Shown here piece after piece: positions 1 through 64,000 of a DNA stretch of 64,000 nt. The notes under the pieces are model-generated. The model was not told where the DNA came from. It did not search any database and saw nothing but the letters and a program-made list of their open reading frames with translations. The position numbers were made by a program, and so were the translations under genes. The DNA is taken from positions 62,001-126,000 of IMG/VR virus record IMGVR_UViG_3300050821_016647; one strand, written 5' to 3'. Source of the stretch: a virus. How positions within the stretch are numbered: the stretch's first letter is position 1; the number at the start of each line of letters is the position of its first letter.

Positions 1-410
1 CCTGCATCGCACGCTGCGCAGCCTCCAGCTGGTCTTGGCTCGCTGGGGGCTGGCGGCGGGACTACGACAGGCGGAGCAGCCGGTGGCTCTTGGATGGCAC
101 GACCATTCGAGACGGGCACTACCACCACGCCACCACCATGGCTCGATCCGACAGTGACGCTCGGAGCTGATGTTGGAGCGATCATGGTCGCGCCCGGGTT
201 CGCCTTCAGGAAGGCCGCGTTGTCGGCCATGATCTTTTCTCCCTTCTCTTCGATCTCGGCAGCGAGACCTTTCAGGAGAAGAACAACGCACTTGATCGAG
301 CACGCATCCGCACGAACGGTCTCTCCCCATCCTCCTGCGACGGTGACGCCGCCATTGAAATCGTCGACCAGGTGCTGACACACGTCACACGTCACTACGA
401 GCTTTCTCAT
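1..410 (-). CDS. Partial Cys-containing protein with Pro/Val-rich tail
   Basis: The reading frame opens with ATG at 410 and is still open at the left edge, so the C-terminus is missing. The visible 136 residues start with a CDVC pair at residues 8-11 and further Cys residues at about 38 and 42, which could bind a metal. They continue into an Ala/Pro/Val-rich, probably disordered segment and a second Cys pair (CAAC) at the edge. The ATG overlaps the stop of the upstream gene (ATGA), so the two are likely co-translated. Function is not recognised. Confidence 0.7.
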   Translation of the reverse strand, partial: MRKLVVTCDVCQHLVDDFNGGVTVAGGWGETVRADACSIKCVVLLLKGLAAEIEEKGEKIMADNAAFLKANPGATMIAPTSAPSVTVGSSHGGGVVVVPVSNGRAIQEPPAAPPVVVPPPAPSEPRPAGGCAACDA

Positions 411-613
411 CGTTCAAATCCTCCCGCTTTGAGCGCGGCCTCGGCCAGCTCTCGCGTTTTGTAGTAGTTGCTTTCGCGCGAGTAAGGCCCGCACGAGCAG
501 TATGTCCCGATGTAGTGGCCGGCCGGCGACCGGTACACATCGAGCTTCGGCGTCACGCCGCAGTCGCCACACGTAGCCGCAAAGCCCGTCGCGATGGTCT
601 CTCCGGGAATCAT
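407..613 (-). CDS. Small Cys-rich protein, CGDCG / CSCGPY motifs
   Basis: 68 residues. Cys pairs CGDCG near residue 15 and CSCG near residue 38 look like a small zinc ribbon, and the C-terminus is a charged helix. The start ATG at 613 overlaps the upstream stop, and the stop overlaps the downstream start, the coupling seen across this operon. A longer frame extends upstream to 736, but that part is a shadow of the next gene. Function unknown. Confidence 0.75.
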   Translation of the reverse strand: MIPGETIATGFAATCGDCGVTPKLDVYRSPAGHYIGTYCSCGPYSRESNYYKTRELAEAALKAGGFER

Positions 614-780
614 CGACCGATCTTCGACTTCAGCTTCGCGCGCTCCCGGCGCAGGCGCTTCTTCGTGAGCCGCCGGTAATAGAGGTGCTCGTTGTACGGG
701 CGGCCTCGAATCCAAACGCGAAATCCGCCTCGCCATTCGGCGCTCCCACGTGATTTGTTCGGCCTCGTTCCCGCAATCAT
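610..780 (-). CDS. Short basic protein
   Basis: 56 residues (ATG at 780, TGA at 612-610), overlapping its neighbours by ATGA on both sides, which is the main support for its reality. The second half is strongly basic (RRLTKKRLRRERAK, then SKIGR), so RNA or DNA binding is possible. No family recognised. Confidence 0.65.
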   Translation of the reverse strand: MIAGTRPNKSRGSAEWRGGFRVWIRGRPYNEHLYYRRLTKKRLRRERAKLKSKIGR

Positions 781-1016
781 AGACACCTCCTCATCACCTT
801 CCCGAATACCCTCATCGCCGTCGATGGACGACTCTTGAGCGAGATCACTCGACGTAGCGTCTCGATATCCTCATCGAGACGCCGCGCGAGCTCTCCTATC
901 GACATACTTCCGCGACCGTCGCAGCACGGGCACCGAACGGCTAGGTCATAGCCCTCACGAGAGCGTAGGACCCAGCCGAGGTTGCACAGCTCGCACTGAA
1001 ACGGTCGCGCGGTCAC
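777..1016 (-). CDS. Zinc-ribbon protein, CELC / CPCC type (paralogue of the gene ending at 6629)
   Basis: 79 residues from a GTG start that overlaps the stop of the H1-like gene (GTGA). A four-Cys ribbon (CELCN at residues 8-12, CPCC at 29-32, followed by GRG) precedes a conserved helical part (GELARRLDED, then ETLRR). The gene at 6629-7036 has the same order of motifs and the same ending (KVxxRCL), so the two are paralogues. The CxxCxG-like spacing recalls DnaJ-type zinc fingers. Function unknown; nucleic-acid or protein binding is an inference. Confidence 0.75.
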   Translation of the reverse strand: MTARPFQCELCNLGWVLRSREGYDLAVRCPCCDGRGSMSIGELARRLDEDIETLRRVISLKSRPSTAMRVFGKVMRRCL

Positions 1017-1690
1017 GCCTCGGCGGAGGTTGCCGCCGAGGCCGCGCCGTTCGACTCGATGTGCTTGTCGAGGGCCGCGAGCGCCTTCTTCTTGCTCTTC
1101 TTCGGCGCCTTCGACTTCGCTGCACCGTTCGACTTGGCCTTCGCCTTGGCCGGCTTCGCTTTGGCCTTCGCGGGCTTTGCCTTCTTCGGCGCAGCCTTCG
1201 CCTTGGCCTTCGCCTTCGCGGGCTTCGACTTGGCCTTTGGCGCAGCCTTTTTCGCAGGCTTCGCAGCGCTCTTGACCGCGCCGACGGTGTACTCGGTCGC
1301 GCGCTTGTTGCCCTGCTTCTTGAGGCCGAGCTTGTCGAGCGCGTACTGGAGTGGCTTCATCCACTCGCGCTTGTCGATGGCGAGCGCAGCCCTGACGGCC
1401 TCGGCGCGCATGGGGACGCCTGCCTGCTTCACGTAAGCGACGATCTTGCCGGCCATCTCCACGATGTCCTCTTCGGATCGCCGCGCGAGTCGGCCTGACT
1501 TGGCCTTGGCTGGGCCCGGCGGGCGACCACGGCGGGGAGCGCCATTGGTAGCAGTCGCTGCGGTGAGCGACGTCGACTTGCCATACCGGTCGCCAATGAG
1601 GTCTTCGAGCGAACACTCGCGAATGGCGAGCATGACGCTCGCGGCGAACTCGGCTGAGGCTGCTGCGATCTTTTCACGAAGCTGTTCCAT
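1013..1690 (-). CDS. Histone H1-like DNA-binding protein with AT-hook
   Basis: 225 residues from the ATG at 1690, preceded by GGAG; an upstream ATG at 1750 lacks such a site. An N-terminal helical region is followed by an AT-hook (RRGRPPGP), then a winged-helix-like domain of about 70 residues, then a long tail of Lys, Ala and Pro in PAKAK-type repeats like eukaryotic H1. Such lysine-rich tails are common in Myxococcota and related bacteria. Likely role: compaction or regulation of phage or host DNA. The tail also creates long spurious ORFs on the opposite strand. Confidence 0.8.
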   Translation of the reverse strand: MEQLREKIAAASAEFAASVMLAIRECSLEDLIGDRYGKSTSLTAATATNGAPRRGRPPGPAKAKSGRLARRSEEDIVEMAGKIVAYVKQAGVPMRAEAVRAALAIDKREWMKPLQYALDKLGLKKQGNKRATEYTVGAVKSAAKPAKKAAPKAKSKPAKAKAKAKAAPKKAKPAKAKAKPAKAKAKSNGAAKSKAPKKSKKKALAALDKHIESNGAASAATSAEA

Positions 1691-1762
1691 GAGTCTTCTC
1701 CTTTTTTGTGGGTCGGCCCCCGTCATAATAACGTGAACCTGGTTATGCAAGAGCTGAAGTGA

Positions 1763-2020
1763 TTATTTCCAGATAACCGGGCGATTTGTTTCCCGATCGA
1801 ACCTCCAAACCTGATTACGATCTCCGTACTTCGGAAATCCGACGAATCCAGGTTGGCCGCGCCAGACCCAGACCATGTCGCGGTGTTGCAGCTCGGCAAT
1901 CACGGAGCGTCCCTGACTCTCTTCGAGATCAAAGAGCTTCGTGAGCTCATTGAGCAGATGGGCAAAGTGGATGTCCACGAGCGTGTGGTGCGGCTCTACC
2001 GGAACGTGCGGATTGATCAT
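1763..2020 (-). CDS. Hypothetical protein
   Basis: 85 residues from the ATG at 2020, which overlaps the stop of the upstream gene (ATGA). The C-terminal half is rich in Trp, Gly, Arg and Phe and looks like a small beta domain (MVWVWRGQPGF). About 70 bases separate it from the H1-like gene downstream. No recognised family. Confidence 0.7.
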   Translation of the reverse strand: MINPHVPVEPHHTLVDIHFAHLLNELTKLFDLEESQGRSVIAELQHRDMVWVWRGQPGFVGFPKYGDRNQVWRFDRETNRPVIWK

Positions 2021-2583
2021 TTCACAAACTCCGCGAGTTTCCTCTTGAGATCTTTGTGACGAAACCCGCGAGCCAATAGAAGCGCGCAGCACGTACGGTA
2101 CGTCTGCTCCAATGTATGGTCGCCGAGCTTGTCGAGAGCTTCAATTCCAAACTTCAACTCTCGAGCTCCTTGCAGCGGCAGCTCCCGATTCGCTTTGAAC
2201 GAGTCACGCTCAAGGCAGGCTTTTGTCAGGTCTGTTCTAGCCTGCTGGAGCGCGCTCCTGAGCTCATCACACTCCCGAACGAGCAACTTGATACCTTCGT
2301 CCGTCGTATCCCAGACAAAGATCCTTGCGCGGTTCAGAACGTCTTCGCAGCGCCGAACCTCGCTTCTGAAGTAGTCCATCGAGTCTGCCTCGCCGGCAAG
2401 CTCACGCTTGGACCGAGGTCGATCCGGATACTTCTTCTTCAACCGCTCAGCACATTCAGACGAACAAGCGATCCATCGCGTGTACGCTCGCCCTTCCTTC
2501 GCTTCCGGTTCTGCAATCCATCCAGCTGGCGGATTCGGAGAATTCACTCCGCGGTGACAATCGTCGCAGACCCATCCGTTCAT
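2017..2583 (-). CDS. Treble-clef-like zinc finger plus coiled coil
   Basis: 188 residues; ATG at 2583 overlaps the preceding stop. The N-terminus has CDDCH (6-10), then PPAGW, then CSSEC, the C-x2-C...C-x3-C layout of a small treble-clef finger. A shorter version of the same pattern (CDAC, PPKGW, CSKDC) starts the gene at 4227-4604. The rest is highly charged helix predicted to form a coiled coil. Role unknown; a protein or nucleic-acid scaffold is possible. Confidence 0.75.
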   Translation of the reverse strand: MNGWVCDDCHRGVNSPNPPAGWIAEPEAKEGRAYTRWIACSSECAERLKKKYPDRPRSKRELAGEADSMDYFRSEVRRCEDVLNRARIFVWDTTDEGIKLLVRECDELRSALQQARTDLTKACLERDSFKANRELPLQGARELKFGIEALDKLGDHTLEQTYRTCCALLLARGFRHKDLKRKLAEFVK

Positions 2584-2945
2584 CGCTGCCTCTTTCCAGT
2601 AACCTTTTGCAACTTCTTCTTGAAGCGAGCGGTCTCTCCCCACGCAACCTGCTGTTCTTTCTCCGCCTTGTCGGCTCGCTCGTGCAGTTGCGCCGTGATG
2701 GTCTTGTTGCGCTCGACCTCGCGGTCGTATTCGCGCTTCAGGTAGCGAGCCTCCGACTCCGCAACCAGCGCACGGAGCTCGGCAGCGTAGCGTTTCGCCT
2801 TCTCGGTTGAGATGAACGCGCCAGGCTCCCACGGACACGGGATGTTCCAGAGGCTGTTACTGGTCCCCAAACTCGACGGCTTGTCTCCGAGCGGGCGTGC
2901 CGAAGAGATGCGCGCGTCCATGTCGTCCTGGCTCAAGATTTCCAT
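2580..2945 (-). CDS. Coiled-coil protein
   Basis: 121 residues. After a 45-residue N-terminus, the protein is an almost continuous charged alpha-helix (Glu, Lys, Arg, Ala with heptad-like spacing), ending in a basic tip. It is coupled by ATGA to the zinc-finger/coiled-coil gene downstream, so the two may interact. No family recognised. Confidence 0.75.
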   Translation of the reverse strand: MEILSQDDMDARISSARPLGDKPSSLGTSNSLWNIPCPWEPGAFISTEKAKRYAAELRALVAESEARYLKREYDREVERNKTITAQLHERADKAEKEQQVAWGETARFKKKLQKVTGKRQR

Positions 2946-2951
2946 CCCTTT

Positions 2952-3476
2952 CTAGGCCCCAAGAATTTCCTTCATCTTCAGCTCGCCGACGGCCTTGCGA
3001 ATCTTCGCAATGTCGCCCTCGAGCTTGCGAGTCGAAGCCCGCGACGCATCGAGGTCGGTCCTGGCGCTGTCGCGAGCACGTTGCATTCGCTCCAGCTCGT
3101 CCTTCATGATCATGTCCAACTTTTTGGCTTCCTCGAGCCCCTTCATTGCCTTGGTCATTTCGCTTACTGCGGTCACGGCCGCCTGCTTATTTGCCCGCAC
3201 GTCCACGGCAGCTTTGGCAAGGGCGCTATCCTCGTCGAGCTGCATAACGAACTTCGTCAACGTGCTCGGCTTGTAGACCGTGTACTGAATTGGACTGTAT
3301 CGGTTCTGCTCGTCCGGGGGCTTCTGTTCGTTGCACGGAAGATGCATCGTCTCCTGGTAGAAAGCGACGACAGCCCACCCCTCCTGACTCAGAAGGTCGA
3401 CTTGATTTTCACAGACAACTCGTGTCAGCCCGTCCAACGGCTTGTCGAACACTACGGATCCTTCGGGTGTTTTCAT
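2952..3476 (-). CDS. Coiled-coil protein with small N-terminal domain
   Basis: 174 residues. The first 80 residues resemble a small alpha/beta domain (VVFDKPLDGLTRVVCENQV), and the rest is a long coiled coil. The start follows a clear AGGAGG site. It begins the set of three consecutive coiled-coil genes (3476 down to 2017). Function unknown. Confidence 0.75.
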   Translation of the reverse strand: MKTPEGSVVFDKPLDGLTRVVCENQVDLLSQEGWAVVAFYQETMHLPCNEQKPPDEQNRYSPIQYTVYKPSTLTKFVMQLDEDSALAKAAVDVRANKQAAVTAVSEMTKAMKGLEEAKKLDMIMKDELERMQRARDSARTDLDASRASTRKLEGDIAKIRKAVGELKMKEILGA

Positions 3477-3631
3477 CGTTTCCTCCTTAGTCGTCTACGA
3501 AACCCTCAGGCGGCGGTCCCGTTCTCCGGTCGAGAGAGAAACGGGACCGAGAGGCAGGTCACGCTCGCAGACTTGGCACGCAAGCGCCGTTCGCCTCTTA
3601 CCCAGGTGTCAAAGGGTTTCCGCCGGAATCA
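3477..3631. other. Gap of about 150 bases with no secure gene
   Basis: On the minus strand this gap holds a short open frame with a CQVCERDLPLG zinc-finger-like stretch, but it has no ATG, GTG or TTG in a good position and ends at a TAG just before the AGGAGG of the gene starting at 3476. It may be a gene with a rare CTG start or one truncated by a frame error. Confidence 0.3.
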
Positions 3632-4030
3632 TCAGTACCGCCTGCCCCGCGTCTGCTCGCGATGAATCTCTTCGATGGCTTTGGGGACTGATTCTTTCAC
3701 GGCCCGCGCGATCTCGTTTTGAACCTCGACCAACACTTTGGCTTCGATCTCGGGCAAAACCTCCTTGACCTTAGCGACGATGCGCGCGTGCATTCCGCTC
3801 GTTTGCAGAGCCTCCACGATAGCGGGCCGCATCGCTTCAGCAATCAGGTGTGTATCCCACTGAACCGACTCGATGAGCTTGTCGGCGAGCTTCTGCCGGT
3901 ACTCCGGCGAGGCGTCCGTCCACGCCTGCCGAATGAGCTGGGCGAGACCCTGCGAGCCGGCGATCTCGCGCGTGAGCTCGACGATGCGCGAGGCGGCCTG
4001 TTGCTCTTGCGTGGGGTAGTTGTTGTTCAT
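3632..4030 (-). CDS. Alpha-helical hypothetical protein
   Basis: 132 residues, almost entirely helical, with regularly spaced Ala, Val, Ile and Glu. The start ATG overlaps the stop of the Acb2-like gene. No motif recognised. Confidence 0.75.
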   Translation of the reverse strand: MNNNYPTQEQQAASRIVELTREIAGSQGLAQLIRQAWTDASPEYRQKLADKLIESVQWDTHLIAEAMRPAIVEALQTSGMHARIVAKVKEVLPEIEAKVLVEVQNEIARAVKESVPKAIEEIHREQTRGRRY

Positions 4031-4230
4031 TCGGGCAGCGCCGCGCGCACGGCGGCGTCCTTTCCTTCGAGGAGCTTACGCAACGCGACCGTGCGCTCGG
4101 CGTTCCGTGGCAGCGTCTGCACGAGATGCTCAGCGAGATCTGCGAACGGCTTGGAAACCGCTCGCAGCTTATCGTCCAGGTGCGTGTACGAGAAGAACCT
4201 CATGATGGGGTCGATGTTCGGGGTGTTCAT
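4027..4230 (-). CDS. Acb2/Tad1-hairpin-like protein, candidate anti-CBASS cyclic-nucleotide sponge
   Basis: 67 residues forming two predicted helices (about 20-40 and 44-64). The pattern RFFSYTHL, then SKPFADLA, then TLPRNAERTVALRKLLEGKD matches what I know of the Acb2/Tad1 hairpin family (formerly DUF7681). In that family an aromatic-rich N-terminus, a helix, a Pro turn and a second helix with xTxALxxL build the hexamer. Acb2 proteins sequester cyclic di- and trinucleotides made by CBASS and related immune systems. The gene is within a run of small genes and coupled by ATGA on both sides. The assignment is by eye; ligand-binding residues cannot be confirmed here. Confidence 0.6.
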   Translation of the reverse strand: MNTPNIDPIMRFFSYTHLDDKLRAVSKPFADLAEHLVQTLPRNAERTVALRKLLEGKDAAVRAALPE

Positions 4231-4604
4231 TTTCCCTCCAATTGCTGTTGTCGCAGCCGCGCGTTGTGAATCTGTCGCTCGAACTCGATAATCTTCTCAG
4301 CGAGCTCCTGAAGCTCTTCATGCAGGTGTTGAGGGCATCTGTTGGCTCTAAGCGCAAATGCGCCACACGTCACGTGCTCACCGTTTTCCGAATCCGATTG
4401 GAATCTCGCCGTACAGCTCGTAGTCAGTCGACCAGCGCGTTCCTCGCGCTTGTACTGCGCGCAGTCCTTAGAACACGCGACGCCATCGGGACCGTCACCG
4501 GTTTGGTCTCCAACCCAGATGAACGACCATCCCTTTGGGGGATTCACGGACGCCGACTCGGCCTTCTTGCCACACGCGTCGCAGGTAAAGACGGCGCTCA
4601 TCAT
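4227..4604 (-). CDS. Zinc-finger protein (CDAC...PPKGW...CSKDC)
   Basis: 125 residues. It opens with two consecutive ATG codons (4604 and 4601), either of which could serve. The N-terminal finger shares the CxxC, PPxGW, aCSxxC order with the gene at 2017-2583. A second Cys/His group lies in the middle (TCGAF, then CPQH), and the C-terminus is a coiled coil. It lies directly upstream of the Acb2-like gene. Function unknown. Confidence 0.75.
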   Translation of the reverse strand: MMSAVFTCDACGKKAESASVNPPKGWSFIWVGDQTGDGPDGVACSKDCAQYKREERAGRLTTSCTARFQSDSENGEHVTCGAFALRANRCPQHLHEELQELAEKIIEFERQIHNARLRQQQLEGK

Positions 4605-4843
4605 GCCTCTTCCTTCTTTTTCACGTCCGCTGGCAGGTACTTCATCGTGTGGCTCGCCGCCGCGCGCCAGTCGCCAGGGGCCACCTCGGTAAGCCGCGTG
4701 ACCCAGAGCTCTTTCTCGAAGATCTCCGAGATGCGCAGTGGCACGCCGTCCCAGAACTTGGAAGTGAGAACGTCACCCTTCTTGAAGCCGAGCCGGACAC
4801 AGGCTTGCACAGCGGTCTCGAGGGGGACGGAGGAGGTTTTCAT
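4601..4843 (-). CDS. Hypothetical protein
   Basis: 80 residues. The ATG at 4843 overlaps the stop of the next gene upstream (ATGA) and follows GGAGG. Small alpha/beta composition (LGFKKGDVLTSKFWDGVPLR). No family recognised. Confidence 0.7.
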   Translation of the reverse strand: MKTSSVPLETAVQACVRLGFKKGDVLTSKFWDGVPLRISEIFEKELWVTRLTEVAPGDWRAAASHTMKYLPADVKKKEEA

Positions 4844-5022
4844 GTCTCGTCTCCGAGGTCCACCGTGTTGAGTTTGTCGCGCAACAATTCGCCAAGCCGC
4901 TCGACCGCCTCGGTGGGCGTACATTCATCCGAAACAAACATGGGCACCGAAAGCGTGTGCGGCGTTTTGTTGATCTGGTCTTCAGAGACTGAGACCGGGA
5001 TGGAGACGTAGAGAAACTTCAC
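4840..5022 (-). CDS. Hypothetical protein
   Basis: 60 residues from a GTG at 5022 overlapping the upstream stop (GTGA); an ATG at 5058 would make a longer product but lies inside the neighbour. It begins with a beta-strand-like stretch (KFLYVSIPVSV) and ends in a helix. Function unknown. Confidence 0.65.
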   Translation of the reverse strand: MKFLYVSIPVSVSEDQINKTPHTLSVPMFVSDECTPTEAVERLGELLRDKLNTVDLGDET

Positions 5023-5336
5023 TTGAGCCTCTCTACAGAAACTCGATACCAACCCCATTCGCCGGGCGAACCGATCTTCGCGCTGTACTCCCAGATGTCG
5101 CCGGCTGCATCAAGCGCCCATCTCGTGCCTTCTGGGTCGATAGCGATCTGAACGAACTTCGCCACGCCCGGCGGGCCCGCGTGCTCGTATGCCGTCTTGC
5201 GCTCTGCGTGCGTCGGAACGGTTGTTTCACGAGTGCCAGGAACCTCCTGGCGTGCGTTGCAGCACGCCCATCCTGGCGCCTGTCCGCAATAGGGACACCC
5301 AACAGAGACGTACGGAGGCACGGTTACAGTCGTCAT
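5019..5336 (-). CDS. Phage zinc-finger protein (CPYCGxxPGxxC type)
   Basis: 105 residues. The N-terminus carries CPYCGQAPGWAC followed by THAERKTAY, the CxxCxxxPGxxC...HxxR arrangement of a small zinc finger frequent in phage proteins. The second half is a beta-rich domain (RWALDAAGDIWEY, then WGWYRV). Coupled to its neighbours by ATGA overlaps. DNA binding is inferred from family resemblance only. Confidence 0.75.
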   Translation of the reverse strand: MTTVTVPPYVSVGCPYCGQAPGWACCNARQEVPGTRETTVPTHAERKTAYEHAGPPGVAKFVQIAIDPEGTRWALDAAGDIWEYSAKIGSPGEWGWYRVSVERLK

Positions 5337-5773
5337 GTCGGCAGCACCCAGCGTCGCTTCTCGACGCTCCAGATAGCTTCTTGTCCGAGTCGATTGAGGT
5401 CAGGTCCAGCGTCTGGATCGTTCTTGTCGCAACTCCGGTAGCCGACCTTGGCACGTTTCGAGTACCAGCCGAACTCGACGCACTCCGCGACGCCCGGCCA
5501 GATGCCAGTCCACGGCAGAGGGCCGCCGACTTCGGCGAATGCCTCTTCGAGCTTCTTGTACATCGCTTCCGTGGGGCCGCCCTTGTAGATATCCGGGTGC
5601 TCCTGCTTGAGCCGCTCGCGCGACATCTCGTTCACTTCATACACGCACCCGCACGACATCGCCTGATGACCACAGAGCGGGCAACGCTCGACGTCGCAGT
5701 TGCCCTTATGCATCTCGCCTGGCTTCGCTTTGCAGTCATGGCAATTGCGCTTGGTGAGATAGTCGTGTTTCAC
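5333..5773 (-). CDS. Conserved phage Cys-rich protein
   Basis: 146 residues. The Cys-rich N-terminus (CHDCKAKPGEMH, then CDVERCPLCG, then CGC) is a layout I recognise from phage and actinobacterial hypothetical proteins with two zinc sites. The C-terminal 80 residues contain GIWPGVAECVEFGWYS. No biochemical role is known to me. Confidence 0.75.
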   Translation of the reverse strand: MKHDYLTKRNCHDCKAKPGEMHKGNCDVERCPLCGHQAMSCGCVYEVNEMSRERLKQEHPDIYKGGPTEAMYKKLEEAFAEVGGPLPWTGIWPGVAECVEFGWYSKRAKVGYRSCDKNDPDAGPDLNRLGQEAIWSVEKRRWVLPT

Positions 5774-5997
5774 GATCCACCTCCAATCGCGAACCCTTCG
5801 GGCTCGGTGATGATGCGCGGTTCCTTGGCGTTCAACTCGAGCCGAAACACCTGAGCTCGAGGAGTTCCAATCGACCCGTCGTTCTCGATAATAAGCTCGA
5901 TCGCCTGCCCCTTGGACTCGGCAAGCGCAAACGCTTGCCCCGGAGCAAAGTCTTCGAGCACGTCGACGTCGTCCCAGTAGAATAGCTTGAGTCTCAT
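5770..5997 (-). CDS. Hypothetical protein
   Basis: 75 residues from an ATG at 5997 overlapping the upstream stop. Starts MRLKLFYWDDVDVL and continues as a small alpha/beta protein. Function unknown. Confidence 0.7.
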   Translation of the reverse strand: MRLKLFYWDDVDVLEDFAPGQAFALAESKGQAIELIIENDGSIGTPRAQVFRLELNAKEPRIITEPEGFAIGGGS

Positions 5998-6218
5998 TCC
6001 GGCACCTTCGTTCGGTCGGCTAGCGCATCTCTGATGGCGCCGTCCGTAATCGACAAGCACAGCAAGCAAACCGGCGGCTCAACATCCTTACCGTCGATCC
6101 CGGCTGCAACACCGTGAACAAAAGCTAGCGTTACCGCTGAGCGGGCCTTGATATCGGGAGCAAGTCCGTTGTCGAGCAACAGCTGTTCTACGATGTCACA
6201 TAGAACGCAGGCGCTCAT
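5994..6218 (-). CDS. Small Cys-rich protein
   Basis: 74 residues with CVLC at residues 4-7 and CLLC near residue 51, a possible single zinc site. Coupled by ATGA overlaps to genes on both sides. Function unknown. Confidence 0.7.
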   Translation of the reverse strand: MSACVLCDIVEQLLLDNGLAPDIKARSAVTLAFVHGVAAGIDGKDVEPPVCLLCLSITDGAIRDALADRTKVPE

Positions 6219-6430
6219 CGCTCGAACGGCTTTCGTCCAAGATTCGATAGCCTCTGTACGATCTCGAGCATCTCGACCGCTCGCGATAGCGAGGCCGGAT
6301 CGCCGGTGACAGTCGTGGTCGTCTCGGTCGTGACCTTACCGTTCGCGTCCGTCGTCGTCACCGTCTTGACCGTTGTCGTTACGGACACGATCTGCACGCG
6401 CGGCTCTTCTTTCGGCGTTTCTTTCGACAT
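6215..6430 (-). CDS. Thr/Val-rich protein
   Basis: 71 residues from an ATG at 6430 preceded by GAGGAGAGGG. The first 45 residues are a beta-like run of alternating Thr and Val, followed by a short helix. This is the first gene after an 80-base untranslated stretch that may contain a promoter. Function unknown. Confidence 0.65.
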   Translation of the reverse strand: MSKETPKEEPRVQIVSVTTTVKTVTTTDANGKVTTETTTTVTGDPASLSRAVEMLEIVQRLSNLGRKPFER

Positions 6431-6483
6431 GACACCCTCTCCTCGCACGCCCTCGACGGCGTTTCTGCGAGCGATCTATCTGT

Positions 6484-6498
6484 ACACGCGCGTATTAC
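6484..6498. promoter_or_regulatory. TAATACGCG-type motif in intergenic gap
   Basis: On the minus strand this reads GTAATACGCGCGTGT, close to GTAATACGCGTGT found at 13738-13750 and 59998-60010, all three between genes. The gap 6431-6509 separates two minus-strand genes, so a leftward promoter or operator is plausible. Purely pattern based. Confidence 0.3.
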
Positions 6499-6509
6499 GG
6501 CGGGTCAAG

Positions 6510-6818
6510 TTATTTTACTAGGTCCGGCTCGCTGGCTTCCATTTCCCAGGGCCTAGGCTCGAAACCGCTAATGCTTACCACGTCACCGTTCTCGTTTACC
6601 CATCTCACCGTCTTACGTACGGGCGGGTTCAGCTCGTCTCTAAGCTCTTTTTCGGCTTCGACTCTGAGCCAGACCTTTCTGAGCCGCCGCGCCGCATCTT
6701 CGAGGTCGGCCGGGATGGGGTCGGCTCCAAGGACCAGGATGAGGCCGGGAGGCCATGTCCCGAACCTGGCGTAGTATCGGGCGGCGATCTTCTTTGTGAA
6801 AGGTCCAGGCTGAGGCAT
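6510..6818 (-). CDS. Hypothetical protein
   Basis: 102 residues from the ATG at 6818. The N-terminus is basic and aromatic (KKIAARYYARFGTWPPG), followed by a charged helix and a short beta part. Its first 190 bases overlap out of frame the 3' end of the zinc-ribbon gene that starts at 7036, an unusually long overlap for this genome. Function unknown. Confidence 0.6.
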   Translation of the reverse strand: MPQPGPFTKKIAARYYARFGTWPPGLILVLGADPIPADLEDAARRLRKVWLRVEAEKELRDELNPPVRKTVRWVNENGDVVSISGFEPRPWEMEASEPDLVK

Positions 6819-7036
6819 CGAGTCACCACCTTGTAGAGGATTCGCTGCGCCGTGCTTCGGCGGTTCCTGAAGAGCATCGTTCGTCGCAGCGTTTCAGGGT
6901 CCTCCTCGAGCAGCCGCGCCAGCTCACCGAACGTCATCCGGCCAGCTCCGTTGCAGCACGGGCATTTCTCTGGCCACTCTTTACTGCCGGGGACCCAGCC
7001 GTTGCCGTTACAGAGCTCGCAGAGGAAGAAGATCAC
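6629..7036 (-). CDS. Zinc-ribbon protein, CELC / CPCC type (paralogue of 777-1016)
   Basis: 135 residues from a GTG at 7036 overlapping the helicase stop (GTGA). The first 75 residues match the paralogue at 777-1016 in motif order (CELCNG, CPCCNG, GELARLLEED, ETLRR, KVVTRCL). The paralogue stops immediately after RCL; here the frame runs on for about 60 low-complexity residues that overlap the next gene. The extension may be read-through of a lost stop, so the real product could end near 6815. Confidence 0.6.
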   Translation of the reverse strand: MIFFLCELCNGNGWVPGSKEWPEKCPCCNGAGRMTFGELARLLEEDPETLRRTMLFRNRRSTAQRILYKVVTRCLSLDLSQRRSPPDTTPGSGHGLPASSWSLEPTPSRPTSKMRRGGSERSGSESKPKKSLETS

Positions 7037-8589
7037 GAGTTTCTCCTCGCCCAGTTCGCGAAGTCCTCGTCCGTATCGAAAGTGGTGTGCAGCTCACTCT
7101 CGACAGACTGCTTCCAACGAGCTCGGTCTGCCTCTTTGTTAGTAATGCGACGTTTCCACTGCTCATCGTTGGCGAGCGCTTCCTTGGCGGCCTGTCCCCA
7201 ACTCCATGGGGGCCACTCCTCGAATTCCTCTTTGTATTTCATACTCGCGTACGTCGGCTTGAAGCCCTTCATCCGCGCTTCCTCGACCTTGCGATCGAAG
7301 AATGCCTTGCGCGGATCCGTAAACACGCGCTCCTCGAGCTGTGCGTTCTCGTCTTGTACGATCTTGCGCGGCTCCGGCACTGGCGGTGCGAATCCGCACG
7401 CCTCGCACGGGTAGTGCTTGATGTACGCTAGACACTTGATGCACTGGGTCGGCTTGCGCTCGTTCACGCGCTCGGCTCGGCCTTCCAGTGACCATCGACG
7501 GTCCTCATGCGGGAAGCCGTGGCGGTCGAGGTTCCCTCCCTGGTCGATGATGATAGGGACGACGCTCGGTCCGTCCTCCGGACGCCAGGAGCGCGTGGCC
7601 GGCGTGTTCTCGTTCCAAGGGCGCAGCCCTCGCCCGGCTTGCTGCATGAACACCACGAGCGACTTCGTCGGCCGCGCAATGATCAGGCACTTCACGCTCG
7701 GTTGGTCCCAACCCTCGGTGAAGATCTGGCAGTTGGTCACAACTTCGAGCTCACCCGAGTCGAGTCTGGCCGAGATGGCGAGCCGATCGTCTTCGGGCGT
7801 GTCCGCATCGACGTGAGCCGCCCTCACGCCGGCCGCCAGGAACTTCTCGAGCAGAGCCTTGGAGTGCGCGACGTTCACGGCGAAGACAACCGTGCGTCGG
7901 CCTTGCGCGTGCTTTTTGTACTCGGCCACCGTATCGCCGAGCACGTCGATCTCCATCATCGCGTCCGCCAGCTCGTCGATGACGAAGTCGCCATGCTGGA
8001 CCTTGATGCCGTCGAGTTTGGGTTGGACCGGGGTACCGAAGCACCGCGGCTCGACGATGAACTTGTCCTCGATGAGATCCTTGTACGTCGCGGCGACCTC
8101 AATGGCTTGGAAGACGTCGCCGAGCGCTTTACCGTCGAGGCGACACGGCGTGGCGGTGAGTCCGATGATCCTCGCGTTTGGGTAGAGCTCGAGGAGCTTG
8201 CGGTAGCTGTTAGCGACCGCCCGATGACACTCGTCGACGAAGATGATGTCGGCCGGTGGCTTGTCTCGGCGACCCAGGCTTTGAATGGTCGCCACCTGCA
8301 CGGGCATCAGGGCGTTCGTTCGTTTGTCATCGGCCCGAATGACGCCGACCTCGGTCACGCCCCACTTCGCTAGCTGTCGCACCGCCTGATCGATGAGCTC
8401 GATTCGGTGCGCGACGAACAAAATCTTCGCATCGAAGTTCGCTCGGGCGAGCTGAATGATGTAGCTCGCCAGAACCGTCTTCCCGCCTCCGGTCGGGCAG
8501 CAGAGAATGACGCGAATGCGCTCCGCGAGAATATGCCCGCGGAGCGCGTCGACGCCTGCTGCCTGATAGAGACGGAGCTCGGGAAGCAT
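7033..8589 (-). CDS. SF2 DEAD/DEAH-box helicase
   Basis: 518 residues. Classical superfamily 2 motifs are visible: Walker A PTGGGKT (32-38), DECH box (119-122), TAT (145-147), TEGWD (291-295) and motif VI QQAGRGLR (316-323). A Cys cluster (CIKC...CEACG) near residue 385 forms a small zinc ribbon, as in many phage helicases of this type. It probably unwinds or remodels DNA or R-loops during phage replication or recombination. It heads a block with a DUF669-like protein, a Sak4-like ATPase and a nuclease, the usual phage recombination neighbourhood. Confidence 0.9.
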   Translation of the reverse strand: MLPELRLYQAAGVDALRGHILAERIRVILCCPTGGGKTVLASYIIQLARANFDAKILFVAHRIELIDQAVRQLAKWGVTEVGVIRADDKRTNALMPVQVATIQSLGRRDKPPADIIFVDECHRAVANSYRKLLELYPNARIIGLTATPCRLDGKALGDVFQAIEVAATYKDLIEDKFIVEPRCFGTPVQPKLDGIKVQHGDFVIDELADAMMEIDVLGDTVAEYKKHAQGRRTVVFAVNVAHSKALLEKFLAAGVRAAHVDADTPEDDRLAISARLDSGELEVVTNCQIFTEGWDQPSVKCLIIARPTKSLVVFMQQAGRGLRPWNENTPATRSWRPEDGPSVVPIIIDQGGNLDRHGFPHEDRRWSLEGRAERVNERKPTQCIKCLAYIKHYPCEACGFAPPVPEPRKIVQDENAQLEERVFTDPRKAFFDRKVEEARMKGFKPTYASMKYKEEFEEWPPWSWGQAAKEALANDEQWKRRITNKEADRARWKQSVESELHTTFDTDEDFANWARRNS

Positions 8590-8604
8590 GTTCGACCCGA
8601 GGGC

Positions 8605-9183
8605 CTAGAACATCGCCTTCTTGTTGGGCTCCGTCGCTGCGGTTGGCGCTGCCGGAGGCTGCGCGTTCGCGCCGAAGTCGAAGTTGTTCGCTGCCGGCTT
8701 CGAACCGTTCTCCTTCGCGGCCTTTGCGCGGGCCTCTGCGACGAGCTTGGTCTGATCGAGAATGAGTCCTCGCAACCCCGCGAACGCCTCCTGCTTCTCG
8801 GCGGGGTCCAGTGGCGTAAACGATGTTCGGCTGCGCGACGGATCGTTGACCCATCGGACCTTGGGGGTCAGGTATTTCTTCTCTGTCGGAAGACCAGGGT
8901 CTTTGATGTACTCCTCGGTCTCGATGACGATTTGGACGATGTCCTTGCTGATCGTTTTCGGATCCGTACCGTCGTAGCCGCAGAACACGAGACTCTCCGC
9001 GGTGCGCTCGCGCGTATTTTCCCCCAACCATCCAGTCCAATCGATAAGCGCTCCCTTGTAGGGTCCCTCATCGACAATCGAGAACGTGACCGTAACTCCC
9101 TTGTTCCCGGTGTTATCGGACTTGACTCCCTCCATGTTGATGCCTCGAGCCATATACGAACCGTCTACGATTTTCGCCGCCAT
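8605..9183 (-). CDS. DUF669-like protein, putative single-stranded-DNA-binding protein
   Basis: 192 residues. A beta-rich N-terminal domain (VTVTFSIVDEGPYKGALIDWTG) is followed by a helical part and a flexible Pro/Ala-rich tail ending KKAMF. Phage proteins with this layout, next to a helicase and Sak4, are usually DUF669-type ssDNA-binding proteins. The position between helicase and Sak4-like ATPase supports this; the sequence itself is not diagnostic. The start follows GGAGAG. Confidence 0.5.
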   Translation of the reverse strand: MAAKIVDGSYMARGINMEGVKSDNTGNKGVTVTFSIVDEGPYKGALIDWTGWLGENTRERTAESLVFCGYDGTDPKTISKDIVQIVIETEEYIKDPGLPTEKKYLTPKVRWVNDPSRSRTSFTPLDPAEKQEAFAGLRGLILDQTKLVAEARAKAAKENGSKPAANNFDFGANAQPPAAPTAATEPNKKAMF

Positions 9184-9194
9184 GATCGTCTCTC

Positions 9195-9482
9195 CTATTT
9201 TCCAAATTCGAACTTCGCCCAGATTTCCGCGATGGCAGTGGCCTTCGCGACCTTCTTGGCGTCAGCGTGCTCGCTGAGCCAGTTTTGCATCGCATCGGCG
9301 CATCCGCGCGCCTCCTCGATCTTCCCCGCCGTGTCCTCGCCGAGTTTGTCTCGAATGAGAGCCCAGAGCCCGACGAGGAGGTGTGCGCTCGGGTCGCGCG
9401 CCAAAAGAACGAACATCGGCTCGTCAGGGTCGGCCGCTGTGTAGCAGTCGAATTCTCCTGGCTTGTTCTTGGTTCCCATCAC
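9195..9482 (-). CDS. Conserved phage recombination-cassette protein
   Basis: 95 residues, opening with ATG at 9482, which overlaps the Sak4-like stop (ATGA). The stretch FDCYTAADPDEPMFVLLARD followed by LLVGLW is a pattern I know from small phage proteins near recombination genes. No activity is known to me; it may be an accessory factor of the cassette. Confidence 0.7.
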   Translation of the reverse strand: MMGTKNKPGEFDCYTAADPDEPMFVLLARDPSAHLLVGLWALIRDKLGEDTAGKIEEARGCADAMQNWLSEHADAKKVAKATAIAEIWAKFEFGK

Positions 9483-10681
9483 GCGCCCGCTTGCGCCTGC
9501 GCGCCGTTCTTGACCTCGGCGAGCTTCGCCGTGAGCGCCTCCTCGACCTGGAGAAGGAGCTTGAGGTCTTTGCCAGCGTTGGTGACATTCTCCTTGGCGC
9601 GCTCCTCGTAAGGCGTCCCTTTAGCGAGCTGGAAGATGCGGAGCTCGATCGCCTCTGGACTCTGACGAGGTGGTTCGGTCGCAGGAGGCATCTGTGCCGG
9701 AGCTGTCGCTGCTGGCGCGGTCGTGGCTGTTGGCACCGTTTCCGGATAGCCAGGAGGGAAGTTGCCGGTCTGTGTCGCCGGCACGACCTGTGGAGGTGAC
9801 GGAGCGTTGATGGCCGCGGTGAGGTTGGTCTCGAGCTCCAACAGCGCGCTGAGGTCGTCTCCGGCCGCTTCGAGGTAGCCCTTCGCCTTGCTCTCGAATG
9901 ACGTACCAGCAGCGAGCTTTAGGATCTTGGCCTTCACCGCATCGCTGGACTGGCGGTGCTTTGCGATACCTTCGGCGACAGCGGGCCAGGAGAGAGGAAG
10001 TTTCGGGTCGAGCGAGAAGCGGTTCTTGGCCTCGAATCCGCTACCACGAGTCGTGAACAGGAACCTGTCCCCGGTTACGATAACTCGCTGTTCGTCTTTC
10101 TTGTTGACGAGCGCGCTATCGAACGCCGCGAAGAGGACCGTATCGGCCCATCGCTGCGTGAGGGCCCAGCTCTTCTTCCCGAGCTGGGAAGTGAACTGGT
10201 CGTAGGCGCCGAGCTGCGGGTCCTGCGCCTGACGGATGATGGCGTGCCCGAGCAGGCATACGAGCATCCCGTTCTTTCGCGCTACGTCGAGCTCTGCGAG
10301 CAGAAGCTTCCATTCCTGCGCGACCGCATTGTAGCCCGCGCCGAAATCGAAGTCGGCGAGGCTCTTCTTGCCGGTCTGGTGGAGAATGTGCTCGATCGCC
10401 TGCTCCTCGAGCGGATCGACCGTGTCCAATACCAAGCTCTTGTAGCCCATTGGGTCAGCCGCGACCGCGCGAATGAGCGCCATCGACTCCGCCCACGTCT
10501 TGGGTCCCGGAATCCGGTCCACGTTTACGTCGTCGACACCGTGATCGTAGTCGATGAACACCGGCTTCGGAAGCTTACTCCCGAACGTGCTCTTGCCGAC
10601 ACCTGCACCCGCATAGACCATAACGCGCGGCTGCATGATTTTCTGTTCACCGCCTTTGACGACCTGCTGATTCCAACTCAT
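9479..10681 (-). CDS. Sak4-like RecA-fold ATPase (AAA_24 type)
   Basis: 400 residues. Walker A GAGVGKST lies at 25-32 and a Walker-B-like FIDYDHG at 42-48; the first 230 residues form the RecA-type domain of phage nucleotide-binding proteins (Sak4 group). The C-terminal 170 residues contain two similar helical segments separated by a Pro/Thr/Ala linker (SFESKAKGYLEAAGDDL and PYEERAKENVTNAGKDL), an internal duplication. Sak4 proteins promote single-strand annealing with a partner SSB. It lies between the nuclease and the DUF669-like protein. Confidence 0.85.
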   Translation of the reverse strand: MSWNQQVVKGGEQKIMQPRVMVYAGAGVGKSTFGSKLPKPVFIDYDHGVDDVNVDRIPGPKTWAESMALIRAVAADPMGYKSLVLDTVDPLEEQAIEHILHQTGKKSLADFDFGAGYNAVAQEWKLLLAELDVARKNGMLVCLLGHAIIRQAQDPQLGAYDQFTSQLGKKSWALTQRWADTVLFAAFDSALVNKKDEQRVIVTGDRFLFTTRGSGFEAKNRFSLDPKLPLSWPAVAEGIAKHRQSSDAVKAKILKLAAGTSFESKAKGYLEAAGDDLSALLELETNLTAAINAPSPPQVVPATQTGNFPPGYPETVPTATTAPAATAPAQMPPATEPPRQSPEAIELRIFQLAKGTPYEERAKENVTNAGKDLKLLLQVEEALTAKLAEVKNGAQAQAGA

Positions 10682-10694
10682 GTCACTCTCCTTG

Positions 10695-11750
10695 TTAGAA
10701 TGTAAATCTCGACACCGGCTTTTCCGGTTCCTGCTTCAACTCCGGCTGTTCTGCTTTGTCCCGTTGCCTCGACGACGTCTTGGGCTGATAGAAAATGTCG
10801 TCCATCACGTCGACGCCGCTCGAGCAGACTGGGTAGAAGTCGCATGCCCGTCCATACTTGAAGCACGAATCCGTATTTCGTGGCGCGTTCTCACCCATCC
10901 CTCGAACGACCTGGAGCAAGTGTACGGTGCCCTTGACGTCCCGAATGTGAGCTTCGTGGTCAGCTTCGAGCCGGACCACGGTTCCGCGCTGGTAGTAGTG
11001 CTCCGGCCGCTTGCAGATGTCTTCAAGCACCCGCAGCTCAAGCTCGTCGTCGGTCTCGTCGAACTCACGCTGGTTCGCGTAAAGCTTGGACGGCTCGGTT
11101 GCAGTCGGCTTCGTGTACTTTCTCTTGTTAGCCGGCGTCGCGTAAAAGCGATCCGTCTTCGGCTTCAAGAGTACGTCGTATAAGACCTCGACCTCGCCCC
11201 AGCCCATCATTCGACTCGCTAGCAAGTAGCTCGTGACCTGGCTGTCAATGAGAACTACTTTGTTCCAGTATGGACTCCCGAGCGAAATGTCTTCACTGGA
11301 CGACTTGTGCTCGACAATTGTCTTCTTTCCGTTCCTGTCTTTTCGTACACCCTTCCCGTCAAATTCTCCGACAACCATAATCGTCGGATCGATCATAATA
11401 GAGAATGGTACGTCGGTCTTTTCCATCTCGACCTGTCGATCGGGGTCACCCCAGTAGGCTCGATAGCCCTTCACGAGCGCACGGTCCTGAGGAGTGAACC
11501 CCGAGAGGTCAGGCTTCTCTCCTCGGTGGTAGGCGCCAATTACCTTGTGAATCTCCGTGCCCTTTCGCAGCGCGATTGCCTTTGGCTTGCGCGGCTCGCG
11601 ACGCAGAACATACCTGAATCGCCACTCCGCCGGACAGCGACGGAAACACTGAAGCTCGGAGTGGCTAACGATCTCGACGCCGGCCTTGAGCGCCATGACG
11701 ATAAAACCCAGCCACCAGATAAAGACGTGAAAGTGATAGTGGACGATCAC
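10695..11750 (-). CDS. PD-(D/E)XK nuclease, Cas4/RecB type with Fe-S Cys residues
   Basis: 351 residues from a GTG that overlaps the methyltransferase stop; an internal ATG at 11696 (residue 19) is the alternative start. Nuclease motifs: H68 (KGTEIHKVIG), D131 (GEFDG), E147-x-K149 (VEHKS) and Q171. Cys35/Cys39 near the N-terminus and three Cys near residues 300-315 (CFKYGRACDFYPVC) match the 4Fe-4S layout of AddB/Cas4-like nucleases. Likely processes DNA ends in recombination with the helicase and Sak4. The first 18 residues are oddly hydrophobic if the GTG start is used. Confidence 0.85.
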   Translation of the reverse strand: MIVHYHFHVFIWWLGFIVMALKAGVEIVSHSELQCFRRCPAEWRFRYVLRREPRKPKAIALRKGTEIHKVIGAYHRGEKPDLSGFTPQDRALVKGYRAYWGDPDRQVEMEKTDVPFSIMIDPTIMVVGEFDGKGVRKDRNGKKTIVEHKSSSEDISLGSPYWNKVVLIDSQVTSYLLASRMMGWGEVEVLYDVLLKPKTDRFYATPANKRKYTKPTATEPSKLYANQREFDETDDELELRVLEDICKRPEHYYQRGTVVRLEADHEAHIRDVKGTVHLLQVVRGMGENAPRNTDSCFKYGRACDFYPVCSSGVDVMDDIFYQPKTSSRQRDKAEQPELKQEPEKPVSRFTF

Positions 11751-12652
11751 GGCTCACACCCGTTCTCCCACTCGTGATCCGACAAGTCGCCTTCGGCTTC
11801 GATGAGACCGACGCCTACCGGCGCTCGCGCCACCTCCCTCGCCTCAGCTGCCGTTCGGTTTGCGACGATGCGCGCCGTGTTGGCTGCCATGCGCTTCATG
11901 TCCTCGGCGCGGAGCGCGGCTGCTGCTTTGTAGCGCGCGTACCGGTCTTCGTCGTCGTATACCGCGGCGCCGCTCGCGCGAAGTTTCGCCTTCGTAGCCC
12001 ACTCCGCGTCGAGCTCGCTTCCGACGCACCTTCTGCCGAGTAGCGCGCAAGCGAGTGCGGTCGTGCCGCTCCCTAGAAGGGGGTCGCAGACCAGCTCGCC
12101 GGGGTTCGAGAAGAACTCGACGAGGTCCAAGATCTGATCGAGCGGCTTCTGTGTCTTGTGTTTGAGCTTGCCGCGCATGCAGGTGTGCGCGAGGTGCGTC
12201 AGGTTGCCTGGCCCGTTCCAGCTCTTCTTGCCGCCCTGCGCGCCCCAAGCGATGACGATCATCTCGTGTCCCTGCGGTGGCCGGTCGCCGGACAGCTGCG
12301 GCATCGACCACCGTACCCAAGGCACGGCACGGATGTACGTTGCGCCCGAATACTCGAGCCGCTCCTTCCAGTCACCGACGCTTTCGGTGTCCGTGTAGAT
12401 GACGGACCACCGCTTCGTCTTCGCGGCCATGACGCAGACCCACTGGCTCAACTCTTCGCTGAGCGGATCGAAGCCGAGGTCGCGATGCGCGGCGCCCTTC
12501 ATCGCAACCGAGGCCCGCGCGCCAGGAGTCCCGCATGACGTCGCGGCGTCGTGGACGTGAGCGCTGTATGGAGGATCTACGATCATCACGTCGGGCACGA
12601 CGTCTGTGAGCACGGTGCGCGCGTCGCCTTGACGGATGTCGATCGCGCTCAT
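11747..12652 (-). CDS. DNA (N4/N6) methyltransferase
   Basis: 301 residues. The catalytic DPPY motif is at 26-29, HKTQKP at 165-170 and the SAM-binding DPLLGSGTT at 190-198. This order (catalytic motif before SAM motif) is that of beta-class amino-methyltransferases. No restriction endonuclease is adjacent, so it is probably an orphan methylase protecting phage DNA or regulating expression. The C-terminal 90 residues form an Ala/Arg-rich helix of unknown role. Coupled by ATGA to the gene upstream. Confidence 0.9.
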   Translation of the reverse strand: MSAIDIRQGDARTVLTDVVPDVMIVDPPYSAHVHDAATSCGTPGARASVAMKGAAHRDLGFDPLSEELSQWVCVMAAKTKRWSVIYTDTESVGDWKERLEYSGATYIRAVPWVRWSMPQLSGDRPPQGHEMIVIAWGAQGGKKSWNGPGNLTHLAHTCMRGKLKHKTQKPLDQILDLVEFFSNPGELVCDPLLGSGTTALACALLGRRCVGSELDAEWATKAKLRASGAAVYDDEDRYARYKAAAALRAEDMKRMAANTARIVANRTAAEAREVARAPVGVGLIEAEGDLSDHEWENGCEP

Positions 12653-13149
12653 GGGTGAGGCTCGCCCTGGCCGAAGTCCTTCGGAAACGCAGAAGCTGGT
12701 GGCGCCCCAGCTTCCACCATTCGACGATAAATGAGTTCTGCTTCAGGCACGTCCGTCGGTAGCTCGACGCTGAACTTCTTGTACTTGGCTGCGTCCGTCG
12801 ACCCAGCGTCATAGAACCACAGCGGATGGAACTCGCTCGGGTCCTTCATGTTGTCGCCCCACGTCTTCGTGTCCTCGCACTGACATGAACCCGTGCTGCG
12901 GTTCCACTCCTTGACGAGCCGAGGCAGGCAGGTGGCCTCACATCGTGGCGGCAGGTTGAAGTCCGTCTTGTCGCACCGACAAATCCCCATGCCGATCGAG
13001 AACTCCTCGACGAGCCGCGGGGAACACATCTTCACGCAAGCGACTCGCTTCTCGTCTTCTGTGGTCTTGTCGTGGGCCAAAAACGCGATGACCGTGATGG
13101 TCACGAACGTCACGACAAGACCAGCGATGAGCCACAGCTCTTTCCTCAC
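12649..13149 (-). CDS. Membrane-anchored Cys-rich protein
   Basis: 166 residues from a GTG at 13149 overlapping the cupin stop. One N-terminal membrane helix (WLIAGLVVTFVTITVIAFLA) is followed by a domain with two similar Cys repeats (CSPRLVEEF...CRCD and CLPRLVKEW...CQCE), so the domain arose by duplication. Disulfides suggest an exported domain. Function unknown; an envelope or exclusion role is possible. Confidence 0.65.
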   Translation of the reverse strand: MRKELWLIAGLVVTFVTITVIAFLAHDKTTEDEKRVACVKMCSPRLVEEFSIGMGICRCDKTDFNLPPRCEATCLPRLVKEWNRSTGSCQCEDTKTWGDNMKDPSEFHPLWFYDAGSTDAAKYKKFSVELPTDVPEAELIYRRMVEAGAPPASAFPKDFGQGEPHP

Positions 13150-13685
13150 CTGTCCACCTCCCATCCTGGACCGCGAATGGACGCGATGAAATCGCGCCAC
13201 GGCGAGAACTTCCCTGTCACGCGATTCCAGAAACCCCACGAGCGACCGTGCTTCGGTCCGGCGATGAACAGCGACCAGCAGTCGTCCTCGATCAGGTCAA
13301 CGCGGTGGAAGTCGTCACCGTCAATCTTGTTCCACGTCCACGGATGTACGACACGGCGGCGAACCTGGTCGTGCTCTTTGCGCTCCTCGATGTAGCCACC
13401 GACGAGGATGAGCGACCGGGACCACACCCACGGGTGGTTGTGCAGGGCCAAGTCCTCATCGCTTCGGTGGAAGTGGTGCAGGTAGACGTGCACGCCGACC
13501 GGGAAGACAGCGTCGCGCCTCGGTTCTCCCGAGGCGTCCATGGGTTCGCTGCCATCAGGCATCCATGGTCGGCCCGTCACATAGTACCTCGAGAGGTACG
13601 GGGACGAGCCGGAGCGGTCGAAGATGACTCGTGGCGGCGCCATCTTGGACGCACACCACTCTACGAGAGTGCGTGTGATCGACAC
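13146..13685 (-). CDS. Cupin-fold protein
   Basis: 179 residues from a GTG at 13685 with GAGG seven bases upstream. The stretch HHFHRSDEDLALHNHPW followed by WSLSL-type strands and GGYIEER is the metal-binding core of a cupin family often found in phages. The metal ligands would be the clustered His residues. Substrate unknown. It is the first gene of the long leftward operon and faces the rightward primase operon across the divergent control region. Confidence 0.7.
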   Translation of the reverse strand: MSITRTLVEWCASKMAPPRVIFDRSGSSPYLSRYYVTGRPWMPDGSEPMDASGEPRRDAVFPVGVHVYLHHFHRSDEDLALHNHPWVWSRSLILVGGYIEERKEHDQVRRRVVHPWTWNKIDGDDFHRVDLIEDDCWSLFIAGPKHGRSWGFWNRVTGKFSPWRDFIASIRGPGWEVDR

Positions 13686-14067
13686 GTGAACCTCACTGAC
13701 GGACAGACGAGACGGAACAGACGGAGGAAGACGTCTTGTAATACGCGTGTGCTCAGTGGGCAAGAAAATTTTCGGACGAAAATTTCTTCCGAGCGATTCG
13801 CGAACGGTTCCGCCGCGGACCATGTGGCGAACAAAATCGCGGCTGCAAAAAACTTGACCAGTCCGCTTGAGTTAGGGCATCTGTCGTCGTCTTCGCCGTC
13901 CTGTTCAGATCGTGGGTGCGCTGGCCCCACCTGCGGTCCACGGTCTGAACACGGGGGCGAAGGGAAAGCGGTGGGGCCGCCCATGCGTCTGTCTATTTCT
14001 CCGACGGGAAGCCGTCGGAAATGAACTCGTTGTCGCTTCCGATCGTCCCGTTCCAGGGACATCGTCC
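13686..14067. promoter_or_regulatory. Divergent control region with AT-rich inverted repeat
   Basis: About 380 bases between the leftward cupin start and the rightward primase start. It contains GTAATACGCGTGT (13738-13750) and a perfect 9-bp inverted repeat with a 2-bp spacer (AAATTTTCG / CGAAAATTT, 13766-13785), markedly AT-rich for this genome. Such a site is a natural operator or promoter for both operons. An open frame continues upstream of 14068 to a GTG at 13912, so the primase could start earlier. Confidence 0.5.
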
Positions 14068-16332
14068 GTGACAGTCTCCAGGCAACAGCGATACACCAAA
14101 GCACGACGGTGCCCCATTTGCGGCGGCGCCGAACAAGACCCGCGAGAGCAGGGTCGGCGGTGCATTGGTTATTTGAGCGACGACGACGAGTGGGCTCGTT
14201 GTTCGCGCGAAGAGTGTGCCGGCAGTCTAGATCTCGAAGAGGGTAGCGGCTGCTACGTACACAAGCTCTACGGGCTCTGCAAGTGCGGCGAGACCCACAA
14301 CGAAGCGAAGACCTCGACGCAGAACGTCATCGAGGCGACCTACGACTACTACGACGAGGGGGGCGTACTGCTCTACCAGGTCGTCCGCAAGGCCGGAAAG
14401 AAGTTCCAGCAGCGCCGACCTGACGGAGCGGGCGGGTGGGTCTGGAAGGTCGGCAAGGAGGTCCGACGCGTCCTCTATCGGCTGCCCGAGCTGCTCGCGG
14501 CCCCCCTCGACGAAACGATCGTCATCGTAGAGGGCGAAAAAGATGTCGCGACCCTTGTTTCTAGGGGGATCGTCGCCACGACGAACGCTCAAGGCGCAGG
14601 CAAATGGAACGGTGTTGCAGACCTCGCACGCAAGGTCTTCGCTGGGCGCAAGGTCGTCGTCATCGCCGATGCGGATGAGCCGGGACGAAAACACGCAAAA
14701 GAGATTCTTCTGAGCCTTACGGGGATCGCAGAGTCCATCGAGGCCCTCGAGCCTACCAAGGGAAAAGACGTCACCGATCACATTGCGGCCGGAGGAACGT
14801 ACGACGAGCTCATTCCCCTCGATACTGGGGAGAAGAAGCCTGATCCTGAGCTCCCGCAGGGAGGTCCGGCTTCAATTCCTCCACCCGATCTGCTGACCAA
14901 CGGCGCCATTCCTATGGCTCCGTACAAGTTCAAAGTCGGAGACCATGCGGAACTAGCCGATCGGCTTCTTTTACTACTTCGTAATGATAATCGAATTGCC
15001 ATTACCGGTGATGAGCAATCTGTATTTGGGTATGACCCCGATAGAGGATTGTTCACAAGGATTCAGGAAGAGGAACAGTCGAGAATTATTCAGAGCATGT
15101 CCGGGTCTCCAGTGAAGGGGAAGTCTCGTCCGCTCGGCATTCGGTCGGTCGACGTCAACGGAACGCAGAAGCTGTCCTACGATAAATCCGCTGTTCCTGG
15201 CTTCTTTTCAGACGCTCCTGCTGGTCTCGCCTTCCTCAACGGGTTCGTTGGTTTCTCCGAGGCCGGAGCTGTTCTCGTTCCCCACTCTCCCGACAACAGG
15301 GCTCGATTTGGTTACTCGTTTCCGTACGCGCCGGAAGCGCCGTGCCCCATGTGGCTCAACTTCCTCAGCGAGATTTTCCGCGACGATGACGACCGGGATC
15401 AGAAAATCGCCGTGCTTCAGGAGCACATTGGAGCTTCACTTGCGGGGCTCGCGACGACGTTCCAGCGCTGCATTGTCTGCATCGGTGAGGGTGACGAGGG
15501 GAAGAGTACGTTCGCCAAGATCGTCGCGTCAGCCTTCCCGCCAGGCAGTATCGAGGCCATTCCGCCGCAAGAGTGGGGACAGGAGTACCGTCGAGCTCTC
15601 CTCGCAGGCAAGCTCCTGAACACGGTCGCCGAGCTCCCAGAGAGCGACATCATCTCGAGCGAGTCGTTCAAGGCCGTCGTCTCCGGAGACTCCATCACCG
15701 GTCGTCCAATCCGACAGGCACCGTTCACGTTCAAGCCTCGTGCTGGGCATCTCTTCCTCGCGAATCGCCTCCCGGGGACCCCTGACCAGACTCGAGGGTT
15801 CTGGCGTCGGTTCATCGTCATCCGGTTCAACCGGTCCTTCACGGGGGACGCTGCGCGCGATCCGCTCATCGCCGAGAAGATCGTCGCCGCCGAACAGGGT
15901 AGCCTCGTGTCCTGGGCGCTCCAGGGGGCGGTACGTCTCATCGCCCAGAAGTCGCACACCCTCCCGGCGAGCCATGAGCGCGAGCTGGCCACGTGGCGCA
16001 AGAGCGCCGACCAGGTCGCGGCGTTCATCGAGGACAAGGTCACCTTCGTTCCGACCCGCGGCACCGCCGGGATGGAGGCGTACGCGGCCTACCGTGACTG
16101 GGCCGACGCGAACGGGCATCGAGCCATTTCGAGCTCGAAGTTCTCTGGACGGCTTCGTGAACTCGGAATTCAGGCAAAAAAGACAGAAATTGCCAACGTT
16201 TACCCAATTTGTGTGAGCGGTTGTGCTCGGGTTCCTTGCGACCTGGCGGTCGAGGCTCTTGGGGTCCGGCTGGAGGCAAACGGGATTCGGTTTCCAGCTG
16301 TAACGTCAACTATTTCGAGAACTTACAACTGA
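14068..16332 (+). CDS. Primase-helicase: zinc ribbon, TOPRIM, SF3 (D5-like) helicase
   Basis: 754 residues from GTG at 14068 with AGGGA upstream. Order: an N-terminal Cys cluster (CPICGG at 15-20, with Cys at 32, 45, 50), TOPRIM with EGEKD (155-159) and DADEPG (201-206), a linker, then a D5-type SF3 helicase with Walker A GEGDEGKST (473-481) and a conserved block around LANRLPGTPDQTRGFWRRF. This is the single-protein primase-helicase of many temperate phages and initiates replication. It heads the rightward operon and is followed by a repeat cluster that may be the origin. Confidence 0.9.
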   Translation: MTVSRQQRYTKARRCPICGGAEQDPREQGRRCIGYLSDDDEWARCSREECAGSLDLEEGSGCYVHKLYGLCKCGETHNEAKTSTQNVIEATYDYYDEGGVLLYQVVRKAGKKFQQRRPDGAGGWVWKVGKEVRRVLYRLPELLAAPLDETIVIVEGEKDVATLVSRGIVATTNAQGAGKWNGVADLARKVFAGRKVVVIADADEPGRKHAKEILLSLTGIAESIEALEPTKGKDVTDHIAAGGTYDELIPLDTGEKKPDPELPQGGPASIPPPDLLTNGAIPMAPYKFKVGDHAELADRLLLLLRNDNRIAITGDEQSVFGYDPDRGLFTRIQEEEQSRIIQSMSGSPVKGKSRPLGIRSVDVNGTQKLSYDKSAVPGFFSDAPAGLAFLNGFVGFSEAGAVLVPHSPDNRARFGYSFPYAPEAPCPMWLNFLSEIFRDDDDRDQKIAVLQEHIGASLAGLATTFQRCIVCIGEGDEGKSTFAKIVASAFPPGSIEAIPPQEWGQEYRRALLAGKLLNTVAELPESDIISSESFKAVVSGDSITGRPIRQAPFTFKPRAGHLFLANRLPGTPDQTRGFWRRFIVIRFNRSFTGDAARDPLIAEKIVAAEQGSLVSWALQGAVRLIAQKSHTLPASHERELATWRKSADQVAAFIEDKVTFVPTRGTAGMEAYAAYRDWADANGHRAISSSKFSGRLRELGIQAKKTEIANVYPICVSGCARVPCDLAVEALGVRLEANGIRFPAVTSTISRTYN

Positions 16333-16507
16333 CTGGAGGCAATGGAGGCATTTCCGGCGAAACTCCTATATGCGCGTGTGCGCGCGCACGTGAAATATGG
16401 AACTCTTGTACGGATTTGCCTCCAGCGCCTCCATTTTGCCGCAACTACTCGTTAGAATTATAAGATCATCCTGGAAGCAAGATCTTCGTGGCCTCCAGCC
16501 GCCTCCA
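16271..16507. repeat. TGGAGGC repeat cluster, candidate replication origin
   Basis: Seven copies of TGGAGGC lie within 237 bases: plus orientation at 16271, 16334 and 16343, minus orientation (GCCTCCA) at 16418, 16427, 16491 and 16501. Six form three close pairs with 9-10 bp spacing. A perfect 12-bp palindrome GTGCGCGCGCAC (16378-16389) and an AT-rich stretch (about 16450-16463) lie between the pairs. The layout resembles iterons beside a DNA-unwinding element and directly follows the primase-helicase gene. Confidence 0.5.
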
Positions 16508-16600
16508 GGAACGCACCTAGATCGTACCGCCCAGACGTAAAACGGTTGCCTTGTAGCAACATCGAAGATACAACGTAGACCTATTTTAGAGGACCACAAC

Positions 16601-16780
16601 GTGGACACATCGATCCGACTTAGGCTCACCCAGGAAGAGAAGAATTTATTCACCGAGGCCGCAAAAAGCTCGGGACGGACCTTGAGTAACTGGATCCGTT
16701 GGGTAGCCTCCCAGGCAGCGAACAGAACACAACCGCCCCCCGCGGCGACGCCTGGCGCTGAGCTGCGCGAGAAGTTCTGA
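16601..16780 (+). CDS. Ribbon-helix-helix (Arc/DUF1778-like) regulator
   Basis: 59 residues from a GTG at 16601 with AGAGGA upstream. The stretch SIRLRLTQEEKNLFTEAAK followed by TLSNWIRWVASQAA is a ribbon-helix-helix fold: one beta strand, then two helices. Such proteins bind operator DNA as dimers. It sits right after the repeat cluster and is coupled (TGATG) to the GIY-YIG gene, so it may regulate this operon. The tail is Pro-rich. Confidence 0.65.
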   Translation: MDTSIRLRLTQEEKNLFTEAAKSSGRTLSNWIRWVASQAANRTQPPPAATPGAELREKF

Positions 16781-17232
16781 TGGAGCGAGAGCTCGAGTGG
16801 CCCGAGGAACCGGGCGTCTATTTTGTGCAGGCGGGAGACGAGCTTCGGGTCAAGATCGGGAAGGCGAACAACGTTCGTGCTCGATTGACGCAATTGCAGG
16901 ACGAGGCGAACCGTCTCGGGGTCGGTTTTAGACTCCAGCTCCTGCATGTCGTTTCAGGTGGATTACGCGAAGAAAAGTCACTTCATAAGAGGTTTGCAGC
17001 GCTTCGAGTAAATCCTCGAAACGAGTGGTTTTGGCTTCGCGATGAGCTGCTCTCGTTCTTGAATCGGATGATCATGGCGCGCGGGACTTTCGATCTGGTC
17101 GTTCACGTCGAGTCAATAAACGTTGCTCTGTCTGGTCACTACGAAGCTGCTTACATCAATATGGCTAGATTGGGTATCTGGACCAGAGCCTATGTCTGGT
17201 TCGCCGAACTAGGACACGAAAATTTCTCATGA
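16780..17232 (+). CDS. GIY-YIG / T5orf172-like nuclease domain protein
   Basis: 150 residues. VYFVQAG, then VKIGKANNVRARLTQLQ, then EEKSLHKRFAALRV and NEWFWL follow the T5orf172 (GIY-YIG superfamily) pattern, with the first strand pair, the IGKxxNxxxR helix and the Glu/Lys helix visible. The domain occupies residues 8-95; the last 55 residues are unassigned. Members occur in phages as free-standing endonucleases. The start overlaps the preceding stop (TGATG). Confidence 0.75.
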   Translation: MERELEWPEEPGVYFVQAGDELRVKIGKANNVRARLTQLQDEANRLGVGFRLQLLHVVSGGLREEKSLHKRFAALRVNPRNEWFWLRDELLSFLNRMIMARGTFDLVVHVESINVALSGHYEAAYINMARLGIWTRAYVWFAELGHENFS

Positions 17233-17537
17233 CCTACTCCATCATCCCCATCTTCGGCTTCGACTGGCCCCGGTTCCAGATCAGGACCGACGTCGGCCGC
17301 ACATTCGGCAAGTTCCTCGACCGCGCCGAGGCCGACACCTACGTCGCCAAGCTCGAAACCCAGCCGCGCGCTGTGCCGGGGCGAGCTCCAGACCTGGAGA
17401 TCCGCCTCATGGCGGATGAGGCCGCCGAGATGTTGCGACGGAGGAGCTTCGACTGGAAGAGGAAGAAGAACCCGGCGCCAGACCCTCCTAGGCCACCGCC
17501 ATCGAGCTTCAACGACAACGAGGAGATCCCCTTCTGA
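17229..17537 (+). CDS. Hypothetical protein with SSB-like acidic C-terminal tip
   Basis: 102 residues. The N-terminal half is a small alpha/beta domain (DVGRTFGKFLDRAEADTYVA); a Pro-rich linker then leads to a tail ending NDNEEIPF. The last residues mimic the DDDIPF tip with which bacterial SSB recruits replication and repair proteins. No OB-fold motif is evident, so this is not an obvious SSB. It lies just downstream of the primase operon head. Confidence 0.7.
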   Translation: MTYSIIPIFGFDWPRFQIRTDVGRTFGKFLDRAEADTYVAKLETQPRAVPGRAPDLEIRLMADEAAEMLRRRSFDWKRKKNPAPDPPRPPPSSFNDNEEIPF

Positions 17538-18157
17538 TGAACGCAGCGTCTGTCACAGCAAGCCTCGGTCTCGGAGTTCTCGTCTTCGGTGCCTACGCGC
17601 TCGGTTACCTCGCTCGTGCCCGTCATGTGACGACCGCAGCCGAGGCTCGAGTGCGCCGACAGAACGCGCGCGGCGAGAAGACGTTCAAGAGGTGGTGTAA
17701 GCGTCACGCAGCGCTCGTAGACGCGCTTGTAGCGAACGAAGATGGGTGTCCGGACCTTCCGATTCTATTCGGCGGCGTTCTGCACCAAGCCACCGATCGG
17801 GAGATCCTCAAGCAGCAGTCGAAGAACGCGAAGGGTTGGCGCGAGCTCTGGGCTGACGAAGCTACGTACGCACCAAAGAAAGGTGTGACGTGCGGAGTGA
17901 GTCCGCGACACCGGATCGGAAAGTACCTTCGTCCGAACCAACCGGCGCCATACGGCTCTTCGAAGCGCGGGAAGCAGGAGCGTCCGTGGGCAAACGGATT
18001 CAACGCTTCGTTGCTCGGACTTTTTACCAGTCCACCGCGAGAGTCGGAGTTACCGAAGCTGGCTAGTCTCGAACCGGAGCCGATCGATCCGGTAGCAGCT
18101 TACACGGCACTCAAGAGTAGCGACATTGTGCCGCTAGTGCCTGAGGAGAAAAAGTGA
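17537..18157 (+). CDS. Membrane-anchored hypothetical protein
   Basis: 206 residues with one N-terminal membrane helix (about 5-26, LGLGVLVFGAYALGYLA), a basic stretch, and a soluble domain containing DLPILFGGVLHQATDREIL. The start overlaps the preceding stop (TGATG). No family recognised. Confidence 0.7.
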   Translation: MNAASVTASLGLGVLVFGAYALGYLARARHVTTAAEARVRRQNARGEKTFKRWCKRHAALVDALVANEDGCPDLPILFGGVLHQATDREILKQQSKNAKGWRELWADEATYAPKKGVTCGVSPRHRIGKYLRPNQPAPYGSSKRGKQERPWANGFNASLLGLFTSPPRESELPKLASLEPEPIDPVAAYTALKSSDIVPLVPEEKK

Positions 18158-18672
18158 CTACTGAATACGCCGCGCTCGCCCTCAAGGCCAGAGAGTTCGC
18201 CAAGAGCATGCACGCGAATCAAAAGTACGGGACCGAGCCCTACGTGGTTCATCTTGAGCTCGTTCGCACCATCTTGTTGGAGTCGCACTACGAGCGTATC
18301 TACGAGGTCGCCGCGTGGCTCCACGACATGCTCGAAGACACGCACGTGACCGTCGAGCTCATGAATGCGCTGTTCGGAGCGCAGGTCACCACGCTCGTCT
18401 GGGCTGTGACCGGGACAGGGGGTAACCGCAAGGAGCGAAACGAGAGCATCTACGAGAAGCTCGCGATCGTGCCGGCGGCCATCCCGCTCAAGCTCGCCGA
18501 CCGCATCGCGAACGTCACCTGCGCAAGAGAGGACGCGAAGACGTCCCTCTTTACGATGTACCGTGATGAGCACGCGGAGTTCGTGAAGCGCCTTGCTCCG
18601 TACTCGCTCGGTTGCACGATGTGGGAGCGGCTCCAATCGGAGATCACCGCTCACGGAAGGATTTCTCTCTGA
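18154..18672 (+). CDS. HD-domain phosphohydrolase, MESH1/SpoT-hydrolase-like
   Basis: 172 residues from a GTG overlapping the preceding stop. Metal-binding motifs are in order: His20 and His33 (PYVVHLELV), HD at 57-58 (AAWLHDMLEDT), then LKLADRIANV. This is the signature of small (p)ppGpp hydrolases of the SpoT/MESH1 type. A phage enzyme could lower host alarmone levels. Other HD nucleotidases remain possible. It sits in an operon with dCMP deaminase, consistent with nucleotide metabolism. Confidence 0.8.
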   Translation: MTTEYAALALKAREFAKSMHANQKYGTEPYVVHLELVRTILLESHYERIYEVAAWLHDMLEDTHVTVELMNALFGAQVTTLVWAVTGTGGNRKERNESIYEKLAIVPAAIPLKLADRIANVTCAREDAKTSLFTMYRDEHAEFVKRLAPYSLGCTMWERLQSEITAHGRISL

Positions 18673-18691
18673 TGCCCAGCGGACCACGACG

Positions 18692-18922
18692 ATGAAGACG
18701 GTCCATGCCGGCTCCGGCTTCTACGTTCCCGACGGGACGATGTGCCCGCTTGGGTGTGATATGCCGTTTCACATCGGGACGCGCTATTACAATCTCGAGG
18801 GCGGCGGCAAGTCGAGTATTGGGTGCACGGGGTTCGCTAAGTACCAAGCCGTGACCTACTTGCAGACGGAGCGGCTCATCGCGGCGTTGAACTCGTTCAG
18901 AAAACGTGTGGAGAGAAAATGA
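18692..18922 (+). CDS. Hypothetical protein
   Basis: 76 residues. The ATG at 18692 overlaps the TGA of a 7-codon mini-frame that itself starts in the HD-gene stop codon (TGATG at 18670-18674), so re-initiation may carry ribosomes across the gap. The protein contains CPLGCDMPFH and a Gly-rich centre and shows no family motif I know. Confidence 0.65.
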   Translation: MKTVHAGSGFYVPDGTMCPLGCDMPFHIGTRYYNLEGGGKSSIGCTGFAKYQAVTYLQTERLIAALNSFRKRVERK

Positions 18923-19593
18923 CCCGATCCTCGTGGGACACCTACTTCCTCGACATCGCCAAGACCGTCGCCACGCGAGCGACCTGCGACCGCAAGCACG
19001 TGGGCGCGGTCATCGTGCGGGATAAGATGATTCTCGCGACCGGCTACAACGGCAGCATCCGCGGGATGCCGCACTGTGACGAGGTCGGGCACATGATGGA
19101 GGACGGCCATTGCGTTAGAACGATGCACGCCGAGGCGAACGCGATCGTGCAGGCGGCTCGAGCGGGCGTTGGAATCGCGAGCGGGTCCTCTCTCCTCTCG
19201 AACACGAAGACGACCATGTACGTCACGGCTTCGCCGTGTTGGCCGTGCTTCAAGCTCATCGCGAACGCGGGAATCACGCGCGTCGTTTTCGGCGAGTTCT
19301 ACCGGGACGAGCGGATTTTCAAGGTCGCCGAGAAGCTCGGCATCGAGCTCGTCGACGCGAACGCACCGGAGACCAGCTTCTGTTTGACGTGCATGACGCC
19401 CATCCAGAAGGGGACTCGGTACTGCGAGCCACACCTGGCGCTGTCGTTTGCTCAGCATCGAGGACACGACCAGCCGACCGACGACGACCGAGCCGACGCG
19501 CACCGGATCTTCGAGAGTCAGGTGCCGTCCGGCGCCTTGAAAGTCGCAAAGGGCGACGGGACCCTCGAGTGGGTGAAGCCGGAGAAGCTGTGA
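18919..19593 (+). CDS. dCMP (deoxycytidylate) deaminase
   Basis: 224 residues. Zinc motifs HAEANAI (70-76) and SPCWPC (105-110) are intact, with the N-terminal SWDTYFLDIAKTVATRATC and RKHVGAVIV typical of the family. The enzyme converts dCMP to dUMP for dTTP supply. The core ends near residue 150; an extra 70-residue C-terminus adds CLTCM...C, a possible zinc site absent from standard enzymes. Coupled by ATGA to the previous gene. Confidence 0.9.
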   Translation: MTRSSWDTYFLDIAKTVATRATCDRKHVGAVIVRDKMILATGYNGSIRGMPHCDEVGHMMEDGHCVRTMHAEANAIVQAARAGVGIASGSSLLSNTKTTMYVTASPCWPCFKLIANAGITRVVFGEFYRDERIFKVAEKLGIELVDANAPETSFCLTCMTPIQKGTRYCEPHLALSFAQHRGHDQPTDDDRADAHRIFESQVPSGALKVAKGDGTLEWVKPEKL

Positions 19594-19832
19594 GATACAC
19601 TTGGGACCCCGCCTGGCGCGCGAAACTTTCCGCGCACGATGTCGCAAAGGTCGCTACTAAGACGCGCGGGCACATCGAGACGGACGGGCAGATGCCGTGG
19701 GCATCGAAGCAGGAGGCCCTCCGGGACGTCGAGGCGTTCGAGCGCGGGGACCCGTGTCCGGAATTCACCGGAGGGCACGTGCACGGCAAGCCGGTACTGA
19801 GTCGCTTACACATTTACGAGGAGAAGAAATGA
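19590..19832 (+). CDS. Hypothetical protein
   Basis: 80 residues from a GTG at 19590 overlapping the dCMP deaminase stop (GTGA). Rich in His, Asp and Trp (YTWDPAWRAKL, then GHVHGKPV) and possibly metal-binding. No family recognised. The longer upstream extension of this frame is a shadow of the deaminase. Confidence 0.65.
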   Translation: MRYTWDPAWRAKLSAHDVAKVATKTRGHIETDGQMPWASKQEALRDVEAFERGDPCPEFTGGHVHGKPVLSRLHIYEEKK

Positions 19833-20106
19833 GTTGGTTCACTAGGTTCTTCGAGAAGGCGACGCCGAAGCGTAAGTTTTCTGAGCCGAGATTCGTCACG
19901 TACCGGTGCCATCGGATTACATGCCCAGCTTGCGGAAACCGTTCGAGGACGGAGAGACATTGGTTTGCATTGAGGCCATCGGAGAAGGATGGTCTCAATT
20001 GACACACCTGCGCTGTCAACAGGCACCTGAAGGACAGAAGCCGGCTGGAGACGTCGATGCTTACGAGTTGCCGGAGTGGGCTCTCAGCAGGCTAGCAAGA
20101 AGATGA
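19829..20106 (+). CDS. Zinc-ribbon protein interrupted by an apparent -1 base frameshift
   Basis: Two overlapping frames (19829-20002 and the frame ending at 20106) appear to be one 92-residue gene. The first gives CPACGNRSR; after one extra A in the A-run at 19936-19938 it would read CPACGKPFEDGETLV and continue through THLRC, a regular CxxC...HxxC treble clef. The outer ends couple to neighbours by ATGA on both sides. Either an assembly error or a natural frameshift. Confidence 0.55.
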
Positions 20107-20324
20107 CCCCCGGCTCCGCTCAGCTCGAGAATCCGGATGAGGTCTTGCTCGACGTGGTGGGGCTCTGCGCGAAGGTCTGCAAGGACAACGAGCTGACCGG
20201 TCGCGTCTACACAAGCGACCTCACGGAGCTGCGGGACCTCATCAACGACATTCGACGGCACGTGTCGTCGGGCGGCGGGTACAAGTCACTACCGCGGCTC
20301 ATCAAACCAGGAGAAGACGAATGA
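20103..20324 (+). CDS. Hypothetical protein
   Basis: 73 residues, ATG at 20103 overlapping the previous stop. Mostly helical with a central SDLTELRDLINDIRRH segment. Function unknown. Confidence 0.7.
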   Translation: MTPGSAQLENPDEVLLDVVGLCAKVCKDNELTGRVYTSDLTELRDLINDIRRHVSSGGGYKSLPRLIKPGEDE

Positions 20325-20593
20325 TCTGGCGCTACCTCAGCTACTGGCTCGCGATGGGCGCGGCGGGAATCGCGCTCAACATCATCTTTGCACTGTTCGG
20401 CATCGGAGAGTTGCATCGAGTGCTGAAGACCGCCAGCGTGAAGGTGACCGGCGGAAGCGAGCTGACCCGGCTCTCGATCATCGTCAGCGCGATCGTTGGA
20501 GTCGTCATTGGCGCGGCGTTCTCAATGTCGCTTGGACCACTGACGCTGGTCAGGGCCTTTCTCGGGCTCCGGAAGCCGAAAGAGGGCTCGTGA
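20321..20593 (+). CDS. Two-pass membrane protein
   Basis: 90 residues with two hydrophobic helices (about 8-28 and 50-72), a short polar loop and a basic C-terminus, so both ends are probably cytoplasmic. Coupled by overlaps on both sides. Function unknown. Confidence 0.7.
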   Translation: MIWRYLSYWLAMGAAGIALNIIFALFGIGELHRVLKTASVKVTGGSELTRLSIIVSAIVGVVIGAAFSMSLGPLTLVRAFLGLRKPKEGS

Positions 20594-21012
20594 AGGAGAC
20601 CTGCGACTACTGCGGCAGCAAACTCGTTTACCCGTGCGTCGGACTCGGCTGCCCGTTCATTGAAGACTCGGAGTGCAACATCTTCTGCAACGACGAATGC
20701 CGAGAGGCGTGGGTTGCTCGGGAGGCGGCGATGAATCCATACCGCGAACAGATCGAGCAGCTCGCTCGCGACGCGGCCATCGTGAAGCGGGAGTACGACG
20801 CGTCGCAGGTCGCGCACGAGGCGATGAAGAGCGCCGAGCGGAGCGTGCTCATGGCGGTATATGCTCTAGTCGGTCCTGAGTACGTACCGACGTCGATACC
20901 TCTCGGCAGCACGTTGCGAAAGGAACTAGAGGACGTGGTCGTATGTCTCCGCGCGAAAGGGATCAGTAAGCACGCAGAGATGGTCGCGGCCGTCGTGGTG
21001 CTGTTGCCATGA
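20590..21012 (+). CDS. Cys-rich zinc-finger protein with coiled coil
   Basis: 140 residues from GTG. N-terminal Cys groups (CDYCGSK, then CVGLGC, then CNIFCNDEC) resemble a MYM/FCS-like finger, followed by a long helix. Other genes here share short FC-x-xxC fingers (for example 28658-28918). Function unknown. Confidence 0.7.
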   Translation: MKETCDYCGSKLVYPCVGLGCPFIEDSECNIFCNDECREAWVAREAAMNPYREQIEQLARDAAIVKREYDASQVAHEAMKSAERSVLMAVYALVGPEYVPTSIPLGSTLRKELEDVVVCLRAKGISKHAEMVAAVVVLLP

Positions 21013-21344
21013 CCCCCTACCGACAGACCATTACTCTTGATGCGATTCCTCGTCGGCCCACGCGTGAAGAGACGATGAAGAAGTTCAACCGCGGGATGAT
21101 CAATGGTCCGCCGTGGCGAAGATGGGACGCGTTGGCAGCAGCCAATCAAGGGCTGCTGGTCGTGCTCCTATGTCTCATGGGGCCGCATCCATACGGTGGA
21201 TGGATCGACATCCCTTGCGGTATCCTCGGTCTCGTGTTCTCGATCTTTGCTGCATTCCGATACTGGCGTGAGGCGCCATACCGGCGACTCGTAGAAGAGG
21301 CTGAGGCGGAGCTCAAGATGTTGACTGAGAACGAACATGGGTGA
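21009..21344 (+). CDS. Two-pass membrane protein
   Basis: 111 residues. A basic N-terminus is followed by two membrane helices (about 46-60 and 66-84) with a short outside loop and a charged C-terminal helix. The last bases overlap the next gene by 8. Function unknown. Confidence 0.7.
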   Translation: MTPYRQTITLDAIPRRPTREETMKKFNRGMINGPPWRRWDALAAANQGLLVVLLCLMGPHPYGGWIDIPCGILGLVFSIFAAFRYWREAPYRRLVEEAEAELKMLTENEHG

Positions 21345-21582
21345 GGCGAAGCGGAAACGAGAGCTGGCCAAACGCGCGGAAACGGAGCGAGCTGCGGAGG
21401 AGCTACGTGTAGCCATCGAGCCTCCGGCGAAACCGCTCAACCGCAAGCGTGACCGAGAGATGGCCGCCGCCGGGGTCTTCGACAAGTACAACTGCGACCT
21501 CATGCCGAAGGGGACCGTGATGAAGTCCAACGACATCGTGCACGTCGACGGTGGCGTGCATTTCTATACGGACAAGAAATGA
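21337..21582 (+). CDS. Small charged protein (MGEAKRKRE start)
   Basis: 81 residues. The MGEAKRKRELAKRAE start is a motif seen at the head of several unrelated phage and plasmid proteins. The C-terminus has a short beta element (IVHVDGGVHFYTDKK). Function unknown. Confidence 0.65.
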   Translation: MGEAKRKRELAKRAETERAAEELRVAIEPPAKPLNRKRDREMAAAGVFDKYNCDLMPKGTVMKSNDIVHVDGGVHFYTDKK

Positions 21583-21761
21583 GCTGCTGCATTGCGTGCA
21601 GTGTTGCGCTCGAAAGACCGAACAACGAGATCGCCGCCGTTGCGGTACTTGCTTATGGGTGGCGTTCCAAGAAAACCGTCGAAGAGATTTGTCGTGACCT
21701 GTGCGAGCGGCACGAGGCGATGTTCAAGCGCGGGTATGTCGCGGCGGAGAAGGTAAAATGA
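21579..21761 (+). CDS. Small Cys-containing protein
   Basis: 60 residues with MSCCIACS at the start and CRDLCERH later, a possible zinc site. Coupled by ATGA to the gene before and to the ubiquitin-like gene after it. Function unknown. Confidence 0.7.
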   Translation: MSCCIACSVALERPNNEIAAVAVLAYGWRSKKTVEEICRDLCERHEAMFKRGYVAAEKVK

Positions 21762-22093
21762 AAACCATACACTTCATCGTCAACGGGGAGGATATCAAGG
21801 TCCGTGTCGAGGATGAGCTGCCGCTCGAGTGGGCGACGCGGCGCGCACTGCGACTCAGCTACAACACGAGTCGGCCGCCTCAGGATTGGGAGCTACGTCA
21901 CGAATCCGGGCAGCTCGTCGACGACGGGATTTGTTGCGAGCGGATACCTGAGCACGGTCATTTGTTTTTGACGCTGCGGGTCAGTGCTGGAGGTAACCGG
22001 CGATACATCTTTTCGTCACTGCGTGCAGACTGGTCGCTAGGTAACCGGCGATACATCTTTCCGTCGCTGCGTGCAGACTGGTCGCTGCGGTGA
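21758..22093 (+). CDS. Prokaryotic ubiquitin-like protein (DUF2604-like) with duplicated tail
   Basis: 111 residues. IHFIVNGEDIKVRVEDELPL, then DWELRHESGQLVD, then HGHLFLTLRVSAGG follows the DUF2604-type beta-grasp pattern I know, ending in Gly78-Gly79 like ubiquitin. Such proteins occur in bacterial conjugation-like operons with E1, E2 or JAB partners, none of which is visible nearby. After GG the frame continues for 32 residues formed by two copies of a 16-residue unit (NRRYIFSSLRADWSLG and variant), so the GG is internal unless processed. Confidence 0.65.
   Translation: MKTIHFIVNGEDIKVRVEDELPLEWATRRALRLSYNTSRPPQDWELRHESGQLVDDGICCERIPEHGHLFLTLRVSAGGNRRYIFSSLRADWSLGNRRYIFPSLRADWSLR
21992..22087 (+). 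repeat. 48-bp tandem duplication inside the ubiquitin-like gene
   Basis: Two adjacent 48-base units (21992-22039 and 22040-22087) differ at three positions. The unit is a multiple of three, so the frame is kept. It starts at the second Gly of the GG pair. Confidence 0.9.
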
Positions 22094-22230
22094 AACGCGC
22101 CGACCCCATGCTGCTGATGTGCAAGCTCCAAGGCAACGGCGGGCGGCCCATGAAGCGCCGGACGATGAAGAAGCGTCTGAGCCGCGTCCTCGCAGAGGTG
22201 AGGCGGCGGTTCTTGCGGAGAAGGGCCTGA
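22090..22230 (+). CDS. Short basic protein
   Basis: 46 residues from a GTG overlapping the stop of the ubiquitin-like gene (GTGA). The C-terminal half is very basic (KRRTMKKRLSRVLAEVRRR), with nucleic-acid binding possible. A further mini-frame of 9 codons starts in its stop codon (TGATG). Supported mainly by coupling. Confidence 0.5.
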   Translation: MKRADPMLLMCKLQGNGGRPMKRRTMKKRLSRVLAEVRRRFLRRRA

Positions 22231-22268
22231 TGTTCCCCATCGAGCCGTTTCCCTGGTAGGCTTCAAGG

Positions 22269-22709
22269 GTGGCAGACCCCACCCGTCGTGTGCAGCAGCT
22301 CCTGGCCCTTGCGACGGACCCAGCGGCGTCAGAGGAGGAAGCCCGCACCGCGGCGCTTCAAGCTGCCCGCAGCATCCGAGCGCACGGTCTCCACGTGACA
22401 TCGGCCGAGGAGGAGTGGGAGGCCCAGCAGCAGGTGTCCTGCTACCCTTCCCGGGCGCCATCGCACCCCTACGGTACCGCTGTGACGCCCCAGAGCCGTC
22501 AGATGGGCGCCGGGGCGCCGCGCATGCATCCTAGGCCCACGCCGCAGTCACGCGCCATGTCGGTGCCCAGAGACGAGACCGGCTACGGTATCGAGCCGAT
22601 GCGCGGCGGTGCGCATGTGGTGGACTGGGACTTCAAGGACGACGTGTCCGTGGAGAAGCCAGAGCAAGCGTTCTCGCCTGCGCTCCTGTCGCTCTTGAGG
22701 CGTCGATAG
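22269..22709 (+). CDS. DUF2786-like N-terminal domain protein
   Basis: 146 residues from GTG at 22269. The first 40 residues (RVQQLLALATDPAASEEEAR, then ALQAARSIRAHGL) resemble DUF2786, a helical domain common in phage and bacterial proteins. The middle is Pro/Arg/Ser-rich and low in complexity; the C-terminus is short and ends LLSLLRRR. Function unknown. Confidence 0.65.
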   Translation: MADPTRRVQQLLALATDPAASEEEARTAALQAARSIRAHGLHVTSAEEEWEAQQQVSCYPSRAPSHPYGTAVTPQSRQMGAGAPRMHPRPTPQSRAMSVPRDETGYGIEPMRGGAHVVDWDFKDDVSVEKPEQAFSPALLSLLRRR

Positions 22710-22710
22710 G

Positions 22711-22902
22711 ATGCTCACGCCGAAGGCGCCGAAAACGACAGACGGTCTTCTGCGCGCGGTGAGCGCCTGGTTCTTCGAGACGGAGCTCGAGCTCAAGAAG
22801 AAGACGCTCGACTTCAAAGACCTGAGCGAAGCTGAGGTCCACCTCTATCGCGAGGCGAAGAAGTGGAGCGAGATGATGCGGGTCTGGTCGGGACGAGGCT
22901 GA
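22711..22902 (+). CDS. Hypothetical protein
   Basis: 63 residues starting two bases after the previous stop. Helical throughout (TELELKKKTLDFKDLSEAEV). Function unknown. Confidence 0.65.
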   Translation: MLTPKAPKTTDGLLRAVSAWFFETELELKKKTLDFKDLSEAEVHLYREAKKWSEMMRVWSGRG

Positions 22903-22942
22903 CGCGATTGACGTACTGCGCGCGCGGCGTATCCTCGCCGCC

Positions 22943-23644
22943 ATGCTCCGCCAGACACTCGCGTTCCTCGTCGTTCTGTTCCTCGTCGCCTGTCCTTCGC
23001 CAACGTGCCCTCCTGCGCCCGATGCGGCGCCAGTTCCCGCCCCAGAAGCGGCAGCCGAGGTCGCCCCCGCGGTTTCGAGCGGCACGAGCGTCATCGTCAA
23101 GAACCCGGGCCCCGACGCCGTGAGCGTCGCGGTCGCCTTCGGGAGCGACTCGCAGGTGACGGGCTTCTTCTTCTGCAACCCGACCGGAGCGCTCACGTGC
23201 TCGTTCAAGTTGGACGGTAAGGCGTCGCGCGAGCTCCCCCTCGCGGGCGGCTACCTCAACGCCACGTTCGTGTTCAACACGTCGGTCGGGTGCGGCTCGA
23301 CGAAGGCCGAGATCAACGTGAACAACCCGCAGTGGTACAACACGGTCGACATCAGCCTCGTCGACGGGTTCTCCACGCCGCTGACTCTCGTCTACAAGGA
23401 TCCCTCGGGCAGTCACACGTTCTCGGTGTCCGGCAAGCTCGGTAACGAGCGAGCTCCGGCGGTCTTTCCCCTCGGCTGTGACACGTGCGTCGCGAGGACC
23501 AAGTCCGCGTGCGGGATGTCGCCGGGCAAGGACGGATGCAAGGCAGGGACGCAGTTCGCGCCGGTGCCACCCTGCCAGTTCCAGGGGAGCACGATGAGTG
23601 GTCGCGCGACGACCGTCGAGATCGTCCTCGGTGCGCCGGCCTGA
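22943..23644 (+). CDS. Thaumatin-like lipoprotein
   Basis: 233 residues. A lipoprotein signal peptide (hydrophobic run ending LFLVAC, lipobox Cys near residue 17) precedes a Pro/Ala linker. The Cys-rich domain has NPQWYNTVDISLVDGFSTPL, FPLGCDTC and CGMSPG segments arranged like thaumatin-family domains (the xxDxSLVDGF segment). Such domains bind glucans or are structural. It is the last clear gene of the rightward operon and is probably displayed on the envelope of infected or lysogenic cells. An acquired host gene is possible. Confidence 0.55.
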   Translation: MLRQTLAFLVVLFLVACPSPTCPPAPDAAPVPAPEAAAEVAPAVSSGTSVIVKNPGPDAVSVAVAFGSDSQVTGFFFCNPTGALTCSFKLDGKASRELPLAGGYLNATFVFNTSVGCGSTKAEINVNNPQWYNTVDISLVDGFSTPLTLVYKDPSGSHTFSVSGKLGNERAPAVFPLGCDTCVARTKSACGMSPGKDGCKAGTQFAPVPPCQFQGSTMSGRATTVEIVLGAPA

Positions 23645-23829
23645 TACTACGCGCGAGGCGGCTTCCCAGGACCGCGTCCCTCTCCCGAGCTCTCCGCACG
23701 TGGCGTTCCATGTACGCGGGCTTTTACGCCCCACAGATTGCGTTCGTGGCCGCTCGGGTTGATCAGCTTAGCCTGGAGTCGGCGAAGCTTCCCGAGTGGA
23801 GGATCTGAGCTTACTCGCGCGGGTTGAGA
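23645..23829. other. Convergent gap, no clear terminator
   Basis: Between the end of the rightward operon and the end of the leftward one. A 32-codon plus-strand frame (23710-23808, MYAGFYAPQIAFVAARVD start) could be a tiny gene but has no good ribosome site. No GC-rich hairpin followed by a T-run is seen. Confidence 0.35.
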
Positions 23830-24024
23830 CTACGACTCAGGTAGGTGGTCCGGCAAGATGAAAAACGGCGGCCCGCTCGCGAGCATCGTCTCCCGAAGCC
23901 GGTCGTTGATGCGGTTGATCATTTTCGCCGTCGTGAACCATTCGACGAGCCGACGCTTCGCGCGCCGCCCTTTGCGACCGCGGTAGAGCGCGCGGCGACG
24001 GAGAGTGGGGAGGGAGGCGGTCAT
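23830..24024 (-). CDS. Basic protein, perhaps the 3' part of a frameshifted gene
   Basis: 64 residues if started at the ATG at 24024. Basic and helical (RRALYRGRKGRRAKRRLVEW). The same frame continues upstream with a sensible coding stretch (VPTIETTVQIPKTSARL) that joins the start of the gene at 24208 if one base is removed, so these may be one protein of about 126 residues. Confidence 0.5.
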   Translation of the reverse strand: MTASLPTLRRRALYRGRKGRRAKRRLVEWFTTAKMINRINDRLRETMLASGPPFFILPDHLPES

Positions 24025-24073
24025 CCAATGTAGAGGTCGACACCGCCGCATGTCGGCGTGGATTTCGACCATC

Positions 24074-24208
24074 TCAGTTTCGCGAGCGTCTTCGAGGATG
24101 AGGCGAGCACTGGTCTTCGGGATTTGGACCGTCGTCTCGATGGTAGGGCACCCAGGCGTAGACGGTTTTCGCCTGCCGGATGCACGACGCGAACTTCCCG
24201 ATGTTCAC
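24074..24208 (-). CDS. 5' part of a frameshifted gene
   Basis: 44 residues from a GTG at 24208 overlapping the stop of the poly-Glu gene (GTGA). The first 20 residues (VNIGKFASCIRQAKTVYAWV) look normal; the rest turns Arg/Pro-rich. Removing one G from the run at 24146-24148 gives VPTIETTVQIPKTSARLILE, a much better protein, in frame with 23830-24072. Confidence 0.45.
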   Translation of the reverse strand: MNIGKFASCIRQAKTVYAWVPYHRDDGPNPEDQCSPHPRRRSRN

Positions 24209-24738
24209 GCGTCGGCCTCTTCTTCCTCCTCTTCCTCCTCCTCTTCTTCTTCTTCCTCTTCTTCCTCGTCTCCACCGCCGAGGTCGACGTCGTAGCGGTC
24301 TTCGACCGATTTCTTGTCGAGCACGAGTGGGTACTGGTCGAATTCGCCCCAGCCGTAGTTGCTGGCGTAGACCTCGTAGGCCCACGCGCGCTCCATGGGG
24401 TCGTCGCTCATGAACGCGGCCTTGACCTCGCTGGGCTTCTGGCCCGACGTCTGGGCGGCGGATTTCAAGCTCCCCCAGGTCGGGACGCCTCGGTCGAGAG
24501 GGACGCGGTAGATGGTCCAGCGTGCCTCCTTGTCGTCGAAGTCGACGTCGTCCGGTGGCACCTCGACGTACTCGAGCTCGTAACCGTCGCTGCGGCCCGT
24601 GCTGGCTTCCTGCGGTGACTTGAGCACCTGGCCGCCGTCGTACTCGGGGAAGTTGACGTCGCCGACGGTACCGATGATTTCGTCGCCGAACTTGTTCTTC
24701 TTGGGCTCGCGGGTGCGGCGGGTGTGTGCTCTGGGCAT
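24205..24738 (-). CDS. Acidic protein with poly-Glu tail
   Basis: 177 residues. The globular part (DEIIGTVGDVNFPEYDGGQV, then ARWTIYRVPLDRGVPTW) is followed by a run of about 17 consecutive Glu residues near the C-terminus, encoded by mixed GAA/GAG codons, so selection acts on the protein rather than DNA slippage alone. Such tails can mimic DNA or bind basic proteins, for example the H1-like protein at 1013. Function unknown. Confidence 0.75.
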   Translation of the reverse strand: MPRAHTRRTREPKKNKFGDEIIGTVGDVNFPEYDGGQVLKSPQEASTGRSDGYELEYVEVPPDDVDFDDKEARWTIYRVPLDRGVPTWGSLKSAAQTSGQKPSEVKAAFMSDDPMERAWAYEVYASNYGWGEFDQYPLVLDKKSVEDRYDVDLGGGDEEEEEEEEEEEEEEEEEADA

Positions 24739-24748
24739 GACGGGCAGA

Positions 24749-25024
24749 TTACCTCACCTCGTCGGGACGCACCAGGTACGCTGGGGTTCGCGGCCCGACC
24801 CACGAGCCCTCGACGTTGAACGAGAAGTATTCCTCGGCGACCTCGCGACGACGCCAGATCGAAGGGTCGCGACGCGTCAGGATCTCGATGCACTTCTCCC
24901 GGTCGTAGACCACGATGGTGGGCTGGCCGCAGCGTGTCACCACGCCCAGGATGGCGTCGTCGAACCCGTCAGCGAAGAGGAGGTCGGGGTCCTCGGTGAG
25001 CTCGACTAGATCGGCGCGGGTCAC
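24749..25024 (-). CDS. Conserved phage hypothetical protein
   Basis: 91 residues from a GTG at 25024 overlapping the upstream stop. The order DGFDDAILGVVTRCG, VVYDREKCIEIL, EEYFSFNVEGSWVG, TPAYLV is a pattern I recognise from many tailed-phage genomes. Its role is not known to me. Confidence 0.8.
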   Translation of the reverse strand: MTRADLVELTEDPDLLFADGFDDAILGVVTRCGQPTIVVYDREKCIEILTRRDPSIWRRREVAEEYFSFNVEGSWVGPRTPAYLVRPDEVR

Positions 25025-25290
25025 GCGGCAACCAGCTCTTCCTCGCGCCACGTCTCGACGCGCGCCTCGGTGTCTCGTGTAGCTTCCGCCGCAATGCGCG
25101 CGCCTTCTTCGTCGCACCAGGATGATGCATCTTCGCGTTTGGTCGTCCAAGTAACCTTCTCCGGGTTGGGTCCGCAGTACGGTCCAGACCCGATCACCGG
25201 ATACTCGACGCTAACGAGATAGTCCTTGTACGTGTGGACCTGTCCGTGACTCTGCCAGTTGAATTCACGCTTCACGTAGTGGATATTCAT
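25021..25290 (-). CDS. Hypothetical protein
   Basis: 89 residues from an ATG at 25290 overlapping the upstream stop. Beta-rich N-terminus (HYVKREFNWQSHGQVHTY), then an acidic helix. The much longer open frame upstream is not coding-like. Function unknown. Confidence 0.7.
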   Translation of the reverse strand: MNIHYVKREFNWQSHGQVHTYKDYLVSVEYPVIGSGPYCGPNPEKVTWTTKREDASSWCDEEGARIAAEATRDTEARVETWREEELVAA

Positions 25291-25529
25291 TTCCCTTCGT
25301 AGCCTCCTGAGGCGAGCTTCCGTCGTTGCGTTGGGCTCATCTTCAGGATGAGCGGGCCGATCTCTCGACATTCGGGGTGCTGGGCGTCGCGAGTGCACGA
25401 CTGGACGAACGAGTCCTCGATGTTCTTGTCGTCGAGCACGATGTGCCAGCAGCACCCGGCCAGCGAGCGAAAGTAGATGTCGATCCGGAGCTTCTCCGCG
25501 GCGCGGCATTCTTCGAGGGTGGCACTCAT
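25287..25529 (-). CDS. Conserved phage hypothetical protein
   Basis: 80 residues from an ATG at 25529 (ATGA overlap). CCWHIVLDDKNIEDSFVQSC and the ending MSPTQRRKL are a pattern I know from phage proteins containing three or four conserved Cys/His. Function unknown. Confidence 0.75.
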   Translation of the reverse strand: MSATLEECRAAEKLRIDIYFRSLAGCCWHIVLDDKNIEDSFVQSCTRDAQHPECREIGPLILKMSPTQRRKLASGGYEGK

Positions 25530-25873
25530 TTGCCCGTCTCTCTTTTCTGAATCGAATTTGATCCGCTTGATCGCATAGCAGAGCCAAGCTTTATTTTCTT
25601 CTGCGGCCACCACGGGTCCGGCGCGTACATGCCGAGCTCGTAGAGACCCGCGTTCTTCGGAGTCTTCGGCACCTCATCCCACTTGTTGCCCTTCTCCTTA
25701 TTGCATGTCGGACACGCGATTCGAAAGTTGCGTGGCTTGTTGTTACCGCCTTTGCTCTTCGGTTTTACGTGGTCGACCGTGGCTTGACTGCGCGTGAGCA
25801 GTTTGCCGCAGTAGTGACAAGGAAGTTGGTGTTTGCCTCGGAACTTTTCGGCTTTCCAGTCTCGAGGCCGCAA
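25526..25873 (-). CDS. HNH endonuclease
   Basis: 115 residues. Zinc-binding CHYCGK and CPTCNKEKGN flank the catalytic TVDHVKPKSKGG, the classical HNH layout. The catalytic His is in the DH pair and Asn in the last motif. Stand-alone HNH proteins in phages act in DNA packaging (near terminase genes) or as homing nucleases; no terminase is nearby. The start is ATG at 25873 without an overlapping upstream gene. Confidence 0.85.
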   Translation of the reverse strand: MRPRDWKAEKFRGKHQLPCHYCGKLLTRSQATVDHVKPKSKGGNNKPRNFRIACPTCNKEKGNKWDEVPKTPKNAGLYELGMYAPDPWWPQKKIKLGSAMRSSGSNSIQKRETGK

Positions 25874-25880
25874 GCGACAC

Positions 25881-26201
25881 CTATGTACCTCCAGAGATCG
25901 CGCCCAGAGTGAGAAGCACGATATCCGGGATTGTGTTTGTTAGGTAAGGTCTCACATTCTTGAGTGCGTTCGCACTCTCGACGAGACGTTCAACTTTCTC
26001 AACTTCTATGTCGTACGCATGTTCTGGTGTCGGGTGTTCTTGGTCATACAAAACTTCGATCCCAACTCCAACCTTGCCGCTAGATCGAATATGGACCGGC
26101 AAGTATCGGCATGCGATAGCGTTGATTATTTTTTCTTTACCTTCGTGTTCGATACGAACGGTGAGCATGTGCTCTGGATCGACGCGAAAGCTTCCATTCA
26201 T
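25881..26201 (-). CDS. Hypothetical protein
   Basis: 106 residues from an ATG at 26201 overlapping the next upstream stop. Beta-rich first half (LTVRIEHEGKEKIINAIACR) and a C-terminal helix. Function unknown. Confidence 0.7.
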   Translation of the reverse strand: MNGSFRVDPEHMLTVRIEHEGKEKIINAIACRYLPVHIRSSGKVGVGIEVLYDQEHPTPEHAYDIEVEKVERLVESANALKNVRPYLTNTIPDIVLLTLGAISGGT

Positions 26202-26788
26202 GGCTTCCACCCTTGCTTTCGTAGCTCTCCGGTGATGTCTGGTGGCGTCCAGCCCACGGGCTTGAGACGCTTGCGTGCACCGCCGGGGCTCGCAGGTTCG
26301 GACCAGACCGGCTCGCCGATGAACTTGGCCATGTTCGTGCGATGGATTTCGGCGGCGATGGGTTCTCCGTCGATGCCGAATTCAAGCCTGGTACCCTCGA
26401 CGACGTAGTCGAGGTCGCCCATGCCGTCGGCGAGCTCAGGCATGTCGACTTGAACCCATCCGTCTTTGATGATGCCCAGCATCTTCGAGTGAAGGTCTTC
26501 GATGTTGTTCCTCTCGGCGCGGGAGAACATCGCCTCCATGACCTCGAAGAACTCCTCGGCGATGAGCTTCGCCCGGAGCCTGACGCGATCGTCGGACGGA
26601 ATGGTCGGCGTCGCCGGATCCTTCATGTCCATCGCGGCGTGGAACTCGGCGACTTGCTCGCGGAGGGTCTGCTTCGGTGGATGGAAGTCGATCCAATCAT
26701 GGGCGCCTGAAACTGTTTTGAAGCACCTATCACCTTTGACCGCGATATCGACTTGTCCACATTCGCGACACACCAGGGATCTAATCAC
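26198..26788 (-). CDS. MazG-like NTP pyrophosphohydrolase with zinc ribbon
   Basis: 196 residues. An N-terminal CRECGQ ribbon leads to an all-alpha pyrophosphohydrolase domain: RLRAKLIAEEFFEVMEAMF (the ExxE motif), then LADGMGDLDYVVEGT (the ExxD-type second motif) and HRTNMAK. This is the MazG/phosphoribosyl-ATP pyrophosphohydrolase group, which in phages cleaves house-cleaning NTPs or alarmones. The metal ligands are present. Confidence 0.8.
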   Translation of the reverse strand: MIRSLVCRECGQVDIAVKGDRCFKTVSGAHDWIDFHPPKQTLREQVAEFHAAMDMKDPATPTIPSDDRVRLRAKLIAEEFFEVMEAMFSRAERNNIEDLHSKMLGIIKDGWVQVDMPELADGMGDLDYVVEGTRLEFGIDGEPIAAEIHRTNMAKFIGEPVWSEPASPGGARKRLKPVGWTPPDITGELRKQGWKP

Positions 26789-27042
26789 GTCGTCACCGCC
26801 TCGTTGAGATCCATCGGTACCTTCATCTGCTCCAGCTTCAACGCCGCGCGCCCCTTGTCCGTGAGGCGGTGCCCGTCACCGGCGATGGCGAAACCGCTCT
26901 CGAGCCAGCCCGCTTGCAGGATGGTCTCACGCTCGGCGTCCCATTCGGCTTGGGTCGCGCGCACGCGGCCGTCTTGGTGGTAGTGACGAACGAGGTTTAG
27001 GTCGGAGAAATCTTCCAGGATGCGGCGTTGGGCGTCGTTCAT
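26785..27042 (-). CDS. Winged-helix-like protein
   Basis: 85 residues from ATG at 27042 (ATGA overlap). AERETILQAGWLESGFAIAG, then GHRLTDKGRAAL resembles the last helix and wing of PadR/MarR-like DNA-binding domains. Possible regulator; not certain. Confidence 0.6.
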   Translation of the reverse strand: MNDAQRRILEDFSDLNLVRHYHQDGRVRATQAEWDAERETILQAGWLESGFAIAGDGHRLTDKGRAALKLEQMKVPMDLNEAVTT

Positions 27043-27314
27043 GCGATGAGCTCCCGTAGAGAGTGACAGGCTTTGACCCGGAGGCCGCGCGAGCACTGGA
27101 TAAGTAGTTGTTTCATGCCGGTGTTGTTTCGAATGTAGAGACGCCGTCCATCCCAGATCAGCATGCGACCGAAGCGAAGACATGTATGCGATTCTGGTAG
27201 ACCCTTGTCGAACATCGCGTCTTCGAGGTCGCGCAGTCGAGCGTTGAGGTCTTCCGTGGCCGCGCGCAGGTCTCTGGCGACTTGTAGGAGTCGTTTGCCG
27301 GTGCCTGGGGTCAT
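27039..27314 (-). CDS. Hypothetical protein
   Basis: 91 residues from ATG at 27314 overlapping the upstream stop. N-terminal coiled coil followed by a small beta/alpha part (RLYIRNNTGMKQLLIQC). Function unknown. Confidence 0.65.
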   Translation of the reverse strand: MTPGTGKRLLQVARDLRAATEDLNARLRDLEDAMFDKGLPESHTCLRFGRMLIWDGRRLYIRNNTGMKQLLIQCSRGLRVKACHSLRELIA

Positions 27315-27655
27315 CGCGACTCGAAAGCGGAGCACGAGAAGCTGGGCAGCGTGTACAGGCTCGCTTGGTATCCCGAGCCGTCGAGTAGCAGCATCGGCTT
27401 GGCCTCCATTTCTGCTCGTGGGAGGTTTCTTCTGTTCGCATGAAGAGCGAGCAGGCACCGACGGTGCGAAGGTGGTGGCTGCCACACGTACGCGGCCACT
27501 GGGGTCTCATCCTCCCAGACAGCGAAGGCGTAGGTCGCGTTGTTCCCGACCGAACCATACCCGTGGTAGCGCTCGCAGAGGTCACGCACAACGGCCAGCT
27601 CGCAGCCGTCGAGATTGTAGGACGGGTCTCGGGAGGTCATCTTGGGCGCGCGCAT
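27311..27655 (-). CDS. Short form of a Mom-like / GNAT-type phage protein
   Basis: 114 residues. DGCELAVVRDLCERYHGYGS, then ATYAFAVWEDETPVAAYVWQ matches the N-terminal half of a phage protein family related to acetyltransferase-fold DNA-modification proteins (Mom-like). Full family members are about twice as long, with the Cys-His-Lys half absent here, so this copy may be truncated. The start lies at an ATGCGCGCG leader like those of 44.7-50.8 kb. Confidence 0.45.
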   Translation of the reverse strand: MRAPKMTSRDPSYNLDGCELAVVRDLCERYHGYGSVGNNATYAFAVWEDETPVAAYVWQPPPSHRRCLLALHANRRNLPRAEMEAKPMLLLDGSGYQASLYTLPSFSCSAFESR

Positions 27656-27667
27656 AGATGGGAGTGT

Positions 27668-27913
27668 CTACTTGTCGAGGTAAACGTCTGCGAATCGCCG
27701 GAGCGCGTCCGCCTGATCTCGACGACCGATCCCCTCATTCGCCTTCGCAGCTTCGTGGAGCAGACGACCGATCCGCTCCTGTTCGTCGGTGCGAGTGAGC
27801 AGAAGTAGCTCGACGAGGGCCTTCTCCGCTTTCGTCCCACCACTGAGGGCGGCCTCCGTGTTTTGGAGCATCCACTCGTGAGCAGCCTTCTCGTCATTCT
27901 CTTTGTTCGTCAT
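27668..27913 (-). CDS. Helical hypothetical protein
   Basis: 81 residues, almost fully helical and charged, starting MTNKENDEKAAHEWM and preceded by GAGG upstream of 27913. Function unknown. Confidence 0.7.
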   Translation of the reverse strand: MTNKENDEKAAHEWMLQNTEAALSGGTKAEKALVELLLLTRTDEQERIGRLLHEAAKANEGIGRRDQADALRRFADVYLDK

Positions 27914-27954
27914 CGAAATATCCTCGTTCGGTTACCTACGCTCCGTCGTTTTCA

Positions 27955-28578
27955 TTACGCGCGGTACCCCATCTGGGCAACGCGTCGAGGCAGGATCGGG
28001 CCAGTTGGCTTCACTCCCAACGGATTCGGCGTGTACCCCTCGAACCACGGTGAGTCGCTCGGCATCGAGAGTCGGGCGAAGCTCCGAAGCGTCTCAACTC
28101 GCATCGGGACGGACTCATGAATCGTGAAAGGGCCGCATTGGTAGACACATCCACCTTGAAGAGGCACCTCGGTTAGTCCGTTGAGCGACGCTCGGGCACC
28201 CTCACATCCCCCGTCATCGTCGAACTCGACATCTAGCTCACCGCGCCAGGCGTGAGCGCCACGAACGCTGGCCCAAAGAAGCATTCCACTCGATGCCCAC
28301 GGCGACGGACCGCCCCACCCGCCCAGACCATCTACGTGTAGACCGGGCCTCCGATGGCACTCACCGGCCTTCACGATGGCCTCGTCGATGGTGATGTACG
28401 CGACCCCGCGGCGGACGGGCGCATGGTTCGCGAGCATCGCGAACGTGCTCCGCCAAAATCGATTGGGGAGGGAGTCTGCATCTTCGAGCAGGACCGGCAT
28501 CATCATGACTCGTGTACCGCTGTACTGCGGGATGTCGTGCCAGATGCCCAGCTTCTCGACCCGGCTTCGGATTCTCAT
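27955..28578 (-). CDS. 2OG-Fe(II) oxygenase-like / double-stranded beta-helix protein
   Basis: 207 residues. A possible metal triad is visible: HxD in GLHVDG (residues 80-85), a distal His in HESVP, and Arg in RSFARLSMP, the spacing of 2-oxoglutarate oxygenases and related jelly-roll proteins. The rest is beta-rich with conserved Gly. Such phage proteins may hydroxylate nucleic acids or proteins. The assignment rests on these three motifs only. Confidence 0.45.
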   Translation of the reverse strand: MRIRSRVEKLGIWHDIPQYSGTRVMMMPVLLEDADSLPNRFWRSTFAMLANHAPVRRGVAYITIDEAIVKAGECHRRPGLHVDGLGGWGGPSPWASSGMLLWASVRGAHAWRGELDVEFDDDGGCEGARASLNGLTEVPLQGGCVYQCGPFTIHESVPMRVETLRSFARLSMPSDSPWFEGYTPNPLGVKPTGPILPRRVAQMGYRA

Positions 28579-28658
28579 CGAAATCTTCTCGCGCGCTCGG
28601 ACGGGAGTCTACTTCCCGACCCTTTGTGGAGATCCTCTCTGCCGTTTCGCTTTTTCAT
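28575..28658 (-). CDS. Tiny basic protein
   Basis: 27 residues. Its ATG overlaps the TAA of the gene upstream (TAATG) and its TGA overlaps the next ATG, filling the gap exactly. Basic and Ser/Arg-rich. Supported by coupling alone. Confidence 0.45.
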   Translation of the reverse strand: MKKRNGREDLHKGSGSRLPSERARRFR

Positions 28659-28918
28659 TACGGTCCGAACTTCCTAGGCCGGTAGCCATTGACGACCAGC
28701 TTCAGTGCGTACTCTTCTGAGTAGAATACGGTCGGCTGATCGTTGACGAATTCAGGTTCCATAATCCAAACCGAATTCGTTGAAGCTTGTGCTCTGTCTG
28801 CCCTACGTGCGCGTTGTCGGCAGAAGACGTCGCAGATGGGCCCGTCGTTGAGAAGACAGTCTCGGCCGCACTCGATGCATTTGGGGTGTTTCTTAGTCGT
28901 CGTACTTTCCTGATTCAT
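28658..28918 (-). CDS. Zinc-finger protein (CIECGRDC...CDVFCRQR)
   Basis: 86 residues. CIECGRDC then ICDVFCRQRARR is a small MYM/FCS-like finger with a basic end, followed by a beta/alpha segment (VFYSEEYALKLVVNGY). Function unknown. Confidence 0.7.
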   Translation of the reverse strand: MNQESTTTKKHPKCIECGRDCLLNDGPICDVFCRQRARRADRAQASTNSVWIMEPEFVNDQPTVFYSEEYALKLVVNGYRPRKFGP

Positions 28919-29139
28919 GGTCTTTCCTTGATTCGCAAATCCAGCACGGTTCGAAGGCGTATGATCTCATCCGCCAGATCGGCCGCGATGCTGCCGGCCG
29001 CGAGTGCCTCGGCTTGGACGTCCAGCACGTACCTCTTCTCGCGTAGGAGATTGCCGAGAAGCCGCACCGCTTCGCGCCGTACGAACTCCCCTTGTTCCTG
29101 GGTTTCGGTCTCGACCGCGATTAGGATTAGCGTTTTCAT
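28915..29139 (-). CDS. Hypothetical protein
   Basis: 74 residues from ATG at 29139 (ATGA overlap). A beta-strand start (MKTLILIAVETET) followed by a long helix. Function unknown. Confidence 0.7.
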   Translation of the reverse strand: MKTLILIAVETETQEQGEFVRREAVRLLGNLLREKRYVLDVQAEALAAGSIAADLADEIIRLRTVLDLRIKERP

Positions 29140-29522
29140 GACCGACCCTGAATCGCCATGACAATGAGCTCCCATGCGTCGAGTAGATGCGCCTCGATCT
29201 TCGCGTCATCCCATGCCTTGGCCAGCATCGACTCGTAGATGGGAGTCGTCATGGCCTCGCGCTTCGTCGCCAGCAGTCTACGGGCAGCGAGTGCCCCGGC
29301 AGCGACGTGTATGACGTCGAGCGCTCGCATGAGCTCGTTGTGAAGAAGCGCGTTGCGGGCGATGGACGGATACTGATCGACATCAACTGGTTTGGGCGAT
29401 ACGACGGCCTCGAGTGCGGAGATGCGGTCGTCCAGTCGATGAAATCGACCGTTATGTAGACGCGCGCCTTCGCTCGTCTCGCCGCAGACTTCGCAGGTTT
29501 TCAAGGCTTTGATTTCAAACAT
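29136..29522 (-). CDS. Hypothetical protein with CEVCG motif
   Basis: 128 residues. CEVCGE near the start and a long amphipathic helix later (AAGALAARRLLATKREAM). Overlaps the next gene upstream by 8 bases. Function unknown. Confidence 0.7.
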   Translation of the reverse strand: MFEIKALKTCEVCGETSEGARLHNGRFHRLDDRISALEAVVSPKPVDVDQYPSIARNALLHNELMRALDVIHVAAGALAARRLLATKREAMTTPIYESMLAKAWDDAKIEAHLLDAWELIVMAIQGRS

Positions 29523-30606
29523 GTTCGCCTTTCAATGCGGCACGACCCTGCTCGCGCATGTCGGAGGAGATGGTGTTGCCCGGCATCTCGACGAACACGC
29601 GCAACGCCTCACGAAGCCTAGCCTCTTCAATGGTAGCTTCGCGCGCCGAGCTAGGGTCGGGATGTCGAGGACACGGATCGTCGCCGGGTTCGTCGCAGTA
29701 GCACGGCGGCTTCGCGGGGGTGGGCTCGGCAAGCATCGGTTCGCCTTCAGAGCTAATGCGTCTCGGAGCATGGTCCCCCGAGTGGCCTTTAGGATGTTTG
29801 CACGGCACCCAACAGCGGTAGGTCGTGTGCCAGTACACGCAATCCGATGTCTTCGGCTTCGGACGAGCAAACGCTTCGCTTATCTCGTCTGCCAGCCCGC
29901 GCCGTATCGCGTACGTGCACCAGCTGCTGGGCGGACCCTCGAGTAGGTATTGTCGAATCTCGTACTCGCGGCGGTCGGCGCCGCGCGCGTATTCCTCGCA
30001 CTGATTGCACTCCGAGCGCAGACGCGCGCCGTGAACGCAGCGTCCAGGGTCACCCTCTTGCTTGGCGTCGGGCGCGTATTTGTCGACGACCGCTTGGGCT
30101 TCTATTCGTGCCCCATACGAGTTGGAGTCGAGCACGCGCCTGAGTGCTCCCAGGAGCTCGTCCCGCCCCGCTCTGAAGTAATCAGCGTTGGCGAGCTCCT
30201 GCGCCGCCGAAGCGCACCAGTTCATGGCGACGAAGCGGAAGTCGGTTTCTTTGCCCAGCGCACCGATGATCTGTTGGGCGGCCTCCATACGGGAGGCGTC
30301 GATCTGGGATTGGGAGAGAGGCTCGGTTCGGCCTTGAGGAGCTCCGTGAAGTAGCGTTCGGAAGAACCGGTCTTCGAGATCTCGGAGAGACTTACGAAGG
30401 CGCGATGCCTCGGCCTCGGCGTTGTCGAACCGGATCTTTTCGAGGCCGTGAGCTTCGCGTTCTTCGACCAGTTCCTTGCGTAGGTCCCTGATGCGTGCAT
30501 CGCGCAGACCGTCGGCCTCGATCTTTGTCATTAGGCCACCTTCGCGCCCGCGGTCGAGGAGGCAAGTTGAATAATCACGGCACTCGGGATGTTTGCAGGG
30601 ACTCAT
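29515..30606 (-). CDS. Large coiled-coil, Cys-rich phage protein
   Basis: 363 residues. N-terminal CKHPECRDYSTCL, a coiled coil (30-110), a helical domain, then Cys/His-rich segments (CVHGARLRSECNQCEEY; CVYWHTTYRCWVPCKHPKGH; CYCDEPGDDPCPRH). The multiple CxHPxGHxGDH elements are familiar from other phage hypotheticals. It probably binds several zinc ions. No enzymatic motif seen. Confidence 0.75.
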   Translation of the reverse strand: MSPCKHPECRDYSTCLLDRGREGGLMTKIEADGLRDARIRDLRKELVEEREAHGLEKIRFDNAEAEASRLRKSLRDLEDRFFRTLLHGAPQGRTEPLSQSQIDASRMEAAQQIIGALGKETDFRFVAMNWCASAAQELANADYFRAGRDELLGALRRVLDSNSYGARIEAQAVVDKYAPDAKQEGDPGRCVHGARLRSECNQCEEYARGADRREYEIRQYLLEGPPSSWCTYAIRRGLADEISEAFARPKPKTSDCVYWHTTYRCWVPCKHPKGHSGDHAPRRISSEGEPMLAEPTPAKPPCYCDEPGDDPCPRHPDPSSAREATIEEARLREALRVFVEMPGNTISSDMREQGRAALKGEHV

Positions 30607-30836
30607 TTTTTCTCCAGGATGCGCTGAGCGCGCGTCGGAATCCCGAGACCTCGACGAAGGCTGAGCAGCACTTCGGGCGCCTTGGCTCCGCGACCGATGG
30701 CCTCCTCGGCTGCGTCGAGGAGCTCGGCCTGGAGCCGTCTAGTGGTTTGTTCCAATCGCCTCTTGAGGAAGAAAGCACCGACGTTGACGAAGACGGACGT
30801 TGCCGACGCGATGAGAACGGTGATTTCGGTGTTCAT
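30603..30836 (-). CDS. Membrane-anchored helical protein
   Basis: 77 residues from ATG at 30836 (ATGA overlap). One hydrophobic helix (ITVLIASATSVFVNVGAFF) and a long cytoplasmic helix. Function unknown. Confidence 0.65.
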   Translation of the reverse strand: MNTEITVLIASATSVFVNVGAFFLKRRLEQTTRRLQAELLDAAEEAIGRGAKAPEVLLSLRRGLGIPTRAQRILEKK

Positions 30837-31069
30837 TTCTTCTCCAGGTACTTTCCGAGTCGTTCTCGTACGGCGCGCACGGCAGGGAGCTTGTTGTCGG
30901 CAGTGAGCTGGATGGGCGGCTTGAGTGTGTCGTAGACCCATTCGAGCAGATCTCTCGCAGCGGCGGATTCCTCGTCGGACGAACCGAGCGTTTGTTCTTT
31001 ACCGGCGAGTTGAGCTTCGAGTTCCTCGATACGCTTGTTCTTCTCTTCGATGAGTTCGTCCCATTTCAC
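30833..31069 (-). CDS. Coiled-coil protein
   Basis: 78 residues, MKWDELIEEKNKRIEELEAQ start with perfect heptad character in the first 30 residues. Coupled on both sides. Function unknown. Confidence 0.7.
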   Translation of the reverse strand: MKWDELIEEKNKRIEELEAQLAGKEQTLGSSDEESAAARDLLEWVYDTLKPPIQLTADNKLPAVRAVRERLGKYLEKK

Positions 31070-31497
31070 TTCGTGTCCCCCTGCGCCCCGCGGCGAATCC
31101 TTTCGAGTGCCGCCTCTTTGCTCTCGTCGGGAACGATACCCATTTGATCAGCAAGTGTAGGGGAGATCAGGCAGTCCTTGCTCGCACCGTTGGTCAGCAT
31201 GCTCACGACCTCTGCGACGGCGGCTAGGGTGACTCCCGTTGCAGCGGGTGCCGTAGGCTCGACGTGTGCCTGCCGCGTCTCGCGCGCCGGGTTCTTGTCG
31301 ACGAGGACGCGACCGTCGTTCAAGTCGTAGGGTCCAAGCTCGTAGACTCCCGCCGCGATGTCTTCGACGGTAGGAGGTGTGATGAGGCGGAAAACTTCGC
31401 CGATCTCCTTGGCGAAGAGCTCGACGGCCCCCTCTCTCGTCTCTTGGTGCACGATGAATTGACGACCCTCGTGCTTCAATCCCCAGCGCTTACTCAT
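31066..31497 (-). CDS. Hypothetical protein
   Basis: 143 residues. N-terminal beta domain (RWGLKHEGRQFIVHQET), then an Ala/Thr/Pro linker and a C-terminal helical part. No motif recognised. Confidence 0.7.
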   Translation of the reverse strand: MSKRWGLKHEGRQFIVHQETREGAVELFAKEIGEVFRLITPPTVEDIAAGVYELGPYDLNDGRVLVDKNPARETRQAHVEPTAPAATGVTLAAVAEVVSMLTNGASKDCLISPTLADQMGIVPDESKEAALERIRRGAQGDTK

Positions 31498-31509
31498 GGT
31501 CTGCCTTTC

Positions 31510-31806
31510 TCAATGTAGGTGCTCCAACGATCTGCCTTCTTTGAGTCGCGGCGACGGGAAGTCGATGGTCGGACAGGACTCGCGGAGACGTTCGAGCAGT
31601 GCTTCGAGGTTCGCCACGCGACACGCCGGGCAGCCATTCATGAGCGTGGTCGTGTCCGTCGTGCCTTTCTCATTGTCGAAGGCAACGACTATGAGCATCG
31701 TGGAGACTTCGCACTCGTCGGCAACCTCGGTAAGTCGAGACATAAAGCGTTTCTGATTTGCGCTCCCTCTATCTCCGGTCAGTTGCTGAATCGATCGTTT
31801 ACGCAT
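31510..31806 (-). CDS. Hypothetical protein
   Basis: 98 residues from ATG at 31806 (TGATG), with a GTG one codon before as alternative. Contains ECEVSTMLIVVAFDN, a beta strand typical of Rossmann-like or small sensor proteins, and a CPAC pair. Function unknown. Confidence 0.65.
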   Translation of the reverse strand: MRKRSIQQLTGDRGSANQKRFMSRLTEVADECEVSTMLIVVAFDNEKGTTDTTTLMNGCPACRVANLEALLERLRESCPTIDFPSPRLKEGRSLEHLH

Positions 31807-31994
31807 CACGGCCTCCGCTCGGTCGTAATCTCGCCGTCGAGCCGTAGCGTCGCCCACGGTTGGCCGACGCGGCACGTCGGAAGGCACGGCGGCATCGGCT
31901 TGTTCTCCTTCGCCGCACCAACGCGAATCGCTTGGCAGTCGTCGTCGTGGGGCCGGGTCGTGTGCCAGAAGTTGGGACTCGGGTCGTCTTTCAT
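31806..31994 (-). CDS. Hypothetical protein
   Basis: 62 residues. Rich in Pro, Asp and Cys (CLPTCRVG). Coupled to both neighbours. Function unknown. Confidence 0.65.
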   Translation of the reverse strand: MKDDPSPNFWHTTRPHDDDCQAIRVGAAKENKPMPPCLPTCRVGQPWATLRLDGEITTERRP

Positions 31995-32326
31995 GATGCC
32001 TTTCTCGATTCGTTTATAGCTGTGAAGAAAATTGCTCCGCAGGTTGAGCAGGTTGCATGAAGGTGTGACTCCGATCGAGCCTCACATTTCTTCGGATCCG
32101 GACAAGCCTTCGGAATGTCTTTTACACCGTGAATGCGTTCCGTTTTAGGCTTTCCTACGGGATATGGAACTGTGCCGCAGAACGGACAGGCATCACCAGC
32201 AGCTGGATGCATGTACGGGAAGATTCGAAACTTGGGAGGGGGCGGAGGATCGAGCACGCGGTCCGCGAATCCCAGCGATGCGATGATGACCGCTGCCGTA
32301 GCGATGATGGCGGTTTCGATGATCAC
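31991..32326 (-). CDS. Membrane-anchored zinc-ribbon protein
   Basis: 111 residues from a GTG at 32326 overlapping the upstream stop. One N-terminal membrane helix (ETAIIATAAVIIASLGFA), then two Cys pairs (CPFCGT; CSTCGA) around a His-rich loop, a plausible zinc domain on the cytoplasmic or outer side. Function unknown. Confidence 0.65.
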   Translation of the reverse strand: MIIETAIIATAAVIIASLGFADRVLDPPPPPKFRIFPYMHPAAGDACPFCGTVPYPVGKPKTERIHGVKDIPKACPDPKKCEARSESHLHATCSTCGAIFFTAINESRKAS

Positions 32327-32811
32327 GGCTCGGTCCAGGGAGGCATCGTCTCCCAATCGACGAGCTCGCCGAGGTTCTCTAGCTCTGCGCGAGCGTCGGC
32401 AAGCCGGCGTCTATGATGTGAGATGTTGCGTTCGAGCTCTTCTCGTCTTGCCTCTGTGGGTGTCTTCGCGTGATCAGGGTAGTGCCGACGGCGCCAGCCG
32501 CGGATGGTGAAACGCTTGCCTGTCGTCTGGGACTCCAAGCCTTCGATATCACCTCTCGGTTCGGAGTAGAGCGCGACGCACGCGAGGCCCTTCATGCGTT
32601 CCGGGTCGGCGCAGTCGAACGTCGCGCAGATTTCCGAGAGCAGCTGCTTCGCCTCGGTCTTGTTCTTCATGCAGAAGGGACCAAAGCCTTGTCCCCAGCC
32701 TGGTCCTTCGATTTGAACGTGGACCGTCTCGATGAGATGGTCTCCGTCGTAGTCCTGGCGCGCGGCCGTGATCGTCGCCGGCACTCGTAGGTCTTTCGGC
32801 TCGTACTTCAT
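32323..32811 (-). CDS. Hypothetical protein
   Basis: 162 residues from ATG at 32811 (ATGA overlap). A beta-rich N-terminal domain (VHVQIEGPGWGQGFGPFCM) and a C-terminal coiled coil. The longer frame upstream is spurious. No family recognised. Confidence 0.7.
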   Translation of the reverse strand: MKYEPKDLRVPATITAARQDYDGDHLIETVHVQIEGPGWGQGFGPFCMKNKTEAKQLLSEICATFDCADPERMKGLACVALYSEPRGDIEGLESQTTGKRFTIRGWRRRHYPDHAKTPTEARREELERNISHHRRRLADARAELENLGELVDWETMPPWTEP

Positions 32812-33041
32812 TTGACCCTTCTCAGCTTTGGCGGCGACTTGGGCGTGACGATGCGGCGCCGTGGTTTCCCCTCGACCGTCCTCGCGTGAAGCATCAGGAG
32901 CTTCGCCGCCGCGTCGATGCCTTTGACGACTTCCTCGAGCCTCGTCTGCTCGTCGACCGAGACATCGTTCCAGTAGTCTTCGTGCTGGATCGACCGGGCG
33001 ATGCGGAGGAGCGCGACGGCTTTTTCGCTGAGGGAGGTCAT
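32808..33041 (-). CDS. Helical hypothetical protein
   Basis: 77 residues with a helical N-terminus and a basic C-terminal tail (KPRRRIVTPKSPPKLRRVK). Coupled to the nucleotidyltransferase gene upstream by ATGA. Function unknown. Confidence 0.7.
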   Translation of the reverse strand: MTSLSEKAVALLRIARSIQHEDYWNDVSVDEQTRLEEVVKGIDAAAKLLMLHARTVEGKPRRRIVTPKSPPKLRRVK

Positions 33042-33562
33042 TCCGCGTCATCCGCGCGGCCCACGAGTATGTCGAATTTTTCGAGCAGGTCGGGAGCGAC
33101 TTCTTCTAGGTACTTACGAACCATTTTGTCATCGAGTCCCTTCTTCAGGAGTTGAACGACGTCTTCCTGGTCTTTTCGACGCCACGCTTTCAGCTTCAAA
33201 TAGACGAGGGCACCGGGATCGACGATGGGGATACCCTCGGACTCGTAAGGCTCTTCCACTTGCTCTTCGACGACCTCGTCTGCCATGACATCGACGACGA
33301 CGCCGTTGACGAGGATGGGCATGCCGGGCTTGAAGGTTACAATTCCCCCACCGTGTCGTTCGAACCCCTCTTCACCAACAAGAAAGTCAGCATCCTTGGT
33401 GGCGCGGGGATAGCCGTAGGCACCGACCGCTAACGCTCCGATGAGGGCATGACGTATTCCTAACCTATCGAGCTCTTTTGATGCTCGGGCGGTCGCGTCG
33501 AGAATGCGGTCGGAGACAACGCCGTTGAGAAGTTTGAAGTCCGGCAGATGAACGCGTTTCAT
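33038..33562 (-). CDS. AbiEii/MNT-type nucleotidyltransferase-fold protein
   Basis: 174 residues from ATG at 33562. RLGIRHALIGALAVGAYGYP then TKDADFLV is the hG-x-hAhx...D-x-D nucleotidyltransferase core. A later acidic strand (VDVMAD) supplies the third carboxylate, and the C-terminal helical part (LVYLKLKAWRRKDQEDV) matches that family. Such enzymes serve as toxins or antitoxins (AbiE, MNT). A ribbon-helix-helix gene directly upstream suggests a two-gene module. Confidence 0.75.
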   Translation of the reverse strand: MKRVHLPDFKLLNGVVSDRILDATARASKELDRLGIRHALIGALAVGAYGYPRATKDADFLVGEEGFERHGGGIVTFKPGMPILVNGVVVDVMADEVVEEQVEEPYESEGIPIVDPGALVYLKLKAWRRKDQEDVVQLLKKGLDDKMVRKYLEEVAPDLLEKFDILVGRADDAE

Positions 33563-33582
33563 GTTTTTCTCCCGTGAACCCG

Positions 33583-33756
33583 TCAGTAGCGACCCTCTGC
33601 CTCCTGTCGAATCCATTTGCGCAGCATTCCGCTTGCGGTCAGGCCGTTGGCCTTAGCGGCCTTGAGGAGCCATTCCTTCTCGGTCTTCGAGAGCGTGAGG
33701 TGGATGTGTTCCGGTCTGTACGTGAGGTCCACGACATCCGGGCGCTGTTTCTTCAT
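33583..33756 (-). CDS. Ribbon-helix-helix protein, candidate antitoxin/repressor
   Basis: 57 residues (ATG 33756, TGA 33585-33583). HIHLTLSKTEKEWLLKAAKA then TASGMLRKWIRQEAEG is a ribbon-helix-helix motif. It ends 21 bases before the nucleotidyltransferase gene. It probably autoregulates the pair and faces the tandem RHH gene on the other strand across a 100-base divergent region. Confidence 0.65.
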   Translation of the reverse strand: MKKQRPDVVDLTYRPEHIHLTLSKTEKEWLLKAAKANGLTASGMLRKWIRQEAEGRY

Positions 33757-33859
33757 GACCCACTTTCTGAACTAAAAATGAACATCGGTCAAGATGGATT
33801 CAACAGGCCCGTGTCGATTTGCCATACAGGCCCGGACCGGTGTAGTCTCGTTTCTCGAG

Positions 33860-34261
33860 ATGCCGACCAAGCAAAAGTCCGTTTCCGAACGCAGTCTTAC
33901 ACCTCTCTGCCTCAGGTTCCGGGCTCAAGACCTGGAAGCAGTGCGTGCCGTAGCGGCGAAAAGTGCCGAAGCGTGCACGGTGTTTTTGCGCGAAGTCATC
34001 ATGACCCGCGTGGTGGCCATCGAGAGCGAGCTCGACGTGCCGAAGCTCACGTACGGCAAGAACGGCGTCGTCAGCGAATCGATCTCGATTCGGTTCCGCC
34101 CCGCCGAGTACAAGCGCGCGGCACGCGTGGCGGCCCGGGATGGCGTGCCGTTCAGCCTCTGGGGCCGCGCCGTCGTGCTCGAGTACGTGCAACGTCCGAA
34201 GGTGCCGTCGATTCGCGGAGGGAACGGACGGCAGGAGCGGGACACGGCGGTCGGCGAGTGA
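33860..34261 (+). CDS. Tandem ribbon-helix-helix protein
   Basis: 133 residues from ATG at 33860 (upstream ATGs exist at 33794 and 33779 in poor context). Two RHH units are visible: LTPLCLRFRAQDLEAVRAVA...FLREVIM (residues 13-50) and SESISIRFRPAEYKRAARVA...SLWGRAVVLEYV (72-110). A single chain could therefore bind DNA like a dimer. It starts the short rightward operon and is divergent to the single RHH gene at 33756. Confidence 0.7.
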   Translation: MPTKQKSVSERSLTPLCLRFRAQDLEAVRAVAAKSAEACTVFLREVIMTRVVAIESELDVPKLTYGKNGVVSESISIRFRPAEYKRAARVAARDGVPFSLWGRAVVLEYVQRPKVPSIRGGNGRQERDTAVGE

Positions 34262-34503
34262 GCGGCACGCAGCCTAAAGGTCGCAAAGTAGGCAACGAAG
34301 GCAAGGCGGACGTGTCCGGGCCGTGCCCGTTCTGCCACACGCAGGGCGGCAACATCACCGTGGACTGGGGTGAGGCGGCTCAGGGGGACAAGCCCAAGCG
34401 CCCCGGCATGCTCTTTCACTCGCTACCGTACTGTTCGACGTACGAACGCCTGTCGGGCGACGAGTTCATCCGCGCAGTCATCGCACGAAAGCACCTGTCA
34501 TGA
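34258..34503 (+). CDS. Small zinc-binding protein
   Basis: 81 residues from GTG overlapping the previous stop. PCPFCHTQGGNITVDW and HSLPYCSTYERL form a likely single zinc site. Function unknown. Confidence 0.7.
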   Translation: MSGTQPKGRKVGNEGKADVSGPCPFCHTQGGNITVDWGEAAQGDKPKRPGMLFHSLPYCSTYERLSGDEFIRAVIARKHLS

Positions 34504-34655
34504 GGAGCTCTCCTCCGAGCGAGCCGAAGCGGGGCCGGTGGACCCCGGTGCGTTGGTACCGCTACCTGCGTCGTGCGAACTTCACGCGCTTCGAATCGTT
34601 CTGGTACGCGCTCATCCCGCAGCTCATCTTCCGGTCGAAGGTTCCGCCCGGCTAG
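34500..34655 (+). CDS. Short basic aromatic protein
   Basis: 51 residues, ATG at 34500 overlapping the previous stop. Rich in Arg, Trp, Tyr and Phe (RWYRYLRRANFTRFESFWYA); it could lie on membranes or nucleic acid. Function unknown. Confidence 0.55.
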   Translation: MRSSPPSEPKRGRWTPVRWYRYLRRANFTRFESFWYALIPQLIFRSKVPPG

Positions 34656-34692
34656 TTTCCCGGGGCGGGCATGGCTGAGCTACTATGTAGGC

Positions 34693-34983
34693 ATGGAGAG
34701 GGAAGCCCTGCGTGCGCAAGCTACGGACCTCCTGAATCGTCTGCGCGGCGATCCAGCCGTGCCACAGGCGCTCTTCGAGCTCGTCGACAACATCCTCCGG
34801 CGTCTCGACAGGTTGGAATTGGGCTCGTTCACGACCGAGGAAGAGACACCGACGCGGCCGGATCGGAAGCAGTCTTCGGGGCAGATGCTGGCGACGCACT
34901 TACCGGCGACGGGGAAAGACTCGCTTTCGGAGCGCATTGCCGAGATTTTCGAGGGCGTGAAGCCGAAGAGGGACGGGGAGTAG
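34693..34983 (+). CDS. Helical hypothetical protein
   Basis: 96 residues starting MEREALRAQATDLLNRLRG, with a C-terminal SLSERIAEIFEGVKPK helix. The stop lies one base from the stop of the convergent leftward gene at 34985. Function unknown. Confidence 0.7.
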   Translation: MEREALRAQATDLLNRLRGDPAVPQALFELVDNILRRLDRLELGSFTTEEETPTRPDRKQSSGQMLATHLPATGKDSLSERIAEIFEGVKPKRDGE

Positions 34984-34984
34984 A

Positions 34985-35107
34985 CTAGTCCGTCACGATC
35001 AACCAGACCACGAAGCAGATCATCACCGCGCCAAAGACGAGCATCGCAATGGCCCAGCGGGGATTCTCGCGAGCCCACCTTTCTGTCCATTCACGCGGTG
35101 GATGCAT
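34985..35107 (-). CDS. Tiny single-pass membrane protein (variant of the NP-TM family)
   Basis: 40 residues: basic N-terminus with RENPRW, then one membrane helix (AIAMLVFGAVMICFVVWLIV), then three residues. The Asn-Pro followed by a helix recalls the larger family upstream, but the tail is missing. Overlaps the next gene by 17 bases. Last gene of the 41.5-to-35 kb operon. Confidence 0.55.
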   Translation of the reverse strand: MHPPREWTERWARENPRWAIAMLVFGAVMICFVVWLIVTD

Positions 35108-35321
35108 TCGGCGTGCTCTGGTAGATGAGGTAGCCGCCTAGTGCAATTGCGAGGACGCTGCCGGCGAGAAGTGGAAGATCCGAGCCGATGGGGTTCGACC
35201 TTGACCGCCCCGCTTTTCGGTACGCGATGGCCACGGCTTGGGATTGTTTGTAGCCCTCATGGCGCAGCGTGCGAATGTTCTGAGAAATTACGACATCAGA
35301 GCTACCGCGTTGGAGGGGCAT
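35091..35321 (-). CDS. NP-TM family membrane protein with phage QAVAIA motif
   Basis: 76 residues. SQNIRTLRHEGYKQSQAVAI followed by AYRKAGRSR is a short helical motif common in phage proteins. Then SNPIG and one membrane helix ending GGYLIYQS, the signature of the local family. Short tail. Confidence 0.7.
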   Translation of the reverse strand: MPLQRGSSDVVISQNIRTLRHEGYKQSQAVAIAYRKAGRSRSNPIGSDLPLLAGSVLAIALGGYLIYQSTPNASTA

Positions 35322-35414
35322 CTACTTCGATCTCCCACTGAAATGAATCGCTGCAATGACCATGACCGCGACGACGGCCGCCAGGCCGAGTTTGATGAGT
35401 AGGTCGTTGGTCAC
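35322..35414 (-). CDS. Tiny membrane protein
   Basis: 30 residues from a GTG overlapping the previous stop (GTGA). Almost all one hydrophobic helix (LAAVVAVMVIAAI), ending GRSK. Too short for family assignment; supported by coupling. Confidence 0.45.
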   Translation of the reverse strand: MTNDLLIKLGLAAVVAVMVIAAIHFSGRSK

Positions 35415-35698
35415 GGCTTCGGATCTCGAGGAATCGGTTCTTGCTCGCGCCTCATGCGCGATTCGTAGTTCGCGGCGTCGTATCCAGCGGCCACGTACTG
35501 CTCAAGCGTCGGAAGAAGGTAGTCCCCGTGATCGGGGTGGCACTTCTTCCCGGACTTGCCCATCTGCGGGTGCGTCCATACGCCGTTGATGAGCGCCGAT
35601 CCGCAACTCGAACACCACGACGTGATCTTGGTCGTAGCACCCGTGGCTCCGTCGGTCTTTGGCGTGGCCGTCGGATGCTTGCAGCGATCGAGGCTCAC
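35411..35698 (-). CDS. Zinc-binding hypothetical protein
   Basis: 95 residues from GTG at 35698 overlapping the upstream stop. CKHPTATP, then WCSSCGSALI, then KCHPDHGD give several Cys/His ligands. Contains LEQYVAAGYDAANYESRMRR. A soluble member of an otherwise membrane-protein operon. Function unknown. Confidence 0.65.
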   Translation of the reverse strand: MSLDRCKHPTATPKTDGATGATTKITSWCSSCGSALINGVWTHPQMGKSGKKCHPDHGDYLLPTLEQYVAAGYDAANYESRMRREQEPIPRDPKP

Positions 35699-36105
35699 TG
35701 AAGCGTCGGGCTGACCTGCGGCACGGGCGTCGACGCTGCGGTCGCTTGGTAGACCGCCTGCGTCGGTGTCGAAGCGGGCTGCTGTCCCGCGGGCGTGGTT
35801 TGGTCGGGATTGACCGACATGATACCGAGCTCGGGCAGACCCGGGCCGGTGCATTGCGGACCCGTACTGAGGTTCTGGTTGACGGTCGCGGCTGCCCAGA
35901 CGCCCGCGATGATGCTCGAGGCGAGCCCCGCGGCGGCCGTGATCGCGAATTCCTTGCGATACTCGTCGGATGCGACGGCGCCGATGATGCCGACGAGCAT
36001 CGCGAGGCTTCCTCCTCCGGCGAGGACCATCTGGGGCACGGTCTGCGTCTCGTCGACGTACGTGCACGTGGGCATCACTTGACCGAGACCGCGACGACGA
36101 GCCAT
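35695..36105 (-). CDS. Two-pass membrane protein with Pro/Thr/Gln tail
   Basis: 136 residues. Two hydrophobic helices (27-46 and 54-75) with a short charged loop (SDEYRKEF), then a Thr/Pro/Gln/Ser-rich tail of 60 residues with Cys14 and Cys85. The tail composition matches the NP-TM proteins around it, although the Asn-Pro motif lies after the helices (SVNPDQT). Function unknown. Confidence 0.7.
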   Translation of the reverse strand: MARRRGLGQVMPTCTYVDETQTVPQMVLAGGGSLAMLVGIIGAVASDEYRKEFAITAAAGLASSIIAGVWAAATVNQNLSTGPQCTGPGLPELGIMSVNPDQTTPAGQQPASTPTQAVYQATAASTPVPQVSPTLQ

Positions 36106-36127
36106 GGTGATTTCTCCTGCGCTTAGG

Positions 36128-36355
36128 TTAGCGCCTTTTGAGTAAAAAGAGTGCTGTGAGTCCTCCCGCCAAGATTAGCGGAATTCCTGCGAGATAATTT
36201 TGCTCTTGATACAAGAGCCCCGCGCCGAGTCCCACCGCGGCGGCGCTCCCGGCCAACATGAGCTCCTCTTCCTCGCTCTGATGCTGCGAGTAACCGTACG
36301 CCGCACCAGCAGCACCGAGTGCGGCAGCAGGGATGAGCGTGGCGGGGGCCGTCAT
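36128..36355 (-). CDS. Three-helix membrane protein
   Basis: 75 residues with three short hydrophobic segments rich in Gly/Ala and an acidic loop (HQSEEEEL), ending LLKRR. Gly/Ala packing suggests oligomerisation. No holin family recognised, though size and layout would allow it. Confidence 0.65.
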   Translation of the reverse strand: MTAPATLIPAAALGAAGAAYGYSQHQSEEEELMLAGSAAAVGLGAGLLYQEQNYLAGIPLILAGGLTALFLLKRR

Positions 36356-36359
36356 GGGT

Positions 36360-36710
36360 TCATCCTACCGCGGAGGGCCCGAGCGGGGTAGTGCTGCCGC
36401 CAGAGCCTAGTTCGTAGGACTGATCGTTCGACGCCGTGGGTCCCGGAGGAAGCCACGGAGCGAGCGGGTTCGCCCCACTGAAAACCGAAGGATTGGGGAT
36501 GGTCGTCGGCGCGTTCGGCGGAGGGGCGTAGCCCATGACCTCTTTGGTCGCGGCAGCCTGTGCGGCGGCGCTCGTGGCGGTCTGGTACTGCTGGTAGATG
36601 AGGTACGCGACCGTGCCCACCGCGACGACGCCCAGCGTGATCAAGACCGCGTCCTCGATGGGGGCGGCCTCGGCCATCTGGAGGGCGCCGGTAGGGTTAC
36701 GGCGGCGCAT
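36360..36710 (-). CDS. NP-TM family membrane protein
   Basis: 116 residues: MRRRNPTG start, helix DAVLITLGVVAVGTVAYLIY, then QQYQ and an Ala/Pro/Asn/Ser/Gly-rich tail of 70 residues. Positive N-terminus before the helix predicts an outside tail. Overlaps the next gene by one base. Confidence 0.75.
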   Translation of the reverse strand: MRRRNPTGALQMAEAAPIEDAVLITLGVVAVGTVAYLIYQQYQTATSAAAQAAATKEVMGYAPPPNAPTTIPNPSVFSGANPLAPWLPPGPTASNDQSYELGSGGSTTPLGPSAVG

Positions 36711-37012
36711 TACGCCCCCGGATTGTAGATCGCCGCAGGACCGAGTGCGCCCGGCGTCTGGTTTGAGAACACGCCGATGCCGCTCGGGGCAACGTACGAG
36801 TACGTAGCGTTACCGCTCGAGTCGACGCCTGTCTGGAGCTGAGAAGGCTCGGCGTTCGCTTCGGCAGCAGCGGCCTGAGACTTCGTGTAGAGCCAAATTC
36901 CAAGCCCACCTACGACTACGCCGATACCGATGAGGATGAGACCATCGGTGTAGGTCGTGACGGGGCCGGCGACGGGATTGCGACGTGAGCGACGACGTCT
37001 CGGGTTGATCAT
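36710..37012 (-). CDS. NP-TM family membrane protein
   Basis: 100 residues from ATG at 37012 (TAATG overlap). MINPRRRRSRRNPVAG, then helix LILIGIGVVVGGLGIWLYTKSQ and a Ser/Asn/Gly/Tyr-rich tail. Same architecture as its neighbours; the GIWLY element aligns with GYLIY. Confidence 0.75.
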   Translation of the reverse strand: MINPRRRRSRRNPVAGPVTTYTDGLILIGIGVVVGGLGIWLYTKSQAAAAEANAEPSQLQTGVDSSGNATYSYVAPSGIGVFSNQTPGALGPAAIYNPGA

Positions 37013-37365
37013 TATAGCTGGTTCCACCAATTGGCGGCCGACTGAGCTGCGGTGACCGCAGGAGATTGAGCCTGCGTTTGAACCGTCTGATTTGCGTTGT
37101 AGATCTGGTCGCTCACGTTTTGAGCTGCCTGGGACGCAGCGGCGATTTGATTCGCGACGTCGCCCGCCGAACCTGACGCACCCGAGATGACGTCGTTGGT
37201 CTCGGCAAGTGTATTTTGCGCCTGACCGAGCTGGTAAATCGCATAGACGATGGCGCCGAGCAGCGCGGTCCCCATGCCGAGCATTAGGATCGTGTTCGTA
37301 TTCAATCCGGTGTCCTGCGGATTTGGACGTAGGTAGTGACGGCGACGCGAAGGATGGCGCCTCAT
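37012..37365 (-). CDS. NP-TM family membrane protein with Gln/Ala/Asn tail
   Basis: 117 residues from ATG at 37365 (ATGA overlap). Basic start with RPNPQD, helix ILMLGMGTALLGAIVYAIYQ, then a long Gln/Ala/Asn/Ser-rich helical tail ending WWNQL. Function unknown. Confidence 0.75.
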   Translation of the reverse strand: MRRHPSRRRHYLRPNPQDTGLNTNTILMLGMGTALLGAIVYAIYQLGQAQNTLAETNDVISGASGSAGDVANQIAAASQAAQNVSDQIYNANQTVQTQAQSPAVTAAQSAANWWNQL

Positions 37366-37610
37366 GACCCCCACCTGTTTCCAACCCAGATGGCCGCGAC
37401 GAGACCTCCAACACCAACGAGTCCTCCTGCGATCATCTCTGCATCCCCCGCGTCCGGATCGAGCGCCATGCCGAGTCCGACACCGGCCGCAGTAAGTCCG
37501 CCGATCTGGGCAATCTTGCGCGTGTCGCTCCCGGCGGAAAGGATCGCTGCCCCGATGCCGAGGACGGCACCGAGAGATCCGAGTTCGAGAGGAAAGCCAA
37601 GGTTCGCCAT
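37362..37610 (-). CDS. Gly-rich multi-pass membrane protein
   Basis: 82 residues with about three Gly/Ala-rich hydrophobic segments separated by short charged turns (GSDTRK, DPDAGD). No Asn-Pro motif. Similar in size and composition to 36128-36355. Confidence 0.65.
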   Translation of the reverse strand: MANLGFPLELGSLGAVLGIGAAILSAGSDTRKIAQIGGLTAAGVGLGMALDPDAGDAEMIAGGLVGVGGLVAAIWVGNRWGS

Positions 37611-37847
37611 TTAGGTACCTGTGGTCGCCTGTCCGAACGTACCGGCTTGGTACGCTTGCAGGTCAGCGACTTGCTGCGCGCTCTTGCCTGCGTTGTAGAG
37701 AAGGTAGCCGAAGACGCTCGCGGCGACGACCCCTCCGACGCCGAGGTAGATCGCCTGCTCGGTCGTAAAAGTCGTGAGCGGGTTTTCGCTCGAGCAGCTG
37801 TCGCAGCAGCGCGCTCCGTTTCGTCTCATCAAGGCTCGTCGTCGCAT
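37611..37847 (-). CDS. NP-TM family membrane protein with Cys-rich start
   Basis: 78 residues. MRRRALMRRNGARCCDSCSS, then ENPLTT, then helix YLGVGGVVAASVFGYLLYNAG and a short Gln/Thr tail. The CCDSC cluster near the N-terminus is unusual in the family and could bind metal or be acylated. Confidence 0.7.
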   Translation of the reverse strand: MRRRALMRRNGARCCDSCSSENPLTTFTTEQAIYLGVGGVVAASVFGYLLYNAGKSAQQVADLQAYQAGTFGQATTGT

Positions 37848-37849
37848 GG

Positions 37850-38263
37850 TCAGCTCCCTTGGGTCCCGGACGGTTGGTTGGCAGGCAGCGGCACGTTCGA
37901 GCCACCCGGTCCGAGCTGCGTGCCTTGGTAGGTCGAGGTCATGGCTGGCGTCGTCTGCTGCGAGCGCCAGATCAGATACCCGACGAGACCGATGACCGCG
38001 GCGCCGCCGACGACGATGCAGGTGTTGCGGAGGTGCTCTTCGTCGGTGGAGGGGTTGCGTTTTCCTGCATCACCGTCTTCGCCCTCTACGTACGACTTTG
38101 CGAGTGCGAGCGTTGAGTGATAGGGCCCGATGCGACGAAGGTGTTGACCGGTCCCGTAGAGAACGACGTAGCCTTTTGGCCATTTCAGGATCTCATACTC
38201 GCGCGAACCGCTTGTTGCGTGCCACACCGTCACACCATCTTGCTGACGAGTTGACCAGTTCAT
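37850..38263 (-). CDS. NP-TM family protein with N-terminal soluble domain
   Basis: 137 residues. A 65-residue alpha/beta domain (EYEILKWPKGYVVLYGTG, then YHSTLALAKSYV) is followed by KRNPST, a membrane helix ending GLVGYLIWRSQQ, and a tail with GPGGSNVPLPAN. Two other genes (38811, 39861) have the same domain order. Confidence 0.75.
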   Translation of the reverse strand: MNWSTRQQDGVTVWHATSGSREYEILKWPKGYVVLYGTGQHLRRIGPYHSTLALAKSYVEGEDGDAGKRNPSTDEEHLRNTCIVVGGAAVIGLVGYLIWRSQQTTPAMTSTYQGTQLGPGGSNVPLPANQPSGTQGS

Positions 38264-38535
38264 GCGACCCGCCCTTCGCTCTCGGCGGTAATTCGAATTC
38301 GATCGGAGACGCTCGCCTCTGGGTCTTCGTCGTACTGCTCGACGGCGTAGTCGCCGCCATAGTGCCGAGCTCCGGCACGGCTGTAGATGAGCACGTCGAT
38401 GTAGACGGGGCTCTTGCCGGACATGCCCATCGAGACCGCGAAGCCGGCCGCTTCGTCAGGCGTCCTAAAGATGCGCTCCTGTCCAGAGCCGTCTTCGACG
38501 GCGTACTCGACGTCTTTGTGTGCGTGCTTTGCCAC
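38260..38535 (-). CDS. Small soluble domain protein (stand-alone relative of the NP-TM N-terminal domain)
   Basis: 91 residues. VEYAVEDGSGQERIFRTPDE, then AAGFAVSM and a strand YIDVLIYSRAG: the same beta-alpha-beta outline as the soluble N-terminal domains of 37850 and 38811, but with no membrane helix. Its gene lies between those members. The relationship is suggested, not proven. Confidence 0.65.
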   Translation of the reverse strand: MAKHAHKDVEYAVEDGSGQERIFRTPDEAAGFAVSMGMSGKSPVYIDVLIYSRAGARHYGGDYAVEQYDEDPEASVSDRIRITAESEGRVA

Positions 38536-38538
38536 GAC

Positions 38539-38799
38539 TCAGCCTCCCGCGCTGGCTTGGGCCGGTGTGACGGTGCCCGCCTGGATCTGCTGCATGACCC
38601 AGGCGTCGTACGCCTCCTGCGTGGCGTTGCTCGGCGCGGCGGGGGTGCTCGGGCTTGCTGCGGCGGAGCTCACGCTCATCTTCGAGTAGAGCCCGTAGCC
38701 GACCAAGCCGAGGACGGCGAGACCGAGGAAGGCCAAGCCGAGGTCTTCAGAGCCTGTGAGCGGGTTGGGGCGACGAAAACGCTTCAATGAACGACGCAT
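38539..38799 (-). CDS. NP-TM family membrane protein
   Basis: 86 residues: KRFRRPNPLTG, then helix LAFLGLAVLGLVGYGLYSK, then a Ser/Ala/Pro tail and a short helix (AYDAWVMQQIQAG). Function unknown. Confidence 0.75.
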   Translation of the reverse strand: MRRSLKRFRRPNPLTGSEDLGLAFLGLAVLGLVGYGLYSKMSVSSAAASPSTPAAPSNATQEAYDAWVMQQIQAGTVTPAQASAGG

Positions 38800-38810
38800 G
38801 AGTGGCTCCT

Positions 38811-39254
38811 CTATGTACCTGAAACAAATGGCGGGACGGCGTCCTGCGCATCCGCTTGCTGCTGAGGCGTGAGTGAAGCGGCGTTGCCGGTGTTGGCGAC
38901 GGGCCCCGAGGGCGCCAGCGGGTTCGAGCCCGTGACCGCTTTGTAGACGAGGTAGCCGGCGAGTCCGATGAAGCCGACGCCGACTGCGACGAGACCGTAG
39001 TCGAGTAAATCGGCTGGATTCTCTTTCGAGAAGTTCCCATCCGCGTCGAGGAGGTCGACGGTGCCGCGCTCGTTCATGTAGTAGACGTCGGAATAGAATC
39101 CCTCTTTCTCCATGCGCCGTCGCGCGGAGGCGAACGCGGCGTCTCGGGTTCGGTACTTGCCGAGAGACTTGTCCGAGTAGTGCCCGCTGGTGAAGAGCAT
39201 GTACCCGCCGGACCGCGCGTCCGTGATGACGTAGTCGTCTTCTTGAGGTTCCAT
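38811..39254 (-). CDS. NP-TM family protein with N-terminal soluble domain
   Basis: 147 residues. A soluble part with ITDARSGGYMLFTSGHY and KYRTRDAAFASARRR, then KENPADLL, a helix ending LAGYLVYKA, and an Ala/Pro/Gln-rich tail. A second Asn-Pro (SNPLAP) follows the helix. Confidence 0.75.
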   Translation of the reverse strand: MEPQEDDYVITDARSGGYMLFTSGHYSDKSLGKYRTRDAAFASARRRMEKEGFYSDVYYMNERGTVDLLDADGNFSKENPADLLDYGLVAVGVGFIGLAGYLVYKAVTGSNPLAPSGPVANTGNAASLTPQQQADAQDAVPPFVSGT

Positions 39255-39257
39255 GTG

Positions 39258-39854
39258 TCAGCCGCCTGGGGTAGCGAAGTTTCCGCTCGTGTCGACGACG
39301 TATTCGAGAGGAAAGGTGAGAAGCTGAGGTGTTGGGAAGAGAGGCATGCCTGCGTAAGGGGTCACTCGCATCGTCACCGTACCGATTGCTGTAGTTGGAC
39401 CAACGGTACCTAGAGATACGACGGTTCCTGTGACTGCCTGCCCATCGGGCCCAGGCATTCCGGGATGGCTCGCGCTAGTGCCGAAAGACCCGCCCTGAAC
39501 TACTACGTCTACCGAGTCGCCTACGCTCGGGACTTTCGTGTTGCCTTGATTCCACCAATTGTAACCGGCTGGTAAAGCAGGAAGTGGTGGCGTTGGCATA
39601 TAGCCAGCGGGTTCTGTGAGCTCGGATGATAGCGAGATTGCGCCAGGCGGTGCTGTTCCGGGCGAATTGAAGGTATTCACAAGAGGCACGGGAGTCGCCG
39701 CCGACTGCTGCTGTGACTTCCAAATGAAGTACCCGACGATGCCGACAGCCGCCGCACCCGCGGCGACAATGCCAACGGTTTGAGCGGTCGAAAGACCGGT
39801 TGTCGATACCGCGTCTGGATTACGCGCGTATCTGCGTGGGCGTCTCAGTTTCAT
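39258..39854 (-). CDS. NP-TM family protein with large exterior domain
   Basis: 198 residues, the largest tail of the family. ARNPDAVS, helix ending GIVGYFIWKSQQ, then a Pro/Ser linker and a beta-rich C-terminal domain of 90 residues (VPSVGDSVDVVVQGGSFG, then VTGTVVSLGTVG, then LLTFPLEYVV). The beta repeats suggest a folded outside domain. Confidence 0.75.
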   Translation of the reverse strand: MKLRRPRRYARNPDAVSTTGLSTAQTVGIVAAGAAAVGIVGYFIWKSQQQSAATPVPLVNTFNSPGTAPPGAISLSSELTEPAGYMPTPPLPALPAGYNWWNQGNTKVPSVGDSVDVVVQGGSFGTSASHPGMPGPDGQAVTGTVVSLGTVGPTTAIGTVTMRVTPYAGMPLFPTPQLLTFPLEYVVDTSGNFATPGG

Positions 39855-39860
39855 TCTGAC

Positions 39861-40595
39861 CTACGGAGTGGTGCCGCTGATGTTGTCGACGCCTGGTATT
39901 CCGGCTTGTGTTTGAGGTGTTGTGACTTCTCCTTGATACCCGGGTTGGAGGCCGCTACCTCCGCCGAGAGGACCACCGAGATTCGGGTCGTAGACGACTC
40001 CACCCGTTTGAACTCCGTATGACTGATCGACTGATCCGGTCTGCGTTGTTCCCGGCATCGGCGTCTGGACGACGGGCAAGCTCGCGGCCGTCGACGCGCT
40101 CTGCTGCGACTTCCAGATGAGGTAGCCCACGAACCCGAGCGCGGCGACGCCGGCCGCAGCGATGCCGACCTTTTCGCCGGTCGACAGGGAAGAGAGAGGA
40201 TTCGATCGGGACATGTTGGTTTCCTTGGCGCTCTTGGCGCCCGGTTCGTTGAAGATGCCTGAAGACTTCTCGGGGACGTCGTGGTGGCGCTCGTACTCGA
40301 GTTGAAGAAGAGGACGAGCTCCGATTTCAGGAATTTCGTCTACGTTGAGGATGCCATCATCTTCACCGTCGATGAGAACGTCATTTGAGTGAGCTCGAAG
40401 AAAGTGCCCTTCGTTGAGAGCTTTGACCAACGCTCTATTCGAGACGTCCCACTGACCCGATTTGTTTTGTCGGTCAGTGCGAACGCTCACGACGCCGACT
40501 TCACGTCTGTCGTTGACCGTCCATTCTTCCTCGCCACTCCAGACGTCGAGGGACCAGACCCTGTAGACGACGGTGCACTTGTTGGCGAAGCTCAC
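39861..40595 (-). CDS. NP-TM family protein with long N-terminal soluble domain
   Basis: 244 residues. A 120-residue soluble N-terminus (VYRVWSLDVWSGEEEWTV, then WDVSNRALVKAL, then EDDGILNVDEI) precedes SRSNPLSS and a membrane helix ending GFVGYLIWKSQQ, nearly identical to the end of 39258. An internal ATG (at about 40214) could produce the membrane part alone. The tail is Gly/Gln/Thr/Pro-rich. Confidence 0.75.
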   Translation of the reverse strand: MSFANKCTVVYRVWSLDVWSGEEEWTVNDRREVGVVSVRTDRQNKSGQWDVSNRALVKALNEGHFLRAHSNDVLIDGEDDGILNVDEIPEIGARPLLQLEYERHHDVPEKSSGIFNEPGAKSAKETNMSRSNPLSSLSTGEKVGIAAAGVAALGFVGYLIWKSQQSASTAASLPVVQTPMPGTTQTGSVDQSYGVQTGGVVYDPNLGGPLGGGSGLQPGYQGEVTTPQTQAGIPGVDNISGTTP

Positions 40596-40598
40596 GAC

Positions 40599-40925
40599 TC
40601 ACGCCCCGGCGGTCGGGACGAGTGGAGCTGCGGCGCCTGGACCGGCTTCGTAGGAGATGGGGAGCCCGTCTGAGGTCGTGGACGCCGCCGGCAGCGCCAC
40701 GTTCGACCCGCCTGAGCCGAGGATGGTCGAGGCGTTCGCATTGCCTCCGACCGTGGACCCTCCTCCCGCGGCGGCCGTCGTCTGGGACTGCTGGTAGAGG
40801 TAATACCCGATGCCGCCGACGACGGCGACGCCCGCTAGCGCGAGGGCGATCTTGGCGCCGTCGGACATGCTGGCTTTCGGGGAGGGACGCGGGTTGGTGT
40901 AGAAGCGGCGAGCTCGTTTGGCCAT
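40599..40925 (-). CDS. NP-TM family membrane protein
   Basis: 108 residues: ARRFYTNPRPSP, then a helix ending VGGIGYYLYQQSQ, then a Gly/Ala/Ser/Thr tail with GGSNVALPAAS, resembling the GGSNVPLPAN of 37850. The first family member in transcription order. Confidence 0.75.
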   Translation of the reverse strand: MAKRARRFYTNPRPSPKASMSDGAKIALALAGVAVVGGIGYYLYQQSQTTAAAGGGSTVGGNANASTILGSGGSNVALPAASTTSDGLPISYEAGPGAAAPLVPTAGA

Positions 40926-40960
40926 GGTGGGAACAGCTTATCCCACACCCCGAAAACCCG

Positions 40961-41500
40961 CTACCGCGATGCGATAGGTGCCATGTACGGGTGCTTGGAC
41001 CACCAGGAAAAGGCTCGTTCCATGCGTCGGCGGGCTTGAGGTTCTCCCGGTTCACAGTGGCCTACCGTGTAGCCGGTGATGCGGTCGGCCGGCGGGCCGT
41101 ACTGGCACATGCTCCACGAGTCCCGGAGCGCGCGAAGCATCCCACGGAAGCACGAGACGCGGTCGGTGAGGCCCTTGGCGTAGCTGTCATGCAGCTGTCC
41201 AAGGCACCATGCGTGTCCGCCGTCGCCACTCGGCTTGATCTGCTGGTCCACGTCGGCGCGAAACTGCCCAGACTCGTAGCTTGCGATGGCCAGCATGACG
41301 AGCGCGGTCTGAGCTCGACCCACTTCACCTGCGAAGAGTGGGACCTCGTCGGGGTCATTCACCACGGCGGTGAGATCTACCGCGATGCTCTCGTAGCGTG
41401 CTTCTGTCTCGGCTCGAGGCGTCCGGGTGTAGTCGTGGACCGAGGGCGGCGCCCAGAACGTCATGGCGGCGAGCAGGTAAGCGGCGAGTCCGTGAAGCAT
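40961..41500 (-). CDS. Exported lysozyme-like (transglycosylase-type) protein
   Basis: 179 residues. A signal peptide or anchor at the N-terminus (LHGLAAYLLAAMTFWAP) is followed by a helical domain with AIASYESGQF, where the Glu could be the general acid, then GHAWCLGQLH and four Cys in all. The layout resembles lysozyme-fold hydrolases. It is the first gene of the 41.5-to-35 kb operon, so it may open the wall for the membrane proteins. Confidence 0.55.
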   Translation of the reverse strand: MLHGLAAYLLAAMTFWAPPSVHDYTRTPRAETEARYESIAVDLTAVVNDPDEVPLFAGEVGRAQTALVMLAIASYESGQFRADVDQQIKPSGDGGHAWCLGQLHDSYAKGLTDRVSCFRGMLRALRDSWSMCQYGPPADRITGYTVGHCEPGEPQARRRMERAFSWWSKHPYMAPIASR

Positions 41501-41632
41501 GCGAGACCTCCGTGGTTCTGCGTTCGAAGGAAGGCGGAGGTTCTACCGCAGACAGAGACTCAAGCGCAAATTCGAATCTAGCTCATGCGATATGCAGGTT
41601 GTGCGCCACGTCAACGACGATAAGCTAGAGGC

Positions 41633-41860
41633 ATGCAGGTGCTCATCTACTTCTTCATCCAGCTCATCGTCATGGTTTGCGTGTTCTCCATCCTGTACTG
41701 GATCGTCCAGCTGGTCGTCGGAGAAGTCCCGGTGCCGATCAAGTCGAAGGTACGAGCTGCATTGCTCATCCTGCTTTGTCTCATGGCGCTTTGCTGCCTA
41801 CTCGGCAGTATCGGCTTGTGGGATGCGCCGTGGGCGTTCAGTCACCGCCCCCGTTGGTGA
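41633..41860 (+). CDS. Two-pass membrane protein
   Basis: 75 residues on the plus strand with GAGG upstream of the ATG. Helices at about 4-28 and 40-64, rich in Leu, Cys and Ile, and a Trp-rich basic end (APWAFSHRPRW). The only rightward gene of the region; its stop is one base from the stop of the leftward gene at 41862. Confidence 0.65.
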   Translation: MQVLIYFFIQLIVMVCVFSILYWIVQLVVGEVPVPIKSKVRAALLILLCLMALCCLLGSIGLWDAPWAFSHRPRW

Positions 41861-41861
41861 G

Positions 41862-42080
41862 TTACGCCTGCGCACCGTCTGGGCAATTGGCATGGTGCCC
41901 AAACGCTTTTGACGTCGTCTCTCGCCAAGCCGCATGTTCGGCGCACACGCGCATGCAACCGCGCTTGTCGTGCACCGTCGTCGTGGCGGGAACTTCTTTG
42001 CCGTTGCGTTGACGGCAGTAGAAGCAGACGTTCGCGGCGTTCGCCTGGTCGATGCTGTCGCCGCCGGTGCGGGAGGCTCC
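41862..42080 (-). CDS. Zinc-binding protein without a clear start (probable frame error)
   Basis: About 72 residues up to GASRTGGDSIDQAN. CFYCRQRNG, then CMRVC, then CPDG form a zinc-site pattern, so the frame is likely real. No ATG, GTG or TTG fits near the beginning; adding one G in the GG at 42078-42079 would make ATG-GGA overlap the S53 peptidase stop (TGATG), as elsewhere in this genome. End positions are approximate. Confidence 0.45.
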   Translation of the reverse strand, partial: GASRTGGDSIDQANAANVCFYCRQRNGKEVPATTTVHDKRGCMRVCAEHAAWRETTSKAFGHHANCPDGAQA

Positions 42081-42081
42081 A

Positions 42082-43422
42082 TCACTTAGGCCAGTGGTTC
42101 TTGAGCCCGAGTGACGCCCACTCCTGAACCTGTTCGAGCGTCACTGGCGGAGACCAGTGATTTCGGATTCCGTCGACGGCCCATAGCTCGGCCTGTCCGA
42201 GTGAAACGGCCGGAGGAGGCGCAGGCGGAGGAGGCGCGGGCGGCGTCGGCAGGGGCGGCGGAGGAATGGGAGGAGTGGGAGCCGGGCCGGTGGTGGGAGG
42301 TGCCGGCGGTGCAACGCTGGAGATGGCGCTGATGAACGCGTCGCCGTTGGGCGAGCCAAGGCCCGTCGCCGGGTCCCATCCTGCCGCTGCGGGGTCGCCG
42401 TTCGAACCCTCGGTGATGTCATTGCAGGCCGTCGCTCGAGCGGTGTAGACGTCCGCTGTGAGGCGTCCGCTGATGGCGCCCTTTGCGACGCCTCGTGCGA
42501 CCGCAACGAGCGCAGCCGTGAAGGGAGATGACGCACTCGTACCGCCGATGACGGTCCACGAGCCGTTGGCGCTCATCTGCCAGCCCGTGTTTGGGTCGGC
42601 GTTGGCGGACGTGTCCGGGACGCCGCGGGCCGAGCCGGGCACGACACCGTTCTGAAACGAGGGCATGGGGACGGTCGGGTCGAATCCGCCGCCTCCGCCT
42701 TCGTCGCCCGCGTTTCCGTCGCCCCAGGCGGCCTCGTCGGAGCGAGCTCCGCTCGAGTCGATGGTCAGATGCGTGCCGCCGACGGCCCAGACGTTTGGAT
42801 CGGAGCACGGGTAATCCGCCGAGGGAGACGAGGTCCCGTCGTCGATGGAGTTGTCGCCCGCCGCCGCGAAGAACGTGACGCCCTTGGCGACTCCGTCGGC
42901 GAACGCCTTGGCGAGAGCCGCGCGGTCCGAAGGGAGCCACTGGTCTGCGGCTGAGCCCCAGGACCAACTGACGACCTGCGCACCGGCTGTGACGAGGTCT
43001 TCAGTCACGAGCGCCATGCCGGTGCCGATGTTGGGACCGAACGTGATTGTGATGTCGGCTGCCTCGCCCGTAAGGAACCACCACGTGAACGCCATTGTAG
43101 GTATGATGTCCAACATGTTTTCCACGTTGGAATCTTGATCGCTCACCGGGTCGTTGACTGCTCCGTCAACCGTTCGCACTGTCAGCTTTGGCGCGACCAT
43201 GCCCCACCGAGCGACCGAAGCGTCGATGTCGGCCTGTACGACGCCACCACCGAGACTGCCGACGCCGAGCTTGACGCTCGGGATGCCGGCAAACTGATTT
43301 TGCTTGAATCCATAGGCAGTTAGGATCTGCGCGGGCGAGAGTGAGCCGGCGGGGAAGCTCGGCGAAGCCGCAGCGAGATGGGTGCCTCGGAGACGGGGGT
43401 GCTGTCGGTGGTAGTGATGCAT
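42082..43422 (-). CDS. S53 (sedolisin/kumamolisin) serine-carboxyl peptidase
   Basis: 446 residues. Catalytic residues are Glu101 and Asp105 (VENMLDI), Asp190 (AAAGDN) and Ser296 in GGTSASSP; the calcium site (ACNDITEG...WDPATGLGSP) is intact. The N-terminus lacks a signal peptide and the ~180-residue prodomain normal for the family. After a Pro-rich linker (371-405) come two copies of a Trp-x5-7-NHW unit (LWAVDGIRNHW and EWASLGLKNHW), possibly a binding repeat. Endopeptidase activity against host envelope or virion proteins is inferred. Confidence 0.85.
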   Translation of the reverse strand: MHHYHRQHPRLRGTHLAAASPSFPAGSLSPAQILTAYGFKQNQFAGIPSVKLGVGSLGGGVVQADIDASVARWGMVAPKLTVRTVDGAVNDPVSDQDSNVENMLDIIPTMAFTWWFLTGEAADITITFGPNIGTGMALVTEDLVTAGAQVVSWSWGSAADQWLPSDRAALAKAFADGVAKGVTFFAAAGDNSIDDGTSSPSADYPCSDPNVWAVGGTHLTIDSSGARSDEAAWGDGNAGDEGGGGGFDPTVPMPSFQNGVVPGSARGVPDTSANADPNTGWQMSANGSWTVIGGTSASSPFTAALVAVARGVAKGAISGRLTADVYTARATACNDITEGSNGDPAAAGWDPATGLGSPNGDAFISAISSVAPPAPPTTGPAPTPPIPPPPLPTPPAPPPPAPPPAVSLGQAELWAVDGIRNHWSPPVTLEQVQEWASLGLKNHWPK

Positions 43423-43432
43423 GGTTCTCTCC

Positions 43433-43663
43433 TTAGGTCGGTGAAACGACTACGTAGTTGTAGGCGGCGTCTGAAGCACACCGCCACGCTTCTCGGTCAT
43501 CTTCGTCAAGGTCTTCCCATGCGGAGACTTCGAGACCTTCTTTGGTTTTGAGCGAGTTCACCCATACGGTGTAGGTTGCCTTCGCACGCTCTTCGCGTGC
43601 CTCCACATCCCCGCCCGGTGGAGGGACTGATGCCGGGCAGGGGAGTGTGTCGTCCGGGCTCAC
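43433..43663 (-). CDS. Hypothetical protein
   Basis: 76 residues from GTG at 43663 overlapping the upstream stop. Acidic helix (AWEDLDEDDREAW), with an N-terminal Pro-rich part. Transcribed with the S53 peptidase. Function unknown. Confidence 0.65.
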   Translation of the reverse strand: MSPDDTLPCPASVPPPGGDVEAREERAKATYTVWVNSLKTKEGLEVSAWEDLDEDDREAWRCASDAAYNYVVVSPT

Positions 43664-44100
43664 GGATGAGCTGCGGGCGCCGAGACGGAGGCACTCGGCG
43701 GGACGACGACGTGCTGCATCGCGAGCGCGGCAGCGTGAACCTTGTTCAGGCGGGCCTTGTTGAGCGCGACGGAGCCGCCGTCGAGCCCTGGGGCTCCAGC
43801 GAGAGCTTGCTCGATCCACGCGATGATTTGTTCAACCGTCGCTGTACCGAACTGCGAGCATGCCGAAATAATCGCACCAATCAAGCTGGCGGGGTCGGAG
43901 ATGGCCTCGACGATGTCGCCAATTGCAGCTTGGACGACGCAAATTCCGAGCGGAGGAAGCGAGCTCGTGATCGGAGTCGTGGGGGGAAGGGTGCTGCACC
44001 CCTCCTCGACTGCGGCCGTGACCGCGATGCCTCCGACGGGCGCCGCAGCGGCGAGGAGGGGGAGGGTGACGGCGAGGAGGGTCTTGCGGGTGCGGGTCAT
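43660..44100 (-). CDS. Exported helical protein
   Basis: 146 residues. N-terminal signal peptide (RTRKTLLAVTLPLLAAAAPV), then a Thr/Pro segment and a helical domain (IGDIVEAISDPASLIGAIIS) with three Cys. It follows the holin-like gene and precedes the peptidase gene, so it may be part of a lysis or envelope module. No family recognised. Confidence 0.65.
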   Translation of the reverse strand: MTRTRKTLLAVTLPLLAAAAPVGGIAVTAAVEEGCSTLPPTTPITSSLPPLGICVVQAAIGDIVEAISDPASLIGAIISACSQFGTATVEQIIAWIEQALAGAPGLDGGSVALNKARLNKVHAAALAMQHVVVPPSASVSAPAAHP

Positions 44101-44471
44101 GCGGCCTCTTTGGCAGGTGGCGGTGCAGGCGGCGCCGGAGGAGCCGCGGGAGCTCGCGAAGGTATCAGCTCCTTTCCACCGCGCAAGCCCTCAACCAAGG
44201 TCTCGTGCCCGAAGACGGCCAGAATGCCGGACTGGATACCGTCGATGATGGCCTGTCCAAGGGGCTTTCCTGCGGCGACTTCTGCGGCGCTCATGCCGAG
44301 CGCGCCGAGCACGACGGCGAGGTAGGGGAGCGCGGCCGGCGGGAGCTTCTTGGCAAGCCAGGTCGAAGCCCAGCCTTGTTTGAGAAGCGCGACGACGGCG
44401 CCGACGAGAATGGCGGCGACGAGAATCCACTTTCGGGCGGCGATGTCGGTGATGAGCTGATTGAGGTTCAT
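44097..44471 (-). CDS. Holin-like membrane protein
   Basis: 124 residues. Two membrane helices (about 15-31 and 46-64), a third amphipathic helix, and a Pro/Ala tail ending AKEAA. Size and topology match phage holins of the 2-3 helix type, but no family motif is decisive. Coupled by ATGA to the exported protein downstream. Confidence 0.5.
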   Translation of the reverse strand: MNLNQLITDIAARKWILVAAILVGAVVALLKQGWASTWLAKKLPPAALPYLAVVLGALGMSAAEVAAGKPLGQAIIDGIQSGILAVFGHETLVEGLRGGKELIPSRAPAAPPAPPAPPPAKEAA

Positions 44472-44508
44472 GCTGTTAGGGTAGCATTACGTCTCTCCGC
44501 ATTCCCAT

Positions 44509-44718
44509 TCACTTCGCCTCGTATTTCGAGCCCGTCCACACAAGCGGGAGAGGCTTGCACGTCCAACGCAAACCGTTCCGGTTGAGTGTGTCTGCAAGCG
44601 CACGTGCGCGCTCCTTGGTCATCGGCGCAGGCCCGCCTCGGTGGTGCTCGAACCAGCGCGACGCATGCTGTTCGGTGATCTTCACGCCCCAAGGTCCCGC
44701 TTCGCCGTATGCGTCCAT
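44509..44718 (-). CDS. Hypothetical protein
   Basis: 69 residues. ARALADTLNRNGLRWTCKPL is a small alpha/beta element. It is preceded by a TGCGCGCGA leader that also carries the AAGGAGGG ribosome site. Function unknown. Confidence 0.65.
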   Translation of the reverse strand: MDAYGEAGPWGVKITEQHASRWFEHHRGGPAPMTKERARALADTLNRNGLRWTCKPLPLVWTGSKYEAK

Positions 44719-44721
44719 CGT

Positions 44722-44853
44722 CTAGCCCTCCTTCGCGCGCACGTCCGTCACCTTCGCCTTCGCGATGGCCTCAGTGAGGGTGGGCGCGTCGATGAGTCCG
44801 TGGCGCAGCGTGCGCAGTCTCCACCCGCCACCGATACATGCGTACGCAAACAT
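44722..44853 (-). CDS. Short hypothetical protein
   Basis: 43 residues from ATG at 44853 with AGAAGG upstream; the frame is open further up to 44937, but that part overlaps its neighbour. Ends VTDVRAKEG, where the last codons form the repeated leader of the next gene. Function unknown. Confidence 0.5.
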   Translation of the reverse strand: MFAYACIGGGWRLRTLRHGLIDAPTLTEAIAKAKVTDVRAKEG

Positions 44854-44911
44854 GACCTGACCTTCTCGGACCCTACCGAGCAGCCAATCTACGTCGCTCT
44901 CCCCGCGCGCA

Positions 44912-45124
44912 TCATCTCGCACGGCCTCGACGACCACCCGAGCGGCAGACGTACTCAGGCACGCGCATCTTGGCCACGTCGTCCGACGTGAGCCGCGAGA
45001 GAGCTGCGCGCACTTCGGGCCGACACGCCCTAACGATTGCGCCGGGCGTCCTTCTCATGCTGTCGCAACCGACAAGCATGGTCAGTCGCTCCAATGCCTC
45101 CAGCGGGTCTACGTACTCAGCCAT
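44912..45124 (-). CDS. Hypothetical protein
   Basis: 70 residues. Helical (DPLEALERLTMLVGCDSMRR) with a basic end. Preceded by AAGAGAGG and a variant leader at 45145. Function unknown. Confidence 0.65.
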   Translation of the reverse strand: MAEYVDPLEALERLTMLVGCDSMRRTPGAIVRACRPEVRAALSRLTSDDVAKMRVPEYVCRSGGRRGRAR

Positions 45125-45139
45125 GACCTCTCTTCTTCC

Positions 45140-45340
45140 TCAGATCGCGCGTACGGTCAGCGCTCCGACTTTCGACTTTGGCTTCAGACGTACGAGCGTC
45201 GCGTCGTGGTCTTCGGCCAGTTGAGCAGCCTCCGCTCGGGTCTCGAACCGCTTCGCCTCGCGCTGGCTGCCGACCCACTCCTCGTCGCCGAGGTAGGAGA
45301 TCGACTTGGGGCAGACTTCATAGAGCTTCACGAGCCACAT
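45140..45340 (-). CDS. Hypothetical protein
   Basis: 66 residues. MWLVKLYEV start, then FETRAEAAQLAEDHDATLVR, a small beta-alpha-beta fold frequent in phage proteins. Its last codons (GALTVRAI) are the leader of the next gene. Function unknown. Confidence 0.65.
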   Translation of the reverse strand: MWLVKLYEVCPKSISYLGDEEWVGSQREAKRFETRAEAAQLAEDHDATLVRLKPKSKVGALTVRAI

Positions 45341-45366
45341 CTAGCCATCCTTCGCGCGCACGTTCG

Positions 45367-45564
45367 TCACGGGTGCGCCTTCGCCTTCGCGAGCTGTCCG
45401 ATACAGGCATCGCAGTAATAGGCCGTCCAAGGGTGTGCCGGTACTTCCACGCACACGACACGTACCCCTCGCACCGCACGCGGGCCCCGGTCGCGACCGC
45501 AGCATTGACACGGCTCGCCGATTCGGTTGACCGGGGTGAACGTCATCGGCTTCCGCGTACTCAC
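45367..45564 (-). CDS. Small zinc-binding protein
   Basis: 65 residues from GTG with AGGAGG upstream in its leader. CQCCGRDRG and YYCDACIGQ give a four-Cys zinc site. Function unknown. Confidence 0.65.
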   Translation of the reverse strand: MSTRKPMTFTPVNRIGEPCQCCGRDRGPRAVRGVRVVCVEVPAHPWTAYYCDACIGQLAKAKAHP

Positions 45565-45598
45565 GTCGTCCTCCTCTGAATCGCGCGCACGTCAGCGC

Positions 45599-45778
45599 TC
45601 ATGAGTCTGATGCGATTGGTGGAGGAATGTGACGCCAGTTCACCCTAGCGGGTACCGGCCAACCTCGACTCACCCATAGGCCAGCGTGCGCGTCGACCAT
45701 CGCTTCCCATGCAGCGCAGTCAGTCTCGCCAACGACCTCGCGAGCGCTCCCGTCTTCGTACTCAATCCGCACTTTCAT
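45599..45778 (-). CDS. Hypothetical protein
   Basis: 59 residues from ATG at 45778, five bases after the previous stop. Starts as a beta strand (MKVRIEYEDGSAREVVGET). The longer upstream frame is shadow. Function unknown. Confidence 0.6.
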   Translation of the reverse strand: MKVRIEYEDGSAREVVGETDCAAWEAMVDAHAGLWVSRGWPVPARVNWRHIPPPIASDS

Positions 45779-45783
45779 TATCT

Positions 45784-45981
45784 TCACCCAGGCATCCCTC
45801 CCTTCGACTCGTCGATGAACGGAAGACCCAGCTTGGTCGCCCAACGCTTCGCACATTCGAGCGCGCCCCCGTACGTCAACCCTGTCGTGCCTCCACCAGG
45901 CCAAGACACCTGATAGGAGCCCACGAGTCCGTTGGTGTGGAGGCGGACCGCCGGCTCTCTCTCCTCGCCCTTCGTCACCAT
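45784..45981 (-). CDS. Hypothetical protein
   Basis: 65 residues. Beta-rich first half (AVRLHTNGLVGSYQVSWPGG), then a short helix. Its start lies 15 bases after a TGCGCGCGA leader. Function unknown. Confidence 0.65.
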   Translation of the reverse strand: MVTKGEEREPAVRLHTNGLVGSYQVSWPGGGTTGLTYGGALECAKRWATKLGLPFIDESKGGMPG

Positions 45982-46004
45982 CGCCTAGCCTTTCTTCGCG
46001 CGCA

Positions 46005-46166
46005 TCAAGGGCGCGCTCCAAGCTTCCACGCCAGCCGCACGAGTGCGGGCCAAGATTTGTCGACGGCGCTGTCGCCACCATGAGCAAGCCACCGATTGAA
46101 GAGCGCTGAATCCAGGGCCCACAACTGTGCCTTCGTCGGGCGCTTAGGCTTATGACCGTTCTTCAT
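46005..46166 (-). CDS. Short basic protein
   Basis: 53 residues from ATG at 46166, directly after an AGGAGGACG in the leader; an in-frame ATG at 46199 overlaps the previous stop as alternative. Basic start (KNGHKPKRPTKAQLW), then a helix. Function unknown. Confidence 0.55.
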   Translation of the reverse strand: MKNGHKPKRPTKAQLWALDSALFNRWLAHGGDSAVDKSWPALVRLAWKLGARP

Positions 46167-46195
46167 GGCCGTCCTCCTCTGAATCGCGCGCACGG

Positions 46196-46408
46196 TCATG
46201 TTGACTTGAGCCTCTCTCCGACCGCCTTGAACTCAGGACTGCCCCAGTAGCCGGTCCTCGGCACACCGCGTTTTGCCATGTGCGCAAGACAGAGCTTGCA
46301 GGTGACCTTACGCGCGTCGGTGGTCGCCTCTCGCAGATCGGGTCCGTGCGGACTGCACTCGGGGAGCACGTCGTCTGATGAGGACCAATGGACCTTAGCT
46401 ACTCGCAT
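46196..46408 (-). CDS. Small Cys/His protein
   Basis: 70 residues. ECSPHGPD and CKLCLAHM give a C...C-x2-C-x2-H zinc pattern; GYWGSPEFKAVGERL ends it. Preceded by a variant leader. Function unknown. Confidence 0.65.
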   Translation of the reverse strand: MRVAKVHWSSSDDVLPECSPHGPDLREATTDARKVTCKLCLAHMAKRGVPRTGYWGSPEFKAVGERLKST

Positions 46409-46493
46409 CGCCTGCTCCTAGGTATCAATCGCGTGCAGTCGAAGCCTCGACTTCTAGGTGCTCATGTGGAGCATGGTATCGTGTTCGATGCAC

Positions 46494-47213
46494 TCATCGC
46501 ACGCCGATGCCCCACGTAGAACAAGCCGACTTCCGACTGCTTCCGGTAACTCTCCAGATGGATCCGCTTCGGATGGCGCGGGAATCGTGGAGTACAAGCT
46601 CCCAAGATGCGGGGATGCCCCATCCGTCCCGCGATGCCCTATCTGAATCATCAAGTACAACGAGCGCTCCTGGACGTAAGAAGTCACTCCCGCAACACGC
46701 GGCAACGCATCGGCGGTAGTACAGTCCGTCTATGATCGCGACGTCGTACGGGGCGCCGCTTGCAACCGCGTGCACATAAGCCGGGATATGACCAGGACCC
46801 GTCACCGGCCTGAGATGTAATGTGCAGTTTGGGATCCCCCATGCGCTCACCGTTCGGTGCCATCCAGGGTCGTGCTCGACCGCCGTTACGTGCTTCACGC
46901 GCCTCGCGTACCAGCGAGTAGATCTCCCACTGCTCCACTCCACGAGTGCGTGCGTTCGACTAAGATGCGCATCGAGAAAGTCGACAACGCGTCGAGTGAG
47001 CCATGGTCGCTCTCGCTGCGAGAAGTCGACCCACTCCTTTATGCGCTCCAGGCGCTCCAACCAAGCGGCCAATCCTGATGCTCCGACGCTGTCGTCGAGA
47101 CAAGTCCGCGCATCGTCCACAAGGATCGATTCCTCTCGCGCCCGTACAAGCGCCTCATCGTCGCCGATCACCTTGGCGACCTGTATACGGTCAATAAGCG
47201 GATTGAGGTTCAT
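46494..47213 (-). CDS. Class I SAM-dependent methyltransferase-like protein
   Basis: 239 residues. After a helical N-terminus come ALVEWSSGRSTRWYARRVKH, VTAVEHDPGWH, PYDVAIIDG and LRPGALVVLDDSDRA: the glycine-poor motif I, the acidic end of strand 2 (EHD), motif IV and the following strand of a Rossmann methyltransferase. Substrate unknown. An overlapping frame (46454-46648) shares its 3' end. Confidence 0.7.
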   Translation of the reverse strand: MNLNPLIDRIQVAKVIGDDEALVRAREESILVDDARTCLDDSVGASGLAAWLERLERIKEWVDFSQRERPWLTRRVVDFLDAHLSRTHALVEWSSGRSTRWYARRVKHVTAVEHDPGWHRTVSAWGIPNCTLHLRPVTGPGHIPAYVHAVASGAPYDVAIIDGLYYRRCVAACCGSDFLRPGALVVLDDSDRASRDGWGIPASWELVLHDSRAIRSGSIWRVTGSSRKSACSTWGIGVR

Positions 47214-47286
47214 GGCATCTCAGCTCCGTTTGATAGGTCGCTATCCCCTTCTGGGTGTGGGTGTCCGCACTTTCCGCATGCAGTTC

Positions 47287-47472
47287 TCATCCGACTTTGC
47301 CTTCATCAACGAAGTGCTCGCTGCATCGGATATGTCCGGTCGCGTCCTTTACTCCCGGTCGCCCGCACTTCCACGACGCTCTCGGGTTGAGACAGACACA
47401 GACTTTGTCACACGAGCCGAACAACTCGGTGCCCCATCTCTTAGACTTCATCACCTTTCGCTTCTTCACCAT
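47287..47472 (-). CDS. Small Cys-rich basic protein
   Basis: 61 residues. Basic start (VKKRKVMKSKRWG), then CDKVCVC, CGRPG and CSEHF, likely a zinc-binding domain. Preceded by the leader AAGGAGGGCTAGACG, identical to that of the gene at 44718. Function unknown. Confidence 0.6.
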   Translation of the reverse strand: MVKKRKVMKSKRWGTELFGSCDKVCVCLNPRASWKCGRPGVKDATGHIRCSEHFVDEGKVG

Positions 47473-47500
47473 CGTCTAGCCCTCCTTCGCGCGCACTCTT

Positions 47501-47815
47501 CTAACCCGATTTTCGAGCCTGCACCGACGTTGGCGCCGATGGGCACACGTTCTCGTGCTCGGGCGTGGAGCCAGCCTCCCCGCAGTAACGACATGCATTC
47601 TCTTTGATTGACGCCTGAAGGATGACATCCCCGACACCTCGTGCCGCCAGCACGTTCAGCGCCCGGTGAGCGATGTCGCGTACCTTGTCGAGAGGCGTAT
47701 CCAGCGAGGCGACGAGTCGGAGTGCGTTCATCAAATCGTTGACGTCCTCGGCCAACACCTTCGCCTGTGCGACCAGCTCATCAAACTGCTCAGGTGACAC
47801 TTCATTTCGGTTCAT
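47501..47815 (-). CDS. Helical protein with C-terminal zinc motif
   Basis: 104 residues from ATG at 47815 with GAGGGAAGGG upstream. EQFDELVAQAKVLAEDVNDL and later a CRYCGEAGSTPEHENVC motif, which is a typical zinc-finger ending (CxxC...HxxxC). Function unknown. Confidence 0.65.
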   Translation of the reverse strand: MNRNEVSPEQFDELVAQAKVLAEDVNDLMNALRLVASLDTPLDKVRDIAHRALNVLAARGVGDVILQASIKENACRYCGEAGSTPEHENVCPSAPTSVQARKSG

Positions 47816-47856
47816 CGTCGTTCCCTTCCCTCGTGTTGGCTTCAATCGCGCGCATT

Positions 47857-48033
47857 CTACTCACCACTTTTCGACTCCGGCCCTTCACCAACAGACAGTA
47901 GCCGACAGGCTACGTCTGCCGCCTCGCGCGTGGGGCACACGGCGTAGATGCGCCGATAATGGTTAGTCCACTCCAGGTCTCCCCAGACGGCCCACGCATC
48001 GCCCACGTCGCGATGAACGTCGAAGTACCTCAC
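47857..48033 (-). CDS. Hypothetical protein
   Basis: 58 residues from a GTG overlapping the recombinase stop (GTGA). Contains WGDLEWTNHYRRIYAVCPTR. Function unknown; transcribed with the recombinase. Confidence 0.6.
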   Translation of the reverse strand: MRYFDVHRDVGDAWAVWGDLEWTNHYRRIYAVCPTREAADVACRLLSVGEGPESKSGE

Positions 48034-49067
48034 TTCTTCTCCTCCTCGGCCTCGATTCCGTCCGCTGCGTTGTCTTTGAACAGCGTGCCATGCCGGATGT
48101 ACGTCATGGCGACCCGCTGATCCTTGTGCCGCGTCTGCCGCATGATGTTGTGGAGCGTCTTGCCCGCCGCCGCCGCGCTCGTGGCGAAGCCGGCCCGGAG
48201 CGAGTGCCCGGAGAACTTCTCGGGGTCGAGCCCGGTCTGCTCGGCCACGCGCTTGACGAGGTCGGCCACGACGTCGGACCACATGTGCTTCTCGCCGATC
48301 GCGTCGCTCCGAGGGTCGATGCGGCGGTAGAGAGGGCCGTCCTTCAGCTCGGCGCGCTTGATCCACTCCTTCGTCAACAGGACCGCGCACACCTTGGGGT
48401 CCTTCGCGTAGGGGATCGCCACGTCTTCGCCGGCCGCGACCTGGTCCCCCTTCGACCGGCGCACGTGGACCAGCATGCCGCGCTCGACGAACTCCAGATC
48501 CTCGACACGGAGCTGCACGATCTCCGACCGCCGGAACGCCCCCCAGAAACCCAGCGCGAGAATGCTCCGGTCACGGCACGTCACGAGGTCGTCGAAGCGC
48601 CGGTCCCGCATCGAGGCGAGCGCCTTCGTCAGGTCGCCGATCTCCAGGGGCGCAGCTCTGCGTTTCTTCGTCCCGAGCTTCACCCGGATGCCCTTCATCA
48701 CCTTGGCGATGCCGGGGTGTGCCTGAGGCCAGTCTTGGCCACGAGCCCGGAGCGCCTGCACGAGCCTGACGTAGGCACCCTCGATCGTGCCGACCTTGAG
48801 GGGGCGCTGCCTCACCACCTTCTCTCCGCCTCGCGTGACCCACTCGACCCGCACGTTCCCGTCCGCGAGCGCGGCGAGGTACAGCATGACCGTCTCGGGC
48901 GTCGTCGGGCACGAGGCGAGGCTGTACTCGGCGCACCACCGGGCGAATTTGGCGAACTCCCGCTCGTGCTGGCGCCGCGTCTCGTCCGTGATGGTGCTCT
49001 TGCCGTAGCTCGCGGCTGAGGCGACGAGCCCGGCGAGGGTGGGGCGGGTGGCGAGGTCGGCGCTCAT
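48030..49067 (-). CDS. Tyrosine recombinase / integrase
   Basis: 345 residues from ATG at 49067 (ATGA overlap). The catalytic set is complete: Arg179/180 (AFRRSEI), Lys206 (RRSKGD), His288-x-x-Arg291 (GHSLRAGF), His314 (QTRHKD) and Tyr323 (MTYIRHG). An N-terminal SAM-like core-binding domain (residues 1-130) precedes it. It could integrate the element, resolve dimers or invert a segment; no attachment site was identified. It lies in the block of short genes with repeated leaders. Confidence 0.9.
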   Translation of the reverse strand: MSADLATRPTLAGLVASAASYGKSTITDETRRQHEREFAKFARWCAEYSLASCPTTPETVMLYLAALADGNVRVEWVTRGGEKVVRQRPLKVGTIEGAYVRLVQALRARGQDWPQAHPGIAKVMKGIRVKLGTKKRRAAPLEIGDLTKALASMRDRRFDDLVTCRDRSILALGFWGAFRRSEIVQLRVEDLEFVERGMLVHVRRSKGDQVAAGEDVAIPYAKDPKVCAVLLTKEWIKRAELKDGPLYRRIDPRSDAIGEKHMWSDVVADLVKRVAEQTGLDPEKFSGHSLRAGFATSAAAAGKTLHNIMRQTRHKDQRVAMTYIRHGTLFKDNAADGIEAEEEKK

Positions 49068-49405
49068 GTGAACTCTGGCTCGAAGCAGATGCACTTACAC
49101 TCGTCGCAAGCGCCCGTCCGACTGTTCCCGTGCCCCTCAATCGAATGCCCGCACACCTCGCACGCCGGGATCTTGTCAGCCGGATCGCTATTGCGACAAT
49201 CCTTGCAGCCTGGGTGCGCCATTACCTCGGCAAGAATCTGAACGTAGAGAGGGCGCTCCCATCGACCGCGGCGCTGATGGGCGACGGTGTGCCGGACGGA
49301 CCCGCAGCACGAGCACCGTTCGACCACGGTGGCTTGGTGCGCGACTTTCGACACGCACGTCTTTGGGTGCCTACACGTGAGCAACTTCTGGACGGACGCC
49401 TTCAC
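49064..49405 (-). CDS. Cys-rich zinc-binding protein
   Basis: 113 residues from a GTG at 49405 overlapping the upstream stop. At least a dozen Cys in pairs (CSCCGS; CKDC; CEVCGHSIEG; CDECKCIC) indicate several zinc sites, the last ones rubredoxin/ribbon-like. Directly upstream of the recombinase. Function unknown. Confidence 0.7.
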   Translation of the reverse strand: MKASVQKLLTCRHPKTCVSKVAHQATVVERCSCCGSVRHTVAHQRRGRWERPLYVQILAEVMAHPGCKDCRNSDPADKIPACEVCGHSIEGHGNSRTGACDECKCICFEPEFT

Positions 49406-49602
49406 GGCTTGACCTCGTTCAAGACGCACATGAACGCAATCGCGTCGGCCTTGTCCGTGAAGAGGGCCACGATTTCGTCGTCGGCGACGCGGTGGATGCT
49501 GCCGAGGTTGGTGCACCAATCGACGTAGAACGGTCCGAGCTTGGCGACCCGCTTGCGCTGCTTCTTCGTGCTCGGCCCCGTCGAGTCCCAGCGGTCGCTC
49601 AC
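49402..49602 (-). CDS. Hypothetical protein
   Basis: 66 residues from GTG at 49602 (GTGA overlap). Basic start, then LGSIHRVADDEIVALFTDKA, a beta-alpha element. Function unknown. Confidence 0.6.
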   Translation of the reverse strand: MSDRWDSTGPSTKKQRKRVAKLGPFYVDWCTNLGSIHRVADDEIVALFTDKADAIAFMCVLNEVKP

Positions 49603-49817
49603 GACGCCAGCGCAGCGCGAACGAGCTGCTCTCCGTACCGGCGCGCCGTCTTTGGTCGAACGCACTCACGGCTCTGTCCGAGGCGCTCGGGCTGACCGTC
49701 CTTCAACCGGAGGAGCGTGACGTAGTAGCCGCGCTCCGTCTCCGACGCGACCGTGAAGATGCCGCGTCGCCGCGCGAGCCTGACTTCCGATGCCGTGAGC
49801 CTGCTATCGTTCTTCAT
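49599..49817 (-). CDS. Hypothetical protein
   Basis: 72 residues from ATG at 49817, with CGAGGAGG 13 bases upstream. Basic alpha/beta protein (TASEVRLARRRGIFTVASE, then GYYVTLLRLKDG). Function unknown. Confidence 0.6.
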   Translation of the reverse strand: MKNDSRLTASEVRLARRRGIFTVASETERGYYVTLLRLKDGQPERLGQSRECVRPKTARRYGEQLVRAALAS

Positions 49818-49971
49818 GTGCCTGGGGCCCTCCTCGGCCCGGCGCCACGAGGCGGGCCGTTGGTAGCGGCGCCGCCTCACTTCTCTCTCTGTAGCGCCGA
49901 GATGGGCGGTTGTCTATGACCGGGAGTCACTTTCTCGAAATAATCGATAGAAACCGCAGGCGCGCGCATTT
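49818..49971. other. Intergenic gap with a variant leader and TCGA-rich dyad
   Basis: No gene seen. It holds a leader-like GCGCGCGCA (49960-49968) right after the RNA ligase stop and the sequence TCGAAATAATCGA (about 49935), which may be part of a promoter or operator for the leftward genes. Confidence 0.35.
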
Positions 49972-50550
49972 TCAGGTATTTGCCTCTCGTTGAATCTGAC
50001 CCTTTGGCGCTTCGTCCTTTTCGAGCGTCACCTTGAAGAGTGTACGTGCGGCGGTGTGGTAGATGACCACCCCCTCGGGCTTCATGAACCCCGGCGACGC
50101 TTGCGAGCCCGCCGTGCGGAGTAGGCGCAGGGCGTCCCCCACGACCGCCCCCTCAGTGTTCCCGAGTCCGATGCCTGCACCGAGGACGGGCACCACGTGG
50201 CAGCACTTCGGCCGCACGGCATCGTCCGCCCAGCGAGCGACGTTGAACAGGGACCATCGCTTCTCGTTGAGTCCGTAACGCCGCTGGATCCCGGAGCCCC
50301 ACCACTCCCCGTAGTGGTATCCGGGCCCGAGCTTGCGAAGCTCCTCGGCGTTCTCTGCGACCCACCGCGCGAAGCCGAAGTTGTCCGCCTCGGGGGTGAT
50401 CCATCGGGAACGCGAACCGGCCCGCACGACCGTCGAGTCCTCGCTGACCCAGACGAGCCCGTTGGTCCCGTCGATCTTCTCGGTGACGACGACCTCCCGG
50501 TTGAGGCGGGAGATTTTCTCGAACTCCTTGAACTCGATCTCTTCACTCAT
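49972..50550 (-). CDS. RNA ligase (nucleotidyltransferase superfamily)
   Basis: 192 residues. Motif I EKIDGTNG with Lys25 as the adenylation site, motif III/IIIa GEWWGSGIQRRYG (81-93), motif IV EGVVIY and motif V FKVTLE are all in order. These are the essential elements of Rnl2-like RNA ligases without extra C-terminal domains. It could repair cleaved tRNAs during host defence. It is preceded by the ATGCGCGCGAGGG leader and lies about 2.2 kb from the twin tRNA-like genes. Confidence 0.85.
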   Translation of the reverse strand: MSEEIEFKEFEKISRLNREVVVTEKIDGTNGLVWVSEDSTVVRAGSRSRWITPEADNFGFARWVAENAEELRKLGPGYHYGEWWGSGIQRRYGLNEKRWSLFNVARWADDAVRPKCCHVVPVLGAGIGLGNTEGAVVGDALRLLRTAGSQASPGFMKPEGVVIYHTAARTLFKVTLEKDEAPKGQIQREANT

Positions 50551-50569
50551 TTTGCCCTCGCGCGCATTT

Positions 50570-50758
50570 CTAGGTTTCTACGAGCACGGCTTTTTGCACT
50601 CGCCAGCCAGGCGCTCCACCGCGGCCAACGTCGTCTCGGTTCATGGAGCGCGCCGTGAGAGCAGCGTCCTTGCGTCTCATTTCCCACTCACCACCGTAGG
50701 CGAAACCGTCCGTCGTGCTCACCAGCAACCACACCACCTTGGGCTTCCGTTTCTTCAT
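50570..50758 (-). CDS. Hypothetical protein
   Basis: 62 residues. KKRKPKVVWLLVSTTDGFAY, then RRKDAALTARSMN; a small beta-alpha protein similar in outline to the gene at 45140. Start 9 bases after the leader core. Function unknown. Confidence 0.6.
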   Translation of the reverse strand: MKKRKPKVVWLLVSTTDGFAYGGEWEMRRKDAALTARSMNRDDVGRGGAPGWRVQKAVLVET

Positions 50759-50778
50759 TGGCTACCTCGCGCGCATTT

Positions 50779-50946
50779 TCAGGTTCGTCGCTCCCGCTCG
50801 GACTCGGTCTTGCAGACATACCCGCCACACAGCTGACCGTTGATAGGGAGCCCAGTTCTGAGTGACTCGGCCAGCGTGCGAGCACCTTTGAACTTCCTCT
50901 TGCACCTGCGGCAGACGAGCAACCACTTCCCTTTCCATTTCGGCAT
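50779..50946 (-). CDS. Short zinc-binding basic protein
   Basis: 55 residues (ATG 50946, TGA 50781-50779). KWKGKWLLVCRRCKRKFKGA and a second pair (LCGGYVC) make a four-Cys zinc ribbon. Its stop lies directly before the leader of the next gene. Function unknown. Confidence 0.6.
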   Translation of the reverse strand: MPKWKGKWLLVCRRCKRKFKGARTLAESLRTGLPINGQLCGGYVCKTESERERRT

Positions 50947-50960
50947 TCAGGGACCTCGCG

Positions 50961-51131
50961 CTACTTGATGAGCTTATCGTACTTCAGCTTCTTCAGCGCG
51001 GCACGTAGACGCGTTTTCGAGTGGGCGCTCTGAAGCGAATCTATCCCTCGTTCGATAGCGCGCTTCACGGTGCGCGGATCGATCTGAGCTTCCAGTGCGA
51101 TCCGCGCAATCGTAGTTCGGTCGATTTCCAT
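50961..51131 (-). CDS. Small helix-turn-helix protein
   Basis: 56 residues from ATG at 51131, preceded by a strong AGGAGG. TTIARIALEAQIDPRTVKRA then IERGIDSLQ resembles a resolvase- or MerR-type helix-turn-helix. The 5' end overlaps the 3' end of the long gene at 51065 by 66 bases. Probably a DNA-binding regulator. Confidence 0.65.
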   Translation of the reverse strand: MEIDRTTIARIALEAQIDPRTVKRAIERGIDSLQSAHSKTRLRAALKKLKYDKLIK

Positions 51132-52732
51132 CGGTTCCACCTCCTAGACCGGGCGCGACTACTCGTCGAGCGCCTTGATGCGCCGTTGTTGACCACGACC
51201 CGATACGCGCCATCCGGAGGCTTCATCGTCCAGACCACGTTCTCGACCGCCTCGCGCGTGCGTCCGCTGCCAGCGTTCATGTCCACGTCTAGGGTCCCGC
51301 CCGTCCATCCTCGCCTGGCACCGAAGAAGATTTTGCCGTAGACGCCTCGCGCTCCTCCGCCGTTGGGTTCGATGATGTGCAAGTCGAGGTCGTCGTAGTT
51401 GAACCACGACAGCGACACGCGCAGCACCGCGCCCTCGACCTTGCCTCCCGCCTTCTTCACACGCTCCCGGATGGAGTCGGCGACGTTGCCGCCGTAGGAC
51501 CACGCGAAGTCGTTACCCCATCGAAAGAGCTGCTTCGGTTCCGGATGGCACGGCGCCGTGAGCGACATCAGGTTTCCGACGTGCTCGTTCTTGAACAGCA
51601 GCTCCAGGCTCGTCGTCTCGGGCAGGATCTTCGCCACAAAGTCGTCGAGGCCGATTTCCTCGGCGCGCTGCTCGTCGGTGCTCCGGCCTGCCGACGTGGC
51701 GGACGCGTGCTGCATGAGCACGTTTCCGATGCCACTCTTCATCAGTGGCTTGACGGTTCCGTCGACCCACTTCACGTCGTTTACGGAGATGTCGCCGATG
51801 ACGGCGAATCGGCGTTCGAGTGCCGGCTCCAGACCGAGCGCTTCGATCGTCTCCATGGCCTTCTTGACCATGCCAGGTGTGATGAGGGTGGTCGTGCGCT
51901 TGTAGTTCTGCGGCGCGACCTTGGTCTCGAAGCTCTTGACGGCGTGCTCGAGATCCTGACCCTCGGAGAGATCCTGGACGAGGGTGCCGATGACGGTGTT
52001 GCGGAATCGTGCCGCGGGGCTGCCTGCGTTCGCCCACACGAAGATTTTTCGTGCGAGGCCGTATCCCTCCAGAGCAAGAAACGCGCGATGCATCTGCATG
52101 AAGTTGAGCACCGCGGCCTTGTGCTCTTCGCCACGGTAGAGCGCGTTCGACTCGATGAGCGACAAGACGGTGTCGACCGCACTCGGGGAGAGCTCGACGA
52201 GCCCACGCTCGAAGACCTGTGCCGTCGTCCGGTAGTCGCCGCGGACCTGATCGGGTGACGGCACGCGAATGTTCTTCGGGATCTCCCCGGTGTGGAAGTG
52301 TTGCCACGTGCGGGCCTGCTGCGTTTCCTTGTCGAGGGAGCGTGACTGGACCGCGCCGAAGCTCGTCTCTTTTTCGTTCACGCGGTACAAGTCGCAGACG
52401 TTCGCGGCGCGCACGACATCGCGCAGACGAGACGCCACGATGCGGTAAGGCCACGGAGCTATGGCGGCAGCTTCATCCCAAATGGAATGGAGCGTACCGT
52501 CATCGCAGACGATGACGACGTTGCCCGCCCGGCGGATGAACTGCCGGCAGCAGCGGCAGTCGTGCTCCGTGGTCGTCTTGAAGCGTGGATTGGAGCCCTC
52601 CGGAAACGAAGCGAGATACGCGTCCCACAGTGTGTCGCGGTCCAACTCGACGACGAAGACGTCTGACGTCTTGGTCAAGCTCTGGAACGACGCCGCAACC
52701 ATCTTGGTGAACGCCGGAAATTCGTTCGACAT
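51065..52732 (-). CDS. Large phage protein with DUF2135-like C-terminal domain
   Basis: 555 residues. The N-terminus carries HDCRCCRQFIRRAGN (possible zinc), a long helical middle, and a C-terminal part with SWFNYDDLDLHIIEPNG, then GGTLDVDMNAGSG, the pattern of DUF2135 beta domains. I have seen this architecture in other large phages, without a known function. The last 32 residues overlap the HTH gene and its ribosome site; a +/-1 shift near 51190 would instead end the protein at IKALDE and a TAG at 51161-51159, so the 3' end is doubtful. Confidence 0.7.
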   Translation of the reverse strand: MSNEFPAFTKMVAASFQSLTKTSDVFVVELDRDTLWDAYLASFPEGSNPRFKTTTEHDCRCCRQFIRRAGNVVIVCDDGTLHSIWDEAAAIAPWPYRIVASRLRDVVRAANVCDLYRVNEKETSFGAVQSRSLDKETQQARTWQHFHTGEIPKNIRVPSPDQVRGDYRTTAQVFERGLVELSPSAVDTVLSLIESNALYRGEEHKAAVLNFMQMHRAFLALEGYGLARKIFVWANAGSPAARFRNTVIGTLVQDLSEGQDLEHAVKSFETKVAPQNYKRTTTLITPGMVKKAMETIEALGLEPALERRFAVIGDISVNDVKWVDGTVKPLMKSGIGNVLMQHASATSAGRSTDEQRAEEIGLDDFVAKILPETTSLELLFKNEHVGNLMSLTAPCHPEPKQLFRWGNDFAWSYGGNVADSIRERVKKAGGKVEGAVLRVSLSWFNYDDLDLHIIEPNGGGARGVYGKIFFGARRGWTGGTLDVDMNAGSGRTREAVENVVWTMKPPDGAYRVVVNNGASRRSTSSRARSRRWNRWKSTELRLRGSHWKLRSIRAP

Positions 52733-52790
52733 GTCGACCTCCGCGCCTCTCGACAGGCGCTCTGTGAGCTACGTGACACGACTGCGTTTA

Positions 52791-52865
52791 GGACCCACCG
52801 GACCGATTCGAACGGCCGACCTCCGGCTCCGCATGCCGACGCTCTACCACTGAGCTACGAGGGTC
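52791..52865 (-). tRNA. tRNA-Arg-like gene, anticodon GCG
   Basis: 75 nt. The D arm (TAGCTCAGTGGTAGAGC), anticodon stem TCGGC/GCCGG with loop ATGCGGA, and T arm GGCCG-TTCGAAT-CGGTC are canonical. The anticodon at 34-36 is GCG (Arg, CGC/CGU). The acceptor stem is unusual: GACCC pairs with GGGTC and TCG with CGG, but one base on the 3' side is unpaired. No CCA is encoded. GCG anticodons for Arg are rare in bacteria, which normally use ACG. Confidence 0.65.
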
Positions 52866-52885
52866 AAAATGAAAAGCAAGATGTC

Positions 52886-52960
52886 GGACCCACCGGACCG
52901 ATTCGAACGGCCGACCTCCGGCTCCGTATGCCGACGCTCTACCGCTGAGCTACGAGGGTC
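52886..52960 (-). tRNA. tRNA-Arg-like gene, anticodon ACG
   Basis: 75 nt, identical to the previous copy except two positions: the D loop and wobble base 34. The loop ATACGGA gives anticodon ACG, the normal bacterial Arg tRNA read after A-to-I editing. It has the same bulged acceptor stem. The two genes are 20 bases apart and probably co-transcribed leftwards. Confidence 0.7.
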
Positions 52961-52973
52961 GAAAGGAGATCTA

Positions 52974-53017
52974 CAACTTGCTGCAACTTGCGTCAAGTTG
53001 TTTCAACTTGCTCAAGT
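52974..53017. promoter_or_regulatory. Phased CAASTTG repeat array upstream of the tRNA-like genes
   Basis: CAACTTG (52974), CAACTTG (52984), CAAGTTG (52994) and CAACTTG (53004) repeat with exact 10-base spacing, and a degenerate CAAGTCG follows at 53013. The motif CAASTTG is its own reverse complement, so it places equal sites on one face of the helix. It lies just upstream of the second tRNA-like gene (minus strand), where a promoter would be, and looks like a cooperative operator. Confidence 0.6.
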
Positions 53018-53037
53018 CGATTTTCTCGACTCCCCCT

Positions 53038-53370
53038 TCATGAGGTAGACGATGACGGGTCGAGCGGCATGAGTCTTCGGCAATTTGCACACGTCGGCAT
53101 GACGGTCGTGATGAACGCCACGTGGTGCATTTCGCCCTTCAGGATCTGGACGTGCCTGTTCCGGTAGATGGCCCACTCGGGGATGGTGCAGTTGCATAGC
53201 GTCTTCTTCGCTCCAACGTGAAACGCATGTTCGAGTCGTTCGCCTGGGATCATATAGCGACCCTCGCGAGAGATGACGACGAGCTGGTCGGCGAGCGCGG
53301 GGGGCAGAGGAGGAATCCAGGCGCTGGGCTTCAACTTGCCCCGGGGCCCCTTCAGGATTCCCCTAGGCAC
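53038..53370 (-). CDS. Hypothetical protein
   Basis: 110 residues. Basic Pro-rich N-terminus (RGILKGPRGKLKPSAW), then a possible zinc/His cluster (TLCNCTIPEW, HHVAFITTVMPTCANC). Overlaps the next gene by 8 bases. Function unknown. Confidence 0.65.
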   Translation of the reverse strand: MPRGILKGPRGKLKPSAWIPPLPPALADQLVVISREGRYMIPGERLEHAFHVGAKKTLCNCTIPEWAIYRNRHVQILKGEMHHVAFITTVMPTCANCRRLMPLDPSSSTS

Positions 53371-53656
53371 TCTTGTCCTCGACCTCTTCTTCCCCAGCCT
53401 TCTCCCGCGCTCGTCGACAGAACGGGCACGAGTTTTCGTTGCAGACGCCGAACGAGTGCTCGCGTTCGATCGTGAACGCCTTCGAGACCTTGTAGTAGGC
53501 GATGGCGGCCTCGTCGAGCTCCCGCAGGGTCTCTGGGCTTCGGACGCGTCCGCGAGCGATGGCGGCTTCGATCATCAGGTCGAGCTTGGCGGTGACGTCC
53601 GAGCTGACGGCGCGGGCCTGGCCGTTGGCGCGGGGGAGGTTGTGGTCTCTAGGCAT
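53363..53656 (-). CDS. Hypothetical protein with C-terminal Cys cluster
   Basis: 97 residues from ATG at 53656 (TAATG overlap with the nucleotidyltransferase stop). Helical (DLMIEAAIARGRVRSPETLR) with CNENSCPFCRRAR near the end. Function unknown; transcribed with the nucleotidyltransferase pair. Confidence 0.65.
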   Translation of the reverse strand: MPRDHNLPRANGQARAVSSDVTAKLDLMIEAAIARGRVRSPETLRELDEAAIAYYKVSKAFTIEREHSFGVCNENSCPFCRRAREKAGEEEVEDKSA

Positions 53657-54219
53657 TAGAGTCTCCCCCGCGACACCTTCCAACGTACCTCGTCGACGAG
53701 TCGATCAAATTCATCCGCGGCGTACAGACCGAGATACTTGGCGATGATCTTTCGCGTTTTTCTTTCGTTGATCTTCTTGTTGGCGATGAGCCACTGCAAG
53801 TCCAAGTCGTCTTTGCCGCGCCAAGCCGCCATTTTCATGGCGGCGATGTACTCGGCACGAGCTACCGGCATTGCCGCGAGGCGGGTCCTGATAGCTTTTG
53901 AAATCACTTCTTCGTAAAGCGGTGCGTATTCGTCATCCCGAATGACGATGTCGACGGGGGCGCCGTTTGGGGCCTTGGTCTGAAATCCGCCGAACGATAG
54001 CGACTTGCCAACAGGCAATTCCTCGATGGGTTCGTAGGCCGCTACATCTACGTCGCCGGTCAAACGGTCCGATCCGTAGAGTTGCATAGCGTAACCACCG
54101 ATGAGGGCGACCTGGACGCGCTCGTCCTTGGCGAGAATGGCAATCTCGGTCGTCGCCTCCGCGAGTACCGCCGGAGCAAGAAACTTGTGTCTGGTTCGGC
54201 CGGTCATCAGGGACCTCAT
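53656..54219 (-). CDS. AbiEii/MNT-type nucleotidyltransferase-fold protein
   Basis: 187 residues from ATG at 54219, overlapping the stop of the winged-helix gene (ATGA). ERVQVALIGGYAMQLYGSDR then TGDVDVA is the G-G-x-A...D-x-D core; VDIVIRDD supplies the third acidic strand. The C-terminal helical part has KMAAWRGKDDLDLQWL, similar to KLKAWRRKDQEDV of the protein at 33038. Coupling to a DNA-binding gene recalls AbiE-type toxin-antitoxin order. Confidence 0.75.
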   Translation of the reverse strand: MRSLMTGRTRHKFLAPAVLAEATTEIAILAKDERVQVALIGGYAMQLYGSDRLTGDVDVAAYEPIEELPVGKSLSFGGFQTKAPNGAPVDIVIRDDEYAPLYEEVISKAIRTRLAAMPVARAEYIAAMKMAAWRGKDDLDLQWLIANKKINERKTRKIIAKYLGLYAADEFDRLVDEVRWKVSRGRL

Positions 54220-54416
54220 TCTTTACGACGGCGCTCACCCGTCGGGTGGTATTTGTCCAGCTCGTCTCTGCCAGCGGGTGTGAGTGCGTATTCGTTTTCT
54301 TGAATTTGGACGTACCCTTTACGCTTCAATCGACCGATAGCACCGCTCACCGTGCGCGAACCGACGTGGCCTCCCTTGCCGGCCCACGGGTCGGTCATCA
54401 TTCGGATATGCGCCAC
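54216..54416 (-). CDS. Winged-helix DNA-binding protein (start uncertain)
   Basis: 66 residues if a GTG at 54416 is used; ATGs at 54401/54398 are alternatives. VGSRTVSGAIGRLKRKGYVQ then ENEYALTPAGRDEL is the recognition helix and wing of a PadR/MarR-like domain. A better-coupled ATG at 54445, overlapping the muramidase stop, is one base out of frame and hits a stop after 16 codons, so the 5' end may be shifted by an indel. Likely regulator of the following nucleotidyltransferase. Confidence 0.55.
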   Translation of the reverse strand: MAHIRMMTDPWAGKGGHVGSRTVSGAIGRLKRKGYVQIQENEYALTPAGRDELDKYHPTGERRRKE

Positions 54417-54441
54417 GCTACGATGGCTTCGAGCTCCGTCA

Positions 54442-55182
54442 TCATGTCGAGGGCGGCCGGTCGGTGGAAGCGACGGGTGAGACAGCGTCCATTCCACGTA
54501 GTTCTTGCATCGTTGCGTCGTCAGGGATGACGTCGAGATCAACGTTCGTGAGGATGCCCGAAATGATGCTCGCCTGCGACCATTGCCAGACCTGCCACGA
54601 CGTGAACGGGTCCCAGAGTGCCGGCTTGTTGCCGTCGAGAGGACGAACGCCGGTTGGACGCGCCGGCCAGAATGGACGCGCAGCGAAGTCCATCAGTCCA
54701 GCTCCGCCAATCATCGACCAGAAATATTGGTCCGAGTAGAGACCTACTTTTCGTCCGCTGAGAGACTCGAGCTTGTTTGCGTATCGGCTGAACCAGTCGG
54801 CGATTTGAGCTTTGCTGCACTTCCACATGGCCCACTGTGACGGATCCGGCCACTCGGCGTCGATCATCGTAGTGAGGTCGCCTTCATTCGAGCCGAGACC
54901 GGCGGAGGCAGTGAAGTGGAGCTGGGCTTGTTCCTCTGGTGCACGACCGGCGGGAAGACCAGGACCGCTCGGGAGCGGGTAGCAGAAGTGATAGCAGCCA
55001 ATAATGAGTCCCTGAGCCCGAGCTCCAGCCACGTTCTTGGTGAACATCGGGTCGGCGTCGAGACCGTCCACCTCGGTGTTGCCGTTGCCGCACTTCGCGT
55101 AAACGAACGATACGCCGGACTGCGCGACTTTGAGCCAGTCAATGGAGCCTTGCTCTTCTGAGACGTCGAGTCCGTAGATCAT
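54442..55182 (-). CDS. GH25 muramidase (lysozyme)
   Basis: 246 residues from ATG at 55182 (ATGA overlap). YGLDVSEEQGSIDW with Asp6, YAKCGNG, GCYHFCYPL, and the catalytic pair in MIDAEW (Asp108, Glu110), followed by GLYSDQYFW and DLDVI, follow the GH25 barrel. The enzyme cleaves the MurNAc-GlcNAc bond of peptidoglycan, presumably as endolysin. No signal peptide, so release through a holin is expected. Confidence 0.85.
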   Translation of the reverse strand: MIYGLDVSEEQGSIDWLKVAQSGVSFVYAKCGNGNTEVDGLDADPMFTKNVAGARAQGLIIGCYHFCYPLPSGPGLPAGRAPEEQAQLHFTASAGLGSNEGDLTTMIDAEWPDPSQWAMWKCSKAQIADWFSRYANKLESLSGRKVGLYSDQYFWSMIGGAGLMDFAARPFWPARPTGVRPLDGNKPALWDPFTSWQVWQWSQASIISGILTNVDLDVIPDDATMQELRGMDAVSPVASTDRPPST

Positions 55183-55556
55183 TTGTCTTTTCCGTATCGG
55201 TTCGGCGGAGCGCCGAGACTTTCGGCCGCTTCGTTGAGGTTCTTGATCGTCATCGGAACAGATCGGAACGCGTAGTGCTCGTCCAGCATGGCGAGCGCCT
55301 TTCGAAGCACCACTCGGAGGTCTTGCTTCCCCCAAAACGTCACCGCGGCGGAGTCATCATCGCCGGGCCGATGCATGAACGGGCCTTGAAGCTGTCGCGG
55401 CTCAGTCGCTGGCAGACCGCGCCCTCTGTCGGCGGCCGGAATGGTCACCGGAAGTTCCAAGTAGAACCGGAGCCCGGTGAAGGTTTGCCCGTCGATTTCC
55501 TTGCCGATGATCTCGACTCGGTCCGTCATCTCTTCCGCGTACACATTGACTCTCAT
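55179..55556 (-). CDS. Conserved phage hypothetical protein
   Basis: 125 residues from ATG at 55556 (ATGA overlap). Order RVNVYAEEMTDRVEIIGK, RFYLELP, HRPGDDDSAAVTFWGKQDL, LRKALAMLDEHYAF is a pattern I recognise from many phages. Function unknown. Confidence 0.8.
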   Translation of the reverse strand: MRVNVYAEEMTDRVEIIGKEIDGQTFTGLRFYLELPVTIPAADRGRGLPATEPRQLQGPFMHRPGDDDSAAVTFWGKQDLRVVLRKALAMLDEHYAFRSVPMTIKNLNEAAESLGAPPNRYGKDK

Positions 55557-56005
55557 GTTTTCTCCTTCTCCAGCTCGGCGAGTTTTGCTTTGAGCGCCCG
55601 TGCTTCGATGAGCAGCTCCGTGCATCGGGCTTGCGTGACGGTCAGCTGCTGGAACATCGCTCCATACTGCCGCTGGAGACTCACGATGTCGTGAACGAGG
55701 GGAGCGCCGACCGGGACCACTTCGAACGAATGGGTCGGATAGTTCTTGCGGAGATACTCGGCTTCGGACAGGGCGTCGGCGAAGGGCAGCTCGTCCGGCT
55801 TCCATTCCTGTTCGGCTTTTTCGTCGTCGTAGCGTATCGTCCACCGTGTCTGGCGGATGCGATAGAGCTTGACCGGTTCGGTCGGTCGAGGCGTGCCGCA
55901 GAATCTACAGACCTTGTGGTCTTCCTTCGCGGTGCCCGTCCAGCCCTTGCACTCGGGGTTCAAGCAGTCGAAGCCAGGGAGGAGGATGCCGTCGGAGGAG
56001 GTCAT
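55553..56005 (-). CDS. Zinc ribbon plus coiled-coil protein
   Basis: 150 residues. CLNPECKGWTG and CRFCGTPRP form an N-terminal ribbon, then a beta part and a C-terminal coiled coil. First leftward gene of its group, divergent to the HNH gene at 56089. Function unknown. Confidence 0.7.
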   Translation of the reverse strand: MTSSDGILLPGFDCLNPECKGWTGTAKEDHKVCRFCGTPRPTEPVKLYRIRQTRWTIRYDDEKAEQEWKPDELPFADALSEAEYLRKNYPTHSFEVVPVGAPLVHDIVSLQRQYGAMFQQLTVTQARCTELLIEARALKAKLAELEKEKT

Positions 56006-56066
56006 GTGCTAGACTCCTCGGCGAAATTGGAAATACCCCGCAGCGCGCGAACGCCCGGGGCACGGC

Positions 56067-56083
56067 GGGTCTTAGGAGGACCC
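56067..56083 (+). promoter_or_regulatory. Hairpin that encloses the ribosome site of the HNH gene
   Basis: GGGTC (56067-56071) and GACCC (56079-56083) form a 5-bp stem; the 7-base loop contains TTAGGAG, the likely ribosome site for the ATG at 56089. It may limit translation of the endonuclease. Confidence 0.4.
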
Positions 56084-56088
56084 ACGCG

Positions 56089-56517
56089 ATGGAGATTACA
56101 CTCGAACTCGCAGAGTCGCTCATAGAAAAGTTCCTGCCGTACATCGACATCAACGGGCCCTTGATGCCAGGAATGTCGACGAATTGTCACACGTGGACAG
56201 GAGGCAGCGGAGGAAGATCGGATAGGTACGGGCGCATTCCTGTTGGTCACGTGGACGAGGTGCTCGTTCATAGATTGTCCTGGGTTTTGAACCGCGGACT
56301 GATCCAGGATGGGTTGTTCGTGTTGCACAGGTGCGACAATCCACCGTGTGTCAGGAAGGAGCATTTTGACTGTCGCAGCGAGATGGTCCGACATCAGAGA
56401 ATTGGCGAGGGACGTCGAGTCCAAGATGACGAACTCAGAAGTGGGACCTCCAACGCTTCCAGGCAAAAAATCCTAGAAAGCCTCCAACCAATCCGCCCCA
56501 GACCATCGAAGTCGTAG
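56089..56517 (+). CDS. HNH homing-type endonuclease
   Basis: 142 residues, the only rightward gene between 42 and 64 kb. VHRLSWVLNRG then LHRCDNPPCVRKEHF is the HNH_3 core with His, the second His pair and zinc Cys. Residues after it (RRVQDDELRSGTSN) are less typical. Its last 80 bases overlap the end of the transglycosylase gene on the other strand, so it looks like an inserted selfish gene. Confidence 0.75.
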   Translation: MEITLELAESLIEKFLPYIDINGPLMPGMSTNCHTWTGGSGGRSDRYGRIPVGHVDEVLVHRLSWVLNRGLIQDGLFVLHRCDNPPCVRKEHFDCRSEMVRHQRIGEGRRVQDDELRSGTSNASRQKILESLQPIRPRPSKS

Positions 56518-57193
56518 ACGGAAAGATGCCACCGGCCAGATCGATTTGCGTTTGGATGTAATTCCACAAGTCTGGGTGGTTGTTCTGAGCGTTAGTGATT
56601 GCGGTTTGTAGGTCGCCCAGCGTAATCGAGCCTTTTCCGTCAGGATCAAGACTCGTATTGCTCGAATACCAAGGGTCGCCAGACTGGGAGATGACGAATG
56701 AACTCGACTCACCGGGTTGGAACGTAGCCGGGAGGAAGTTCAATTGGTAAAGTTCGGCACCACTGATAGAGCCGAGTCCGTACTTGGTGAGCCAATTTTG
56801 GAAGTATGCGAACACGTATGGAAGCTGTGCGCTTACCGTAAGCTGAGTGTATTCGTCGACCGTCATGTCTCCGAGGAAGTTCTGACTTCCAGGGCATTGC
56901 TGGTTCAAACCTACGCAGCCGATAGAATTTTGAGCCGATGGGTTGAACCCACTCTCACTGATGAGCAGGCCGGCGACGTCTCCTGGGTCCGCTCCTATTG
57001 CTTGACACCCAGCTACGAAGACGCTCGCCCAGCCGGTGTCGAAGTAGTCCGGTGGCGAGTAGCTCTGCCCGAGGCCCCGTAGGCGACGCCGCGTGGGCCG
57101 GTTGAGAATCGAGACCGGCTGTCGCGTCTTGGCCGGAGACCAGATGCGGCCGGCGGGCGAGGGGTGCGGGGCGTGGAAGTCGTAGAAGTGCAT
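56435..57193 (-). CDS. Membrane-anchored lytic transglycosylase / lysozyme-like protein
   Basis: 252 residues. Basic N-terminal region with Arg-rich patch, then a soluble lysozyme-fold domain: CQAIGADPGDVAGLLISESG with the putative catalytic Glu80, then CVGLNQQCPGSQNF. The last 24 residues form a membrane helix with a basic end (SMVWGGLVGGFLGFFAWKRW). Such C-terminally anchored hydrolases act in virion membranes of internal-membrane phages, or in host envelopes. Third wall hydrolase of the window. Confidence 0.7.
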   Translation of the reverse strand: MHFYDFHAPHPSPAGRIWSPAKTRQPVSILNRPTRRRLRGLGQSYSPPDYFDTGWASVFVAGCQAIGADPGDVAGLLISESGFNPSAQNSIGCVGLNQQCPGSQNFLGDMTVDEYTQLTVSAQLPYVFAYFQNWLTKYGLGSISGAELYQLNFLPATFQPGESSSFVISQSGDPWYSSNTSLDPDGKGSITLGDLQTAITNAQNNHPDLWNYIQTQIDLAGGIFPSTTSMVWGGLVGGFLGFFAWKRWRSHF

Positions 57194-57209
57194 AGCTCGA
57201 AGTCTACCG

Positions 57210-57680
57210 CTACTTGCGGCGCGCGGCGTGGCTTTCCATGACGCGTCTGATGCCGCCCATTCGCCGTCGCTCGGCCTTGTCTTCTTTCTCGCCTTTTTGA
57301 GTCGGCTCGTTCAGCGCGAGCTGTATTTCCACGATAGCCCGAGCGTCGTTGACGTAGTTCTCGGCGCAGCGTGCCTCCTCCGGCGTCCGGAGCCCGAGCT
57401 GGTCGAGTGGGACGGGTGGGTCTTGTCGTACGAAGAGCGGAGCTTCGGCGGTGCCGAGGCCCATCACAGCGTCAACAAGACGGTCACCGGCCGGCGGTTC
57501 GAGGGAGCCTGGTGGGTCCCATCGAGCTTCTTTTCCAGCTTCAAGTCTGTCGGCGAGTGCTTCAGCGCGGGAGATGACGCTGTCGTGATAAGCGTCCGTC
57601 TCTCCCTCTTCAGCTTCAAAGTAGGCTTTGTTGTTGTAGATGACGAGGACCGCTCGTTGGATAAATTCGGCGCGTGTCAT
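57210..57680 (-). CDS. Hypothetical protein
   Basis: 156 residues. TRAEFIQRAVLVIYNNKAYF start, helices and a basic C-terminus (KEDKAERRRMGGIRRV). Familiar from other phages but without a known role. Confidence 0.75.
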   Translation of the reverse strand: MTRAEFIQRAVLVIYNNKAYFEAEEGETDAYHDSVISRAEALADRLEAGKEARWDPPGSLEPPAGDRLVDAVMGLGTAEAPLFVRQDPPVPLDQLGLRTPEEARCAENYVNDARAIVEIQLALNEPTQKGEKEDKAERRRMGGIRRVMESHAARRK

Positions 57681-58039
57681 GCAACCCCCTGAGCAATCTT
57701 CCGGAGAGTGTCTCGGTGTTGGCCGTCGTTATTGTCGAGACTCTTCTCGGCTAGCTCACGCACCCTCTTCAGCTCGGCACGGAGCGACGCTTCGGTGTTG
57801 TCCACTACCGCGGGAGCTACTCGCAGGTCCGCCGCGAGCTTGACCTCGACGATTTGCCGCGCGCACGGTCCGCAAACGCTGTAGTTGATAGAGAAGACCG
57901 ACTTTTTGCTGGTGTCCCAGATGAGACCTTTGGTGCACGAGATGTGAATCTCGTGTGTGGCCTGCTCCTTCGCGCATGTCATGCAGAGCGAGACGTTATC
58001 GTCGAAGGGACCATTGGCGGTTTCACTGGGCTTCTTCAT
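57677..58039 (-). CDS. Cys-containing hypothetical protein
   Basis: 120 residues from ATG at 58039 (ATGA overlap). SLCMTCAKEQATHEIHISCT and VCGPCARQIVEVKL give a four-Cys zinc site; the C-terminus is helical. Function unknown. Confidence 0.7.
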   Translation of the reverse strand: MKKPSETANGPFDDNVSLCMTCAKEQATHEIHISCTKGLIWDTSKKSVFSINYSVCGPCARQIVEVKLAADLRVAPAVVDNTEASLRAELKRVRELAEKSLDNNDGQHRDTLRKIAQGVA

Positions 58040-58158
58040 GGCTTCCTCTCGAACACCTTCGCCAGCGCCGCGCTCTTGCGCTTCTCCTGCTCGACCTCGG
58101 CCTTGTGACCGAGCCAGCCGATGAGAGCCCCGAGGGCGAAGCAGAGGGCGAGGGTCAC
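58036..58158 (-). CDS. Short membrane protein
   Basis: 40 residues from GTG at 58158 (GTGA overlap). One membrane helix (TLALCFALGALIGWLGHKAE), then a charged helix. Possible spanin- or holin-like small protein, not assigned. Confidence 0.6.
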   Translation of the reverse strand: MTLALCFALGALIGWLGHKAEVEQEKRKSAALAKVFERKP

Positions 58159-58310
58159 GGTCCACCTACGATGTCGTGCGGACGGTATTGTGGCGTGTTG
58201 AAGTACGCCCAAGCGTGTCGGATGGGAGTTTGCAACATCTTGATTGCCGTAGACCACCATCGACGGTTCCTACGACGCAGTTTTTGAAGTCTACGGCGGG
58301 CTTTGTTCAT
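58155..58310 (-). CDS. Short basic protein
   Basis: 51 residues from ATG at 58310 (ATGA overlap). Arg-rich (NKARRRLQKLRRRNRRWWS). Nucleic-acid binding is possible. Supported by coupling. Confidence 0.55.
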   Translation of the reverse strand: MNKARRRLQKLRRRNRRWWSTAIKMLQTPIRHAWAYFNTPQYRPHDIVGGP

Positions 58311-58597
58311 CTCGTGCTCACCCTCACGCCTGTCCGCGTCGCTGCGTAGAGTGTCCGGTGCTCGTTCGGCTGGCGGGACCTCTCGACGAATCCGAGCTTC
58401 ACGAGCCCTTTGACGACTTTGCCCGCTGGGCGCGCGAAGGGGCACGAGCAGTTGCTACTTCTCTTGTTACTGTTGATACCCCAGAGCGAGTCGCCGAGGT
58501 TCGCGCACGAGATTGGCCCGTGCGCAACGATGAGCTTGAGGGCGGCGAGTTGGGTGGCCGTCATGCGACGCCTCGTTGCAGACCGGTGCTCACTCAC
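58307..58597 (-). CDS. Winged-helix-like DNA-binding protein
   Basis: 96 residues from GTG (GTGA overlap). TATQLAALKLIVAHGPISCA, then VVKGLVKLGFVERS and TLYAATRTG outline a winged helix with a Cys-containing insertion (NCSCPF). Probably a regulator. Confidence 0.6.
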   Translation of the reverse strand: MSEHRSATRRRMTATQLAALKLIVAHGPISCANLGDSLWGINSNKRSSNCSCPFARPAGKVVKGLVKLGFVERSRQPNEHRTLYAATRTGVRVSTR

Positions 58598-58854
58598 ACC
58601 CTCCCCTCGCGCTTCGCCTGCTCGTTCGCGTCGTACTCAGCTTTGAGCCGTACGCGCCTCAGGACCGTGTACTCCTTCATCCACCGATAGACGCTCGCGC
58701 GGATGACGTTGAGCTCCTCGGCGGCTTCAGTGACGCTGCCGTTGTTGTTGCGAAGTGCTGCGGCGACGATGCTGATGGCCTCGTCCTTGGCGTCGTCGTC
58801 GCCCGACTTCGCCAAGGCGAACAGCGCGGAGAGGCGCGGGTTGCCGGACGGCAC
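58594..58854 (-). CDS. Fis-type helix-turn-helix protein
   Basis: 86 residues from GTG. GSVTEAAEELNVIRASVYRW is a Fis/NtrC-type HTH motif (residues 39-58), then a basic helix. Likely a DNA-binding regulator of the 60-57 kb operon. Confidence 0.65.
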   Translation of the reverse strand: MPSGNPRLSALFALAKSGDDDAKDEAISIVAAALRNNNGSVTEAAEELNVIRASVYRWMKEYTVLRRVRLKAEYDANEQAKREGRV

Positions 58855-58855
58855 G

Positions 58856-59986
58856 TCACTTCTCCCCTGTGAGTCGTGCGAGAGGTACCGTAACGGGCAG
58901 CGGACGATCTCGAGCGTCGAGCTTCGCGCGCATCTTGCTTAGTTCGATACGGGCAGCTTCGGCGTGGAGACTGTCGGAGACCTTCGAGAGGTACTGTCGA
59001 AACTCAGCACTGTAGAGGGGCTCTTTCGACAGGCCGTACAACTTCACGCCCATCTCGTTGAGCGCGGCGCTCGGGACGTGACCGGAGACCTTCACTGGTG
59101 GGGGAAGGTCACTTGGTACGAGTGAGTCGAGAAACGGTGCAGGCACGGTCGGTACCGCCGCCGGCACGGGCGGCATAGGCTCCGCGTGGAAATCGTTGAT
59201 GTTCGTTCCGTTTTGCTTGCGCAGACCCAGACCCTCGGGAGCCGGCTGCACATCAGGAAACGCGGGTCGAGTCGGCGCATTTTTGCCGAGCCAGATGGCC
59301 GCGATGCCACCGCTCGGATGCATCTCGATGACGGCATCGTTACCGGTGCCGTAGCGTCGACGCATGGCGACGTGATCGGTCACATGGATCGAGGAGTACG
59401 CCCACGCATTCTGACCGGACTTGCTAGAAGTCTCGTAAGCCGCATCGGATTGCGCACGCTTGTAGGCGGCGTTGCGCGCTGCCGACTCGCCTTCGAGCAA
59501 GAGTCGCTCTTTGCTGTCTTCGGCAGCCAACGGAGACAGAGCCAAAGCAACCGCTCCTTCCTTCACAGGCTCACCAGGCTCCTGCGCTTTGACGAACTCG
59601 GCCGCCTTCTGCTCGATGCCCAGTCGAGCCTGTAGACCCTTCAGGAACTCGCTCCCAGGCCCTTCGTCGACTGGCGCGTACTCAGGAAACGCCTCGGTCG
59701 TCGGCTCACCCTCGCCGGACCAGACCGCCCAGACGCCGTCCTTGTGCGTGACAGCGGCCGTCTCAGGTAGCTTGTAGAAGCTCCTGATGTAGGAGACCTC
59801 ACCGCCAACCTCTGTGACCTTCTTGGTCGTTTCGGCGTCCGCGGAGTCGATCTGGAGAAACTGCCACTTGCGCTTTTTGGCGATGACGCGAACGTGGGCC
59901 ATCACGCCGAGCGTCTGTTCAACATGAAATTCTTTGCCGGTAACGGTCGGGTCGGTCTTGTCTTCGGGGAAGATTTCGGTGGTCAT
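58856..59986 (-). CDS. Hypothetical protein, 376 residues
   Basis: A large protein without recognised motifs. Repeated segments (AVTHKDGVWAVWSGEGEPTT and AVIEMHPSGGIAAIWLGKN) each pair a strand with a Trp-containing turn, suggesting a duplicated beta domain. Pro-rich linkers connect them. The start follows AAGACGACC at 59986, near a TAATACGCGTGT motif. Confidence 0.75.
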   Translation of the reverse strand: MTTEIFPEDKTDPTVTGKEFHVEQTLGVMAHVRVIAKKRKWQFLQIDSADAETTKKVTEVGGEVSYIRSFYKLPETAAVTHKDGVWAVWSGEGEPTTEAFPEYAPVDEGPGSEFLKGLQARLGIEQKAAEFVKAQEPGEPVKEGAVALALSPLAAEDSKERLLLEGESAARNAAYKRAQSDAAYETSSKSGQNAWAYSSIHVTDHVAMRRRYGTGNDAVIEMHPSGGIAAIWLGKNAPTRPAFPDVQPAPEGLGLRKQNGTNINDFHAEPMPPVPAAVPTVPAPFLDSLVPSDLPPPVKVSGHVPSAALNEMGVKLYGLSKEPLYSAEFRQYLSKVSDSLHAEAARIELSKMRAKLDARDRPLPVTVPLARLTGEK

Positions 59987-59997
59987 GGTCGTCTTTC

Positions 59998-60010
59998 GTA
60001 ATACGCGTGT
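59998..60010. promoter_or_regulatory. GTAATACGCGTGT motif
   Basis: Same 13 bases as at 13738-13750, and similar to 6484-6498 (minus strand). It lies in the 43-base gap between two leftward genes, but in the opposite orientation. Possible operator or phage promoter. Confidence 0.3.
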
Positions 60011-60029
60011 GTGCAGTCACACTCAAGGG

Positions 60030-60401
60030 CTATTTCTTGCGTGCCGGTGCCTTGGCGGGCACGGCGGCGAGCTGTGCACCGCCGCTGCGAGCGGTCTGCC
60101 GTTTGACCATCTCGGCTCGAATTTCCTTCAGCGTGTCGATGGCCTCGTCGACGTCCTCGATAGAGAGCGCGATGGCGACGTCCTTCGGATCGCCTTTGGG
60201 GTCATCGTTTTCTTCGATGACGAGAACCTCGTCGTGTGCCGGACTCTCGGCGTCCGCTTCGACCGGGTGGATCTCGAAGACGAGACCGTTCTCGGTCTCC
60301 CAGGACTCGATGCCGTCGTCCTCTTCGTCGTCGAGGCCCTCTTCCTCTTCCTCATCCTCATCGTCTTCAGGCTCATTGGGATCATCCAGCACGTCACTCA
60401 T
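60030..60401 (-). CDS. Highly acidic protein
   Basis: 123 residues from ATG at 60401 with GGAG upstream; a further in-frame ATG at 60488 overlaps the previous stop. The first 50 residues are mostly Asp and Glu (EDDEDEEEEEGLDDEEDD), then a small helical domain and an Ala/Lys tail. Possibly a DNA mimic or chaperone for basic proteins. Function unknown. Confidence 0.7.
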   Translation of the reverse strand: MSDVLDDPNEPEDDEDEEEEEGLDDEEDDGIESWETENGLVFEIHPVEADAESPAHDEVLVIEENDDPKGDPKDVAIALSIEDVDEAIDTLKEIRAEMVKRQTARSGGAQLAAVPAKAPARKK

Positions 60402-60484
60402 GGCGTTCTCCTTCGGTCGGACCCAGCGGTAAAGCCGGGCGGTAGTGTACGGCAAATGAACATCAGCGCGGCGTCGCAGGTGCG

Positions 60485-60814
60485 TCATGCTCTCTTCCGT
60501 GTTCGTGTTCCTGGCATCTGCGGTACGCGCGGAGGGACACGTAGCTCCCAGCGGAGGTTCTTGACGTTCGCGTTGTGCTTGTCGCCGTCGAGGAACGTGC
60601 AGCGATAACGCAGCGACGGACGCGGGCTAACGAATGCTTCGAGTACGACGACGCCGACTCTCCGGTCGTGCGCCTTGCCGTCGCGAATGAGACGTACGCG
60701 TTGGAAGCCGTAGTTGGCGACGGCAGCGATGCGCAGGCCCGTGAGCTTGCTTCGTACGAGGCCCTCGTTGGAGACCTCGTAGGCGGGGAAGTCGAGGATG
60801 GTGCGCCAGATCAT
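60485..60814 (-). CDS. NUMOD4/HNH-type homing endonuclease
   Basis: 109 residues from ATG at 60814 with GGAGG upstream. WRTILDFPAYEVSNEGLVRS is the NUMOD4 module; VVVLEAFVSPRPSL and FLDGDKHNANVKNLRW form an HNH-like part with the Asp-Asn residues. DNA-binding and cleaving free-standing element. The C-terminal extension is basic. Confidence 0.75.
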   Translation of the reverse strand: MIWRTILDFPAYEVSNEGLVRSKLTGLRIAAVANYGFQRVRLIRDGKAHDRRVGVVVLEAFVSPRPSLRYRCTFLDGDKHNANVKNLRWELRVPPRVPQMPGTRTRKRA

Positions 60815-60842
60815 CTGGCCTTCCTCCACACGTATGAGTGTG

Positions 60843-61067
60843 TCATCGCCCGTCGACCGCTTTCCGCCACCGCCGGTCGAGGTCCGCGGCGATCCAGTTG
60901 AGGTGGGTGTAGTCGTCGATGGTTTTGGCGCGAGTGCTTTCTCTACGGCAAAGCGCCGCGAGGTCACCGAGCAAGCGGGGACTCAGCTCGGGTGCTGGTT
61001 TCACTGGCGCTGGTTTCACTGGCGCCGCTTTGGTGACGGGCAGCTGCGGGAAGGCGTAGTCTTTCAC
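60843..61067 (-). CDS. Hypothetical protein with PVKPA repeats
   Basis: 74 residues. KAAPVKPAPVKPAPE repeats precede a helical domain (SPRLLGDLAALCRRE, then THLNWIAADLDRRWRKAV). Coupled to the lipoprotein gene upstream. Function unknown. Confidence 0.65.
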   Translation of the reverse strand: MKDYAFPQLPVTKAAPVKPAPVKPAPELSPRLLGDLAALCRRESTRAKTIDDYTHLNWIAADLDRRWRKAVDGR

Positions 61068-61672
61068 GGGTCCTCACACGTCACGAGCGGCGCGCCGCCG
61101 ACCATACTGCACCCGGCATAGACTTGGGTCGATTTGCAGAGCTGAGCGGGGATCGCTACGGATGCCTCGATGCAGGCGCAGGCATACGTGCCTTTGCACT
61201 GACACTCGGCCGGGGTCGCGGCGAGCGAGCTGACGCCGGACGTGCTGTCGTAGACGCAGTAGTTGGTCGGGGTCGTGGAGATTGCGGTCGTGTCCGGACA
61301 CAGAACCGTCGCGGTTCCAAACGGTGTGCATCCGGTATCCGGGGGCGAGGCCACGTCCTTGAGGGAGGAGTCGTGGCCGGCGTCTACGAGAGCGGCGTCG
61401 ACGGGAGCGGCGTCGACGGGCGGCGCGACGTCGCGGTCCGCATCGTGCCCTCCCTCGGAAATGAAGCAAGTACAACAGGAAGCCTCCGGATGAAGCAGGA
61501 CGTCACAGCGGCAGCAAGGCGCGTCTTGCGCAGCTTCGTTTCCGCGAACGTCTTTGCCGGCCTCAGGCGAGGATCCGCCTTCGGCGCTGGAGTAGTGAGA
61601 TGTCTCGAAGGGAGCACCGCATGCGGCGATGGTGCTCAGAGAAACGAGACAGAGAAGAAACGTGTACCTCAT
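61064..61672 (-). CDS. Cys-rich lipoprotein with Asp-Ala repeats
   Basis: 202 residues from ATG at 61672 (ATGA overlap). Signal peptide with lipobox (LVSLSTIAACG, Cys18), a Cys-rich segment (CCRCDVLLHPEASCCTCF), a spacer of APPVDAAPVDAALVDAGHD repeats, and a Cys-rich C-terminal domain. Asp-Ala linkers and lipoboxes like this are characteristic of myxobacterial secreted proteins, so this may have come from the host. Probably displayed on the outer membrane. Confidence 0.7.
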   Translation of the reverse strand: MRYTFLLCLVSLSTIAACGAPFETSHYSSAEGGSSPEAGKDVRGNEAAQDAPCCRCDVLLHPEASCCTCFISEGGHDADRDVAPPVDAAPVDAALVDAGHDSSLKDVASPPDTGCTPFGTATVLCPDTTAISTTPTNYCVYDSTSGVSSLAATPAECQCKGTYACACIEASVAIPAQLCKSTQVYAGCSMVGGAPLVTCEDP

Positions 61673-62163
61673 CGTTTTACCTTTCGCATTTCGGCCCAGT
61701 TGCCGACCAGCTCGCCGAACGTCGTGCGCAGCGTCGGCTTGCCGGCGGCGCGGTCCTGCTCGTCTCGCTTGCGCTTGTCCATGAGCGCCTGGTGGGCTGC
61801 GCGCTCGTCGACTTCTGTGCGGTGCTTCGCGCCGTCGATGATGGCCTGTTGGAGAATCGCGTCTTCCTCGGGTTGGGAGAGCTTGGCTCCGTAGCCGAGC
61901 TTCGCGAGTCGCGCCTCGCGCAAGGTACCCAAGCGATTGGCCATCCACACGATGTCGTCGGGAGTGGGGTCGAAGCTCATGACTGCCTCGCGGCTTTTTT
62001 CGATTGCGTCGGCTAGTGCCCGTAGACGTACGACTGCGTCTTGTGCCGACATCCAGTGGCCGGTGAAGACCGGGCCGAAAGTTTCCGGCCCTTCCGCGTG
62101 ACCGTCGAATAGAGCGACCACGTCGTCCTGAGCCAAGATGGTTACTGTCCCTTTGAGTCTCAT
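61669..62163 (-). CDS. Hypothetical protein
   Basis: 164 residues. N-terminal RLKGTVTILAQDDVVALFDG, then a helical part with many charged residues. Function unknown. Confidence 0.7.
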   Translation of the reverse strand: MRLKGTVTILAQDDVVALFDGHAEGPETFGPVFTGHWMSAQDAVVRLRALADAIEKSREAVMSFDPTPDDIVWMANRLGTLREARLAKLGYGAKLSQPEEDAILQQAIIDGAKHRTEVDERAAHQALMDKRKRDEQDRAAGKPTLRTTFGELVGNWAEMRKVKR

Positions 62164-62450
62164 GTTCCCGTCTCCGGTTTTATTTCGACGACTATTATGC
62201 GGTAGCCTGCATCGATCTTGGTCGTGGAGTCTCCAGGCTTCAAACCGAGTCCGGTAAAGTATTCATCGAATGCCGCGTCGTCGGCGAAATCGAAGTACCG
62301 GTCGAATACCCAGTATCGGGCACACTCAAAACACCAGTGCAGCGTGTTCACCTTCTTGAGGTGGTCATGTGCGCCGTTGCACTCCCAGCACGAGCGCATA
62401 GCAGGTTCCCCCTCTTCTGGCAGGAGGACTCCGTTGCCTTGAAAAATCAC
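62160..62450 (-). CDS. Zinc-binding hypothetical protein
   Basis: 96 residues from GTG at 62450 (GTGA overlap); ATG at 62399 is an alternative. CWECNGAHDH and WCFECARYW form a zinc site, followed by an acidic alpha/beta part. Function unknown. Confidence 0.65.
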   Translation of the reverse strand: MIFQGNGVLLPEEGEPAMRSCWECNGAHDHLKKVNTLHWCFECARYWVFDRYFDFADDAAFDEYFTGLGLKPGDSTTKIDAGYRIIVVEIKPETGT

Positions 62451-62899
62451 GTTCCCATCCCCAGCATCGGCGGCATCTTGCCGGTCCGGTAGGTTTCTTC
62501 GATGGCCGGGTGAATGATCTCTCCTACCGTCCGGCCGTCCGGCATGATGGTGTACGCGACAAACTCATCTTCGAAGAGCGAGACACCGCTTTGGACGGCC
62601 TCGAGTTTGGCTTTGATGATGAGTGCGAGCGCTCGCCATTTGGCGCGGCAGCCTTGTTCCCAGGCGGGCTGGACCAGCTCGACCCGGCGAGCGCGTCCCT
62701 CGGGTGTCTTCGTGTAGTCGGAGACGGGAGGAATCGGGATGACGAACTTGATGCGCCGTTTTCGACATTCGAATTGGATGACGGCGCGCTCGGCGTCCCA
62801 CCCGGAAGCGAAGCTCGTCGCGCCGTAACGCATCAGCAAGCGCTCGATTTCCATTTTGGACTTCTCGACCGGGACTGATGTATTTTCGGCGTACTTCAC
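62447..62899 (-). CDS. Conserved phage hypothetical protein
   Basis: 150 residues from GTG at 62899 overlapping the upstream stop. VEKSKMEIERLLMRYGATSF, FASGWDAERAVIQFE, AWEQGCRAKWRALALIIKAK, EDEFVAYTIMPDGRTVGE is a highly conserved phage family without known role. Confidence 0.85.
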   Translation of the reverse strand: MKYAENTSVPVEKSKMEIERLLMRYGATSFASGWDAERAVIQFECRKRRIKFVIPIPPVSDYTKTPEGRARRVELVQPAWEQGCRAKWRALALIIKAKLEAVQSGVSLFEDEFVAYTIMPDGRTVGEIIHPAIEETYRTGKMPPMLGMGT

Positions 62900-63261
62900 T
62901 TGGCCCTCTTCTTTTCGGCGTCGGTGAGACCTCGCAGCGTGTCCAGAACGAGACAGGCGAACTTCGCTTCGCGCTCGGTCAGGCCGACCTCGACGCCGCC
63001 CGGCGTCACCTTGGAGGCGACGATGTTGCCGACGATGAAGCTGTCGATTCCGTTCGGCAGGTTCGGCTTCAGACCGAGTCGGGGGTTGGCGCCGTTCTCG
63101 TTGATGTAGAAATGAATCCCCTCCGATTGCATGGCGGGATGACGATAGAGCTCCAAGTCGCCAGCGACCTCGCCTTGGAGCGCTTTCAAGGTGTCCGGAA
63201 TCATCTTGACGACGGCGTGCGTGCTCGGCGCGGCGACTACGATGCGAATCTGAGATTTCAT
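62896..63261 (-). CDS. DUF3846-like protein
   Basis: 121 residues from ATG at 63261 (ATGA overlap). HFYINENGANPRLGLKPNLP followed by DSFIVGNIVASK matches the DUF3846 pattern (short beta-grasp-like domain often in phages and plasmids). Function unknown. Confidence 0.65.
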   Translation of the reverse strand: MKSQIRIVVAAPSTHAVVKMIPDTLKALQGEVAGDLELYRHPAMQSEGIHFYINENGANPRLGLKPNLPNGIDSFIVGNIVASKVTPGGVEVGLTEREAKFACLVLDTLRGLTDAEKKRAK

Positions 63262-63557
63262 TTCGACCTTTCTTTGCGCAGCTCGGCGCGAGCGACCTTT
63301 CCGTCTTCGGTGAGCGCGTTCCAGCCCTCTTGGAGCAGTCGGAACGCATGGGCGATGTCCGGATCGTGAATCGTGCGACAGTGAGGACACGATGCCGACA
63401 GGATGAGCCTGTCGATAGCCTCGCGACCCAGGGAGATGCGGCACGCGCGGACCTCGGCGTCGGTCGGCGTGTCGATCTTCGCGAGCGCAGCGTGGACGAC
63501 GCGGCGTGCGCGAATGCGGCTGAGGAGGAAGGGTCCTAGAAGACGGCCGGCGCTCAT
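63258..63557 (-). CDS. Hypothetical protein
   Basis: 99 residues. Helical with one CPHC pair (SASCPHCRTIHDP) that could bind zinc. Coupled by ATGA. Function unknown. Confidence 0.7.
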   Translation of the reverse strand: MSAGRLLGPFLLSRIRARRVVHAALAKIDTPTDAEVRACRISLGREAIDRLILSASCPHCRTIHDPDIAHAFRLLQEGWNALTEDGKVARAELRKERSK

Positions 63558-63802
63558 AGTCCCGTCTTCCTGAGCGCCGCCGAGGCGAGCCCGTTGATTT
63601 GCCGGAGGGTAAATTGCGCGCCGGCTTTACTGAGCTTGCTTGTTGGCGGCCTTGTAGCCGTTACGATGGTCCGCAGCACTTTGACGCACTCGGCGAGCTG
63701 AGCTTTCTCGTCGGCGTTCACCCCTTGAACCGACGACAAGATTTCGACGATGCCCTTCGCGTGGAGGAGCGCCGTGTTGATTCGCTGGTGAACCAGTCGC
63801 AT
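63554..63802 (-). CDS. Helical hypothetical protein
   Basis: 82 residues from ATG at 63802 (TGATG overlap). RLVHQRINTALLHAKGIVEI helix and a Ser/Thr/Lys segment. Function unknown. Confidence 0.7.
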   Translation of the reverse strand: MRLVHQRINTALLHAKGIVEILSSVQGVNADEKAQLAECVKVLRTIVTATRPPTSKLSKAGAQFTLRQINGLASAALRKTGL

Positions 63803-64000
63803 CAGACCGCCTTGCCCATCTTGGAGATGATTTCTCGGGTTTTCTTGCAAGGTCCCAAATTGCCAAGTCGAGCTTCGAGAGCGCTGATCTCCCGAATGGT
63901 CTCGGCATTCTCCTCATCATCGGAGCCGGGGTCCATGACGTAGCCGCTATTTCGGTACTGTTCGTCCGAAAGTTGCCAGTACCGGTGCGAGTCGAGTGCT
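63802..64000 (-). CDS. Partial hypothetical protein at the right edge
   Basis: Open to the window edge; 65 visible residues (RYWQLSDEQYRNSGYVMD, then AETIREISALEARLGNLG), ending KMGKAV. An internal ATG at 63936 could be the start, but the upstream frame is also open and coding-like. Function unknown. Confidence 0.6.
   Translation of the reverse strand, partial: ALDSHRYWQLSDEQYRNSGYVMDPGSDDEENAETIREISALEARLGNLGPCKKTREIISKMGKAV

Follow-up and report, generated by a model that had tools for sequence, protein, structure and literature searches.

The array and its surroundings

The stretch of DNA analysed here (the window, 64,000 nucleotides) covers positions 62,001-126,000 of the 127,529-bp IMG/VR record IMGVR_UViG_3300050821_016647, a virus sequence from environmental DNA labelled G000; the remainder of the record was examined piecewise, and genes were called by codon usage. 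The first and last 90 bases of G000 are identical and a related virus, G003 (63 kb), carries a 98-bp terminal direct repeat, so that both genomes are taken to be complete and circular; for G000, to which IMG/VR itself gives no completeness value, this is probably the case. The genome lengths of these two related terminal-repeat viruses (127 kb and 63 kb) differ about twofold.

Within the window, eleven minus-strand genes between 35091 and 40925 (Table 1) have in common a module consisting of a basic N-side, an Asn-Pro pair and a Gly/Ala-rich helix ending in GY(L/F)(I/L)(Y/W), referred to here as the NP-helix module. The eleven open reading frames are packed almost head to tail, with gaps of -17 to +35 bp and a single one of 89 bp. 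The true start of the 36710 frame lies at a TAATG junction, and that of the 37012 frame is probably at 37365, in an ATGA overlap. A promoter scan found no promoters, and terminator-like sites occur near chance level. The first-pass annotation had described consecutive or near-consecutive genes, probably co-transcribed with a lysozyme-like protein; the tight packing agrees with the former, with the qualification that other genes, some coding for helices and some not, stand between the members (38260, 37362, 36128 and 35695). The lysozyme-like reading of the upstream neighbour was not confirmed: this gene lies on the same strand 35 bp upstream and matches neither Pfam nor PHROG.

Table 1. Genes of the array and neighbouring or related genes (window coordinates).
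Position	Strand	Feature	Remarks
56435..57193	-	lytic-transglycosylase-like protein	C-terminal helix and basic end; relatives in G001 (E 1e-103) and G002 (E 1e-91)
40961..41500	-	upstream neighbour of array	hydrophobic N-terminus
40599..40925	-	NP-helix member	tail motif LGSGGSNVALP
39861..40595	-	NP-helix member	N-side domain of ~125 aa without PHROG/Pfam match
39258..39854	-	NP-helix member	long tail
38811..39254	-	NP-helix member	N-side domain of ~80 aa; C-terminal PPFVSGT
38539..38799	-	NP-helix member	relatives in G001 and G003
38260..38535	-	small non-member within operon	no predicted helix
37850..38263	-	NP-helix member	N-side domain of ~70 aa; tail LGPGGSNVPLP
37611..37847	-	NP-helix member	relatives in G002 and G003
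37362..37610	-	Gly-rich non-member	two predicted helices; G003 relative (E 6e-19)
37012..37365	-	NP-helix member	tail coiled-coil-like and rich in Ala/Gln; also conserved in G001-G003
36710..37012	-	NP-helix member	true start is the ATG at 37012
36360..36710	-	NP-helix member	tail ELGSGGSTTPLG
36128..36355	-	hydrophobic Gly-rich protein	no Asn-Pro, weak match to the profile; relatives in G001-G003
35695..36105	-	protein with two predicted helices	N-terminal RGLGQ motif; relatives in G001 and G002 (E 1e-18)
35091..35321	-	NP-helix member	N-side domain matches phrog_2423 (E 1e-15)
34985..35107	-	variant	rich in Arg, with ENP immediately preceding the helix; no significant profile score (E 0.59)

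Elsewhere in the window, a subtilase-family peptidase gene with a Pro-rich C-terminal part lies close to the array (42082-43422), and two tRNA-Arg genes are found at 52791-52959. Judged by eye, there are two tyrosine recombinase-like genes (window 48030-49094 and L002:13202-14164) and two related-looking nucleotidyltransferase-like genes (window 33038-33616 and 53656-54219).

A family of NP-helix proteins

A profile built from the helix segments of the eleven array members returns these seeds at E 1.6e-18 to 1.6e-11 and, in addition, recovers unseeded members elsewhere in G000 at E 1e-13 to 1e-3. Because the latter were found independently by the profile, the likeness extends beyond that of generic hydrophobic helices; the relative G009 gives no match at E<=0.01, though 18 of its 135 predicted genes have one predicted helix. 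The earlier description of an array of paralogues thus stands for all eleven minus-strand genes that it named. Its count of about twelve in one array has to be amended, since the variant at 34985 does not score significantly and since the family falls into three groups on the record (at 18.4-22.4 kb, ~48 kb and 97-103 kb), of which the array is one, with some 21 members in all, ten of them beyond the eleven array genes.

With a profile of 21 members, 26 matches at E<=1 are obtained in G000, 21 of which are the seeds with Asn-Pro. Of the 51 matches in four genomes, 37 have an Asn-Pro pair at most 30 residues ahead of the helix, compared with 4.5 expected by shuffling (21 of these were alignment seeds). 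The public profile collections PHROG and Pfam do not cover the module, the N-side domain of the 35091 member giving the only clear PHROG match among window members, and a search of GenBank phages with one member (L003:1061-1393) returned nothing at E<=1.

The virus group

A 413-aa protein (L004:4087-5328) is our candidate for the capsid protein of the group; its relatives occur at 33 IMG/VR loci in a conserved neighbourhood. It has no match in GenBank phages, nor, with a relative's sequence as query, in plasmids. Two NP-helix members lie inside this capsid-type cluster (L004:7978-8379 and 8393-8692), adjoining a transglutaminase-like protein, and other one-helix proteins of the cluster give weak profile matches. 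The transglutaminase-like protein was found in 30 loci examined, and its sole match among 50,697 phage records is gp34 of SSIP-1 (E 3e-5; profile E 5e-11), which is annotated as structural.

The isolated phage SSIP-1 has no tail, an internal membrane and two capsid protein types, and was reported to show almost no sequence overlap with GenBank (PMC6356626). Besides the homology of gp34, it resembles the present group in having circular dsDNA, which the terminal repeats of G000 and G003 match, and in that several of its proteins, including the lysozyme-like gp54, have C-terminal hydrophobic segments. Unlike G000 (127.5 kb), it measures only 43.8 kb, it shows no match to the NP-helix family and none of the capsid candidates has a sequence match in it, so that the transglutaminase-like protein is the only link. 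In 13 records, no match was found to terminase PF03237 or to HK97-type capsid PF05065, which would set the group apart from tailed phages (Caudoviricetes), nor to the FtsK_SpoIIIE ATPase (searched as PF01580), which would distinguish it from the PRD1-adenovirus lineage with its FtsK/HerA-type packaging ATPase. A terminase check with phrog_2 matched only the DEAD helicase frame of G000, weakly, and one frame of G001.

Structure prediction for the capsid candidate improved with alignment depth (AlphaFold mean pLDDT 29 from 5 sequences, 61 from 28), and a fold search with the latter model gave weak jelly-roll-like matches only. The best TM-score among the fold matches listed belongs to I1ZBH9 (211 aa), which by its length might be an SSIP-1 protein and which was not used as evidence. 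A PDB profile search yielded matches at E ~1 only, and a contig search gave one false match, L012. By one crude measure, a fraction of 0.226 of the genes encodes a predicted helix, as against 0.143 in the tailed phage Mx8 and 0.109 in SSIP-1, a difference that is only moderate and does not strongly separate tailed from membrane phages. Literature searches found no papers on this virus lineage.

Several other features of the capsid-type cluster were recorded. The motif G(L/M/V/F)G, with Q, A or R as a frequent next residue, occurs 37 times in its proteins (L004:969-15310 and relatives) against 10.2 +/- 3.4 expected, and the capsid candidate has it close to its N-terminus; it may be a processing or binding site. 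An intein-like insertion occurs in the transglutaminase-like protein of L008:4949-7513 (Hint profile match, E 6e-4) and, by eye, a similar insert in that of L037:6214-7845, and homing-endonuclease-like genes with repeats, likewise identified by eye, stand between capsid-cluster genes (L004:2300-3295, L026:11902-12990).

Distribution and conservation of the family

The 21-member profile finds 13, 14 and 17 matches in G001, G002 and G003, one in G004, none in G005 and 0-2 weak matches in each of 21 more distant records. A wider profile adds modules in G004-G006 and gives no match in SSIP-1 or Mx8. The family is accordingly expanded in four viruses (13-26 matches each) and thin in three others, and the module is absent from most distant relatives as well as from most relatives sharing the capsid candidate. 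Judged from this distribution, the large expansion belongs to one clade, and the module, missing as it is from most relatives with the capsid candidate, does not form a virion component common to the whole group.

Among the four rich genomes, G000-G003, the gene order of array 2 is kept, and gene order and several tails persist between viruses at ~35-65% identity. Nineteen tail pairs exceed the threshold of z>5, 17 of them between genomes and two within one genome; in each of the four, a member ends in PPFVSGT or PPFVPG(T/F). Sequence differences are most frequent at third codon positions, a pattern that shows constraint. It had been proposed that strongly varying tails reflect repeated duplication with diversification of the exterior part. 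For some members no counterpart was found (39258 is an example), but several groups keep their tails from one virus to another, and for these groups rapid exterior diversification is unsupported, given the conserved order and tails and the codon-position constraint. The members look like old, separately maintained paralogues that are stable rather than fast-changing.

Orientation of the module

Of 51 matches, 39 carry a greater net charge before the helix than after it. Other C-terminal-helix proteins show the opposite in 21 of 26 cases, in a set that spans other open reading frames of these records beyond the capsid-cluster genes. In G006, the module sits C-terminal to winged-helix DNA-binding domains; a separate gene of this genome has it ahead of an M15 peptidoglycan peptidase. 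Charge asymmetry and the fusions, with DNA-binding domains on the N-side and a peptidoglycan peptidase on the C-side, are consistent with a cytoplasmic N-side and a C-side exposed outside. The charge asymmetry concerns topology in the cell and says nothing on which side faces the capsid.

Adjoining the capsid candidate is an Arg/Lys-rich protein (40-55% in its N-half) with LSNPLSGGE before a hydrophobic stretch in G000, G001 and G004 and LSNPLSGEE in G002. It has the layout in common with the family, but its helix segment gives no significant match to the profile. One orthologous group in G000-G003 (L004:10224-10757, L007:4776, L008:4543, L009:5138) has the mirror order of helix, linker, Asn-Pro and Arg-rich C-terminus.

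Interpretation

Our best explanation, held with moderate confidence, is that the array encodes paralogous single-pass membrane modules which link membrane, capsid and genome as minor virion (or assembly-site) proteins, in a group of SSIP-1-related viruses that are tailless, have circular dsDNA and probably contain an internal membrane. Minor proteins of an internal-membrane virion were among the roles first suggested for the array, and this option is favoured because the group resembles SSIP-1, has no detected terminase or HK97 capsid, carries two members in the capsid-type cluster and has the arrays in common with its relatives. Virion location, DNA binding and capsid binding of the NP-helix proteins are inferred. 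During assembly, the basic Asn-Pro side would be on the cytoplasmic, DNA-bearing side with the tail across the membrane, and the proteins would gather in a patch destined to become the virion membrane, where basic or DNA-binding N-sides might anchor the genome (or a capsid layer) and gene-specific tails might bind partners. In known membrane phages, capsid and genome are brought into register by membrane proteins. The array would then supply many capsid/membrane adaptors, by analogy with P3 and P6 of PM2 (Corticoviridae), transmembrane proteins of a circular-DNA phage that were proposed to register capsomers on the membrane and are thought to template its capsid (PMC6356626). This likeness is one of analogy with no homology claimed, PM2 having two membrane proteins and not a large paralogous family.

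It is unlikely that the proteins act solely at the assembly site, marking or shaping a membrane patch or holding viral DNA at the membrane during replication, and are left out of the particle. Basic or DNA-binding N-side domains would suit such a role, as would the three separate gene groups, two of them distant from the capsid cluster, yet two members lie within that cluster and its other one-helix proteins match the profile weakly. An equally improbable function is a lysis or entry set of spanin-like proteins and peptidoglycan-hydrolase anchors that opens the host envelope. The N-terminal helix and coiled-coil-like tail of the 37012 protein resemble Rz-like i-spanins, the module of G006 carries an M15 peptidase and the transglycosylase-like protein with its C-terminal helix is conserved in relatives. 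However, the Rz-like PHROG matches are weak (E 0.009 and above, the best for this one member), most NP-helix members have no coiled-coil tail, the window members tested lack a Pfam enzyme domain and some twenty paralogues far exceed the needs of lysis. Virion-borne hydrolases would moreover suit the virion reading equally; PRD1 (Tectiviridae), which unlike the present viruses has a linear genome, combines an internal membrane with the virion-associated muramidase P15 (PMC6356626). Less likely still, in view of the kept gene order and tails and the codon-position constraint, is a role in superinfection exclusion, in remodelling of the host envelope or as receptor decoys with diversified exteriors, for which small membrane proteins with low-complexity tails would be suitable.

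Within the reading as virion membrane proteins, a more speculative and rather doubtful possibility is that Asn-Pro plus a basic stretch constitutes a sorting code of the lineage, directing diverse proteins (DNA-binding proteins, a hydrolase, tail peptides) to a common virion membrane in a fixed orientation; that it may work from either end is suggested by the mirror-order orthologous group. If this were true, the membrane coat of a tailless lineage would be assembled from about twenty paralogous adaptor proteins.

The array is tied to an apparently undescribed virus lineage (records of 55-127 kb) related to SSIP-1. If its products are virion-borne, they would provide a ready-made series of orthologues and paralogues acting as membrane adaptors, whose comparison could reveal the rules matching membrane to capsid and allow them to be tested gene by gene.
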